A DNA stretch of 64,000 nucleotides from Apostichopus japonicus (lineage: Eukaryota > Echinodermata > Holothuroidea > Aspidochirotida > Stichopodidae), in assembly GCF_037975245.1 (NCBI RefSeq), contig NC_092577.1, positions 13,571,013-13,635,012 of the forward strand. The letters run 5' to 3'. A model generated the notes under the pieces. The model searched no databases. It saw only the letters and a list, made by a program, of their open reading frames with translations, and was not told where the DNA came from. Positions 1 to 64,000 of this stretch are shown here, piece after piece; position 1 is the stretch's first letter; the number at the start of each line of letters is the position of its first letter. Position numbers and translations under genes: made by a program.

Positions 1-170
1 ATTGGTATATGTCGATTTAAATCGATGATAAGTCGAATATAAACTGATATATGTCGATTTAAATCGGTAGAAAGCAATTTAAGCTGCTGGAAACTGGTAT
101 AAGTCGAAGGAAATTGGTATATGTCGATTTAAATCGGTATAAGTCGATCTCCCACGATTTAAGACTGATG
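1..170. repeat. Short repeats around a CGATTTAAATCG palindrome
   Basis: Three copies of TATATGTCGATTTAAATCG start near positions 6, 51 and 118, separated by diverged variants of GGTATAAGTCGA. The core CGATTTAAATCG is a perfect 12-bp palindrome. This looks like the end of a satellite or tandem block running in from outside the window. No coding potential was seen. Confidence 0.6.
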
Positions 171-440
171 GCCCACCATACGATACACCTCGATAACGTT
201 TCACTACAACGTAGCGCTTACCTCCCAAGGGATTCGAGTCATGGGTTCGTCCATACGTTGCTGGCACGGTTTACCCAGTCTTTCTGCCTTCTCAACGGCT
301 TTTCGCCCACTCGACGACAGTGCAGTTTCTTTCCTATAGCTTTCGTTCGGGCTGCTTTCGTTTGTGATAAAAGACGGAGCAACCGTCTTCCAAATAATAA
401 CTTGATCGACGACGACGAAATTCTCGAAAAGCGTCGTCAA
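170..440 (-). pseudogene. PC4-like gene fragment, copy 1
   Basis: On the minus strand two adjacent frames show EKAERLGKPCQQRMDEPMTR and then LGGKRYVVVKRYRGV. The second matches the start of a PC4/p15 transcription coactivator-like DNA-binding domain. The same text, diverged, occurs on the plus strand at 48840-49000, so this is one of two copies of the same sequence. A frame change falls at the GGGAGG just before the domain, and the fragment runs into the CGATTTAAATCG repeat at 1-170, which replaces the rest of the domain. It is broken, and whether it ever belonged to a mobile element cannot be told from this copy alone. Confidence 0.5.
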
Positions 441-449
441 GTTTGTTGA

Positions 450-869
450 TGAAACTGTCCCGTCTTTCTAAAGTTTCAGGAGTTGCAACATTAATAATAT
501 ATTAATAATATTAATATATCATAAAAACGTTATGCCGACGTTATTATAACACCACATTTAACGTTATAAAATCATAGTTTAGAGGCTCTTTTAAAAATGT
601 GATGATAATGTTTTGTGTCGGTACTCTGCTTGGTGACTTCATTCACAATGTGGGGTTCATCTTCTGCCACGTGTAGACGCCAGCCGACATTGTAAAAATC
701 ATACAGGACTCCTGGAAAACTTTGTTTGTCGTCCAAGATATCAACCTAGAGGTGTGCTTCTTCTCAAGATCGATACGTCTTGAAAATTTCTCCTATAGGC
801 TCATTCCCAAGAAAAGGATGACGTTATTATCACGTAATAGTCGCGTCCCAACTCGTCAGTGAATGGTGT
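450..869. other. Intergenic DNA, nothing recognised
   Basis: AT-rich sequence with short stop-interrupted frames. No domain, repeat boundary or RNA gene was recognised. Confidence 0.4.
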
Positions 870-1850
870 ACTATGAACATGATGTCTATCAATGCAACTA
901 AGAGCAAGGTTATGCGTATTACCAGAAAAAAATATTATCAATCCTCGAGCTTATATGTGCTACATGATAGTCAGTTGCAGTCTGTCTCATACTTTAAATA
1001 TTTAGGGCTGGTTATATCCTGTAATCCATTTTGGGAATAGCACATTGCCTCAGTGTGTTTCGCGTTCACTCAAACTTATGGGATTCTTGCGCTCTATCTC
1101 TGCTGGCCTAGGCCATAAGCTCAGGCTTAATCTTTATAAGTCTCCTATCCTTCCAATCATTGAGTATGTTGTCCCAGCTTGGGGTCTCCAAAACAAGGGT
1201 CAGACGGATAGACTGGAAAGCATTCAGAGACATGCTACACGTTTTATTTTGGGAGTTAGGCACCGCGACATGTCATATACCCACAGGCTTACATGTTTAG
1301 ACTGGTATTCCATCTCTAATCGTTTCAACATTACTATTATTACCTTTGTTGTTAAATGCCTGTATAATAAATTTGATTGCGTGCAAGTTTCCTCTAATAT
1401 CAATGTCAATTCCAGACACACTGACTCACTTCTGTTTCAACATATTTCTGCTAGGACAGAACTCCTCAGATCTCACCCTATTAATGTGTTTCCCAGACTT
1501 TGGTCTGGCCTGGAAGAGGAAATTAGAGACAAATTATTGTGTGCTTGTTTGCAATAATTCTTGCATACAATTAAAACCCACTACCTCGACCACTCTATCA
1601 CTGAGCAATAACTGTTTTTTACATATTGTATGAAGAATATTTGTATTTTTATATCTTTTGTTATTTTAATACTTTTTCATTCTATTCCGTACACTTCAAA
1701 TTTTTCCATTTGATTGGACAATGCAGACCTTCGGGTTACGGGAAATTAGTTTCCTTTTAGTTGCCCTGATCCTCGTTCTGTTTTTACTTGTTTTTGTTGT
1801 ATATTTGATGTTATTGGATCAGAAGTGTAATGAAATAAAATGACTCGAAA
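870..1850 (+). mobile_element. LINE 3' fragment (CR1/jockey-like reverse transcriptase C-terminus)
   Basis: The frames carry the end of a non-LTR reverse transcriptase. SINATKSKVMRI and YFKYLGLVIS (about 875-1020) are the segments following the catalytic YADD box. After a stop and frame change near 1035, an open frame at 1045-1557 continues with LNLYKSPILPIIEYVVPAWG and LESIQRHATRFIL, typical of the thumb and C-terminal region of CR1/jockey elements. Downstream, 1560-1845 looks like a 3' UTR ending in GTAATGAAATAAAATG. The catalytic domain and endonuclease are missing, so this is a 5'-truncated dead copy. Confidence 0.75.
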
Positions 1851-2220
1851 GCATGTGCGTGCAAAATTGTCTTGCTCTCGCGTTATAGTGAAGTTAGGCT
1901 ACACAGTAAAGATGTTTCACAGTGAGGGACAGAGATATATTGATAAATGGTGCAACGTCTAGTGAGAGCGTAAATAATTCATGAATATACATAGCCCATT
2001 GCACAGTTATGAACGTAAAGGTCAATTCATCTGCCCGCGCATGCGTCTGATGAATATTTTAATTCGGCTAAAACAATGATATAACATAGAAGGGACGCGA
2101 TCACTAAAAACAACATGAGATTTGTATTCAACTTTAATATAGGCCTACATATATATTTCGGAGAAGCGCCTGAAATCTGGTTTAAACCTTTCGTTGTTCA
2201 TGGATGTATCGTTAATTACT
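1851..2220. other. Intergenic or intron DNA, nothing recognised
   Basis: No recognisable coding or repeat structure. The missing first exon or exons of the downstream carrier gene were looked for here and not found. Confidence 0.3.
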
Positions 2221-2224
2221 TCCC

Positions 2225-2665
2225 TCCATTACACATGCATCCATGGTTGCTTTGTAAGAGCTCCCTCTATCTACGAGTAACGTACTGGATACAAACACAC
2301 ACTAGGAAATTATTGCCACTAAAATTTGCTTTCTTTCTGTTTCTTTTGCTTCTTCAAGGGAAACTGTCGACCACATCTTTCTTATCAAAGAAGAATATTC
2401 TGCATACTTCCAGCTATTACACATGCATCCATGGTTGTTTTGTAATAGCTCCCTCTATTTACAAATAACATACTGGTTATAGACACAGAATAGGAAATTA
2501 TTGCCACTATAATTTGCATTCTTACTGTTTCCTTTAACTTTTTCAAAGGAAACTTCGACCACAGCTTTCTTATCAAAGAAGAATATTCTGCCTACTTCCA
2601 GCTATTACACATGCATTCATGGTTGCTTTGTAAGAGCTCCCTCTATTTACGAACATACATAACAT
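2225..2665. repeat. Tandem duplication, about 187-bp unit
   Basis: ACACATGCAT(C/T)CATGGTTG followed by GAGCTCCCTCTAT recurs near 2231, 2418 and 2607. The intervening sequence (AGGAAATTATTGCCACTA, TCTTATCAAAGAAGAATATT) is shared, giving about 2.3 copies of a unit of about 187 bp just upstream of the first visible carrier exon. Confidence 0.7.
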
Positions 2666-2824
2666 ACATATATACGGATACAAACACACACAATGTGGTT
2701 TAGATGGTTACATTGATATCACAAAATACGTTTTACGAATAAAAAGGGGAAAATATTCCTAATGATATCCAAGCTCCAAGTTTTCTTGAAAATATAACTT
2801 TTTTTCTTTTTTATTCTTCTTCAG

Positions 2825-2968
2825 CTGGAGTTGCTGGGTCTATTTTTAAAGGAGCCAGCAATCGTGTTCTTGGTGTGACTGGGGGCTTTCTATTTGGTCT
2901 CGGTTTTATTTGTGAAGGATTAATAGGGGAAAGTCTCTGGCAGCTTTCTGTATTTATGGGAATTACCG
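2825..2968 (+). CDS. Carrier gene, first visible exon (TM3-TM4 region)
   Basis: The acceptor TTCTTCAG precedes the exon and the donor GTAAGA follows it. Both edges are phase 1. It encodes 47 full codons containing GVTGGFLFGLGFICEG, a hydrophobic segment preceded by SIFKGASNRV, which resembles the loop and basic residues before TM3 in SLC16 proteins. It joins in frame to the exon at 4410. Confidence 0.75.
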
Positions 2969-5900
2969 GTAAGAGGTGGGATTCAATTATATGGAGGGAT
3001 GGATATTATTTCTTCGTGAGTTATTAAAACCGGGCACACCGATAGTTAAAGAAATGGGTAGGGGAGGGAAAGTAGAGAGGGATACAGAGAAGAGAAGAAG
3101 AGAAGAGAAGAGAAGGTTTACTTTTCTTGAATTAGAGATACAAAATTTGTCTGTGATATAAAATACGTACTGATCAAAAGTTTGTGTTCAGCAGATCAAC
3201 ACTTTAAAGTTTGATTTTATCTGTGTGATATATGACATAGCTGACAGTGGAGGTCAAAGTTCCATTTTGTGCAAAAAAAGTTTGTCGCAAAACTCCTCCC
3301 GAGCTAGTTGGGTATTCGCGTGGGCATGGGATGAAGTGCCTCCGAGTCTTTGACATCATCGGTTCACAGGCAGGAAGAGGTCAAAGGTGAACTAAGGTCA
3401 TTAGGCCATATACTAAAAAAATTAGCCAAAATGTGCCACAATATTCCAAAATGAGCGAAAATGTGTACTACCTATACTTGCAAGTTAAATTTAATGGGCA
3501 AATTCTGGTGACTGAACAAAATTGCTGGGAGTTTTTATTTAACGAAAGAACAACTGTTTTATTGCTTGTTTTGCACATGCCAAACGACAAACTAGCTGAA
3601 AGTGTGATGCCCATATAGAGTGTAAAGGAATATTTGAATGATAAAGTTTGGATGAATGCTTAGAAACATTAATATAACTGGTCAAAGGTCATGGATTCAG
3701 CAATAAAAAAGGCCATGTACTTCAAAGTTGTTATCGTAAGTCCGGAATAATGACATGATACAGGTCATATGTACCCACCTTTTGTATTGAGATTCGCAAA
3801 TCCACGAATTAGCTACTTGTTGGTGTTTAACAGTTTTCAGTACCAACACACACGTGACTCGGTCATTACTGATCTGGCTCACATCTATCACGTGATCAAA
3901 GTCTTTATAACCCTCCACGACCTTCTGCTCCTTAGCTGAGAGCTTCACCATCCTTTTCTCCTCCTTGACACCCCTCTCCATCTCCTCGCTTTCATTTGTC
4001 CTTTCCTCCCTCATTTTCTAATAATTAAAAACAAAATCAATATTTTCTAAGAATATCGCAAAATATAGCGACATCTCAACAAAAACCATCTAAGGCTACC
4101 GTTCTTCCCTCCTAATAAAAACAATTATTATACTATCCCCCAAAATATCAACTGTTGTATCCTCGATTCCTAATTGACCCCGAAGGAGTCCCTCTTATAG
4201 GGGTCGAACACTCAGGGCCTAACCTACATCGTATACATTTGAATCTGTTATTAGACTTAAGCCATACAAGTATTTGCATCTTCGGGTGACATCAAGACGT
4301 AAAAAAGAACTATTGTCAATTACCGTGATTAGTTGAATTTGGTAACAAGTTTCACTTATTTGAATTATTTACTTAATATTTTCTCCTTTCTTCATCTTCT
4401 TGTTTTCAGCTATTGGGGGCGGTCTTCTACATTTCGCGATGTTCATGGCGTATCTGGAACACTTCCAAGATAAGTTTTCGGTGGCTTTTTCCGCCAGGGA
4501 GTTGAATACTTACATTGGAGTATCCGCTATGCCACCGTTAATGGATTATTGTCGTTCATACTACGGCACACATAGTTCTTATTTACTTCTAGGAGCCATA
4601 TCCTGGAACTGTATTGTCTGTGGAGTGCTGTTGAAACCTGCAATAGGTTTTGATGAACGCGGAGGTACTTTTCGAGACAAACCGTTATCCTTTATGATGA
4701 GATTGCGCGAATCCGTTGGCTGCATGCCAACGGATACAAGTTTCAACAACGTGTGTTACAAAATCTTAGCAATATTTAGCCACTCCCCGGTGATGAATCA
4801 TCCGAATTTTGCTATTTTCCTAGTTATCCATTCGATTTTTTATTATACTTTTACAGCTTGGGCATTGTATTTAGTCCCGTTTGGAACGTCTCTCGGTTAT
4901 CCGTCCCATCAGGCAGTTTATCTTTCGACCGCTGGTGGCATCGGTGGGTTTTGTGGTAAATTACTCGCAATCATGATATTTCATATGAACAAAATGACAA
5001 TCATTTCAGGAGCACTTTTGCCTTCGTGCACAGTGTGCACTGGTTTATTCGTGTACATTGTAACTAGTAATTATAGCTTTCTGATCTTTGCATCCTTTAT
5101 CTGTGGTTTTGGAATTGCCTACGCAGATTCGGCATTGAATGGAATGATACCGTCATACCTTTGTAATAATCATCTTCGACAAGGGTCGGCCATTAGTTAT
5201 CTTTACGCTGGAATATTGATGCAATGCGGAGGATCATTGTCTGGTAAGTATATGAAGTATAGGAAGTGATAGAAGTCAGTACAAAACAGCGTCATTGAGA
5301 AATTCTTACTTCAGGACCATAGGTATCGACTAAAGCATAATCTGTTATTGAATAAAGTACGTTGTTACATAAATGTTTGTAAATATTTCTGGAAATAAAA
5401 GTGTTTCCCTTTATTTTATTTTTTCTTAATGTAATGCACCTTACTTGTTTATCAAGAACATGTTTGTTTGTTTAACGTTAAACCAGACTTACATAAACTA
5501 TAACGCCCTTTCCCCCTCTAAACCCAAAAGACATGGATTCAGCGATTCCGGCCTTCATCAATGGTCTATATCAGGGGTGGGCAACCTACGGCGGCCCGCC
5601 ACATGCGGCCCGCCAGTTATTTTTTTTTTTTTTTGCGGCCCGTGAGATGTCTCAAGGAAATGAAAAAAAAATCAATCTATTTGACATCATCACAAAGAAA
5701 CGAGCTAGCTGCTTAGAATTTATCGACACTAATGATGCTGTCAGGTAGGCCTATTATCCCCATTAATTACCAACTGTACTGTACTGTATTGACAGTATGC
5801 TTTTGTGAATACAGATTAAGTACACACACCAATTGCTTGAAAGTCCTCGGAATCAAAGGTTTGAAATCAACAGCAGGTCGTAGGTTAGGTGCGGCCTAGT

Positions 5901-8437
5901 CAATTTGTTCACTCCTTATATCTGGCCCATTCATTCAAAAAGGTTGCCCACCCCTGGTCTATATGATAGAGATAACCGTTACGATTAACTTTCCAATAAC
6001 TCACTACGCTCTCTTTTCACGATTAAGTTTTAAAAAGACGATTCTAAACCGTAAAAATTCACTCTTTGAGAGTGTCCAGGAAGATCACTTTTCTTAAGAA
6101 TTCTACCAATTCCAAGAAGTCAAATTATCCCACAAAATATAACTCCTAATAGATCGAAAACCACTGAGTTTCGATCTAAATGGAAACTCCTTGGTTATAG
6201 GTAAACTTTTTCGTGACCTGTTTCTTTGATAAGATTGAAAACTACCCCTGAAAATAGTGATCACCCGGGCAATCTCGGGTATTGCATTCTTACTCTTTGA
6301 AATTCAAGTTTGAAGTTTATCGTGGCATTACGAACACGGACTTCAGATTTGATTGAATAGCTATAAGTTAACGATGTGGAAGGTATTGAAATAAACATCG
6401 AGGTTTATATACCATAACGTTAGACTAATATACCGATATACATAAAGGGGGGGGGGCGGAAGGTTCAACCATTGTTTATTCATTTTATGTGTTAACCTTT
6501 TATGAATCAATCTTATAACTATTCATACATCTGAATTGTTTTATCACATTCTGTTTTCTGTTTGATATTCGATAGATCTCTAAACTCCTTTTATTTTTAA
6601 ATATTTGCTATTTAAAATGTTTGTTATTAAATGAAGTGGAAACAAGTGAAAAATAGGGAAGGGAACACACATTTTGAAGAGCAGTATAGGACTATTGTCT
6701 TTGATGTGCATGGTTTCAGGGGAATGAGGGGAAGGGATCAAAACAAAACGTTGTAAGTTGCATATGTAGTGCTACTTCACCCCCCCCCCCCCCCATCCCC
6801 TGTGGTGTCCACTCTGAGATACTTTTCGGGAGTCGTTTCGGGAGCCCCCGTTTGTTTTGTTTTTTTAATTATTCTTTCTTTTTTTTGATAGCATGCTCCC
6901 GTTTTCATATGAGGTCGTCATCGACGTTGTTATCGTTATGTACCATGTATTATGCATAACTAATATACTGTCTTGGAGATATCCAACAAAGATTGTGGGA
7001 TTCGATAAGACTCTCAAACAGCAGATCACAAGCACAACTCCCGAAACGGCCCCCAAATAACAGACAACATGTAAATGTGTAGTTAATTAGTTAATTAAAT
7101 CCATTGCTATCAAAGACAACAACGTCAATGACGACCTCGTGTGAAAATGGGTGCCCGCTTTAATAAAACTAATTAAAAACATAATTAAAAACAAATTAAA
7201 AACAAAACCGAGGCTCCCGAAAAGAGCCCCGCGTAATGACTCCCGAGTTCGCCCCGTTTGGACACCCGGAGGGTATGGGGGTGGGGGTAGAGTAGCACGA
7301 TATATACTACTGTTGTATCTCAACACGGTCCCGTAAAAATTTCCTCTGTGTATGGCATGTGAATGTTTGCAGTATTTGGATGTTTTTCAACCAAAACGCA
7401 CTTAACGTTATACTTCCAATTATTTCTTTATGAAGGGAAGGAGATAAAAAAATAAATAAAAATTGAGTAGCTTGTTTTTACAAAAATGAAAAACAAACAA
7501 AAAACAGAAGATACTGTTTAACGAAGGGTTTCTTAAATTTATATAAAGGTGCACTAATAAGGTGTGCAAAAACTGATAAGGTTGGGGTGGGTTGGGGTGG
7601 AAGCTCAAGGACTTGTCTCGTGTGCCTATATAGCTACGCCGCTCTGTCTATAAGCGTTAATTTGAAATCAGCGACTAACGTGTCTTTTAAAATCCATTCG
7701 TAAGAACTCTATGGTACTGCCCATGACAGTGGCGTAGGAAGGTACTTTTGAGTGGGGGGGGGGGGGGGGCTGAAGATCGATGGCCGGCCTGGGGGAGGGG
7801 TCTAAGGGGAGGGGGACAACCCTTTTTTTGAATTTTTTGCATTTCCAGGTGGCCTCAGATGCAATTTGGTGCAATATAGCACACTTCAACACCCACTCCG
7901 TTTTGTAAACTTAATTTTGTATTTTCACCTGGCCTTAGATGCAATTTGGTGCTCCAAATGAGATTTTTTTCTCATTTGGAAATGAAAAAGGGGTTTTCTG
8001 ACTTGCGAAGCGGGGGGGCGGAATGATACTTCCGCCCCTCCACATTTTTCACTGGGGGGCTGGCGCCCCCCCCCCCCAGCCCCCCCCCCGGTTCCTACGC
8101 CTTGGCCCATGATATATTGTAAGTATATTTAAGTATATTTCTAGCTAGACTGCTAAGACAGTCGGAAGCAGTCCACTCAGCTGTTGCGGGCATCTGTTTA
8201 ATAAGGTTTTTAAAGGTTATTCATTCTGATTAATAGACGTTTTGCTCGTTTTTTCTTTCAGGCGCCATTTTGGACGTGACGTCATCGTTCACCTGGCTGT
8301 TTTCTGCCATGATTGTGTCACATCTGGGTATAGGAGTATTGTCTGTGGTACTACAACTACGGCAGCCAGAGGGTTTCAACTGTAAAGACACTTCTACAGA
8401 GGAAATAGCATTGGAAGAGGGAAAGTTACCCTCATGA
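2825..8437 (+). CDS. Monocarboxylate transporter-like (SLC16-type) MFS carrier, 3' part of gene
   Basis: Three exons join in frame: 2825-2968, 4410-5243 and 8262-8437 (TGA at 8435-8437). All introns are GT-AG and phase 1. The joined part encodes 383 residues. It starts within the third transmembrane segment of the N-terminal half and ends in a short polar cytosolic tail rich in Glu. About ten hydrophobic segments are visible. A long polar loop, following the helix that ends near CGVLLKP, separates the two six-helix halves, as in SLC16 carriers. The family moves lactate, pyruvate, ketone bodies or other small substrates across the plasma membrane, but which substrate cannot be read here. The exon with helices 1-2 and the family's N-terminal signature is absent and presumably lies upstream of the window. 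The last intron (3 kb) contains two hAT MITEs and a foldback element. An unrelated MFS subfamily is possible but less likely. Confidence 0.8.
3697..4014 (-). pseudogene. Possible PHD-like remnant in carrier intron
   Basis: The minus-strand frame contains NSWICESQYKRWVHMTC. It resembles the W-x-C...W-H-x-x-C half of a PHD-type zinc finger found at the end of some transposon proteins, preceded by a charged lysine/glutamate-rich stretch. There are too few zinc ligands for a functional finger. The remnant call is tentative. Confidence 0.25.
4410..5243 (+). CDS. Carrier gene, main exon (helices 4-11)
   Basis: Acceptor TTTTCAG, donor GTAAGT, phase 1 on both sides. The exon encodes 277 full codons. 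It starts AIGGGLLHFAMFMAYLEHF, includes the long hydrophilic central loop (SFMMRLRESVGCM to HSPVMNHPNF), and continues through the C-terminal helices with GGIGGFCGKLLA and CGFGIAYADSALNGM. It has no internal stop or frameshift, which argues for a living gene. Confidence 0.8.
5572..5956. mobile_element. Nonautonomous hAT element (MITE) 1
   Basis: Terminal inverted repeats CAGGGGTGGGCAACC and GGTTGCCCACCCCTG bound a 385-bp insert. Perfect 8-bp target duplications GTCTATAT (5564-5571 and 5957-5964) flank it. The 8-bp duplication and the CAGGGG ends identify the hAT superfamily. There is no transposase frame. It lies in the last intron of the carrier gene. Confidence 0.95.
5965..6819. other. Intron sequence, nothing recognised
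   Basis: Intron DNA of the carrier gene with G-run and C-run tracts (near 6446 and 6781). No RNA gene or conserved block was recognised. Confidence 0.4.
6820..7260. repeat. Foldback element with long imperfect inverted repeats
   Basis: The left arm (about 6825-6930: TTTCGGGAGTCGTTTCGGGA, then GAGGTCGTCATCGACGTTGT) reappears as reverse complement in the right arm (about 7115-7250, containing ACAACGTCAATGACGACCTC and GGCTCCCGAAAAGAG). The arms differ by substitutions and length changes in the A/T runs. A related single arm is present at 48265-48400. No coding sequence is inside. Confidence 0.65.
7727..8104. mobile_element. Nonautonomous hAT element (MITE) 2
   Basis: The ends CAGTGGCGTAGGAA and TTCCTACGCCTTG are near-perfect inverted repeats. 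They are flanked by identical 8-bp target duplications GCCCATGA (7719-7726 and 8105-8112). The 378-bp insert has G and C homopolymer runs near its ends and an internal duplication around AGATGCAATTTGGTGC. It has no transposase. Confidence 0.93.
8262..8437 (+). CDS. Carrier gene, last exon
   Basis: Acceptor CTTTCAG follows a pyrimidine tract, and phase 1 matches the previous exon. It encodes AILDVTSSFTWLFSAMIVSH, i.e. the last membrane helix, and a cytosolic tail ending EEGKLPS before TGA at 8435-8437. No canonical AATAAA was seen within about 500 bp downstream. Confidence 0.8.
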
Positions 8438-9025
8438 AACTTAAATAGGTTAAATGAAATCTATATTTGCAAATAGTGTATATAAATTAGCAGGCATAGG
8501 CCTATAAGATTGAACATGGCAGAAGTTATACAGCAAGCGCGCGCTGTATCTGCACTACCGCGCTAACACGATATATACTGTGCGCAATATATTTATTTCG
8601 CCTCATTAGTTATAATGAAAGCGACCTTGCAGTGACGGTCCTCACAATATGGAGTGTCACCTAATGGAGTTTTCTAAAGCTGTCCGGTGGGTCGCCGGAT
8701 TTTGCCACCGGATGTCGAAAATATACAGTTTTAGTTGAAATCTTCCGACGAAGACAGGTATTGTTTTTTCTTTTTAAATCAATTCCATATAGTCCTAGCT
8801 AGTTTCATGCTTGCTGAGTATTGCTTTCTTGGGGAGGGAATGGAAGGTGGGGTCTCTAGATCCCGACTCAGTCCTTGTGGGATGTTCTGGCCAGTAGACC
8901 TAAAACTATGCGGGCACCACACCGTACAGCATGACAACATATTTGATCAGTTTGCTAAATATTAAATAACAAACGGTGACGGCCAAGTATTTAAACGGAG
9001 GAGAAGAGTGGCGGGGAACAAACTT
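8438..9025. other. 3' flank of carrier gene
   Basis: Probable 3' UTR and flank. No RNA gene, repeat boundary or clear poly(A) signal was recognised. Confidence 0.3.
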
Positions 9026-10168
<1,143 letters not shown>

Positions 10169-11015
10169 TTAGGCCAGACAAACATAAGTCAAAATTAAAT
10201 TGATTAAATTATCAATGATTGGGTGTTCTGGATGCGTAAGATCAGGAAAGGGTTGGGCTCGTGTGATATCCCAGGCATTCAAATAACCGAGTGAAGCATC
10301 ATCTCCGAAAACCTCTCTTAAAATCATCTCTTGTCTTTGCGTGTGCCAATCACTAGATACTAACATAATCCCTTGATTAACGTAATCCCTAGTATTTGTG
10401 CCTCTCACGATCAGTTTTAATCCAGGTAATCGCTTTCTCAAACGATTAATAGCCTCTTTAACACCTCTAAGTCGTTTTTCATAATAACTTTCTCCGGATA
10501 TAGCAAAATGCGCCCAATAAGATAATAACAGTACTTCATTAGATCCTTCTCCTCCGGTTATGTTGTCTATTTCTTTGGCAGCGTAGTGGTTATCAATTCG
10601 CTTTGTTCCTCCATTAGGAATTCCATGAAAATGAAAATATAGAGTGAAATTCCCTCGTTTACACAGTAATTCGCGTTTTTTGTCGTCGCTAGGCGGTAGT
10701 GATTTCTTTTCATAACATAACTTTTTGCCTCTCAAATTTAAATATAACTGTCGAGCCGTAGAATCTCCGTAAATGCGGAGCATTTTGTCGCTGAGACAAT
10801 CACGTGCTTCCTTGTGAGTAAACTTTGCTATTTGACAGTTGAATGGGTGCCAAGTTTCCTCAAAGATGAATCCGTTTGGATGAGCAGTCGGTGGACCCGA
10901 TGCTTTACAGTAAGGGAGACTTTCTATGGGAACATATCCAGGTGTTTGTCTTCGGCTGTCGACATCATCGTTGACAAGAATTGGTCCAATCCCATGTTGA
11001 ACAACTTTGCGTGTA
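10169..11015 (-). CDS. NXPE gene exon 4: PC-esterase domain and stop
   Basis: Acceptor TTTTGTCTGCAG, phase 2. It encodes 282 codons including TAA at 10169-10171. Visible blocks are LPYCKASGPP, FEETWHPFNC (W and C conserved in the family), DCLSDKMLRIYGDST (SGNH block I, serine nucleophile) and PDLTHPEHPI (DxxH, catalytic Asp and His). The frame has no stop or frameshift. The first ATG at the GDS block is internal, since the frame and conserved Cys residues extend upstream to the acceptor. Confidence 0.9.
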
Positions 11016-14000
11016 CTGCAGACAAAATGGAAGAACAGTTTATTACAAGATAACTATTGGAACGCCGAAAGGATCCAACATCCAATAATTATTATGATAG
11101 TATAGTGGGCATTTATTCATTAGCGTATTCATTCATTCATTCGTGCGTTCATTCATTCATTTATGTATTCGTGCATTCATTCAGTCAAGCATTGATTCAT
11201 AATTTCTTTCATTCATTTATTTATTTATTTATTTATTAATTCATTCATTCTTTCGTTCATTCATTCATACATTAATTAATTCATTCATTCATCCATCCAT
11301 CTATTGATTCATTCTTTCTTCATTCATTCATTCATGTATTGGTGCATTCACTTATTCAAGCATTGATTCATACTTTCTTTCATTCATTCATTCATTTATT
11401 CATTCATTCATTCATTCATTCATTCATTTATTTATTCATTCATTCATTTGTTCATTCATGCATTCATCATTCCATCCATTAATTCATTAATTGATTCATT
11501 CTTTCTTCATTTATTCATTCATTCATTTATTTATTCTTCTTCACAACAGCAGTGCAAAGTAAAGAACACAACGTTCAAAACAACGAAACAATTATTATGT
11601 TATGAAGAGAAAGTCAGCTGAAAACCTTGGTGGATTTGACATGAGCAGACTCCCTGAAAAAACAGCAGTATGTGAAGAATGAAAACTTTCCTGAATAAGA
11701 CGGAAGAAAGTACGAAGAAGGTGCGTAATGCCAAAAAGCACAACCTATCCCTACATATTCATCTTACGGCCTCCCATTCCCCACCTCTCCCTCTCCCACT
11801 CCCTGCCCCTCCACAATACTAAATATGAATGATACGCAGTGTAAGCTAAGAGGTTTCTACGTAAAGTCTTGGTAAATGGGTTCTTTAATCCATACTTACA
11901 CTTCAAGAATTTTCACCTCATCCCCTTTAATTTCAGACGTTAGATCAGAAAATAATTTATTTTTATCTTGGTGGAAGGCTGTCCAGTGTCTGCACGTTAA
12001 ATTCTTATCTTTCGGAACATTGCAGTAAAAGGGTGAATATACTTCTGGATCACTGAAGTTACAGAAAGTTGTCTGAAGAAAAACAAATGTATCAGATTTA
12101 CAAACAAGAACATTAAAGCATTTAGGGCACAAAGTTTGGAGTGTCGTGTGTTGTATATATTCCAACTTACAAAGAAAACATGAATGAAATGGTTTACATA
12201 TAAAGCAGTTGCATATAAATCAACCTACCATTTTGATGGTCTGTTAGGTTTTCAACTAAATTTTGTAACCGGAAACAAGAGCCCAAGGGCACTGTGGTTC
12301 CTTGCGTAGGGGTATATGACAATACACATAATATTATCAAGCAAGATTGGGCTCAAATAGTCAAGTAATTGTGGTCCTACATGTACCCATAAAGTAACCA
12401 ACACTATATCCAACACTTTTGTGATCACAAATTGTGATCGGATTTTTGATCAAAATGCACTTTTGAGATCTGAATATGGCGTCGAAAATGTAAGAAATAT
12501 AAGGTCACCTACAAGCGGGTCAACAGATATGATAACATTGGTGACCTCAGATGACATGACCTTTAAGTTTCAAAATGTTCCACCACCCCATTCACAACTT
12601 GTCCCAAAATATCAACCATGTCACACCTTGGCATTGAGATTTAATTGCATTAAATGTCAAAAAATTAACTTTGAACTTGTATACATAACTTCACACACAA
12701 AGGTCACCCGGAGGTCAACCAATTGACATTTTTGATCGGTGAGACCTAAATAGAGCATGACTGGAAAAATTCAAACATTTTTTCTTTGCCCATTTTCTCC
12801 CCCCAAAATACTACTTTTTTAACATTAGCTGACCTTTGGTGACGTGGGATCACATGACCATTGGTTTGAAAATATTCCCCTATACCATTTGCAACTTGTC
12901 CAAAAAATCAACCTTGTCACACCTTGGCACTGGGAGTTATTGCATTAAATGTTTGAAAATTAACTTTGACCTCATATAACTTCGCACACGAAGGTCACAC
13001 GGGGGTCAACCAATTGCCATTTATGATCAGAAGGTACCTTTAACATCTGAAAATAGCATCGAAACTGTAAAAATCCACAAAACACGAAAAGGTCACCAGA
13101 GGTCAAATTGAGGTCAAGGGTCACCCAGATGCAGGTCGACAATTGGATTACATTGAAGCAACTCCCAACCCTAATGGACAATTTGTTCTCAAGTTATTGC
13201 AAAAATACCAGTTTTTTTATCATAAATTGACCTTTGGTGACCTTGTATCACATGACCGTTATCTTTGAAAATATTCCCCTATACCATTTGCAACTACTCC
13301 AAAAATATTAACCTTGTCACACCTTGGAACTGGGAGTTATTGCATTAAATGTCTGAAAATTAACTTTGACCTCATATAACTTCGCACACGAAGGTCACAC
13401 GGGGGTCAACCCATTGACATTTATGATCAGAAGGTACCTTTAACATCTGAAAATAGCATCGAAACTGTAAAAATCCACAAAACACGAAAAGGTCACCAGA
13501 GGTCAAATTGAGGTCAAGGGTCACCAAGATGCGGGTCGACAATTGGATTACGTTGAAGCAACTCCCAACCCTAACGGATATTTCGTTCTCAAGTTATCGC
13601 AAAAATACTAGTTTTTTATCATTAATTGACCTTTGGTGACCTCGGATCACATGACCGTTAAGTTTGCAAATATTCCCCTATACCATTTGCAACTTGTCTC
13701 AAAATATCAACTGGGTTACACCTTGGTACTGGGAGTTATTACACTAAATGTCTGAAAATTAACTTTGACCTCATATAACTTAACATACAAAGGTCACCTT
13801 GGGTCAACTTATTGACATTTTTGATTGATGAGACCTAAATTAGAGCATCAAACTATACAAATTCAAACATTTTTTCTTTGCCCATTTGCTTCCCTCAAAA
13901 TACTAGGTTTTTAACATTAATTGACCTTTGGTGACCTCGGATCACATGACCGTTAAGTTTGAAAATATTCCCCTATACCATTTGCAACTTGTCCGAAAAT

Positions 14001-17000
14001 ATCAACCATGTCACACCTTGGAACTGGGAGTTGTTGCATTAAATGTCTGAAAATTAACTTTGACCTCGTATAACTTCGCACACGAAGGTCACACGGGTGT
14101 CAACCAATTGACATTTTTGATCGGAAGGTACCTTTGATATCCAAATCTAGCATCAAAACCAAACATTTTCTTTTTTGCTCGTTTCCTCCCAAAATAGGCA
14201 CATTTTTTCTAATGTGACCTTTGACCTTTTGACCTTGATTTCAGATGTAATTTAATCTCCTGATTCCAAAAAACAAAACGACAAGTCTGTACAACCATCC
14301 TAACTCCGACCGAAAAACTTTGACCCCATATAACTTCGCACATAAAGGTCACACGGGCTCAACCTGATGACATTTATGATCAGAAGGTACCTTTGACATC
14401 TGAAAATAGCATCAAAACTGTAAAAATCCCCCAAAACACGTAAAGGTCACCAGAGGTCAAATTGAGGTCAAGGGTCACCAAGATGCGGGTCGACAATTGG
14501 ATTACGTTGAAGCAACTCCCAACCCTAACGGATATTTCGTTCTCAAGTTATCGCAAAAATACTAGTTTTTTATCATTAATTGACCTTTGGTGACCTCGGA
14601 TCACATGACCGTTAACTTTGAAAATGTTTCCCTAACCAGTTCACAACTTGTCCCAAAATGTCAACCTTTTCGCACATTGGCACTGGGAGTTATTGCCGTT
14701 TTAATATTTTCGGTTTTTGGACCATAACCGACCTTTGATGACTTTTGTGAGCACCAAAAACAATAGGGCACACCTTCTCCATATGGCGGATCTATAGTCC
14801 AAGTTTGGCTTCAATCCAACATTCCCTTATTGAGATAGAGCGTACCCAAGCAAGTGTCACAGACACACACACACACACACACACGCACACACACACACAC
14901 ATACGCCAACCTGACTGCATAGGTTCCTTTTGCTAAAGCAAGGAACCAAAAATACAGATTCGACCTTGCATAGTGAATCACTCTTTTACTTACAATGCAT
15001 CAATACTTTTGTTTCGCAAGATGACTATAGCTTTCAAGCCATGACCTAACAATAGTTGCCCGATTCTTGTATGCAAAGTAGGCTAGGGATACAGGAATGC
15101 CTGTAATGAACATAAGCGTGTCGTTGACCTAAAGGGTGTAAGTGTTTATATTTTCACACATGTTGACAATCTGTTTTAGTTTAGTTTAGTTAGATTAGAA
15201 GAAAAAAAGCATCAGGCGGGACACTTAAGTCCCCATCAAGGACCCTGTAGAGAGAGGGAAAAAAAACTGAAGATACAAACACTCAGACCCGATTACAATG
15301 CTTAAAGTGCTTGTCCAAAGCATTCTTAAACCCATTGACACTACTTGCAAGTACAACTTTCTCAGGCAAACCATTCCACTCATTCACAACCCTATTAGAA
15401 AAAAAGTTATGCCGAATATTAATCCTACTATGCGACTTTTGGAGTTTAAGACAATGACCTCTAGTACAACTACTGTTAGCAAACATGAAAAAGTCGGTAA
15501 AGGATAAATTGTCGAAACCATACACAATCTTGAAAACCTGGATCAAGTCCCCACGTAACCTCCTAAGCTCCAGTGTGGTGAGATTCAACAGTTGTAACCG
15601 CCTATAATAAGGAACCCTCTTTAGGGAACTAATCATCCTAGTAGCCCTCCTTATCCTTAGCAAAATAAGGGTTCCAAGCCTGCACAGCATACTCCAGATG
15701 AGGCCTAACCAACTGCTTATTAAGCCTAACTACGATGTCCTCTTTCAGAAAACTGAAGTTCCTCTTGATCATACCTAAAACCCTATTACCTCTTTTAGCA
15801 GCTTCAAGACAATGTTTAGAAGGTTGCAGAGATGAGTCAATGTAGATACCTAGGTCTCTTTCAACAGAGACCTCCTGTAACTCCACACCATTAAGATTGT
15901 ATGTAAACTTTTGGTTACTACTACCAATGTGCATTACCTTACATCTATCAATATTAAAAAGCATTTGCCACCCCTGAGACCAGGAAAAAATCTTATCCAA
16001 ATCCGCTTGAAATTTCTCAGAATCGCTTTTGGAAGATACCTCAGAATACAATTTGGTGTCATCAGCAAACTTCTTAGCTGTACACAAAATATCTCCGTTG
16101 ATGTCATTTATATAGGCAACAAACAACAAGGGACCTAATACAGACCCTTGTGGAACCCCACTAGTAACGTTATGCCAAGAAGAAGCACAGCCTTTAATTA
16201 CCACCTTCTGTTCCCTATTACCAAGCCAATTCCCGATCCAAGACAGTAAATTCCCTATGACACCCATGCTCTTCAGCCTAAGTAACAGACGCTGGTGGGG
16301 AACATTATCAAAGGCCTTCTGGAAATCCATGCACAACATCTACAGACCTCTGCCTATTTAGTGAGCTTGTTACATCTTCCATAAACTCAAGGATATTAGT
16401 GAGACAAGACATTTTTTGACAAAAGCCATGTTGAGACTCTCTGATCAAAGACTGACTGCTGAAGTGACAGACCATAGACTTTTTAACAATAGACTCCATG
16501 ACCTTACAAACTACACTAGTGAGACTAACGGGCCTATAATTACAGGGCTTAGACTTATCACCCTTCTTGAAAATTGGGGTAATATTAGCACATCTCCAGT
16601 CCCTAGGAACATAACCTTCATCCATAAATTTACTAAAAACCAACGAGAGTGGAACGCAGAAATGGTGTGCAAAAGTCTTCAACAAATACGGATGGATTGC
16701 ATCCGGCCCAGAAGCTTTAGAAACATTTAGACGAAGCAGCTCCTTTAAGACAACCTCATCCGAAAATAAGACCGTATCCAGTTTAGGCCTATCACTGCCC
16801 CCCTGAAAATCTGGAATACTACTCGTGTCTTCCCTTGTGAAAACCGACACAAAATAGTTGTTCAAAAGATCTGCAAGATCCTGACTATCAGTAACTATAT
16901 TATCAGCCTGTGGTGCCCTAAGAAAACAATTGCATCTTTAACTTTCTGCTTTGACCTGACATAAGAAAAGAAGGCCTTTGGGTTATCCTTAATTTTTAGG

Positions 17001-20000
17001 GCAATGCTTTTTTCGAAATTCAATTTTGCATCAGAGACTAAGCATTCTACCTTCAGCTGATGGATTTTAAACTTGGCCAAAAGAGATTCAGACTTAGTCC
17101 TCCTAAACAACTTCCACATTCTACGTTTTAGCCTAATTGCACATCTAACTTTCTTATTCATCCAGTGAGGCATACTGCTTTTACGGCGACGATTCTTCCA
17201 CGCAACATGATTTTCCATAATGACCTTTAATTTATCAGCAAAACAAATCCACGACTGAGAAGCACTCATATCTCTAAACAAATTAATCCAATCTGTACCC
17301 TTTAGTAAAGTTTCAATTGCCTCTGTATCTGATCTCGAAAAATCAGGGACTTTTTCATTGCTAACAGAATTTACGACTTTGCAAACAACATCAAAAGCTA
17401 GTATATCATGATCACTAGTTCCTAGTTTTCTTAGACCCGTCAAATCAACAACATTGCTTGGATTAGAACTCAAAACAAGATCCAGGATGTTATCCCCCCC
17501 CCCCTAGTAGGGAAAGTAACATGTTGATGTAAAAAGCAATCTTGCACAACATCTAGAAAATTACTACCCTTCCTACTACTAGAGCCATCTATCCAATTAA
17601 TGTCAGGAAAATTAAAGTCGCCCATTATAACAACATCACCTTTAGCAGCCTTTCTAATTGAATCAAACAGCACGGCATCATTATCATCGCTGCTGTTAGG
17701 AGAACGGTAAACAACACCCACAGTGATAACGTCCCTGGACCTCTTGGAGTTGTTTGTGGACAACTCGCACCAGACAGAATTAACAAAAGCCCCTTGCAAC
17801 TGAGATTTCTCAACACTTACAATTTCATCCCTGTTTTGCTTAACTGTTACCAAGTATAAATTTAAACAAACCTTTGGAGGTCTTTCAGAGCAATCCACAT
17901 TTTCTGCCCGCTTCACCCCAGCATCATCTATCATCTCAAACTCTCCCACGTAATTATGGGCGTAAGATCGTTGACCGTCTAAAGAAGGGCTGAACAATGG
18001 GATCGCCTCCGCTGGGTGAACCAGTAATACCTCGATGTTCATCAAACCTTCCCATAGCAAAGGGAATGACGCCAGATAGGTACCGTTGCGGTAATCGACG
18101 AATTTATCGGCGATTACCGCCGCATAAGGAACTCTAGAGAACAGCTTTATCCTAAAGAAGTCTTCACCGTATAGCTTTGGTCGGTTAAGATTATCCATGG
18201 CTTCGATTCGGATGATTATTCTATCACATAAACCATATCGCAGTTTGGGATTTATAAGAGTTACTTTGGTAAAGTTAGGACTGGTAACATTGTCGAAGGG
18301 AAGCGTTTTCATCGGCACTCGGTTTGTAGATCTGATTGGCTGAAAGTTAAACCGGTCGGGGACGTCAGGGGAACATGCAACAGGATGATGGGCCTTGGGT
18401 TCAAACTTGTAGAGTGAAATATTTGTAAATAAAGACAAAACAAAGATAAGAAATAGTAATAAGTAACTGGAAATGTTATAAGCGCAAAGAATTATGACAT
18501 ATTGTAGAACAAACAATTTTGACTAATTTTAATAAATAAAATGATATGAAATGTCAGTCATCAGCTTCATTATTACGTCATCACGACAATTTGAGGCAAA
18601 TTTGACATGATAATGGGAGATATCAAGAACGGACTACAACGTGTAATTTGTCAAACTTGGAAATCTGATATTAGCAACTTGAAATAAATAATCCTAGAAC
18701 CAAGGTTATTACTTTTACTTAAGAGATGGGAACCAGTGGGCCATTCGCCCACTCCGCCTCCCAACACCTCACCTCCCATCGTCAGTGGAAAAGTTCCGTC
18801 GAGGGATTTTTACATTCACCCGAGGAAGAATTAGATAATTGCTACACGGATGTACCTCCCCCCTCCTCCTCTACTATTCAACATTCACCCCTACAACTTG
18901 CCAGGGTATTTATAACCACAGTCATTCGTTTAGAGCCAATTAAAACCCTGATCCATGTAAAAGATGACTCAGAATGCAAAATTTGACGTGTAAACTTTCA
19001 TTCTGTGAATATAGACACACCTACACTGGAGTCGGCCATGCATCTCCTTCATAAATCCTTGCTTCGCCTCTGGCCCTTCAGAGGAAATTTATAACTCCTA
19101 GAATAGTGATAAAACTTCTATCTGCCACCACCGAGATTAGAACCAAGGCCAAGGACCTCGAAAACGACTTTAAAACTTAGCCCGTGGTCATTGGTAACTT
19201 GTCACACCCACACACCAAAGTGTGGACAATTCCAACCATCCCAAAATGGGGCACTTCAATGCAACACGTCTACATGTTCACTTGGGGGGGTGGCTTCCCC
19301 TATAGGTTGCAGCCACAAACCGGCGCACGCAACCATATTTACAAGTAACTTGCAAGTCCCCAGTATACACTTGGATCAAGAGAGGCAATGGAGATAAAGT
19401 GCCTTGCCCAAGGACACAACGTAATGATCTGGCCAAGACTTGAACCTGCAAACCTTTGATCACAAGTCCACTGCCTTAACCACTTGACTGCAACGCTCTC
19501 ACTACAGTGTGATAAAAAACAAGTGCAGCAACGCTGCAGAAGCCCAGCTAAGCTTCTGTTTAAGAAATTTGTTTTGATTGGCATTATTTCTGAGCAGCTT
19601 ATCCGTTCGCTTGTGGTAAATATAGAACATTAAGCGGGAAAACGGTGGCATTGCCTTTGTCTCCTTCTTAGCAGAGCAACCTATTTTGTTACAATGTTTG
19701 AAAGTTCTAAACAGGGCGGGATTTGAGTTGTGAAAGTGGGGGGGGGGGCAAACCTGCCAGCAAGACTATCTAAGCGGAGCGCCACCATCGGTTGGCGCGG
19801 AGCGTACATGAAATTTTTGGCTTTACAAACCCTCCAGATGGCCGGAAACGGCACTTCCGGAGTGCTCTAAGCTGCATGTACCCATCCTTGAAATATGGAT
19901 CTCATGTCTGCAATTTGCATCTAGATAGTTAATTATCGTTTAAAATTTTGAAGAGGATTGATAGTAGAACATATGGTCAGATGGTCATGTACAACTTTTG

Positions 20001-23000
20001 TTATACGTCACTATCTAAGCGGAGCGCCATCATCGGTTGGCAAGGAGCGTCGAAATTTTCGATGAAAGGTACCCTTAGATCGGTAAAATTAACACCCATA
20101 TAGGCTTTAAATTGCATCTAAACAATTAATGAACGTGTTTAAATTTAGGGAGGACGGATAGAAGAACTTATATGGTGATGTACAACTGAAGCTTATACGT
20201 CACTATTTAGGCGGTGCACCACCATCAGTTGGCGCGGCGCGTCGAAATTTAAGCAAAAAGGAAATCCTAGATCAGCAAAAATGACACCTCTGGTAACAAT
20301 AAATCGCATCTAGACAGTTTTTTCCCCCTGAAATTATTAGTATATTGTGCATTTGGACCGATCAAGAATATGTTCAGCACCCACTTCGAAATTCTCCCAG
20401 CGGTCCCCACTTCTTGGAGCACTTGGCAAATATTGGGGCTGAACATACCTTTACCCCCCCCCCCATAGGGGATAAGCCCCTCAAGTCCACTGGTTCCGTC
20501 GCCACTGAAGTCGAGGAGGGGTGATTTCGAGCAGTAAAGAAATTACATTGGCATTGCCATTGCATATTGTTGAATGACACGGGGGGGGGGTGTGTCATGT
20601 GTCAGTTTATGAATTTAATTATTGATATACCCAATGTGCAAATCTGGCTTTCGTAAATCGTTTCTCTGGATTTAGTTATTCAACGCATTCAGTAGAGTAG
20701 CAACGTTGAAAATCAATTCCTGAAGCTAGCACTGTAGCACATGCCGCGGATTCATCCCATGCAGAATTGAATCGCTAGTGTGTTAGCTCCAGGATCGTAA
20801 CCTGTGCTGCGAACCATGTGCTAGCTCCAGCTCCAGTTATTCTGCATGCTACATGTTACGATCTTAAACACAATTTAGATTCGAAACAAATAGGCCTATT
20901 TGATAGAGCTGTTGTGGGGGAATAATTTCGATTAGGGTTGTGCACATTTGTCTGCAAAAGCGACAAAAAAGTGAACTAAGATTTGGGAAAAAGTGGGAGG
21001 GCAAATGCCCCCTCTTGCCCCCCCCCCCCCCGTAATCCCGCCCATGGTTCTAAACATTTATTTTGGAAAACATATACATAAAGATAAATGTATTTCTTTT
21101 TATTGAAATAAACACTGTTAAAAGTTGAAATAACTTTGAAATTCAAAAGACATAAGATGTGTTCTTGAATACTAAAAAGTACGGAGCTGCCTTTGTAATA
21201 TCTTTAAACTTGAATACAAAACTGTACTGAGCGTTGGGGATGACGTCATCGTAACAGGGTATGAGCCAATGATATCCTTTGAAATATCATGAAAACGTTT
21301 TGTAACATTTGCCGAAATGGACTTATTTCAACGGTACTCTTTGAGAAAGGTCACCCCCATGAAAGAACCTGGGCACGAAAACCAAACTACCGAACGACTG
21401 GTCCGCTCTCAACCCCAGTCCCCTTGCATCGGGACTCTGACTGTGTGATCATCGTCGGATGTGTTTCACCATTCCACTCAAAAGGATACTGCACATGATC
21501 TTAGCCAAAATGCTGAGAAGGTTGTTAGCTCATTGTTATTCCCCGAAAAATTTCCTGATATTGTCGTATTCCGTGAAATTTCCTTCAAAGTGGAAATACA
21601 CACACGAACATATTTAAGCAATAGATCGTTGTACTTATTACTAGGGATAAAATATATGCCCCATTGCAAAAACAAAGCACCGACAGTATATGCACTTCGT
21701 AGTTTTCATTCATGGAATAATAGAACGAAAACGTAAAAAAGTATTCCTCTGCTAAGCTGATAAAATGTTGTGGATACCAAGTTTCACTTGTGCTGACCCA
21801 AAATTGCTCACGAAAATTGCACCCATACAAGAATAGAACGACTTGCAACTTGTTGACAATTGACGTACCACAGAGAAACGTTAAAGAACGAAAATCTGAA
21901 TCGGCCCCAAAATACTATAGGTCATTCTCACATGTCATATCCCACACACAAACTGTCGAAAAGTTCAAATTGCAAATCTGACATCGGACTAGATAGCATG
22001 CCTGAATAACAAGTAAATATTTCAATGACGTGCACAAATGGGGAGAGGGCGGGCGGGGATCTTGGCCCCCACTTTCGTGGCTAGTCGGGGGAAATCACTC
22101 AGTCGGGATATGGCTCACTTAGTGGATAACCATTTATCTAAACTGTAAGAAACGACCGTAAATTTGACAGTATTTTACCGTGCTTTTCTACAGCAGCGTA
22201 CTGTAAGTTGAGTGTACAGTAATTTACTGTCGTTTCTTGCCAATTATGAAATGTCAGGAATAGATTCAGAAACCTAGAGTGGGCCTACATCATTACTGTA
22301 TTTTGGACTCGACTTGACTCCCACAATGCATTGCATAATACGTGGCAACTGGTACGGTGCTGGTGCACTGATCTCTACACTAACAGTGTGCTGGTGGTCA
22401 TGCAGTTAGGGGAGAAGTTCAACTGAATAATTTGCTTGTTGCCGTTTGTTAACGCGCCTCAGACCTACCTACGTACATTGTTGGTAGTCATTGAATGTTA
22501 ACAGTTGTAAGGATCGTTAATATGTAAAATAAATTGACTGGCATTATCTGTAATTCTAAAAAATATATGGTTCATAACGGCGGTTGCTCGGTAGGCCTAC
22601 ATGACAACGGAATTAACGTAACGTAGGCTAGGCCTAATACAGACAACGCTAGGCTTACGGGTACACTGTGGTAGAACTTGGAAGTTAGTCACAAGTAGGC
22701 CTACGCGCTGGCCCTATGCCTATGTTATGGTACTCGAATCGATTCTATGATAGGCTACTAGCTTTTTTGATAAGTTATTAGCCCTGTAGCCCAGTTTGTA
22801 TAAATACCATTCTTTATTTCAATACCTTAATTAGAAGCTGTTTTGCGTGAAGACAAACATTACAATAAAGGTTATATGTGAAATCAACTTTTAGAAGTTT
22901 TTGCCTCTTTTTTTCTTATCTTTTTTTGAGTAAGTTTTTGTTTTCTTAATAACACACATGTTGTTAGCAACCTTGTTTGAAAGGCAAGAAATTGCGTATT

Positions 23001-23915
23001 AATAGCTCTCAGCTGCAGATGGGAATTTTTCCTGTTAGGGTTTGATTGGATTGGTACTTTCTTCATGGAAAACTCGTATCGGTTGTAAAGTGATAGTAAT
23101 AATAGCAGAGAACTACTGTTTTCCACATATAGTTTACAGTAGCAAACAATTTTATATTAATCATTTACAGTAAAATACTGTTTCCTACAATAATCGATTT
23201 ACAGTAATTGATTTTATTACTGCATCATTTTACAGTAATGTACTGTTTTCTACAATTATAATTATTATTCTACAGTAATTGATTTTTTTTACTCTAACAT
23301 TTTACAGTATAGTACTGTAGATATATTTTACAGCAAGAGGTTTTTTACCGTAAAATTTACAGTAAATTACTGGCAACTCTGCTGCCAGTAATTTACTGTA
23401 AAATTTACAGGTAATTGTTTACAGTGTACGTATAGTCTGTCTCCCTGGCCAATTTTACATAGTAATTGATAGCACCAGTTTGCATCTAGCTAGTTTTTCC
23501 CTGTGTAAAATATTACCAAGGGGACACCCCCTCCCATTAGACCGTCCCCCATATTAGACAGGGGAATTCCAAGTCTGCCCCTTCCCTACATACACACACC
23601 AAGGAATCCTACGCACGCCACTCCAATATTTGACTTAATCAAGTCTCACACGCGGTGGAATTATTTCCCAAAATGACGGGAAAATTGAGATGAAAGATAT
23701 TTTGCTAATAATAATATACTAAAAATATTTGCTTTTTATAAAGCGCTTTAGCGATAGGTTTCAAAGCCCTTTACGTACGTTATATTACCCCTAATCAATG
23801 ATAACCTGTCCCAGAAACAATCCCTTTAGTCGGTTGAAGTTATATACTGCGCCCAATGACAAGTTACCTCACAGGCAGTATCCATTTAACCCCTGGGTGA
23901 AGAGAGGCAAGTGAG

Positions 23916-23977
<62 letters not shown>

Positions 23978-24340
23978 ATATATTTATATGTATAGTTGAA
24001 AACGTAATGAGTTGGAAAATTAAGAACAGTGCGGACACCCTAACCAACTAGGCTATGGACGCTGATTGTATGTCCAGAGGTTTGAAACCGCGGTAAGAAG
24101 GTCGTAATTCCACTATATGCCTATGTCACCTGTATTGAGCAATACTAGTTCTCTTTTTGGTGACATTTGCCTTTCTCTACAGATCAAACATGATTCTAAC
24201 CAACTCGAAGTCATTTGCGATTCCTATGGCGGGATATCGAAAGAGATACTTTAAACAGACTATTGTTAATGAAATGGAGGTAAACGACACTGGCAAATAA
24301 TATATATATATATATATATATAGCCCATATATATATAGGC

Positions 24341-24384
<44 letters not shown>

Positions 24385-25337
24385 AATAAATAAAGATCAA
24401 CACACCAGAAAAATTCCACTTCACGACCGGTTTCGTCATTTTTTGGGACTCATCAGGCGAAGGTAGGAATCGAACCCGGGATCTTGTGTCACAGACCGAA
24501 GTCCGCACTACTCGACCACAGTGATTCTACTGGTATGTGAATGCGTATAAACTTGCTATGTACAACTGTTGATGAGGGCGTATAACCCAAGTGATATGAT
24601 TGTACAGAGTGAACCCCTGGTGCTTTGAATCTGACAATTTACCCAGAATTACCCCTTATTATAGGCATGCCAAGCCGTAAATAAGAAATGAAAGTGTAGC
24701 AATGGTATCACAGATATATAGTAAATAAATAAAGATCATCACACCAGAAAAAATCTTCACGACCAGTTTCGTCCCTTTATTGGACTCATCAGGCGAAGGT
24801 AGGAATCTAACCCCGTATCTTGTGTCACAGACCGAAGTCCGCACCACTCGACCTACAGTGATTTTACTGGTATGTGAATGCGTATAAACTGGCTATGTAT
24901 ATATAACTGTCAATGAGGGCGCATTACCCAAGTGTTATGATTTTACAGAGTGCACCCCTGGTGCTTTTAATCTGACAATTTACACAGAATTACCACTTAT
25001 TATAGGCAAGCCAAGCCGTAAATAAGAAATGAAAGTGTAGCTATATATCTCTGTCATACCACTTGCTACCCATTTATTTCTTATAAATATATATATGTAT
25101 ATAAAAAATATATTTATTCTTCTCATATATTTTAGTAGTTTTGTTGAAGCGATTTTGTAAAAAAAAACTTACCGTATATGCGGATGCGATTTTAGGTGGT
25201 TGGAGCACAGTGGCTGCTGTGCTGTTCGTGTCAAAAAGAGCAATTCCATGGGAAAGTTCATTGTAACAAAATTTCAGCAAGAAAACGCAGACTACAATCA
25301 ACCCAAAAACTGTTGAATGCGTCTTACGAATGTTCAT
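10169..25337 (-). CDS. NXPE-family protein (neurexophilin and PC-esterase domain), complete four-exon gene
   Basis: Four minus-strand exons join without a frame break: 25337-25173, 18405-17872, 12072-11900 and 11015-10169. Intron phases are 0, 0 and 2, and the total is 1719 bp (572 residues plus stop), close to the usual family size. The order is short cytosolic tail, signal-anchor helix (about residues 8-25), neurexophilin-like beta domain (about 70-235), Cys-rich linker, and SGNH/PC-esterase domain (about 370-572). YGDSTARQ carries the nucleophile serine and DLTH the Asp/His pair. The protein should be a type II secretory-pathway or surface protein. Reactions are unknown for most animal members, though the SGNH fold suggests O-acyl esterase or transferase work on glycans. 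Introns 1 and 2 (6.8 and 5.8 kb) are packed with repeats. Confidence 0.88.
11105..11540. repeat. (ATTC)n-type microsatellite
   Basis: Imperfect TTCATTCA repeats with TTTA and TTCG variants fill most of NXPE intron 3, which is only 884 bp long. Confidence 0.93.
11900..12072 (-). CDS. NXPE gene exon 3: Cys-rich linker
   Basis: Acceptor TTTTTCTTCAG (phase 0) and donor GTAAGT (phase 2). It encodes 57 codons with CNFSDPEVYSPFYCNVPK and a following NLTCRHW, matching the conserved four-cysteine linker that precedes the esterase domain in NXPE proteins. The phases fit the neighbouring exons exactly. Confidence 0.88.
12265..14948. repeat. Repeat R, copy 1 (GGTCA/TGACC-rich, 2.7 kb)
   Basis: It starts near CAAGAGCCCAAGGGC and ends in GCAAGGAACC. 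TGGTTCCTTGC (12295-12305) and GCAAGGAACCA (14938-14948) form an 11-bp inverted repeat at its edges. Inside are partly tandem modules of about 398 bp (GACCTTTGGTGAC at about 12832, 13230, 13629, 13922 and 14581). An (AC)n tract (14863-14901) precedes a terminal hairpin, GGTTCC...GGAACC. It shares its sequence with 35535-37010 and its end with 62150-62276. No transposase or reverse transcriptase is visible, so the class is unknown. It lies in NXPE intron 2. Confidence 0.8.
14949..15164. other. Intron spacer between repeat R and LINE
   Basis: Unique-looking intron sequence of the NXPE gene. Nothing was recognised. Confidence 0.3.
15165..17850 (-). mobile_element. CR1/jockey-like LINE, 5'-truncated and frameshifted
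   Basis: Successive minus-strand frames give an endonuclease part (VITVGVVYRSP and GDFNFPDINW, about 17720-17590), a linker, reverse transcriptase with CNYRPVSLTSV, KAFDNVPH, SGVPQGSVLGPLL and the catalytic FADD box (about 16060), then the thumb and C-terminal region (LEYAVQAWNPYF, VVNEWNGLP). Frames shift near 17490 (a C9 run), 16880, 16320 and 15660, so the copy is dead. The 3' end is a short (ACTAA)n tail at 15172-15195. The 5' end begins within the endonuclease only about 20 bp after the NXPE exon 2 splice donor. Confidence 0.88.
17872..18405 (-). CDS. NXPE gene exon 2: neurexophilin-like domain
   Basis: Acceptor TCACTCTACAAG and donor GTTTGT, phase 0 on both sides, 178 codons. It contains LRYGLCDRIIIRIEAMDN, KLYGEDFFRIKLFS, DYRNGTYLASFPLLW and IEVLLVHPAEAI, the conserved core of the NXPE beta domain. 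The open frame runs on past the donor to 17470 because LINE sequence continues in the same frame. The donor (+3 and +4 are T) is weaker than the others in this gene. The true exon edge is set by phase agreement with exons 1 and 3. Confidence 0.85.
18406..19360. other. NXPE intron 1, left part
   Basis: No gene was recognised. The stretch around 18740-18900 (CCATCGTCAGTGGAAAAG, then GAGGAAGAATTAGA) has a diverged relative at 29690-29800, so it is probably a dispersed repeat. Confidence 0.4.
19365..19500 (-). mobile_element. tRNA-derived SINE
   Basis: The minus strand carries a pol III A box, AGTCAAGTGGTTAAGGC (19489-19473), and a B box, GGTTCAAGTC (19446-19437), at tRNA spacing. The tail contains TGTGTCCTTGGGCAAGGCAC, a motif shared by many animal SINE tails. 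It is too diverged to be a functional tRNA. Confidence 0.75.
19712..21046. mobile_element. Nonautonomous hAT element 3 (1.3 kb) with internal repeats
   Basis: The ends CAGGGCGGGATT and AATCCCGCCCATG form inverted repeats. Identical 8-bp target duplications GTTCTAAA (19704-19711 and 21047-21054) flank the element. Inside, a block reading CACTATCTAAGCGGAGCG with GCGCCACCATCGGTTGGC recurs three times (about 19767, 20008, 20203). G10 and C14 runs lie near the two ends. There is no transposase frame, so it is nonautonomous. It lies in NXPE intron 1. Confidence 0.93.
21055..22138. other. NXPE intron 1, middle part
   Basis: Only short open frames on both strands with no recognisable domain, and no bounded repeat seen. 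Confidence 0.35.
22140..23425. mobile_element. TIR element with ACTGTAA subterminal repeats
   Basis: The left end (ACTGTAAGAAACGACCGTAA) and the reverse complement of the right end (CACTGTAAACAATTACCTGT) are imperfect inverted repeats. Both are followed by many TTTACAGTA words. Near the right end, 23356-23375 and 23383-23402 form a perfect 20-bp hairpin stem with a 7-nt loop. The CACTG start recalls nonautonomous CACTA/EnSpm elements. No target duplication could be fixed, so the superfamily is uncertain. Confidence 0.6.
23915..23975. repeat. (TA)n microsatellite
   Basis: About 27 TA units within NXPE intron 1. Confidence 0.95.
24020..24110 (-). mobile_element. Possible tRNA-like SINE head
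   Basis: The minus strand shows TAGCCTAGTTGGTTAGGGTG, resembling a pol III A box with tRNA-like context. The matching B box is degenerate, so only a remnant is claimed. Confidence 0.35.
24300..24380. repeat. (TA)n tract abutting the ribozyme array
   Basis: TA repeats with a short GGCCTC interruption. The tract appears to be an expansion of the TATATAT word carried inside the neighbouring repeat unit. Confidence 0.85.
24381..25085 (-). ncRNA. Tandem retrozyme-like array: tRNA-like promoter plus hammerhead ribozyme
   Basis: Two ribozyme cores on the minus strand lie 336 bp apart. The predicted cleavage points are between 24425 and 24424, and between 24761 and 24760. Each has CTGATGA, a short stem II (GTC with GAC in the left copy, GTCC with GGAC in the right copy), GAAA, and GTC before the cleavage point. 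Stem I pairs CTTCGC upstream with GTGAAG downstream. Just upstream of each core is a tRNA-like A box (TGGTCGAGTAG, 24518-24508 in the left copy) and B box (GGTTCGATTCC, 24476-24466; mutated to GGTTAGATTCC in the right copy). Tandem units with a type-I hammerhead and a pol III promoter are the layout known for small metazoan retrozymes. The right end (25043-25085) carries an inverted piece of the same unit. Confidence 0.82.
25173..25337 (-). CDS. NXPE gene exon 1: start codon and signal anchor
   Basis: ATG at 25337-25335 opens MNIRKTHSTVFGLIVVCV, a short basic tail followed by a hydrophobic helix typical of type II membrane proteins. The donor GTAAGT follows ACG at 25173 in phase 0, matching exon 2. 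The frame is also open upstream of the ATG, so a few more residues cannot be excluded. Assignment to the NXPE gene rests on strand, phase, topology and total length. The 6.8-kb intron makes it the least certain exon. Confidence 0.72.
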
Positions 25338-25673
25338 ATTGGCAATCCAAAGGTTGGTGTTCACAGTTAATTGTATATAACGACCTGGCTTGACGTATCA
25401 CACCAAGTGTAAATTAATCATACATAACACGATCGAGCTATACACAAATAACATGGCGTTGACATGTTTCGTGATAAAATAGATATTTGACAAGAAAACC
25501 AGTCCGAATTAGAGTCTAATGCACAATGGGGCGTAATTTCCGTCTATTCAGCTCCGAGTCGTTTAGGACCTTGACAGTGCCATACATAGACCACGGAGCA
25601 GGAAATAAGAACCCTATATGGTGTAGACAAAGTTTGACCAAGTGACGCACAGGCGCTATGTTGTTACCTTATA

Positions 25674-25985
25674 CAAATCGCTTGCTCTAAACTTAGCATC
25701 CCACGTGTCTCTCGCGCTGCACTTATTGTAAGAGTGAACCTTGCACGGAAAGGATCGGTTGTCTATAAGTACAACCTCGAATAGTCTGTTGAGGATGTGG
25801 TAATGGAATCTATGAGCAAAATCATAAGAATAGTTTGGACTTGCGACAAGTCTGTATACACCATTGGCATCATTTTTGTAACTAAGCTCACACCCTCTGT
25901 ATTTTATGTTTTTAACAAGAGGTTTTCCTTCCTTATTATCGCTGGCGGTGCAGAGATGCTTCAGTTCAGGCGGGGGAAGTGTGTG
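25674..25985 (-). other. Unassigned open frame with a donor-like end
   Basis: A minus-strand open frame contains RGCELSYKNDANGVYRLVAS and four further Cys/His-rich positions. It ends at DLYK followed by GTAACA, a possible splice donor. No family was recognised. It lies upstream of the NXPE start and could be an exon of another gene, an untranslated exon or chance. Confidence 0.25.
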
Positions 25986-26789
25986 TGTGGGGGGGGGGGG
26001 GTGGAGATAAGGGGAGTTGGAGGAAAGGGGAAGGGTAATGTTTATGAAACCTGTCATGATAATCTAGTTTTAGCATTAGCTCCGATTATGTCTTAAAAGA
26101 CTGATGGAAAGGCTACAGCTCAAGTAACTGTCAAATTTAGACCTACTGTAGTGTGAGGTTGGCAAAATGGATTTTTCTGTTACTGCATGTGTGGGGAATC
26201 ACTGTTCGTCATTCATCCAAAAAGAATTTACTTCTCTTAGTAGGCCATCTCTGAGCTGGATAGAGAATGGGAAGATAAAATCCATGCCTAAAATCATGAT
26301 AGATGGGGGAAAATATTTATCCAGGAGTTTTCTTGGCGCGGAGGAAGGGAGTGATGGTGTCCATTAGTAGGAACCTACGTGCCACTCTTCACCCTATAGG
26401 AGACGTACATTACCCCTTTTTTGTACCTGATTGGAATATTACATGTATATAGTTATTGTAAAACAGCAATCTTGTTTACAACCGCATTGGCCAAACTCTC
26501 TATAAATATTGGTATGTACATATTTCTGTGAGGTAGCGTTGATTTTCAAGGGCGACCGGCGGAGTTGATTGGTGCTAATTAGTACACCTTCATTGTTAAG
26601 TTTATGATAAATGTGCCGCATCATAATTGAAGGAAATCCCTGCCGCATATGACTTAATATATTAGTAATCATAATAATAATAATAATCAGTTATTTTTGC
26701 GACGCTTAAGCGACCGCAAGGGCTTATGGATTACAACTTATACGTCGGGTGGCTTCCAATTCAATATTTCTTAAACTCAAATTTGGAAT

Positions 26790-26945
26790 CTTTTCAATTC
26801 AGAAAGTCATTTCAGATGGGAAAACCGTAGATTGCTCTTGGGTGAAAAACCCACCTAACTATATGACCCGGCAGGGTATCGAGCCCGTAACCTCCCGATT
26901 GCTTCAAATGCCACCGCCTTTATCCACTCGGACACTCGGAAGTAT
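26790..26945 (-). mobile_element. tRNA-derived SINE (Ser/Leu-like head)
   Basis: On the minus strand, GTCCGAGTGGATAAAGG (26933-26917) is an A box of the type II tRNA form with a long variable region, and GGCTCGATACC (26885-26875) is the B box. The tail extends through GGGTCATATAGTTAGGTGGG. It cannot fold as a full tRNA acceptor stem. Confidence 0.7.
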
Positions 26946-27742
26946 TCCAAAGATGTATACGTGAGAGCTATACGTTTAATTTTAAAACCCTGGCTAATTG
27001 TTTAGTATAGTGCAAGAACCTTAACATTATAATCACAACGAGTATGTTGCTATTACTCCAAATCGGATATGGGAACCAGCTAACCATAAATGCCAAGTAC
27101 ATACAACAGGCGTATATCCTTCCCGTATTAGTTTTTTGGTATTTATGGTTAAAACTGTAAGACAATATAAATGGCACATTATAATACTAAGAACTCACAA
27201 AACTAATCACTAAATTAAGTACAATTGTACTCAGAGCTGAGACTACATGTTATATACTGTAACAATGCACCCTGTTATGATGCATAAAGAATAGCTATGA
27301 CTATAAGTTTAAGTAAATGATATAGAATAAATGCGGTTAAATCCTACTAACCCGACAATAGAAGAATGCAAATAGTGAGGATTACTCCATGTTTCTTTGT
27401 TTCAAATAACCATTATAACAAAAGATCACTAATTATATAACAACATTTGACGTCAACACATTTTGGTGAAAATTTGTGAACTTGAAACAAACAATTAGTA
27501 TGAAGTCATACAAATACACTAATAAATATTGTTTGATGTTTTTGTTTCATATTATAATTACATGTTGACATTTTTTTCTACTTTCCAAACATCGGATGTA
27601 TCTCAGTAAGAATATAGGACACAATCTTTTAGTGTATAAACAAATTCATACACGCGAGTTCCACTACAAGGACATCAGGCTCCACTTTCTCTGAGAACAA
27701 CGGTATACGAGTCCCGATTATCGGATAACAGTGTACGGACTT
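26946..27742. other. Intergenic DNA, nothing recognised
   Basis: AT-rich sequence without recognisable coding or repeat structure. Confidence 0.35.
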
Positions 27743-28080
27743 GACATTGAATACCGACATTGAATTCCGACATTGAATACCGACATTAAATACCGACATT
27801 GAATACCGACATTGAATACCGACATTGAATACCGGCATTGAATACCGACATTGAATTCCGACATTGAATACCGACATTAAATACCGACATTGAATACCGA
27901 CATTGAATACCGACATTGAATACCAACATTTAATATCGACATTGAATACCGACATTGAATACCGACATTGAATACCGACATTGAATACCAACATTTAATA
28001 TCGACATTGAATACCGACATTGAATACCGACATTGAATATCGACATTGAATACCAACATTTAATATCGATATTGAATACC
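27743..28080. repeat. 13-bp minisatellite, 26 units
   Basis: The unit GACATTGAATACC is repeated exactly 26 times (338 bp). The variant AACATTTAATATC starts at 27925, 27990 and 28055, i.e. every 65 bp, so the right half has a five-unit higher-order period. The minus-strand open frame across it is a by-product of the repeat. Confidence 0.97.
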
Positions 28081-30689
28081 GGTTGAGTACAGACTAGTGT
28101 ACAGTACTACACATTTATAATACACTACCGGTATACCGTGAGACCGTCATTGGTATAATAATAACCTTATCACTTCCCTTAAGGTAGAGATTCCCTAACT
28201 GGGTGCATGAACCCCCTGGGGGTGCGTGAGTCCATCCCAGGGGTTTCATGAGACGTTTCTGAAAGTCAAAACTACAGTACTTTTTGTTCAACTAAAATCT
28301 GATATATCATATCATTTAGTAATGTACAAAAGTCGTACCTATCGACAATCTCTTTTCGCGTTCCATACGCATATGTACCGTGCATGTGATAAATAACTGA
28401 ATTATGAAACAGACACAGGCCGCATGACTATGAAGAAGTTGTTGTACGCATGACAGTACGTCGTGAAGATAAAGAGCTGAGAAAGCAACTGAAAGGTTGG
28501 CCAATGTAGTAATTATTATTTTGGAAATTCCATATGACCTCCATTTTGCCCTACACGAAGCAAAGTTAGCATAAATTCATGCTTGAAAATTGTTGTTGAG
28601 CGACAATAATGACTCAGATCGTGTCTCGAAAAGTTGGGGGTTCGTGGACAACTCTGACATCTACACTTTGAATGATCCAACAATAGTGGCGTGACTATAG
28701 GCTGGTGCGACCGGGGAGTCCTCCTGGGCCCCTGGGCCCAGAGGGACCGGTCTCAAACTGTCTAGAAATAACTACCCATCTGCATGATGGAGCTGGTCAC
28801 CGGCCGTAGTAGGACAAAATAGGGATTCAAGCGGAATCCTGTCCACAAACAGAGAAAGTCTGAGAGCGCCACATCCGGGCGTCTAGACGTGCCAAATATT
28901 AATTGGGTCTTATAATCCCAAAGCGGCACCGTGGCCCCTGTTGCTCCTTGCTAGCCCATCATCCAACAGGTAAGTAGAATCCTGTAATGACGTCACACAC
29001 TGAAGCGATCAACTCTGCACTCTCGTGGAAGCCCAATGTGTGAAGCGTAATGGTACGGTAGACTTAATGGTCCATCAGGATATGAAAGATTGAACTAAAA
29101 GAAAAGATAACATCTTCTTTTTTTTTCATTTCTTACTTCCACTCATAAACTGGCACTTCCAAAGGTATACAATTATATCGTCGGTTACAAAAAACAGAAT
29201 GGTCCAAACATAAGGAAAAAATAAAGAAAAAATATGTAGTCAATGCAGTAATGTAATAATATGGTAGCTATATCATTACGATAGAAGGCGTACAACGAAC
29301 CTAAATTAAGGCCAATTCACGAATCTGCAGGCTCCATGCCGTAGGCAAAGGACTCCTACAACGTCGTAGGTCTATTCTGACTGGGGATGATGGCCCAGCT
29401 CATTATGTGGCTCCTTAGTAAAACAAACAAAAAACGATTTAGTAATTGTGTTATAGTTTGACAGAAAAAAAACATACTAAAAAAAATTATAAGTAGCGAG
29501 ACAATTTTAACTTTCCTCATTATATTTTATTTTCCCGATTTCAATCAATGTCACCAGAATTGAAAATGTTAATATAATGAAAATGGGATAAATTTATAAT
29601 TTCACAATCGCAGAAAGGGACCCTCATATGCCCTATTTCAAAGGCGTGAACAAAATTAGTAGAAGAGGAGAACCCCCCCCCCCCCCTTCATCCACCTATC
29701 GTCAGTAAGGGAAATGGTTTAGTCGGGCCCATTTAACAATCAGTGGGGGAAGAATTAGAAATCTGCTACGGGGGTGTACATCTCCTCTTTCCAACATCAC
29801 ACAAAAAAACACGAGTATTTATTAGAGCAAACTTCCGTTTCAAGCAAATTCCAGATTAATTATAGTCCAAGAAAGAACCCCTATGACATTTACTTTTTCG
29901 TTAAGTCTTTTTTCTCCTGGGGGAGGACCCAGCTCAGATATATGAATAGTCTTCAGTGAGCTGTAGAGCCGCACAGCCGCCTTTATATGAAATCCATTTG
30001 TCACCTCGTGGCTCTTCTATGTCAACCCCCCCCCCCCCCCTAACAAGTTTCGATTTCGTGTCTTACAGTGGCATGTAAGGGGAAGCAGAAATTTGGGTAA
30101 AATGGAGGGTAGTTCGATGCAAAATAGTGCTTTTTATGGTCCAGAACGTGTATCTGTACCATAGAAATTGAACTTGGAAGAATGCTGACACAGTGTATCA
30201 CCGTGTGTTTAAGCAGTGAAGCCTTGAAAAGTGAGGGCGCTTTGCTTTGTACGGCAAAAGCCGGATCATTTGTACTTCTTTATACATACATTGTGCATTC
30301 GACTTTGAAACTGAGTTTGATTTTACCCGCTTTTTTGAAACACTATGTGTAATTTGCACAACTGAGACATGCATGGCGATCAGAGTGGTAAGTACTATAC
30401 TCCTGACTAAAGAACCAACTTTGAAAACTTTTTTTTTCGCCTTCAGTGACTCGAGTAAGTGGGGTGTTTTGTGCAACTTTTAATATCAGGAAATAGTCAT
30501 TTCCGGTATCTGAGAGGCACATGGCAAACATTTTTCTTGAATGTATTTTGTTAGTGCTCCACTCAAATAGTGTCATAGTTGGCCCTGAAAAATGCCGTGA
30601 AATAGCAACCCTCCCTCTTCCCCACCCCCTTCCCACACACACCTACTTTTGTGCAATACTTCCACATTAGTCTGTGAATGTTTGGACGC
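28081..30689. other. Intergenic DNA with degenerate repeats
   Basis: No gene was recognised. GATTCCCTAACTGGGTGC near 28190 resembles a hAT-type end but no partner end was found. C-runs occur near 29670 and 30027. The 29690-29800 block is related to 18740-18900. Confidence 0.4.
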
Positions 30690-31212
30690 TAGGGTTATTA
30701 TGCGGTAAATTATATAATGAAATATAAAAGTACGTCACTCACCTCAAACATTATAGTCCTTTTTGCGCTAGGTCGCCGTCTCGTACGAACGCTACAGACA
30801 GGCTCCAATGAAAAATCCAAACACAAATCCAAATATCGAAATCCTAATCCATAAAAACAATGTTATTCGCCCGGAAGCGGGGGCAACACATATCCGATTT
30901 GATATGGAATAAAAATAGGGAAAAACAATAAAGGTTTTTCGTTCAAGCGTAAATTCGTCGTAAAATATGTAATCGTTGTCGAGTCGTTGAATATCGTAAT
31001 CCAAGTCGTAGTCGTAAGTAGCTATATCTTCTTTCACTGTGTGAAAGATTTCGCTTATCGTTCGTTAGAAATAAAACTATCCATTGTTTTATCGAAACCA
31101 ATGTCTCTTGACCCAGTATGAGTCATGACATTGATGAAGTTATTATTGAGCGTAATTAATCTTCTGAAAATGAGGGCGCACTTCCGATTTAGTAAAAGTG
31201 AAGTCCTCTACA
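30690..31212 (-). repeat. Gypsy element 3' LTR
   Basis: This 523-bp sequence recurs in part at 35399-35536 and 62272-63192. On the minus strand it begins TGTAGAGGACTTCAC, directly after a purine-rich tract (GGAAGGAGG, 31224-31216) that fits a polypurine primer site. It ends at TAATAACCCTA. The ending is TA, not the usual CA. Confidence 0.88.
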
Positions 31213-31295
31213 TAGCCTCCTTCCAGATCACTCGCGAAAAAGAGTGATCGATAAGAAAACATAACGTAATATATAATACATGTATACACAGTTCT

Positions 31296-33827
31296 TCACC
31301 TATATCGCACTGGCCAATGAACCCGCCTACCTGATCGCGTAACGGTCTTTGGCTTGGGGTCAGGCTGTATGTGTCCGGTGGGCGTATCGTCCGAGTGGCG
31401 TGTCTTGGTTGAAAGTTCGTCGTTCTCGAAAGAGGAGGTGGGCAAAGTATTCGGTTCGGTCGGTTCCACAAGTTCATCTTCTTCAGCATACGCGACCTTT
31501 AACCTGTCAATCGACACTGCGTCATGTTTGCAATTGATGTCCAATACAAATGTTTTGTCCCCCCTGGAAATGACACGGAAAGGCCCTCGGTACGGAGGTT
31601 GCAGTGGACGTTTCACTGAATCAACTCTGACCCAAACGTGTGTGCAGTGCTGAAGATCGTCGGACTGCTGCGCACGCCGTTGATTTGGCCTGGTATCGGT
31701 CCGTTTTAAATCGGCCATCTGTCGTTTCAGGCGGTCGACGAAAATTGTAGGATCAAGCTCGTTCACGTCAGGAACAGGAGATATCAGCTGACATGGCACA
31801 CGAAGAGTAGTACCGAAAACTAATTCCGCTGCACTGCACCCGAGGTCGGCTTTAAGCGTTGTACGTATGCCAAACAAAACAAGTGGCAAAACCTAGGCCC
31901 ACTTGGAAGGATCTCGTTGAGCTTTGATGGATGATTTGAGATGCCTATGGAAGCGTTCCACAAGCCCGTTGGATATCAGGTGATACGCAGTCGTACGTAT
32001 TCGTTTGCTGCCGAGAAGAGCGGTCAGTTGTTTGAACAGAGCAGATTCGAATTGAGCGCCTCTATCCGTCGTTATAGTCGATGGTACACCGAAAGTGGAA
32101 ATCCATCTGGTGACAAATGCTTCAGCTACGGTCTGGGCAGTGATATCTGGAATACAGATTGCTTCCGGCCAACGAGTGAAGCGTTCGATAACGGTGAGGA
32201 GGTATTCGTATCCTCTTGACGGTGGGAGTGGGCCCACAATGTCCAAATGAATGTGTTCGAAACGAGCATCGGGGACAGCAAAAGTACCAAGTGGCGTCGT
32301 CGTGTGTCGGTGTACTTTGGCGCGTTGGCAGGACTCACATGATTTAGCCCAGGACCTGACGTCTTTGTTTATGTTGGGCCACACGAAACGGTCCGTGATA
32401 AGTTTCCGTGTTGCTCTGATTCCAGGATGCGACATGGAGTGAAGTGAATTAAAAATGTCTTTCCGAAACACCTTCGGTATAAACGGTCGAGGTGAACCGG
32501 TTAACATATCACACCATATCGTGCCAGGTGATGATGGGAGCGGAATATCCTGAAATTTCATGACAGGGGAGTCCTTCAATTCCTGAAGCTGAATGTCATG
32601 CTGTTGTTTTGCAGCGATTTGAGCAAAGTCGATCAGGGTAGATGAGGGCAAACCTTGACGGAATGCGTTAACGCCTAAACGAGACAGTGCGTCTGCGACG
32701 ACATTGTCCTTTCTACTGACGTGGCGAATATCCGCCGTGAACTGGGAAACGAAATCCAGATGCCGTATCTCTCTCGGTGAGTAGCGGTCGGTACTAGTTT
32801 TTAACGCATATGTTATTGGTTTGTGGTCGGTGAGAATGAAGAATTGTCGTCCCTCTAGTATATGGCGGAAATGACCTATTGCCGAGTATATTGCTAGTAG
32901 CTCACGACCAAACGCACTGTATCGCGATTCTGTCTCGCTTAGTTTTCGGGAGAAAAACGAGATTGGATGCCAAACTCCTTCAATATTTTGCTGTAACACG
33001 CCTCCTAAGGCTTTGTCCGAGGCGTCCACCATTAATGCAAGGGGTTTGGATGAGTCGCAATGCGTAAGGACAGTTGCGTTGGCGAGCGCTCGTTTGCTCT
33101 CCTCGAATGAGTCGGATGCCTCGTCATTCCAGTCAATGGGTGCTGACTTGGGCTTCTTTCCCGCTAATAGGTCTGTTAACGGGTGTAAAATACTGGAACA
33201 TCCCGGGATGACTCTCCTATAAAAGTTGATAAGTCCAAGATATTCTCGACGTTTGCGTAACGAATTTGGTTTCGGAAATTCGGCTATGGCTTGCACTTTC
33301 TCCGGGAGAGGTGATATTCCTTTGGAGCTCAATTTGTGTCCAAGAAATTCGAGCTCTGGAACACCGAACTGACACTTAGTTGGATTGATCACCACTCCGT
33401 AATCTGCGAGTCTGGCAAACAGCTGTTTAAGGTGACGGGTATGTTCCTTTGGAGATTTGCTGGCCACGAGTACGTCATCAATGTAAGTGTAGCAATATGG
33501 CAAACCGCGCGTTACCTCGTCTATGAAGCGTTGGAACGTCTGGGCGGCATTACGGAGTCCAAACGGCATTCGTTTAAATTCGAAGAGGCCGAATGGGGTT
33601 GTGATGGCCGTTTTTCAAATATCGGAGTCTTCCACCGGGATTTGACGGTAGGCTCGCACTAGATCAATTTTGGAATAAATTGATGTTCCCGAAAGTGAAG
33701 TTGAAAAGTCGTGAATGTGTGGAATAGGGTAGCGGTCTGGAATGGTAACGTTGTTTAGGGCTCGATTATCGCCACATGGCCTCCAATCTCGTTCTTTTTG
33801 GCCACCATGTGTAGAGGGGATGACCAA
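31296..33827 (-). pseudogene. Gypsy pol: RT C-terminal part, RNase H, integrase (broken)
   Basis: The frame 33827-31296 is interrupted by TGA at 33614-33612 and TAG at 31892-31890, the latter where family members have a Trp-rich stretch. Visible motifs are [10 protein letters not shown] (about 33485), RNase [13 protein letters not shown] and [12 protein letters not shown], an integrase HHCC-type zinc region (HPGIRATRK and CESCQRAK), the catalytic residues in [20 protein letters not shown] and [10 protein letters not shown], and a C-terminal GPFRVISRG tail. Only the point lesions separate it from an intact pol. Confidence 0.88.
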
Positions 33828-34507
33828 GTACTGTTAGATTGTCGGACGATCCCAAGTTGCAGCATGTGGTCGAATTCTTGTCGAGCGATAGTTAGCTTGT
33901 TGGGCGGTAGACGACGTGTGCGAGAAAAAATGGGTGCTCCGATCGTGTTAATATAGTGCGTTACCGAATGTTTCACCTGGGTTTCTTCAAAAGTTACCCG
34001 CAATATCTCTGGGAATTCCTTTAATAGAGCATGATAAGGTGAATCGTTAGGTGTTGTGGCAAACATCGGACAAAGGGACGTTTCTTGGTTGAGATGCCTT
34101 CAATAGTGAGATTGGTTAACCTGTCGATAAGTATTATTTCGAATATCGACAAGTAATTCAAAATATCGTAAGAAATCACAACCGAGAACAGCAGTTTCCA
34201 CGTCGGCGATCACAAAGACCCACGGAAAATTCCTACGCAAACCAATATCGAGTGTTAGTGACTTGTGCCCGAAAGTGTCTATTTTGGTCTGATTTGCCGC
34301 TTGAAGATATGGCCCCTTTCCACGATTATATAGGTCACAACGTACGGGGGATACCACACTGACCGCTGCCCCTGTATCAATGAGAACACGTTTCGTGGTG
34401 GTTCTGTCACGAATGTAAAACAGGCGGCTTCGATTTTGGCCAACCCTCGCCACCGTTACACGCTGGCCTGTTCGTTTTCCGACTTTAAATTGCTTGGATA
34501 CTTGCAT
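33755..34507 (-). pseudogene. Gypsy pol: protease and RT N-terminal part (broken)
   Basis: The protease motif LIDTGAAVSVV lies near 34380 and ETAVLGCDFL follows. A TGA at 34102-34100 interrupts before the RT start ([28 protein letters not shown]). The frame is lost at an A-run near 33797 and continues in the next frame (33827 downward). It overlaps the end of gag by 52 bp in the -1 frame relative to gag, consistent with expression by ribosomal frameshifting in the parent element. Confidence 0.85.
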
Positions 34508-35292
34508 GGCGCTCTACATTTCCTGGCCTTATCACCAAATGATTGATGATGCCAACAAATATCACTGTCGATGTTGCTGGTATAATTTGACTGGGAACTG
34601 AATCTTTGTCGGCTTCGAGATCGGCTTCGACTGCGCTCCCTGACCTCTGACTTTAGTGAAGCAATTTGGGCAGTGAGTTCACGGACTTGTTCACTTAGTT
34701 GTTGCACTTCTGATTTTTGTGCCTGGGCCTGGGGTGTTTGTATGGCAGCGATGGGAGGATATGCAGGAGTTACTTCCATGATTTTATCCGCTAACTCGGC
34801 TACGGTTTTGATAGGTGTGGTGTCGCTCATTGACGCCAGAATTAGTTGGGCGCTCGATGGAAGTCGCTGAACAAAAAGTTGTTTCAGAATGTTCGCATCA
34901 AGGGTGTTTGTACCTAGCAGCTGACGAATTTTGCGCAACAGTTGCGTGGGTTTTCGATCCCCCAATTCTTCCGAAATTAACAACTGGTGGAGCCGTTTTT
35001 GCTCCAAAGCCGTTGTTCGCTTAATCAACTCCTCCTTCAGTTTTTGATAGGGTCGGTCGCTTGGCTTACTTATAAGCAAGTCGCGTACTTCCTGAGCTAT
35101 TTCCGGTTGTAGGGACGATATCACGTAGGAATATTTTGTATCCTCGTTAGTAACTCTCCTTGTTACGAATTGCGCCTCGACCTGGGCGAACCAGATAATT
35201 GGGTCACTGGGCCAGTACGGAGGTATTTTAATACTAACTGTGGATAGCGATTGTTGTGTTTCGTGTGAATTTTCTGGATGTACAGTATAATA
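34456..35292 (-). pseudogene. Gypsy gag with zinc knuckle-like end
   Basis: The open frame has 278 codons. It contains PPYWPSDPIIWFAQVEAQF and YVISSLQPEIAQEVRDLL, a conserved gag core of animal Gypsy elements, then LGTNTLDANILKQLFVQRLP, an Arg/Ser repeat stretch, and CWHHQSFGDKARKCRAPC, an atypical zinc-binding cluster in place of CCHC. No in-frame ATG was found between the upstream stop (35295-35293) and the core, so the start is lost or lies at a non-ATG codon. Confidence 0.8.
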
Positions 35293-35370
35293 TTATTCCA
35301 ATGCGAAAAACAGTAGTAAAAAGTTATGCGATTTTTAGTACATGGGAAGTATTCAAGGCAACCTAGCTGA

Positions 35371-35388
35371 ATCACGTCGGGGTCACCA
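35371..35388 (-). promoter_or_regulatory. Primer binding site, tRNA-Trp type
   Basis: On the minus strand TGGTGACCCCGACGTGAT lies 10 bp inside the 5' LTR end. Its complement, ATCACGTCGGGGTCACCA, is the 3' end of metazoan tRNA-Trp including CCA. The match is from knowledge of that tRNA and was not searched. Confidence 0.8.
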
Positions 35389-35398
35389 CTTTAGACTT

Positions 35399-35536
35399 TA
35401 GGGTTATTAGGCGGTAAATTGTATAATGAAATATAAAAGTACGTCACTAACCTCAAACACTATAGTCCTTTTTGCGCTAGGTCGCCGTCTCGTACCAACC
35501 CTACAGACAGGCTCCAATGAAAAATCCAAACACAAA
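35399..35536 (-). repeat. Gypsy 5' LTR, 3' portion only
   Basis: It matches 30690-30827 of the other LTR and stops abruptly at CACAAA, where repeat R begins. The remaining LTR sequence does not follow R on the right. It is found near 62272-63192. Confidence 0.88.
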
Positions 35537-37010
35537 GCAAGATTGGGCTCAAATAGTCCAAGTAATTGTGGTCCTACATGTACCCATAAAGTAACCAACA
35601 CTATAGCCAACACTTCTGTGATCACAAATTGTGATTGGATTTTTGATCGGAAGGCACTTTTGAGATCTGAATATGGCGTCGAAAATGTAAGAAATATATG
35701 GTCACCTACAAGCGGGTCAACAGATATGATAACATTAGTGACCTCAAATCACATGACCGTTAAGTTTGAAAATGTTCCACCACCCCATTCACAACTTGTC
35801 CCAAAATATCAACCATGTCACACCTTGGCATTGGGAGTTAATTGCATTATATGTCTAAAAATTAACTTTGAACTTGTATACATACATAACTTCACACACA
35901 AAGGTCACCCGGGGGTCAACCCATTGACATTTTTGATCGGTGAGACCTAACTAAAGCATCAAAACTATAAAAATTAAAACATATTTTACTTGCCCATTTT
36001 CTCCCCCCAAAAAACTATTTTTTAACGTTAATTGACTTTTGGTGACCTCGGATCACATGACCATTAAGTTTGAAAATATTCCCCTGTACCATTTGCAACT
36101 TGGCCCAAAATATCAACCGTGTCACACCTTGGCACTGGGAGTTATTGCATTAAATGTCTGAAAATTAATTTTGACCTTATATAACTTAACACACAAAGCT
36201 CACCTGGGTGTCAACCCATTGACATTTTGATCGGAAGGTACCTTTGATATCCAAATCTAGCATCAAACCAAACATTTTCTTTTTCGCCCGTTTCCTTCCA
36301 AAATAAGCACATTTTTTCTAATGTGACCTTTGACCTTTTGACCTTGGTTTAAGATTCCAAAAACATCACGACAAGTCTGTACAGCCATCCTAACTCCGAC
36401 CGAAAAACTTTGACCCCCATATAACTTCGCACATGAAGGTCACACGGGGTCAACCTATTGACATTTATGATCAGAAGGTACTTTGACATCTGAAAATAGC
36501 ATCGAAACTGTAAAAATCCCCAAAACACTTAAAGGTCACCAGAGGTCAAACTGAGGTCAAGGGTCACCCAGATGCGGATCGATAATTGGATTACATTGAA
36601 GCAACTCCCAACCCTAACAGACAATTCGTTCTCAAGTTATCGCAAAAATACTAGTTTTATAACATTAAGTGACCTTTCGTGACCTCGGATCACATGCATG
36701 TTAAATTTCAAAATGTTCCCCTAACCAGTTTACAACTTGTCCCAAAATATCAACCTTGTCACACATTGGCACTGGGAGATATTGCAGTTTTAATATTTTC
36801 GTTTTTTGGACCATAACTGACCTTTTGTGACCTTTGTGGGCACCAAAAACAATAGGGCACACCTTCTCCATATGGCGGATCTATAGTCCAAGTTTGGCCT
36901 CAATCCAACAAGATAGAGCGTACCCAAGCAAGTGTCACAGATGCACACACACACATGCACACACTCTCCGCCTGCATGCATGCATAGGTTACGATTATCA
37001 TCGAAACCAA
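35535..37010. repeat. Repeat R, copy 2
   Basis: It is collinear with 12350-14950 from GCAAGATTGGGCTCAAATAG to GCATAGGTT, lacking the first 80-90 bp and one internal module. The terminal hairpin is present with a different stem (GGTTACGAT...ATCGAAACC) at 36985-37008. Confidence 0.8.
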
Positions 37011-37079
37011 AAACGAAACTTGATAAAGAAACATCACGTGGTAGGTAAATAACCCATAGTAAGTACATTATTCCTATTG

Positions 37080-37490
37080 TTTGCGGTTGAGGTCAAAGTT
37101 CATCTGAGGTCAACAGATGTCAACATTGAAAACACTTTACATTGGTAAGGCAAACTTCAGTTGAGCTAATACTTGGTGTGTGTGCAGTGTGTGTTCACAA
37201 TAGTTAATCGATATGCTCACTTCAAGGTCATCTGAGACGGAGAGAGATCAAACTATGAAAACTTCGTCATTTCAATAGCCTGATAAGGGAAACTTCCATT
37301 GAGCTCATACTTGGTACGTGCGTGTTCACCATGGTTAGTACAAGATCCACATTGTTAAGGTCCAAGCTCATGCCAGGGCAACAGAGGTCGAAGGTCGTGT
37401 CACGTCAACAGAGGTCTTAAAAAGAAGAAGTCGAATTATGCTCATGTTTTTTTTCTGCTAAAGGCAAGGAATCACAAAGCCCTTGGCTTT
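37080..37490. repeat. Second GGTCA-rich repeat tract
   Basis: Two imperfect modules share GCCTGATAAGGGAAACTTCC-like and GAGCT(A/C)ATACTTGGT text, with AGGTCA half-sites between. The tract ends GCTAAAGGCAAGGAATC, close to the end of repeat R, so it may belong to the same superfamily. Confidence 0.5.
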
Positions 37491-39240
37491 CTTCTTTAAA
37501 TATATGACATCATCGTGTATCAGTAGATACCCAAAATGACCACCGAGTAAAGATTCAATGTAACATTCTGCTACAGTCGAACTGGATTTCAGTCACGGTG
37601 ATCTGGATAACCTATTCTGATTAAACAGTGGGGTTGAGATTGTGTTCATAGGCAGATCCATCGGGGATGAGGGGAAGGAGGGGGGGGGGGAAGGCTGTCA
37701 CCCATGTTTTTCCTAATTATATTTATGGGTCCCAATTTGCGTTGCAATTTCATTGTGTCCCGTTAATTGTTGAGGTACCAACGAGATTTATTTATTGATA
37801 ACAGGAAACACGTTGAAGAAACACTTTAGGCCAATCCGAGACCGCCGTTTCTCCTGATCTTGAACAGGTGTAACAATTTTTTTGTGATAAATTGCTCGAA
37901 ATCTAAATTCGTCATTATGCGGTTATACATCTAATGGCTTTCCACTATCGTCAGGAACTCAGATGGAAGGCGGTTTGGTTAGTGGTGAAAGCAAGAAAGC
38001 AAGCAAAATAAGGCAATACAAGAGAGGTATAGATCTCTACACTGGCAATTACCGACTATGTCATGGAAACTTCTGCAAAATAAAAGATGGTAAGTCCTTC
38101 ATTTGATAAACATCGAGATGGAGTGCGTTGAGTACGATTACACAGTAATTACACTACGATGGTAAATACGAGTACCAAATATTGTACTCGAATACGACTA
38201 TGAATCCATCATGATGTCTGATACGATTACATTGCAATGTTGGAAGTTTACGGGGTACGAGTATGAACTCACTATAAATGTTACAGAGTAAGCGAAATGC
38301 ATTTTGGTAATATCTGGTTTATCACTCGCTTTAGGAGGCAAAGGTGAAAGTTGATTGTAACAATAGACAAGAACATCTCCTTTTCCAATAAAAGAAATTT
38401 TGTAAAAGAGGAGATAAATGGGCTCGGAACAAATCCAAGTATGACACCAAACAATGCTTTACTTTAAATGTAATTCATTTAGCACATGAAAGGAAGAACT
38501 TTCGTTTCCTCACAAATAAGATAAACATTGAGAAGGAATTGCACTGAGTGTTATGACGTATCAATCTATATTTGTATCATATTATGGCCTTTAACCAGTT
38601 CCAGTTGGAATATGACATAAACAAGAGAATGAAGTTACACAAATGACTTGCCATCAGCAAAGAACTTAAATGATTATTTATTTACATAAAATGATGAAAG
38701 TACTTTGTATCAAAATTTGAGAGATGACCCTTGAAAAATGTGCTCATCAACTAAAGGTTCTTACGTCACACAGAAGACCACCAGTTGCGTTTGTCAGCTG
38801 CAGAAACATATTCAACTGGTAAACAGTCAGACTTTTATCACCAGCAGCAAGATGTGTACAAGTCATTACAAAATCGTCAGGAACGATCCGGTGTTGAATG
38901 TCATCCAAAAGTGGTCAGATTTTGTTTATATGAAGTTGAAAGAACATTTTTCGTTGGCGTTATTAGAATTGATAAATCTCTGGATTCAATTTAACACTCA
39001 GGCAAACACCGATGAGCCTTCTGGTTCTAAAAAAGCTTACCGGACATGCTGCATAAGTTAATGCTGCAGATTTTGAAACCCGCAATATTAATATAAAAAC
39101 AGAATTAAATCTCTCAAATGTTTGGTGTTTTTTTTTCTGTGAGTATACATGACAAAGCAGGAATAAAGGTTTGCCTATTGTCAACCTTTTAAAAAATAAT
39201 CATTGGGTATGCTAGAAAGGACCATGCATGCCTACGTTTA
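37491..39240. other. Intergenic DNA, nothing recognised
   Basis: Short open frames on the plus strand (38738-39061) show no recognisable domain or codon bias. No bounded repeat was seen. Confidence 0.35.
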
Positions 39241-39242
39241 GC

Positions 39243-39245
<3 letters not shown>

Positions 39246-39293
<48 letters not shown>
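39246..39293. repeat. (TA)n microsatellite
   Basis: About 23 TA units. Confidence 0.93.
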
Positions 39294-39294
<1 letters not shown>

Positions 39295-39662
39295 AATTAT
39301 ATATAATCTAAAAGAGGCTACTATCCTTCAGTTACAAAAAATATTATTGGAATAAACTTAAGGGAAGACAGTTTCGTTTCCTAATCCCGATGACCAAATG
39401 AGACAATAACACCATTATTTACAGCTCAAGAAGTTAAAAGGGATTAGAAAACTCCTGTGTGTAGGCCTAATTACAGACATAATTTATAACCTAAATATGC
39501 CTACGAATGCACCATTTCGCGTCTAAAAATGTAATTTGTTTATCTTGGTGGGGGGCAATCTCGATCCCCTTCTTGGATGTTGCCTTCAACAACCTCACGA
39601 ACATACTCCCTCCTATTTATTAATTTTATTAATAATGTACAGGATAATTTACAGGATACATG

Positions 39663-39663
<1 letters not shown>

Positions 39664-39745
<82 letters not shown>

Positions 39746-39752
39746 ATATATA
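39664..39752. repeat. (TA)n tract directly left of the plus-strand retrozyme unit
   Basis: TA repeats with TTTATATTTA interruptions end exactly where the ribozyme-containing unit starts. Confidence 0.9.
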
Positions 39753-40070
39753 GTGGAATTTTTCTGGTGTGTAATTCTTTATTGATTTACTATATATCTG
39801 TCATACCACTTGCTACACATTCAATTCTTATTTACGGCTTGGCTTGCCTATAAAGAGTGGTTATTCTGTGTAAAATTGTCAGATTCAAAGCGCCAGGGGT
39901 GCACTCTGTACAATCATAACACACCAGTAGAATCATTGTGGTCGAGTGGTACAGACTTCGGTTCGTGACACAAAGATCCGGGGTTCGATTCCCACCTTCG
40001 TCTGATGAGTCCCAAAAGGACGAAACCGGTCGTGAAGTGGAATTTTTCTGGTGTGCTATTCTTTATTAAT
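39753..40070 (+). ncRNA. Retrozyme-like unit with hammerhead ribozyme, single copy
   Basis: The unit opens with GTGGAATTTTTCTGGTGTG and the same text returns at 40037 after the ribozyme, so it is slightly longer than one 284-bp unit. The A box TGGTCGAGTGG (39939-39949) and B box GGTTCGATTCC (39982-39992) are intact. The hammerhead (39995-40040) has CTGATGA (40002-40008), stem II GTCC/GGAC (40009-40012 and 40018-40021) with loop CAAAA, GAAA (40022-40025), CCGG, and GTC with predicted cleavage after 40031. Stem I is CTTCGT with GTGAAG. This is the best-preserved of the three cores. It lies 220 bp downstream of the kinase stop codon on the opposite strand. Confidence 0.82.
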
Positions 40071-40288
40071 ATATATTGATATATATATATATATATTGAT
40101 ATATATATATATATATATATAGATATATATATTGATATATATATATATACAAATATATACATGTATAACATACATACACACACACAGATACATAAATTCA
40201 TTAACTTCTTCTATACTCTTACAAATGTGTGTAATTACCACCACCTGCCTCTGAAGGTCGGAAAAAGAATTTAAAAACTTAAACAATT

Positions 40289-40501
40289 TCAAATCTGTCC
40301 CATACTCTCATCTGTTTTGTCTTCTCTGGATTGAAGAGAACGTCCCTCTTCGTCTTCTTGAAGAACAGCTAGCAGTTCAGTTACATCCACCTCTCCTCCA
40401 TCCTCATCGATGGGATGTAGCTCCCGAGGCTGTCTTAGCTGAGGATTGGTACTTCCGGAGGAAGTTAACATCCGTCCATGTGAGTTTTCTCCATCAGGTT
40501 C
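40289..40501 (-). CDS. Kinase gene exon 12: acidic C-terminal tail
   Basis: Acceptor TTTTTGTTGCAAAG, phase 0, 70 codons plus TGA at 40291-40289. The tail is Glu/Asp-rich with ELLAVLQEDEEG and has no tyrosine, so no phosphotyrosine docking site is present in this exon. On the minus strand an AATAAA word lies at 40067-40062, 222 bp past the stop, inside the retrozyme unit. Confidence 0.85.
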   Translation of the reverse strand, partial: EPDGENSHGRMLTSSGSTNPQLRQPRELHPIDEDGGEVDVTELLAVLQEDEEGRSLQSREDKTDESMGQI

Positions 40502-40994
40502 CTTTGCAACAAAAATTATTAAACGTACATTGTAATAGTAAAGTATCCAGAGGAGACTTGACAAGGGATGGTAAGTTCAGTAAAGTCTCAGTGAGATTCG
40601 GAAAAGCATACAATTTTGAAACAAATAAATCAATCAATTAAAAAGAATCAAGGAATGTCCCCTTTCGTGAAACTATAGTGATGCACAAATGTTGCAACAA
40701 GACTTAAGAAAACTTACAGCCATCTCGTCATCCACTGAAAACTGAATGTAATCACATCTTTTGGCCAACAATTCCCCAAGTTCTTCAGAAAGGTCCACGA
40801 ATTTTGGTCTGTCCGCTGGGTCCTCTTGCCAACATTTGAGCATCAACTGATAGCTAAAAACAGTAAGAAAATTAACAAACAGGTCGATATCACCCACCAA
40901 ATATGTTGTTTATTGTAAATTTTGTATTAAGTAGTTTCTTTTCATAATACAAGTACAAGTAATTAATAATATTAGTAAATAATAATACAAGTAC

Positions 40995-41091
<97 letters not shown>

Positions 41092-44000
41092 CAGACTGAC
41101 AATGGCTCTGAACATTGAAGGAAACTACTGTTTGGAAGTTTCGAATGTCTGCACTTGTGTTGATTGGAAACTTCTTCAGATCACACAGAACTATACTCAC
41201 ATGTCATCTGGACAATGCTCCGCTTTCTCCATACGATAGCCTTCTCGTAACTTATTCACCAGAAATCGCAGTGCCATGCCAGGATATGGCGATCCACCCA
41301 ATGTAAATATTTCATGTAATACAACGCCGAATGACCACCTAAGAAGTAAAATGAGACAGAATACTTGCACGTCGTTTTTATATTTCTATCGCCAGATTGA
41401 ACGTCAAGTTACCTTTATGAAACAGTACCTTATTGACCACATCTATACGCAAATTTTCCCAACAATTTCTTTTTATTCAGGAATATCTATATTTTTGCAA
41501 CCTTATGGTACATTTTTTATCGAAAATAATGATGTCACTCCCTCTGTTGTATGTTAAGCACAAGACCCAATATTTTCCTCTTGATCGAAATTTACAGAAA
41601 AGACGTAGAAAATAACTCAAGCAATACATGTTGTAAAGATTAAAGCTGCCATTCAAATCGACATATTGAATGATATGATTACTGTAATATACATATACAA
41701 TTCAAAGAGTAAAGAAAAGTAATTTCAAATTAATTTCTCATATTATTGTACAGAAGAAAAAATAACACACAGTACAGTATGAAATAGCATAATATGACGT
41801 ACACTTAAAACAGAAGTATTGCCAACTGGTTAGTATCCATAAAAAACTTCAATTCAACAAAGGTATTGATAGATTATAGACGAGAAAGATATAGGGGAGA
41901 AATAAACTAAAGGGTGGGAGAGAAATGGGAAAGAGAAATAAGAGGAGATAGATATAGAGATGATCGACCAACCCATTAAACAAGAAAGATCAGATTAACA
42001 GATGATGACAGGGGTTTAAATGTCAATTCTGTTCAGATTTGTTGTTGTTCTGTTCAGATTGTTGTTGTTGATATTCTTACCTTTTCATTCAACTTCTCTG
42101 TGTTTTGTTTATACTACTATTTTACTGTATTCTGAATGTATCTTTATAACTTTAATTTTTTTGTGTTTTGCTGCAGGGCGACAAATTTCCATATTTTATG
42201 GACGAAATAAATATCTATCTATCTATCTATCTATCTTTAGCTTGAAAAAACATGAAAAGAAACATATAGAGAAAGAAAAAGGTTTTAGTTTCTAGTGGTA
42301 CTATGACGTCATCTCAGATTTACCAAATTACAACTCCTCTGTGATATCTCCCTAACGAAACAAGATTTCTGTCAGCTGTTTGGGGAAAGCTGTTTTTCAC
42401 AAAGATCTCTCTCACATTAGCAAAACAATAATGGTTGTTGTGTTTGTGTCTTTTATTAATTTTACCAAAATACCAAAAGTTCAGATGATCGTGTACACTA
42501 GCGGCAAAGAAATTGCTGTCTGAAATTAACTTTGCGTCACGATTTATTGTAAATTTTCCTGGATCTTTAATATATAAACCACCAATATACGTATATACTA
42601 CCCAAACAATTTCTTAGACCGGAGCAATAAACTAAACTGTGAAGTAATCAAGCGAAATGTATACATTGCGATACTTACACATCGCTTTTCGAAGAACATA
42701 TCCCACTGAAAATAGTTTCTAGGCTACACCATTTAACAGGTATTTTCTTGTCTGCAGTTTCCTGCCTCTTATATCCTCTCTTGTAGATGTCATCGGACAT
42801 GCCAAAGTCAGATATTTTAACTTTTAAACCATCACCGACTAGCACATTTCGAGCTGCAAGGTCTCCATGATAACATTTTGCATTTTCCATGTAGGCCTTT
42901 CGATAAAAAATAAAGTAATTTTTAATATATATGTTGTGTTTGATTTATGGATCTTACAAAGTCAGCCTATACAGTTATTGGAACGTTCACGGTTTCACAT
43001 CTCGGTAATCTCTCGAACAGGGACACTGAAACAATAGCTACGCCACTGATAAAGTAAATATTTGCAAAGTTGAAGACTTTTGAAGTCTAACCAATTTGTA
43101 GACGACATATGTAGTCAACGGGATTAAAAGACCGAAGTGTGTATCTGGCTGGGGCTGAATATATTAACTTTAACCCTTGAAATGATTATATCGGACCATT
43201 TATACACTTACGAACTCACAGGCTCATTTCTAGCTGTGGCGAGAATCACCAATTTATATAATAACCAATGCTGATTGTGATGCAGACATCGCATCCTAAC
43301 ATTCAATGTTATATGGTTAGGCCTACTATAACATCAAGGGTGTTTGAAAGCTCACCATTCCATTTGTGATATCGCGAGCCACAATGATCTGTTTTTCTTC
43401 CCCTAAAGAGTATATCGGATCGATGGCTGAACTGCCTTCCTGGTGAAAGAATAAGGTGCAGTGAAGATAGTTATTAGATGAAGTCGAATATGTTTATTGA
43501 TCAAACAATGTAACATTCGTACATTTATAAACACAGCGTATTTCTAGCAATGCATATCTCAAGCTTGTAATCAGGGGGCGGATCCAGGATTTAAGAAAAA
43601 GAGGGTGTGTGGCCGTGTGGTCGTTGATGCCGATTCCCACGTGATCTACGAGTGTGAAGGATTCCTTTAAGGCTAAATTAAATCTTCAATTAGGTCGACA
43701 CGCACGATTGTGCTAATAACTACCTATAATATTGGGTCATTCCATATTAAATCACCAAATTTTGGAGTATGTTGTAGTTCGACATCTTTTAAAAAATTCC
43801 CAAGTTGATTGTATGATTGGAACACCATGAAATTGGCATACTCTGAAAATTTCAGTTGCATTGCTTCACAATTGGCCGATTTCTCATACTTTGAAATTCC
43901 GCAATTTGTCGCCACCTTAACATTTTGGCTTTTTCTTGACTTTTGAGGTCTCATTTCTCGGCAATTAAACATCCTACTACCTTTTTATTACTGCAGCCTA

Positions 44001-47000
44001 TAGAATCTATCCCATGAAACAGGAATATTAAAAATTAGGCTCCAAAACATTGTCTTGTGGAGGTGTTTTAGTGATAAATTGCCCCTAAACCATTGCTTCA
44101 GGGTACTTGATTCTTTCCGAGGTTATTATGTCTAGTACAAAAAATTCAAAATAATGATTACAATGCTTTCCTATAATATATTTGCAAGTTGTGCAACTCT
44201 AAAGTTGCTATTTCATGCTGCAATTCAGCATCAGGAAGGGGTTTTGATGCCAATTTTTTACCAAAGTAACCATGTTAGAGCTGTCAGGGTTTTATACTTT
44301 AATTATAAGTATAAAGTCCTTACACCTAAACAAATTTCAGGGTTCTAGCCTTTCTCAATATTAATTTACGAAGTTGTTAAGTTGCTCCGATTTACAAAAG
44401 AGGTCGTCTTTGACAGCCAATAACTCAAAACGCGTCATGTTGAAAAAATCTGATTATTTTTTGGGGAAGAGATATAGTACCACCCTGTTTGTACAAAATA
44501 TTTCAGGAGGGTTCTTCGCCTTATTTTGAAATTAAAAATCCTCAAAGTTTGGGATTTTCACCAAAAAAAAAAAACGTTTTGCCTATTTTGATGTTCCACA
44601 TGTTTGAGCCTGGGTATTGTACTTCAAGGTCATTCAATTCAATACTGTGCAGTTTTTAATGTCATATGAACAAATACTATTTGGTTTAATTCATTTAATT
44701 AAAAGACTTTACTCTAAAATGAATTTCAACCAGTACATACATGTAAAGTGTGTACAGTACATACGTTGTACTGGGTATACATGTACAGTGTGTATTAGTG
44801 TTAGGTGTAAACATAGTCTTCTGGCACTCATTGTCAATATACAATATTATATATACAATATTACAGAAAAGTATTAGCACATAAATTAATTTATAGTACT
44901 TTAGTATCCTCTAAGGGTAAAAGTACATCCATCGTAGAGACTGCTTGAGACATAACTACAATAGCATTGTATTTTGAGTTGTATGCAAGTCCAACAGTTT
45001 CTTTTGAAAGATGAATCTGGAGCTTTTGTGTTGCTGGTCCTTCCTGTTTTCTATGCCTAACAATTTGAACTGTTAGTTAATGTGAATACCTTTATATTTA
45101 CACTTACTGTATTGATTACTGTACCCACTTATAAAATCCTTGTCAGCAATCAAAGCATGTCTCCTCAAGTGAGCATTGAGAAAATAAATATTTTCAATGT
45201 TGGGTTGTCCATTATGTGGTTTATACACAACTTTGTGAAAGTATTTTTTTTGTATACTGTACTTTATCCATTTGGATAAGGAAAATGAGTAAAAATTGGC
45301 ATCAAAATTCATTCCTCATGCTAAATCGCAGCATGAAATAGCAACTTTAGAGTTGCACAACTTGCAAATATATTATAGGAAAGCATTGTAATCATTATTG
45401 TGTATTTTTTGTACTAGACATAATAACCTCTGAAAGAATCAAGTACCCTGAAGCAATGGTTTAGGAGCAATTTGTCACTAAAAATAGCACATTTTTTATT
45501 GAAAAATACAAAAATTGAATATTTGGACACTTTTAACTCCACAAGACAATGTTTTTGTAGCCCAATGTTTATATTCCTGTTCTATGGGACAGACTTTATA
45601 AGCATCTGTAATAAAAAGGTAATAGGATGTTTAATTGCTGAAAAATGAGATCTCAAAAGTCAAGAAAATGACAAATTACGTTGTGTGATAAATGGGCCAA
45701 TTGTGAAGCAATACAACTGAAATTTTCAAAGTATGCTTATTTCATGGTGTTCCAATCATACCAAACATTTGGGAATATTTGGGGAGGGTGCAGCAACAGC
45801 CATCCGTGATTTGACACGGAATTACCATATTATGTTTGGGTTGAACGGGGGGAGGGTAGGGGGGGGGGGGGGGTTGGGAGGGTTGGGTTTCAATCATACA
45901 ATCACACCCCAATTGCATCTGCACCTGGTAACCGCAATATTTAAATAGGGAATATATACCGTCAACGGTACACAAAGTATAAAATGAATGAACTCAAATT
46001 TATTTTTCACGTAATCACTGGTTTACTTTTAGCCAATTAAGATTGGTTCCTTAAATTATCAGATAAAATCGCATACATATACGTTACAGAGCAGTTCCAT
46101 ATTATCGCATACAGCTTACAGCTCTAGATGCGTAATTCATTACTGCCATATCATTGCATTCCCATAAAACGTTGCTGCTGTGTGGTAGGAAGAGGAACAA
46201 GTGGCATAGTCTTTACCTCTCGGCACTTCCTCAAGAAGTTGAGTAAATCTCCAAATTGCATATACTCAGTGATCAGGTAAAAAGGTTCTCTCCTTGAACA
46301 GCAGGCAACAAGGGACATGATATTTCTGTGTTCTCCAAGTGAGGAGAGTAACTTCATTTCATCTAAGAGGTCTTCATTAGCCTCGGCGAAAGCGCCGACT
46401 GTGAAGAAGTGTAAAATAAAAACGTACTATAAACGAATGCAATTACAACATCTTTGGACATGAAATGCAAAATACAGGGAATATTCTTTCCATTCTTTCA
46501 AACATAGTTCGACATGGTTCTAAATCGAATTGTATCCCAAAGGGATACATTGTGACGGAAGCAAAGTAAAGAGCTATTTATATGATCAGCAATCCCATAT
46601 GAATAAAGCCTGTGAATTTCCAGGATATCAATTGGAGAATAATTTCCTCCGAGAAATAATGTAATGTTAATTCATAAATAGAAAACTAATTTGGTCAAAT
46701 TATCAACACATTTGTCAGAGCAGAGAATGTTTGAGACGAACAGCACGATCTGACAGTGGCCTAGCAGGAAACAACAGGGCAATTATAGCAGTTATAGAAA
46801 TTCGTCCTCAAAGGAGATTCAACATTCACACGATCCCAACCATGGTTTGGGCTTTAAGTGAGAGATTACGAATACCAGGTACTTCTATACTCCTGAATAT
46901 GGCATGCACTCTCAGGCCCTACAGACAACACAGGGTCCCGACGGGCGTCTCCAGCGAGATGGGTGGTTACTTTTTCAGTCATTGTCACCGTGCACCCCCC

Positions 47001-50000
47001 CCCTCCCCCCGAATTGGTGACGCCGTGGCCACTGATTTCTTGGCTACCTCAAAACTCACATAAGAGCTGTAGTACGGCATCGAACACGAGGACTCGAACT
47101 CTTGTCTTTGATATGTCTCGCACTGGAGACCGAATCCACACAAGTCCGCAAGTATTTATTTCTTTTCTTTGAAAATGCTAGCTATTTATTTGCTTACGTC
47201 TGTTAAGACATCCTTTTCTTGGGCGGAAGATCAAATGACTGAATGATTATGAAGCCTCTGTAGCTGTGTAATAATATGTGACACTAACATAACATATCAA
47301 TATGAAAGAACATAACAAGCTGCTGGAAATCTCTGTTCTAATCTATCTCTGTTTCAGAACTACTAAATATACGTTATACGAGAAATGCAAAATACCTTTT
47401 GTGGTTTTAACAGCGACAGCCATATTGTCAGGATAACCAATGAGTCCAGTGATAACTCCCTTATACACAACACCGAATTCACCTTTTCTGAGTTCTTCTT
47501 TTAGGGTGACTTGACAGAGGTTTATCTCCTTGGATTTTAGTAGAGGTTCCACATCCCTGGCGTTCTCTGTAAATATCATAGTCTTCCTAACATAATTGTT
47601 ACGGAACAAACGATACACATGGCATATTGTTGAAAAAGGAGTGACTGTTCAAGCGGCTCTACCTTCTTATCCATAGTCATTCACGGATGCCTTTCAAAAT
47701 GGATGCAGCAACAATTTTTTTTTGACGGGCACGCAAAATTAACTAATAGATGGAAAATGGCTTCCACGGATTTACAAATATATGTTTTTGTTTTACCGGT
47801 CATAGAACGAATTCTTCTACAAGGGCACGGAAAGGTGTCTTCTGCAAGAACACAGAACACGAGTGGCACGGGAATAAGTCTTTTAAAAGGCACGGAGCAA
47901 AATGAACCAAATTTGACTTCATGATTACGGAAGAACATTTTATCTGTCCACCTATATATGAAGAATTTTGCAACTTAATGATGACTAAGAATGAAAAAGA
48001 CAGAAGTGAAAAGAGCATACCCAACTGGATACGAACAGTCTGGTAAAGTCTCCTTCTTTTAACGAGAAAAAAGAGTATCAGACTCAACAGTAAGACCAGA
48101 ATGACTGTAAGACAGACAACCAGGAGGAGACTGTTTGGTGCAACTGCAACTGAAGCTATGAATAATATATAATGGTACTTAGTAAACCGGAAATTGTTAG
48201 TATGTGTTGAAAGAGATTATAAACATAACCTGTGAGTAGTATATATCGTGCTACTTCACTCCCCCCCCCCCCAGGGAGCCGCAGGCACCCGTTTTTAGGG
48301 GGCCGTCTCCCGTTTCTCGGGAGCCGTTTCAGGAGCCTTCGTTTTCCGAGATCGTCATCGATGTTGTCATCGTTTATTTAAGTTATGCGTAAAACAAGTC
48401 GTAACATGTTCATCATTTAATTTAAGAAACGGACAAAACGCGTTGTAACGCGAATAGATAATATGATGTCAACGTTTTCTTGGGAATGCGCCAATAATGA
48501 GGATGAAATGATTCAGGACGGTATCCATTTGATTTCGCATCAATATTAAGGAGGAGCGAGGTGTTTCAAATCAAGCACACTACTAGCTGGTTACCATGGA
48601 CGACAAAGAAACATTTCCAGAAATCTCAGACGAATTGAACAACGCCGGCTGGCGTACGTACGTGGCAGAAAGATAAACCCTAGTTTGTGAACCAAGAAAC
48701 GAATCAGCGCATCGACGAATTCCCGAAGCTTTCGAAAGACATTTCAGGTTCATCACCAAACTTGACGCTTTTTGAGAATTGTATCGTAGATTACTTCATT
48801 GATTTGGAAGAAGTTCGCCCCAATTTTTGTAACGAAACAAAGCAGAGTGAACGGCAACATGCAGCAGTAACTGCACAGTCATCGCCCGTCGAGAAAGGAG
48901 AAGCGCTGGATTAACCGTGTCAGTAACATACTGAGGAATCTATGACCCGATTCTCGTTGGGAGGTAAGCGTCACGTTGTCTTAAAATGTTATCGAGGTTT
49001 ACTGTATGTTAACATCAGGGAATATTTTCGCAGGGAAACGAAATATAGACTCTTTCCCGGAAAGCGAGGTATTAATTTGAAAGTGGAGGAATGGAATAAA
49101 CTGTACGAACAAAACGCGCCGCAGTGTACAAGTTAACTTAATGACTGAATACATTCGTGTTTTTTTGTCGATCACATCATAACGGTGAAAGCAAAACGTT
49201 GGATACTGTCAGGGGACTTGTAGCCTGCATATTTGCCTCCATGATGGACGGAGTCGCCTACGGGTATTTGAAACAAAACTGCGAGGGTTGCGACATGGAG
49301 TGGCCTTCTCAGCTCAATCACCGTTGACCGATATGTACTTCAACGATTTGCAGCATTTGGTGAGAGACGAATGGATCATTGACGCCAAGAGAGAATCCCT
49401 GCTAAAGACAGTAGAAAATTCCTACCGTCCGATCGATTATGTTACAACTACGAATGAACTGGTCGCAATCACCAGAACTGGTGATAGAGGCAATCGAAAA
49501 GACGAACGTAAACGAAATCATCCGTGGACACCAAATGTCACTTATGTAGATGATGCTGGTACTCTCTGCATGGGTACAAACCTGGTAAAGTAAGAAAGCA
49601 AATGATCGTAAAACATGCGTAATACGCTCTCGTTGACAGGTTATAGAAAGCCTTTGACATCCATCACACCAGTAGATTAACTGTTGCCGAATGGTTAAAT
49701 TTGATAGGTCTGTGACACGAAGGTTCTGGTATCATATCATATTATTATTATTATTATAGTTGTTTTAATTATTATTGGACTAACTAACTGTGATTTGGGA
49801 CTACCTAACTGTGATGTTGGGTTAACCACAACCGTATGCTACTGGGTTATACTGGGATATATGCTCATTAAATATTATATCGTTGTCTTGCAAAGCCCCT
49901 TTTTCTAACAGTGTATATTAATATTAAGGATACTTCCTGAGTTAAGGAATGCATACTGGAAGACCAAAAGGAAGCCTCCGGAGCAAAACACTTCATGAGT

Positions 50001-53000
50001 CGGCTTCTCAACCTAGCCTTCGCTCTAGCCTATCACACTCAAGGAGTGAAGACTATAACTCTGATACAGAGGAATGTGATTTTGCAAGGGACATAAACTC
50101 CGGTATTGTTCGGCTACGCAAGATTCTCCTTAAAGAGATATAGTCCCTTCAAGTTGATTTCAACAAGGCGATTGAAGACCTGAAACTGTCAATTACTGAG
50201 CTGAGATGTAAAACCCTCGACGAAAAAGAGTGAAAAGATCACCATGCCGGTCTACTAAACAAACAAGAGCGGTTCTCAATAAGAAAATAACTTACGTATA
50301 GTTGGTATAGTTGGACTGAAAGACGACTGACAGAAAAGGAGGACTATCAAAATTGCAAAAAAGGTTTCCGAAGAAGTTTGGATAACATCCTGTTTCCCAT
50401 CTCAATTGCTTTGGGTGCTAATGTTAAGCTGTTAAAAAACCCTTCTTTAGTATTAATGATATCTCAGTACCACGTTTATATAGTCGATATCTATTTTTTT
50501 TTTTTTTTTTTTGCTCTTTACTCTTTGCTGTATCGATGGCCGACCTTAAAATCTGTTTTAGTAATGTTAGGGGAATAAGACCATCAGTCAATCGTAGGCA
50601 GCAATTTAAACATTTTTACCGCCATACTTTTGATATAATCTTAGTTCAAGAAACGCATTTTACTTCAGATGTTGAACAAATCTGGTGAAATGAATAGGGT
50701 GGGCCAATTTGATTCTTTCATGGCACGGCTCTTAGCAAAGGGGTTGCTATAATTTGTTAACATCAAACTTCTCTTTACTATACATATAAGGTTCGCTGTG
50801 ATCAAGATGGTAGATGAATCAGCACTGACATTCCCATCGATACTACATTTTTAACTTTACTCTGCACGTACGGGCCAAACAATGATGATCCTGGTTTTTG
50901 CATTAGTATTACACGCAGTTTACACAGCTTTCATTGTCAGGCTATTATATGTGGCGGAGACTTTAACTTTGATCATAATTACTATTTGTCTAAGGAGCAA
51001 AGTAGGGGAGTGATCACTCTCATTGTAAGCCTGACAACGACCCATGGTTTCTAACTGAGAACAAACCAATCTCTTTTACTAAATACCGACTTTAAGATTG
51101 GTGAAAAAGTATTAGCTCGCAAATTGAAAGGTATTATTGAGCATCGTGTCGGGGATAATCAAACGGGGTCTATGGTGATTAAAGTTATTGGTGAGAATAT
51201 TAGGTTTATATTTTTTATCTTATAAACCATACACATGACAATATGACTCATAGTCTCTTGTACAGTAATAGTACTGCTTGTGCATGTCACAATGGTAATT
51301 CTACCGGTACCTTTTGTATAAAAAGAAGTGTTAGGCAAGGTTACCCTCTGAGCTCGTTTCTGTTCATAATCTGCGCTGATATTCTCTCTAAAGCTTATAT
51401 TATTAACAATAGCATTACTGGTATTAATTATTTATGGTCATGAATTGAACGTTCTACAGTATGCCGACGATAATGTTATTCTCCGTAATGGTAGCAAAGA
51501 CTCGACTCTTGAAATGCTCAACACCCTAAACATTTTCAAGCTATCCTCTGAACTTAAGGTTAAGTTTCCAGAAAACTCAGGTCTTTCCGCTAGGTTCCTT
51601 TATTATTACTCCACCCGATTATCTCTCAGACCTTGAACCTGATTTTCAATTGTGGCCTTATTAAGTTTCTGGGTATAAGTTTCACTCATAATGGCGACGA
51701 CGGCTGAACTACCAGCAAAAACAATCTAGACTTAAAAATCAACTTCTGTTGTGGAGAATTAGAGGTATGACTCCTATTAGACGAAACATAATTGTCTTTT
51801 TCTATTTGCCAATTGGTGTATCTTTTCCTTGTTCTTCCAAACCCTCGTAAGGATTGTATTAACAAGGTTCATAGTATTATTTATTTGGCATAATGCTCCT
51901 GATAAGGTCAGTAGAGATACTATGATCAACCTATTGTTCAAGATGGGTTCAAAAGTATCCGTGTGGATTGCTTTGTCAATACCTTAAAAGCTTCTTGGGT
52001 TAAACGCTTACTTGACAAGTATGGTACGGGTTACTGGAATACTTTTTCGATGCTTCTCTTTCCCCTTTTCGGAAGGAAGTTTTGTTTAATTGTAACTTAA
52101 AATTATAAAACATTTTCATTAGACAGGTCTGCATTGCATGGTCTATAAGGCTACTTGTGTTACTCCGTCCAAAAATATCGAGAATCAGAATATCTGTAAT
52201 AACCATTTCATAATTCAACAATCATTTTTCATAAGATCCGTCAAGTCGGGATTATGTACATCAAGGAGCTTTTCAGAAGTGATGGTTCTCCAATTTCTTA
52301 TACTCAGTTTTGGGATAAATTTTATCTGACAAGGCTCCCCTTTAAACGGTATTTAAATCGGTATTCTTTATGCAGTTCCTCCTGCTTGGAAATGTTCATT
52401 TCAGGCTTCGGTAGCCAGCGCTCCAGAATATCATCTTATAAATGTTATTTCTAATACTCCAAGTCTTCCAAAAGCGGTTTACTGTCTCTTAATCTGGCCC
52501 ATTTCTCTTCTCCACGTGCGTGTGATAAGCGGAACTTGCTCTTTAATCTCAATTGTGATAACTAGTACATCATATTTAAAATCCCTTTTAGTACTCTCTA
52601 CGAGACCAAATGTCAGTATTTTCAATTGAAGGTATTTTCTCTACCGTCTTCTTGCTATCAATAGGCTTCTTTATTTAATGACAAAAAAATAATAGCCCTG
52701 CATGCACTTTCTGTAAAATGGATACAGAAACCATAAAGCACCTATTTTGAGACGGCCATGTAACCTCCTGTCTTCTATTAGATACCGTTCAACTAGTTTT
52801 TGGTTACAATTTAATGTTAGATCACCCAAAATGAACTGTACATTTTCCATTGTAAATATTATTTATATAAGTGTTGAAGTTGAATGAGATTATGCCAAAA
52901 TGTAACGAGTTTTTATACAAAATGAAATTCATTTTGAAATTAGAAAATTACATTAATTCTATGCCCGAAACTTTAAAAAGTAATACAAGTAAGATAATTG

Positions 53001-55187
53001 TACTAAAAAACTGTTTTGCTCATCTCCTAAGACTGTTCGAAACTTGATCTGTTATTGTTAAATGTTTCGTTGTGTTTACTGCAGGGTTGTTCTATGTTCT
53101 AGTCATTGAAGATTGAATTGGTTCTGTTTGAAGTATAGTACGATTTGTAACATTGGTCATTATCATTAATTAATTCGGAAAGAATTTTATTGTTACGAAA
53201 AATAAGCTCTTATGGACAAGGCTCTACTCACGATAAGAATAAACAGGACAACGCTCTTCTGTAATGTCTTTTCCTTCTTCACATTCGGCACCGCATGTTT
53301 CAGTCTCGCATGTCACTATTTTATTGCGACAGGTGCATGTTGTGCAGTTATCAAGCTCCAATCTTTCGTTGTCCCGAAGAGTGTGTTGCTGATAGTTACA
53401 CTCAGTGTAATCTTGATTTCATATGGAATAATGATACATCTTTTACAAGTCAACGAATATCTGAACAAGTAAAATTTAAAAGTAATTAAGGAAATAAGGT
53501 GACGTTAAAAATGTTATAAATATTTTGATAAATTCTTTAGCAATTTTTTTCACCAAAATGACTAATTGTTCACAGACATGTTAACAATTTGCCACAAATT
53601 GAAATTTAACAATCTGTAGAAAAATGATAATTGATTACTTTAAATCTCGTAAATTCAACGATATGCAACAAAAGATTAACTACGCTCACATCGGGGATAT
53701 AATCGTTAGAACATATTGCAGCAAAACAATAATTTGATCATTTAATAAATTTCGGAAAATAAAATTTTGCAACAAACCAATTAATTTTGCTCGCTTCGGA
53801 ATGTCATCATTTCAACATTTTGCAGCAAATGATGAATTTGCAGCAAAGTCACAAGAGAGATCTTAATATTTTGACGGCATCTGAACGTTTCCAAAATATG
53901 ATTAATTACGCCCGTATCGGATTATCACCCATTCAAGAATTTGCAGCAAAATGATGTAGTGTAGCAGAATTACAGAAAAAGATCCTAATATTTCGCGGCA
54001 CTTTAACGTATCCATAATATTGCAACAAATATTTTAATTGATGAATGAAAATTCATCTATTGACCAATTTAAAAACAAAAAATGTCGAATTGCAAAATTG
54101 TATTTAGCTATAGTTAAAGTACATTTCGCAGAAAATTGTTGAGATGCGAAACCATTGACATGAAGTGAGTAATTCTGTATTTAGTTGTTAAAAAAATGTC
54201 AAATTGTCTAATGTTGACAAGTAGTAAATTCGACAACTTTCTGCATTATGTTGAAATAAAAGTGAGTTATTCAACAATTTGGAATAAAGTACTCATATAG
54301 TTGTGTGAAAATTTCAACATTTTGATGCCACCTCAACAATCCCATTCTCATCACTTGATTAGCTGTTTTGAACAATCCTGGCATACCGTGAGTCGGTACT
54401 ACTTGGCTTGTTATGAAACGGTCCTTAACGAATGGTATTGAGACTTGCCATCCTTGAAACGAATTTGTTACCATCGTGCTATGCTTCGTGTTGCTGCACT
54501 AAAGCATTTAATGAATAACGCAACTTCTAGAGAGAATCGGAATGCGGCATATTTTTTGTTCTAATATCCTTTACGCTTCTTTTTTAATACTTAAATCTTG
54601 AACGTAGTACACCAAAAAAGTATCACGATTACCCACCCTTATTGGCATCGTATACGCAAGCAAGGAATGTGACCCTGTTAGATTTTCGTTACAAAAAATC
54701 ATCACAGTTATATTTAAAATGTGGATACTCACTTTTGCACGTTCCAAGACGTACACAATCAATCAGTCTTTCTTTTTGCGATTGAAAGGTGAAGGAAAGG
54801 TTATAAAGCGGCATTGTTTGGGATTGTTGTCCAAATTCAACGCAAAAGTATTTGTAGTCATCACACGTGGCGTTTTTAAATTGCAATGTTCCCCCCAATT
54901 TGGTCCAGTACATTGGTGGATAGTTTGGCTTAGAGTATTCCATTGCTGCATTCCTATCATTAAAGATGTTGTCTTGAAACGCAAATGTCGGTCCTGAACC
55001 ATTTTCGTTTCGACTGAACCAACTGCTTAGTTTCCAAAGTTTCTGACCCCTGACAACTGTTAAACTTTGCTTTCTGTTGACTGTAATGTCCAGGCCAAAC
55101 CGGAAACGTTTTGTGTCACCCACCGTGAATGAGAAGTTGTTGAAGCCAGTAATAGTTGCTTCAGATACGACAATTCCTAAAGAAACA

Positions 55188-55233
<46 letters not shown>

Positions 55234-58200
55234 CCAATTTAAGTTAGGTATACGATACATTCAGCAACAAAATAGTAGTTAGATACGGTGTTGTAAGTAC
55301 AAATTATCTTTTCCCTCGGTGCCAATGATCGAACAACAGTGATATTGACAAAGCGACGCCTTAGTATAATGGAATACAATGGATTAACGTATTGAGACTT
55401 CAATTTCGTATGAGGTCATTGCTGTTGTCCATGTCAAAGCAATTGTGTGTTCAAGTAGTTCATGTGTACGGTTACATGAACATACGAATTCAATATGCTA
55501 TGGCATAGTTCCCAAACCTATCTTTCTTTAAGAAACGATATTGTAAATCGTATTGATATTTACGTATCTTTTACAGTGTAAGCCACACGTTTCCTACTAT
55601 TACTTTGAATTGAACATTATCCGGCACTTGTGACACTAGTGTTTTTTCTTTAGTTTGATCAACGTCCAGAGATCGCAAAATGAATTGCAGGTGCAGATGT
55701 CTGTCTTTACCTTAACTTTACATAACATGGTAACGTTTCCTTCTCTCTTCTTATTGTTGAGTTGTCTGTATATTAGTTATCGAGGAAATTGGAAAAGCGT
55801 GCCGCATTGCGTAAAGTTGTGAACATGAAGACCACCCTCGCACATTTTAATCATGACGGGAGCCATATATGGGAGCCCATGACAGGAGCCCATGATTCTG
55901 ACATGTTAGTGAATTTTCCAATTGCCCGTCCACATCTTACATAGAGGGTTATACGATGTATATTGTACACATGTACTTACTGTATGGACATTGTGGACAG
56001 CATTCTTCAGGGATGATTACCACATCAGTTGGTCCACACCCAGCCGTAGAAGGACAGCTTTCAATAGTACATGTTGTTGTTCCATTGAAACATCTACAGT
56101 ACGTGCACGGATCTAGACGTTCCACGTGGTTATGCAAAAGTAACTGTCCCCGGAAATCGCAAGGATTTCCGTCCGTTATGTCGACTGAGATATAAATTTC
56201 GGACACTTATACACGTCATTACAATTGGAGACAATTTTTGATATCCCTTATTAATGTGATACACGTTTAAAACTGCTTTCTAGTGACACTCCCTAAATCC
56301 ATCGCTTGTACACAGCTTGAAGAGAGTGATGTATGGGTATTTCAATGCTTACTAAACAACTGCACAATATGTGCATTCAAAACTAGGAAGATTCTAAGTA
56401 TAAAGAGAGTTATATTCTGTAAAATATTGCAAACGGTCAGTGGAAGAGGGTGAGGGGTGGGAGGAAACACGAGGCTGCTCTTCTCATTATAAATGATACG
56501 TTCCCATCCAATTGTTCCACCTAGATATGAACTCAATGCTTTAATTACTACAAACAGGAGATTTAATTCATGGAATTTCATAATCTGAACAAACTGCATT
56601 CATCACAAACAAATGAAAAAACAAAAATGACATCACAAACAAACGACAAAACGAAAAAGATGTAAGCATAAAAAATGACACGTATTTGTTATTATTATTG
56701 TCATTTTTCTTGCGCTCCTTATCTCAATCTGTTTGATATGACAACTAGCTCTCTTGCGGAAAGGACATTATTTAAAATCTGATCTCTCTTCTTACTTACC
56801 TGTAAAACATCACCATCATTCGAAACAAGTGATACAAGAAGACATATTCGATGATATGTACAGATTTTTTAAAGTAAGAAACATGGATTGACCAACTTTA
56901 CCAATTATTTCATGAAGTTGAAGAGTAATATATTACAGGGGTTTCTCTGGGATTTCTCGTGTGAGGGTTAACATGGGGAGGGGCAGGGAAAGAAATTGCC
57001 ACGATAAATTTTCAGGGACGGCAACAGATTGCATGGCAATCTGCTTCATTAAGGTCTTCGTCATTAGCCATGTAACAAGTGAAGGGAAATTTATCATTGA
57101 CTTTAAACACATGTTATAAGCTACTCGTATGCTACTTAATGTATAACTAATAAATAATCATTGCTTATCACAAATAGGTAGGCAGTTATGAAAGTATTTG
57201 TTATGTGATAATGAGAAGGCATGAAGGCTGAGTAATCAGCGTATTAATTTACATGCAATTGACATAAGGACAACCTTTAATAGTTTGTATTGAATTTAGC
57301 CTCGAATGGTAGTGCACCGCAACACTACTTTTTTTTTCTAGTACTCGGGGCTTGCTGGAATCATTCCACTCATACTTCTGTGCTTTGTAAATTCTGGTTA
57401 AGAAAACGTTATTGAATAGGTTAAGGGAGTTGCCCAGAAAGTTTCTGTGATGTCAAAATGGAATCCGAATGTTAGCCGCTGAGAGTTAGTGAATTTGGCT
57501 CCATATTTCAGCCACCGAAATGGGCACCGTTAATATTTGCCTTGGGATTCACGGGGTTGGCTCCATATACCGGCCACAGTTTTATAGCCCACAGAACGCT
57601 GGGAAGATTTGGCGCCGATTTTAGCCGCAAAAACTACTGCTTTTTGACCAGGGACAGAACTTTTGTAATCGTAGCTCAGTCTTAGCCGTGAAATATGTGC
57701 ATTCTTCAAGAGGTGATATAAGAAGATATATTTCTTGTGAATTTACCTGGAACAAGCCGTTCATATTGTTTACCCAGTGAGTATTCGTGGATAATTATGT
57801 ATGTGTAATATTTGTAAGACCAGGGATTAAATAAGTATAAACAAATTAATATGTAAGTTAACGACGATTCTGTCAAGATATTTCAAATATTAATATCCAT
57901 TGAATAATTATGGTTAATATTCCCGATTTTATAATGTCGAGACAGTCGTTTCATTGTTGAAAACATTGTCAAATTGTTAAATGAAGTTGTTCTTGTGTGA
58001 ATGCCGATAATTCGAACTGCACTTTTTGCATAAATTGCCAAAAAGGAGCAAATTGAAGTCAACTATATCGTTTAAGTCAAATGATTTTGAAGATCAGTGG
58101 TTTATACATAAGTTGTAGTGAATTTATTTAGAGTTACCGTTCTGTAAAGATATGAAATCGAGCTATTTCGCATTGAATATTCGAAATCAGCATGAAAAGT

Positions 58201-59901
58201 ATTGATGTGCAGGGGTTGATTAAATGGTCAGACAGATCGACTTAAAAGGAGCACTGTCGTGGATATCGAAACGTTTTGCTATGATGATTTTTAGGCATAT
58301 TTGGTATATGCATTTGGACGGTATCTTAGATATGGTTTTGTTAATCCAATGTTTAGGGTCATATTTTGGTTATCCGTAGCTGGTCATCCGTAATTGGGTC
58401 ATCCGTGACCGGTATTACTTAGCGTATGAAGTGAACCGTCCCTTTACCCCAGCTGAACAGACGGTTAACATGGATAGAACATTTCGCGCCATTTTCTAAC
58501 AGCTGACCTGTCTGTGACCTCTTTTGGGAATCTGTGAGCATTGACCTACCACATGCATGTCTGACAATTCCAGAGTGATAGTTTGTTTTCTGCCCCGATT
58601 TAATTAACCTGTAGGCTAATAGGCCGATAAAAACCTCGTACAGTTTTGCAGTAGTTTTGTTGTGTTTGTCACACTGGAACCCTGACAGATCATTTTGTGA
58701 CAATTCTGATACATGTTTGTTCATGTTTGCACATTATCGCTTCACCGTATGAATTTATTATAATTGCGATACCGTAGTTAATATTCTTAACGCAAGGCTC
58801 AACATTGACAGCATACGCTATAGCACTTAGTAAACGGCATAAGAAGGGCTGCACTCACTTTCAAAGTCTAAGAATCAACATACGTTTCCAACATGCCTTG
58901 ATAAATCCTTGAGTGTCCTTTTGGAAACTTGAAACGGCACCTTACGTGAATATTAGCAATAAAGGAATGCCCAGACGGAACGCCCTGCACCAAAACTATC
59001 GCTTACTTTCCAACTTCGGTATATGTATCGTGTGAAATACTATAGTCGACGTGAAACAAGCACCAGTTGCAGTAGCTAGGGAAGAATAGAGCACGTGGCC
59101 TGATATGTTTGCGTTTGTTATGTTTTGACCTCTACGTATAAACAAAACGGGCCGCATGAACTACGATTCATATCATACGTATAATGAAATTGAATGTTTT
59201 CGTTTATGCTTCACTGTGTTCCAGCTCTTTTCATTTGACTATATAGATGATCGTCTGCGTGAATTGTGTAGTTAGTACATAGGTCTTTACTTCCCTAAAG
59301 TATAGCAGCTTATTGTTGAAAGGTAAATCTACAGCACGACAAGCTTTAAAAAGAAGTTTTCTGATGACAAACAATGTGAAACTCACATAGAAGAGCAAAA
59401 TATTCCACGTACACTGCTAAAGTTGACAATCACATCCCAATATCTTGCCCAAACTCGAAGAATGGTCGATTCAGTGCGACCTGTTTCGATTGGCTAAACA
59501 TTCAACTACGCCCTGCATGAAATTGGATTAAAGTAGGAGATCTGTGGTGCCATCGGGACAAATGGCGTTTATCAAAAGCTATCACATGAATACTATATAA
59601 TCTAAAGCGCATATAAATCATATTTTAAATAAAAAACATAAACATAATTGAGGTACAAAGTTGAACACAAACTGAGGCTAATGGAGTGTCGTTTTTTCGT
59701 ATTTTAAGTATAGTATATCGTCCCGTTTTATGTAAAACACACGAAGCAGTGAAATACTATATAACTTTTACCTGAGCTGGCGGAGAAAGTGTTACTCCCA
59801 TATCCAATTCCATCCGAGGGTTCAGCATCACTAACAGCTAACAAGCCGGCACAATTTAGAACAAGAAATAAGGCACTAAGACATCTCTTTCTTCCCTCCA
59901 T
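40289..59901 (-). CDS. Receptor tyrosine kinase with VWC-Ig-VWC ectodomain, complete twelve-exon gene
   Basis: Twelve minus-strand exons join to 2235 bp (744 residues plus stop) with every splice phase matching: 59901-59772, 56184-55981, 55176-54733, 53411-53232, 48155-48021, 47566-47396, 46398-46217, 43439-43356, 42896-42679, 41338-41201, 40853-40718 and 40501-40289. Domain order: signal peptide (1-26), VWC (about 45-111), Ig-like (about 112-259), VWC (about 260-319), transmembrane helix (about 327-350), kinase (about 385-665), acidic tail. The kinase is closest by eye to VEGFR/PDGFR/FGFR-type receptors ([36 protein letters not shown]) but with a very short kinase insert. It should signal at the plasma membrane by phosphorylating tyrosines after ligand binding. 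HRD reads HGD, and the first P-loop Gly is Arg, so activity may be altered. Introns carry a foldback element, a LINE and a PC4-like pseudogene. Confidence 0.9.
40718..40853 (-). CDS. Kinase gene exon 11: end of kinase domain
   Basis: Acceptor TTTTTAG (phase 2), donor GTAAGT (phase 0). It encodes [18 protein letters not shown] (helix H with the conserved CW...RP) and ELGELLAKRCDYIQF, which resembles the end of the VEGFR/PDGFR kinase domain and carries a Tyr. Confidence 0.9.
41030..41084. repeat. (TA)n/(CA)n compound microsatellite
   Basis: CA repeats (40995-41028) run into TA repeats inside the kinase intron between exons 10 and 11. Confidence 0.93.
41201..41338 (-). CDS. Kinase gene exon 10: subdomains IX-X
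   Basis: Acceptor TTCTTAG and donor GTGAGT. It begins [20 protein letters not shown], the conserved Trp and Gly of helix F, and ends AEHCPDDM/I at a phase 2 junction. Confidence 0.92.
42679..42896 (-). CDS. Kinase gene exon 9: catalytic and activation loops
   Basis: Acceptor CGAAAG (phase 0), donor GTAAGT (phase 2). The catalytic loop reads CYHGDLAARNVLV: the Asp and Asn are present but the usual Arg is Gly. KISDFGMSDDIYKRGY supplies the DFG Asp and an activation-loop Tyr. KKIPVKWCSLETIF is the P+1 region, with Cys-Ser where most receptors have Met-Ala/Pro. Confidence 0.92.
43356..43439 (-). CDS. Kinase gene exon 8: short insert and helix E
   Basis: An 84-bp exon, phase 0 on both sides (acceptor TTTCACCAG, donor GTGAGC). 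EGSSAIDPIYSLGEEKQI is the remaining kinase insert and IVARDITNGM is helix E. Confidence 0.85.
43734..45826. mobile_element. Foldback DNA transposon with about 500-bp inverted repeats
   Basis: The left arm (43734-44240) and right arm (45310-45826) are reverse complements with scattered differences. For example GGAACACCATGAAAT and CTATAATATATTTGCAAGTT recur inverted. The ends GGGTCATTCC and GGAATTACC are flanked by a 5-bp repeat ATATT (43729-43733 and 45827-45831), a likely target duplication. The loop of about 1 kb (44250-45310) has no recognisable protein. It sits in the kinase intron between exons 7 and 8. Confidence 0.85.
46217..46398 (-). CDS. Kinase gene exon 7: helix C to hinge
   Basis: Acceptor CTTCTTCACAG (phase 1), donor GTAAAG (phase 0). 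FAEANEDLLDEMKLLSSLGE carries the helix C Glu, HRNIMSLVACC strands 4-5, and LITEYMQFGDLLNFLRK the hinge and helix D. Confidence 0.9.
47396..47566 (-). CDS. Kinase gene exon 6: juxtamembrane and P-loop
   Basis: Acceptor GATATTTACAG, donor GTATTT, phase 1 both sides. VTLKEELRKGEFGVVYKGVI is the glycine-rich loop with its first Gly replaced by Arg. MAVAVKTTKG contains the VAVK lysine that binds ATP. Confidence 0.9.
48021..48155 (-). CDS. Kinase gene exon 5: transmembrane helix
   Basis: Acceptor TATTCATAG, donor GTATGC, phase 1 both sides. NSLLLVVCLTVILVLLLSL and ILFFLV form a single 25-residue hydrophobic helix, followed by the basic stop-transfer signal KRRRLYQTVR. Confidence 0.9.
48250..48420 (+). 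repeat. Arm-like fragment related to the 6820-7260 foldback
   Basis: GGGAGCCGTTTCAGGAGCC and GATCGTCATCGATGTTGTCA resemble the left arm at 6830-6940. It lies about 175 bp upstream of the PC4-like copy 2, so the two may belong to one insertion. Confidence 0.5.
48596..49595 (+). pseudogene. PC4-like gene, copy 2 (broken)
   Basis: An ATG at 48596 opens MDDKETFPEISDELNNAGW and ends early. Another frame (48687-48914) continues with FENCIVDYFIDLEEVRPNF and then SSPVEKGEALD. The frame 48942-49136 gives FSLGGKRHVVLKCYRG, VNIREYFRRET and PGKRGINLKVEEWNKLYEQ, which matches a PC4/p15 single-stranded-DNA-binding domain over its whole length. Further on, 49202-49330 has CEGCDMEWPSQLNH, a possible zinc-binding motif, and 49288-49593 carries the tail. 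At least three frame changes make it a pseudogene. Its twin is at 170-440. It lies inside kinase intron 4 on the opposite strand. Confidence 0.6.
49596..49940. other. Intron spacer
   Basis: It contains an (ATT)n run near 49743 and a CTAACTGTGAT tandem pair. No gene was recognised. Confidence 0.3.
49945..53000 (+). mobile_element. L1/Tx1-like LINE, heavily degenerate
   Basis: ORF1-like segment 49949-50230 (Ser/Arg-rich, then a coiled-coil-like LQVDFNKAIEDLKLSITELR). Endonuclease start at 50536 (ICFSNVRGI and IILVQETHF) and GGDFN near 50955. Reverse transcriptase pieces are KVLARKLKGIIEHRVGDNQT with IGENIR (about 51110-51210), RQGYPLSSFLFI (about 51330) and LQYADDN (about 51455). A CTFCKMDTETIKHLF zinc-like motif lies near 52710. 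The QTG...IGENIR pattern is typical of the L1/Tx1 group. Many stops and frameshifts; dead copy in kinase intron 4. Confidence 0.75.
53232..53411 (-). CDS. Kinase gene exon 4: second VWC domain
   Basis: Donor GTGAGT, phase 1 on both sides. CNYQQHTLRDNERLELDNC, then CTCRNKIVTCETETC, shows the CxxCxC and spaced Cys pattern of a von Willebrand factor C module. The acceptor (AAATCAAG) lacks a good pyrimidine tract, but an upstream stop in this frame limits the alternatives. Confidence 0.8.
53412..54732. other. Kinase intron 3
   Basis: AT-rich intron sequence in which GCAGCAAAAT and CAACAAATT words recur irregularly. No bounded element was seen. Confidence 0.4.
54733..55176 (-). CDS. Kinase gene exon 3: Ig-like domain
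   Basis: Acceptor TTTCTTTAG, donor GTGAGT, phase 1 both sides, 147 full codons. LQFKNATCDDYKYFCVEFG is the Asp-x-x-x-Tyr-x-Cys end of an immunoglobulin-like fold. The region upstream has QKLWKLSSWF. The domain is long (about 148 residues) and the first Ig cysteine is not obvious, so the Ig call is moderate. It probably forms the ligand-binding part. Confidence 0.8.
55188..55230. repeat. (TA)n microsatellite
   Basis: About 20 TA units just upstream (minus-strand sense) of exon 3's acceptor. Confidence 0.93.
55981..56184 (-). CDS. Kinase gene exon 2: first VWC domain
   Basis: Acceptor TTTATATCTCAG, donor GTAAGT, phase 1 both sides, 67 full codons. CDFRGQLLLHN, then CTYCRCFNGTTTCTIESC and EECCPQCPY, gives the full ten-cysteine VWC pattern ending in CCPxC. 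VWC modules bind BMP-type or other extracellular ligands. Confidence 0.9.
56185..59771. other. Kinase intron 1 (3.6 kb)
   Basis: No exon or bounded element was seen. A short duplication around TGGCTCCATAT (about 57496 and 57558) is present. Confidence 0.4.
59772..59901 (-). CDS. Kinase gene exon 1: start codon and signal peptide
   Basis: ATG at 59901-59899 opens MEGRKRCLSALFLVLNCAGL, a basic n-region and hydrophobic core with likely cleavage near SDA/EP. The donor GTAAAA follows in phase 1, matching exon 2. The total length divides exactly by three only when this exon is included. Confidence 0.82.
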
Positions 59902-62149
59902 ATTTCTTTATATCGGTACTTCTTCAGCTATTTTACACGGAGAGAAATGTGCATACTGGGAACGACTATAAACGGGATCTCTGCTCTACCTATTTGAACA
60001 AAGTATATGGGAGATTCAACGGGCCTCCTTCTCCGCTCACAATTTCTTTCAAAGTCTACAATCGAGAACTACCGGAACTATTTCACTCTTTTTAAAACTT
60101 ATGATTGAGTAATACTAGCTATGCTTTGGCAGATTTGACGATCAAACTCAAAAGCTGATTTTACTTGAATAAAGCATCGCATACTTCTGCCATCTTCCTC
60201 TGTATGAATTGTATTGAATGATTTTTTTTTGCTTTTTATAATTTCATTTAGCATCCAATGTCCGATGTAAATGTTTTAAAGTTAAATGGGTCTAATCGGA
60301 AATAATTTACCCAGAGTGTTGTGCTATGATAACCCGTGGGGCTTGGAGTTCAAATTTCGATGTAATACCAGTCATACAACTAATAGTTTAATGGCCAGCT
60401 AAGAGCATGTATAATATTTGTTACTGACGTTCAGTTGATAAGCCATAACCACATCTTCTTTCGAATTATCTAATTTTGTAAATTCTTGGCATCCGTACAA
60501 AGAAAAAAACTTAACCACATTTGATTACAGGCTTTATTTGTCTCTCCAATTACTGTTAAAACCAAAACAAGGAAGTTTACACAGGTCAACCACAAGTTGA
60601 GTATTTTGTTCACTAACTTCAGAATGAATGCATAGCAATGATGTATTATTCATCATAACCACCTTCGTGGAGCTTATTGTCTGAGTAGAGAGCGGTTGAA
60701 AGAGTGGGCGGAGGGGGGGGGGGGGGCTGGGGATAATGATGGGACATGGCATCAGGTACAGATGTGTCCACCCAGTTTGATAATCATTATTGTGTGTTGT
60801 ATTTGTACATGGTGATGTGACAAAAAGCAAAATATGTGAAAATGGAGGATGCAAAATGGAACCATTTAAAGTTGAAGAATTTAAAACAGTTGTAGATGTT
60901 GTACCGCTTTTACCTTTTATAGGTCAATGTAGTCCTACTTTACTTTTTGTAGCTATTGTAATATTCTGTCTATACCAGTGGGGAAGGTGTGGGGGAATTA
61001 GGTACCCGTTATTTTTCCCTGACAGAAATTTTTGTTTCTGCATGGAGGGTTAAATGCAAAATAGTGTTATCATTCCCATCATTTTAATACATTTTTGTAG
61101 TACAACTTTCATATAGAATGAGATTTTTCTCAACTGTTTGGGATTTTTCATTAAACACAAGCTTAACATATATCATAATAATGGCAAATGGGTTTGCTCC
61201 TTTTTAATTTGTGTAGTGTAACTTACCATTAGTGAACCACAAAGTGAAATGCACTTAATAAGGAAGTAACCATTTCAACATCGCAAGAGGTCATTGAACA
61301 AAAAAATTATAATTTCAGGATGGAGTAGAAAGTTTTAAATATATTATTCTATATGGAAATTCCTTTTGACGTTCATTAATGATACCCGCATTTTAAATCT
61401 AAATGGAATCCGTTACACGTTAAAGCTACGTGTTGCTACAATATGACCAAAGCATGTATAACATAAAACGTAATTGGTTATCATCAGTCCAGCGATTTGG
61501 GCTTCCAAGAGAGTTATCAACAGTTGAGTTCAGAACAAAAGATTTTGTGTCGCCCTACATTTTAATGTAACATATATATATTTTTTATATATTTCATTTT
61601 TTGTTATTATCTCTTTCTGTGATGTGATTTCGGTGGACTGTCCATAACTACATGTATTTTCCAGATGGTATCTTCTGTTAGTTAACGGTAGATTTTAGTA
61701 CCGCTTAGTTTTGTGAAGGATTCATTGCAGGCAATACCTTTAACATCTCCCTTCCAACTTTCCAAGACATTATCATCAGACTTCAGCAACGACATTTCAT
61801 AAGAGTATCATTTATCCTAAGACTTCTGCAATTGAAGATACATAACACATTTATGCTGGTATCCAACGTAGCCTGATGATGAAGATATTGCGGTTTCGAA
61901 ATAATGAAACGTTCTGTCCTATAAATTCTTGCTTAAATGTTGGTATGAAGAGAAATTACGCGAATACAAGGAGAGGGAGGAGAAGGGGAAATTCTACTTA
62001 TGTTTTACGATTAAGACATAAAAAGCTCAGTGTAGTAAGATCTATCCAACAGGAGAACCAACTCAGCACGAATCTTTCACCTAACTTTGTATATAGTCTA
62101 AGCGATCGCCGAATCAAGGTGACCTATTTATGATATGTGACCATTACTT
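59902..62149. other. 5' flank of kinase gene
   Basis: No recognisable gene. The open frame 61876-62133 (RRGRRRGNSTYVL) has no known domain. A promoter for the kinase gene should lie just right of 59901, but no TATA box or initiator was convincing. Confidence 0.35.
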
Positions 62150-62276
62150 TCTGACCAATGAAACCCTCACTCACACACACACACATACACACACACGCAC
62201 ACACACGCACACGCGCACACACACCCACGCCAACCTGACTACATAGGTTCCTTTTGCTAAAGCAAGGAACCAAAAA
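62150..62276. repeat. Repeat R, 3' end only (copy 3)
   Basis: An (AC)n tract is followed by CGCCAACCTGACTACATAGG and the terminal hairpin GGTTCC...GCAAGGAACC, identical in layout to 14863-14948. It is truncated on its left at the (AC)n tract, and LTR sequence begins directly after the hairpin. Confidence 0.85.
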
Positions 62277-63192
62277 CAATATCATTTGCCCGGAACGGGG
62301 GCAACACATATCCGATTTGATATGGAATAAAAATAGGGAAAAACAATAAAGGTTTTTCGTTCAAGCGTAAATTCGTCGTAAAATATGTAATCGTTGTCGA
62401 GTCGTTGAATATCGTAATCCAAGTCGTAGTCGTAAGTAGCTATATCTTCTTTCACTGTGTGAAAGATTTCGCTTATCGTTCGTCAGAAATTAAACTATCC
62501 ATTGTTTTATCGAAACCAATGTCTCTTGACCCAGTATGAGTCATGACATTGATGAAGTTATTATTGAGCGTAATTAATCTTCTGAAAGTGAGGGCGTGTA
62601 GTGACCGCACTGCAAGCGAGCCTATATATTCCCTCTCGCAAAGTGGAACAGCCTACTTATTTTGTTTATAGACATTCTGTCGCCCAACTTTCTTGCTTAT
62701 CTCCACTCCCATTTATAGTAAACTTGAACAAAGAGGACCAGTGTCCAACGAGAGAAAGTTTGGGGGTCATAAGTTCAAGTGTAGAGCGACATATTTTATC
62801 AGCCACTTGGTTCAGTGAATCAGTCAGCGAAGGTTGTTCTCTAAGCCGTAATATTATTTTAGCACTACGAAATATACCATCTCCTACACCACAGCGAAAG
62901 CTGGCTAAATTAATTCGTTTATTCTTCGTATAATCTTCGGGAATCCACCGGAAATTTTATGTGTGGGATGTAGCAATGCAACCCACCTAATTACTAGCGC
63001 TTCGGATTCAGTTATACATTTATTCATTTATAAGGATTTTTATTATACGGATCTATCTTGGAACTGGCAGATCAAGTTCCCTGGACCCACCCAAGGAGGG
63101 TTAAACTAGACAGAACTATTATTAGAGGTTAGTAGTATTTACAAGACCTCTAAAGGCGCACTTCCGATTTAATAAAAGTGAAGTCCTCTACA
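62272..63192 (-). repeat. Gypsy LTR, 5' portion, with a nested insertion
   Basis: 62272-62596 matches 30853-31178 and 63159-63192 matches 31179-31212 of the 3' LTR. The outer end (TGTAGAGGACTTCAC on the minus strand) is followed on the plus strand by TATGCAG rather than the polypurine-tract region, so this is an outer (5') LTR edge. The first 163 bp of LTR on the plus-strand left are absent here. Confidence 0.85.
62597..63154. mobile_element. 558-bp insertion inside the LTR, solo-LTR-like
   Basis: It interrupts the LTR exactly and duplicates GGCG (62593-62596 and 63155-63158). It starts TGTAGTGACC and has TATATATT 34 bp in, like an LTR promoter, but does not end in CA. No coding sequence. 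A solo LTR of another Gypsy-type element fits best. Confidence 0.6.
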
Positions 63193-64000
63193 TATGCAGT
63201 TGTCAGTTCAATGTTAATGTTACAAAGTGGGTAGTAGCCTGTTTTCCTAGTAAATTGTGAGTGATAAGCCCAGGACATCATAACCGTCATCCCATGTTAT
63301 TCAAGCATGTGGACCTATCGTTAGGGATACAGTTTGAAGTAAAATGAGGTGGTAAATAATGTTTGTCATTAGGCTTTAGTCATATCGCATCCGAAAGGAC
63401 AGCAGTAGTCGGTCTGGAGGCCTAGGCTAACTATATCCAGGGTCCAGTGAATAACAATACAGTAGCTGAGCAGACCATACTAGTAGAGTAATTAGATTCT
63501 GAATCTGAACGGGTTAAGTCGGCAAATGTCCTACAAGAGGATATAAACGCCAAACGAGCGTTACAAAGTATGAGCAAGAGTTATAAGTCATTAGATAACA
63601 CAACAAGAGTTAGTTAGCTTGTCTTTGAAACATCCTAGACTAGAATAGATGGATGCATAAAACAATGTCTGATGACAAAGCTATCCAGATTCTTATGAAA
63701 TTGCTTCTACTGTCGCTTCCTGTAAGGATTACCTGTAAAACTTACAGTGCGCTGCCACATTTTTGACGATTTTGGCAGCCAAATGCGACACACCAAAATA
63801 GGGGCGCCCTTGTAGAAAACAAAAATGGAATTGTCAGTGGCTTCAAAACATTGCTGCAAATTCCCATCTAGTTATTTCGCCATGTACAACATATGAAGAT
63901 CATTGGTCAAGTACTCTGTGTGGGATGTGCTGTCGTAAAGGTCTCTTCGATCACTTGAAAACTTTCATAATAGAATGGCTTGAAGTTGCTGTCAGAACGG
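63193..64000. other. Intergenic DNA, nothing recognised
   Basis: No domain, RNA gene or bounded repeat was recognised up to the window end. Confidence 0.35.

Follow-up and report, generated by a model that had tools for sequence, protein, structure and literature searches.

Small non-LTR retrozymes of metazoans have been described from coral, mussel and axolotl (Cervera and de la Pena, 2020; PMC7229834). Retrozyme papers name Penelope elements as the likely mover, since the two co-exist and share both type I hammerheads and a tandem arrangement. Penelope has two internal reverse transcriptase (RT) start sites with a 30-40-bp 'tail' between them and inserts at AT-rich targets (PMC11167929); a second source reports pieces in inverted orientation and a 31-bp tail that is optional (PMC3846280). 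For the schistosome repeats Sm-alpha (~335 bp) and Sj-alpha, a full tRNA-Gln is reported (PMC2770079, PMC8490949, PMC4918200), and the combination of a tRNA part with a hammerhead is already known from Sm-alpha.

Here we describe a related family from a 64,000-nt stretch of Apostichopus japonicus DNA (the window) and from a sample of copies elsewhere in the same genome. It resembles the metazoan retrozymes in its type I hammerhead, a unit within ~170-400 nt, dimers among the copies, a GC content of 42% (<50% there) and a self-paired predicted circle fold. It differs in being mostly dispersed single units in our sample and in having A and B boxes; the 2020 review sees no promoter in metazoan retrozymes (PMC7761336). 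Like Sm-alpha/Sj-alpha, it is SINE-like, of similar length and high copy number, and appears to join a tRNA-related part to a type I hammerhead (PMC2770079, PMC8490949, PMC4918200). We consider it likely that the element is a ~339-nt non-coding retrozyme of the metazoan type, in which a tRNA-like pol III head is fused to a type I hammerhead, and that it is moved by a Penelope-like RT.

Results

A retrozyme dimer and a third copy in the window

Two head-to-tail units occupy 24375-25041 on the minus strand, an interval that Tandem Repeats Finder reported with a period of 341, 2.0 copies and 89% matches. The features of the dimer are as follows (q, unit position).

24714-25041, minus: retrozyme unit 1, the 5' unit of the dimer; tandem repeat, blastn to the unit 88.3%
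24375-24713, minus: retrozyme unit 2, the 3' unit; tandem repeat, 339 bp, whose last bases, ACTATATAT, abut (TA)n; blastn 89.5%
24755-24798, minus: type I hammerhead ribozyme of unit 1; RF00163, 34.1 bits (cut-off 34), predicted cleavage after 24761
24404-24473, minus: hammerhead ribozyme with outer helix, unit 2; RF02275 (HH9), 34.3 bits, E 2.1e-6 (cut-off 52), predicted cleavage after 24425
25044-25084, plus: inverted 41-bp element piece at the dimer 5' end; blastn on the opposite strand 90.2%, spanning the unit junction from ~q334 to q34
24300-24381, no strand: (TA)n microsatellite at the dimer 3' end, presumed target; the 40-nt 3' flank contains a TA run of 31

The initial annotation had read this locus as a tandem retrozyme-like array with two minus-strand hammerhead cores, and had proposed an Rfam search as a check. 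Both cores were confirmed by the motif CTGATGAGTCC (minus strand, 24792-24782 and 24456-24446); the covariance-model search returned the RF00163 match above its cut-off for one, and the other scored below the RF02275 cut-off. The sequence GGTC^GTGAAG is found in both units and places the predicted cleavage sites 336 bp apart. Tandem units are present as claimed, but 'dimer' fits better than 'array' because there are only two. A mismatch in stem II of the unit 2 hammerhead was noted by eye. The GC content of the retrozyme is 40-42%, and a search for stop-to-stop frames of 110 codons found none over the dimer. The assignment to the metazoan-type retrozymes is supported by this anatomy, namely a hammerhead, a non-coding unit and a dimer.

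A further copy and a decayed fragment were found in the window; the third copy had been absent from the initial annotation.

39752-40073, plus: retrozyme insertion, third copy; 1.11 units, one hammerhead, flanked by TA-rich tracts
39996-40037, plus: type I hammerhead of the third copy; RF00163, 34.9 bits
49605-49695, plus: decayed retrozyme fragment covering q115-208 and lacking the hammerhead part; blastn 75.8%

At its 5' end, q294, the third copy stops 4 nt short of a preceding unit's cleavage site.

Copies in the genome

The genome sample was selected by hammerhead score: 74 of 66,307 candidates were scored and 59 matches listed, and 57 insertions were kept after removal of duplicate loci. 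The family consensus unit is 339 nt long, in the order body, A/B boxes fused to the hammerhead, T5 and tail. Single-unit copies predominate; 10/57 insertions exceed one unit, and the further multi-unit copies elsewhere in the genome that the initial annotation had called for are found in 9 of the 56 other insertions.

It is very unlikely that these repeats are satellite DNA with a fossil hammerhead and no current RNA cycle. Animal hammerhead repeats were first described as satellite DNA (PMC7229834), the two units of the dimer are 89.5% identical to each other, and some sampled copies have decayed to as little as 75.8% identity; against this, the matches listed are dispersed over 18 contigs, copies have TA-rich flanks and scattered 5' ends, and the hammerhead cores are intact in most of the best 30 matches. 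The predicted circle fold reached -88.0 kcal/mol compared to a mean of -74.4 (sd 5.1) in 200 shuffles. In 300 shuffles, with relatedness uncontrolled, the predicted circle gave 2969 paired cells vs 2957.6 (sd 3.4) and 13 two-sided changes vs 5.6 (sd 2.1); since relatedness was uncontrolled, the covariation support for the predicted circle is weak.

tRNA-like boxes and transcription

The following box and T-run features were assigned to the window copies.

24844-24853, minus: A box of unit 1, GGTCGAGTGG, with a one-base insertion just before
24802-24812, minus: B box of unit 1, GGTTAGATTCC, one base off
24508-24518, minus: A box of unit 2, TGGTCGAGTAG, one base off
24466-24476, minus: B box of unit 2, GGTTCGATTCC, perfect; its last bases are the hammerhead outer helix in the HH9 alignment
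24748-24753, minus: T6 run just after the unit 1 hammerhead, pol III terminator-like
24409-24413, minus: T5 run just after the unit 2 hammerhead
39939-39992, plus: consensus A box (39939-39949) and B box (39982-39992) of the third copy, by pattern match

A and B boxes had been placed upstream of each hammerhead. They are present in both units of the dimer but imperfect, neither unit having both intact, and the consensus A-box pattern has no match in the dimer. The sole window match to the combined A+B pattern is that of the third copy, with the boxes at pol III spacing. ARAGORN called no tRNA over the 64-kb window, and the B box merges with the hammerhead; in both respects the element is unlike the schistosome repeats as described. 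The predicted fold of head plus hammerhead was not stabler than shuffles for the three window copies.

Box conservation was estimated from an alignment of 33 longer copies (31 loci) spanning q150-330. The A box deviated from the consensus at 6.9% of sites and the B box at 4.4%, compared to 15.6% for the spacer between them and 13.7% for the body; in 30/33 copies the boxes were less diverged than spacer plus body. After columns with <70% agreement were dropped, 10.9% mismatch remained in the spacer and 10.7% in the body. The 11 nt preceding the A box were conserved equally with the boxes (6.3% mismatch, 33 copies). The conservation of the boxes above spacer and body suggests that they serve as a pol III promoter in use. 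A run of at least four Ts follows the hammerhead in 59/69 copies, and the T5 run should terminate pol III.

The dimer looks like a sense-oriented insertion within an intron of an NXPE gene. On the minus strand, an NXPE4_C domain lies at 10169-11050 and a Neurexophilin domain within 17473-18522, and ~90 bp upstream of the dimer a GTAAGT donor at 25172 closes what, by eye, is a plausible first exon. Of the placement in the first NXPE intron in the same orientation, the NXPE domains and the sense orientation stand, and the exon-intron structure is plausible by eye. Pol II read-through could be the sole source of transcripts and the tRNA-like boxes a relic, a possibility that we find doubtful: metazoan retrozymes seem promoterless and read-through has been suggested for them (PMC7761336), the dimer is sense in the apparent intron, each of its units carries at least one imperfect box and T runs follow the hammerhead in most copies, but A and B boxes conserved two- to threefold better than spacer and body argue against relics.

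Insertion ends and the copied template

The 3' ends of the 57 sampled insertions fall at q326-339 in 31, at q1-40 in 16 (13 at q23-37, 23-37 nt further on, and the other three at q1-6) and elsewhere in 10. Measured from the cleavage site, the two main classes end after ~44-50 and ~73-87 nt, mostly at (TA)n. TA runs of at least 8 were found in the 3' flank of 42/57 and the 5' flank of 26/57 insertions (3.2% of background windows), and inverted pieces in 16/57. TA-rich targets and inverted 5' ends are known from LINEs as well. The element is like Penelope in its alternative 3' ends ~30-40 nt apart past the hammerhead, AT-rich targets, 5' truncation and inverted pieces (PMC11167929; PMC3846280); it is unlike Penelope, which encodes RT and GIY-YIG, in that the unit is without an ORF of 110 codons.

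The 5' ends of 27 plain copies are scattered from q12 to q252, and 37/47 copies with a class 3' end reach upstream of q175, the expected pol III start region. Together with the insertions of more than one unit, these 37 copies indicate a template RNA continuous through body, head, hammerhead and tail; a circle and an uncut multimer would both fit. A short pol III transcript running from head to T5 was rejected as template for the 47 copies, all of which hold the tail and 37 the upstream body. A cut linear monomer is not favored, as copies cross the cleavage site. Among the ten insertions longer than a unit, four begin 4-32 nt past the cleavage site (q294, 316, 317 and 322), and some may therefore have a 5' end cut by the hammerhead. 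Derived sites shared between units (13/24 in the window dimer, 3/4 in L039, 1/4 in L025, 2/7 in L016) were considered as proof of one circle copied twice and are not decisive, being low in L025 and L016.

These ends also bear on whether the family is an ordinary SINE of tRNA origin that a LINE mobilizes, with the hammerhead as a passenger and dimers arising via unequal crossing-over. tRNA-derived SINEs have internal pol III boxes, are non-coding and are dispersed, and the family shares all three properties; its boxes are apparently constrained, its single copies lie on 18 contigs and its 3' end is TA-rich. We judge this origin unlikely. For a SINE, copies ought to share one pol III start, whereas most class-ended copies extend upstream of it and the plain copies have no common 5' end; the 3' ends are mostly in two classes, 10/57 insertions exceed one unit, and no LINE with the retrozyme tail was seen within the sequences examined. 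Unlike such SINEs, the family also has a hammerhead, a body upstream of the head and a 5' end not fixed at the promoter.

Penelope elements of the same genome

Of the 15 loci of Penelope family A, 8 have (TA)n starting 45-50 nt past GAAACGT[C/T]^G and 4 have it starting 81-83 nt past that motif; the hammerhead-like sequence is degenerate upstream of the cut, by eye. Retrozyme and family A tails show no likeness beyond TACTATATAT. Shuffled tails scored as well in 15/2000 cases with the shared end and in 937/2000 without it, and homology of the two tails was rejected, as the likeness is not above shuffles once the TA end is removed. No retrozyme was found in any of 20 Penelope loci examined. Two loci, L070 and L071, are apparently one duplicated insertion.

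Family B 3' tails lie at most 120 bp from a retrozyme at 4/7 places (permutation within the same loci, 0.005), one pair being 3 bp apart. A hammerhead was read by eye in the family B tail of L022; Rfam gave no hammerhead match on that tail. A Penelope piece beside the L032 retrozyme has a GIY-YIG domain (26.0 bits, cut-off 22.6), and in L025 a Penelope tail is joined to a retrozyme. At a separate locus, L041, Penelope is joined to an inverted retrozyme piece. The RT of L041 was unnamed by Pfam and had no match among solved structures; from its RT motifs we take it to be Penelope.

Discussion

The anatomy and copies, the two classes of 3' end, the TA-rich flanks, the pieces in inverted orientation, the conserved boxes and the similar end distances of one Penelope family are read directly from the sequence. 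Mobilization by Penelope is the best-supported mechanism, because one Penelope family of this genome has similar end distances and likewise ends at (TA)n. A copy with at least two hammerheads would be transcribed by pol III from its boxes, or by pol II within the NXPE-like intron. The hammerheads would excise a unit-length RNA by self-cleavage, which by analogy may be ligated to a circle. A Penelope-like RT would then prime at nicked (TA)n, at ~44-50 or ~73-87 nt past the cleavage site, and copy back via hammerhead, tRNA-like head and body for a variable distance, sometimes more than one unit, often leaving an inverted piece. Since the cut-to-start distances are similar and the (TA)n end is common to both with almost no common tail, hammerhead and spacing may be the recognition feature. 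The fuller proposal is, in our judgment, evenly balanced: that the genome's own Penelope-like RTs mobilize a retrozyme with a pol III promoter, recognizing hammerhead and spacing rather than a shared tail, and that the junction in L025 is a template jump of that enzyme.

An earlier description of a sea-cucumber hammerhead element is possible; among the literature matches listed, 'hammerhead ribozyme' is unmentioned. Transcription and the mover of animal retrozymes are open questions in the papers cited here. In the sea-cucumber family the pol III boxes are conserved, and its genome also harbors a Penelope family with similar end distances and the same target type. Insertion marks resembling those of Penelope hint at the enzyme that moves retrozymes.

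Retrozyme Copies in the Window and the Genome

The two minus-strand hammerhead cores of the initial annotation, head to tail and 336 bp apart, were all recovered in the dimer (24375-25041). Against Rfam, the unit 1 hammerhead scored just over the type I cut-off (34.1 vs 34 bits); unit 2, with one stem II mismatch by eye, gave no above-cut-off match, its HH9 match (34.3 bits, E 2.1e-6) falling under the cut-off of 52. A and B boxes, also reported for each unit, were present, but both are intact in neither unit; the sole window match to the combined A-B pattern falls in a third retrozyme copy, absent from that annotation. Features found in the window are as follows.

24748-24753: T6 run directly after the unit 1 hammerhead
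24409-24413: T5 run directly after the unit 2 hammerhead
39752-40073, plus strand: third retrozyme copy, hammerhead 34.9 bits

Domain matches bear out an NXPE-like gene whose orientation is that of the element. Its first exon is probable, as is the splice donor ~90 bp upstream of the dimer, both read by eye. The gene region also holds LINE-like endonuclease and reverse transcriptase pieces (15641-18522, minus strand). Elsewhere in the window are a Gypsy-like element with DUF7041, reverse transcriptase, RNase H and integrase domains (31896-35292, minus strand), a minisatellite of 13-bp period and 26 copies (27743-28081) and a 400-bp tandem repeat (12805-13825). Window GC is 38.3%; for the published A. 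japonicus genome the figures are 671.60 Mb and 38.56% GC (PMC10344927).

The single genome searched comprised 671,581,487 bases in 35 contigs. Searching with RF00163 gave at least 59 matches, at least 50 of them over the cut-off (74 scored of 66,307 loose candidates). All 59 matched loci were fetched and, with the window, yielded 68 insertions, or 57 once duplicates were removed (loci L006, L007, L017, L018, L019, L034, L044 and L055, plus two of the three copies in L036); this sample was picked by hammerhead score, and copies without a hammerhead fall outside it. Near-identical copies in near-identical surroundings occur in L036 (C15, 15.2355-15.2455 Mb) and L016-L019 (C1, 12.10-12.12 Mb), as if spread via local duplication.

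Unit Structure and Promoter Boxes

The consensus retrozyme unit is 339 nt long (q numbers are positions in it).

q1-185: body
q197-207: A box
q240-250: B box
to q300: hammerhead, predicted to cut after q289
q301-305: T5
T5 to q339: tail, terminal ACTATATAT

Because the outer helix of the hammerhead takes in the last B-box bases (HH9 alignment), the tRNA-like head is fused with the ribozyme. Mismatch to the consensus was measured in an alignment of 33 copies, drawn from 31 loci and each spanning q150-330; these copies share ancestry, so that the figures are not independent. The values were: A box 6.9%, B box 4.4%, T5 6.7%, the 11 nt preceding the A box 6.3%, between-box spacer 15.6%, body (q151-185) 13.7% and tail 10.0%. 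In 30 of the 33 copies the boxes had diverged less than spacer and body taken together, and with the most variable columns left out the spacer and body still stood at 10.9% and 10.7%. The hammerhead figure, 3.6%, is biased, the copies having been found via the hammerhead. Such box conservation is what would be expected of a pol III promoter in use. A run of at least four Ts directly after the hammerhead, kept in 59 of 69 copies, is a puzzle, since it should end pol III transcription.

Insertion Marks and Penelope-Like Elements

The 3' ends of the 57 insertions fell at q326-339 in 31 (inner class), at q1-40 in 16 (outer class; q23-37 in 13 of these) and elsewhere in 10. TA runs of at least 8 lay within the 40-nt 3' flank of 42 insertions, in the 5' flank of 26 and in both flanks of 21, as compared with 3.2% of background windows. 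Sixteen insertions contained an inverted piece and 10 were longer than one unit. Since 37 of the 47 with a 3' end in either class reach upstream beyond q175, the copied RNA contained the body, the head, the hammerhead and the tail without a break; such a template would fit a circle or an uncut multimer alike.

Searching the genome for GIY-YIG turned up at least 37 matches (150 scored of 626 candidates). Twenty loci were fetched, and 15 hold Penelope A, one of the Penelope-like families of this genome (A and B below), as judged by its motif. (TA)n follows GAAACGT[C/T]^G by 45-50 nt in eight of the 15 and by 81-83 nt in four; the other three have a distant TA run, none, and a missing motif, respectively. 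The 3'-end distances of the retrozyme are ~44-50 and ~73-87 nt, close to the 45-50 and 81-83 nt of Penelope A. No retrozyme was found in the 20 GIY-YIG loci, and comparison of the retrozyme and Penelope A tail sequences revealed no likeness beyond TACTATATAT. In L070 (1978-2211) and L071 (1978-2169), which look like one duplicated insertion, Penelope A and B copies meet tail to tail at one (TA)n tract.

Penelope-like pieces lie near a retrozyme in several fetched loci: that of L032 has a GIY-YIG domain above the Pfam cut-off, and those of L022, L034, L041 and L046 we take to be Penelope-like from motifs and mutual likeness. In L041 (611-2738, plus strand) a Penelope-like ORF continues into an inverted piece of retrozyme and the tail of a retrozyme at (TA)n. 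The Penelope B 3' tail occurs at seven places, and at four a retrozyme lies no more than 120 bp away (0.005 by permutation inside the same loci); two of the remaining three, L054 and L055, are near-duplicates of each other. Three of the four retrozyme-near tails have (TA)n within 10 nt. At the fourth, L025 (1217-1418, minus strand), a 56-nt tail adjoins a retrozyme at q225, 3 bp apart, with a second retrozyme beside it, and the junction is a possible template jump.

Comparison with Known Elements

By anatomy the family belongs to the metazoan retrozymes; the self-cleavage and circles that are part of their definition are predicted here. Its union of a tRNA-related part with a hammerhead is common to schistosome Sm-alpha (PMC2770079, PMC4918200). 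SINEs are defined in part by a 5' end fixed at the promoter, which is not seen in this retrozyme. Its insertion marks form a set like those published for lizard and rotifer Penelope elements. The lizard protein begins cDNA synthesis at two internal sites, and the stretch between these is the optional tail of 30-40 bp; it favours AT-rich DNA and mainly used uncut RNA in vitro (PMC11167929). Inverted pieces and a 31-bp tail are described for rotifer copies (PMC3846280). We infer, with good support at the sequence level, that Penelope enzymes would move the retrozyme.
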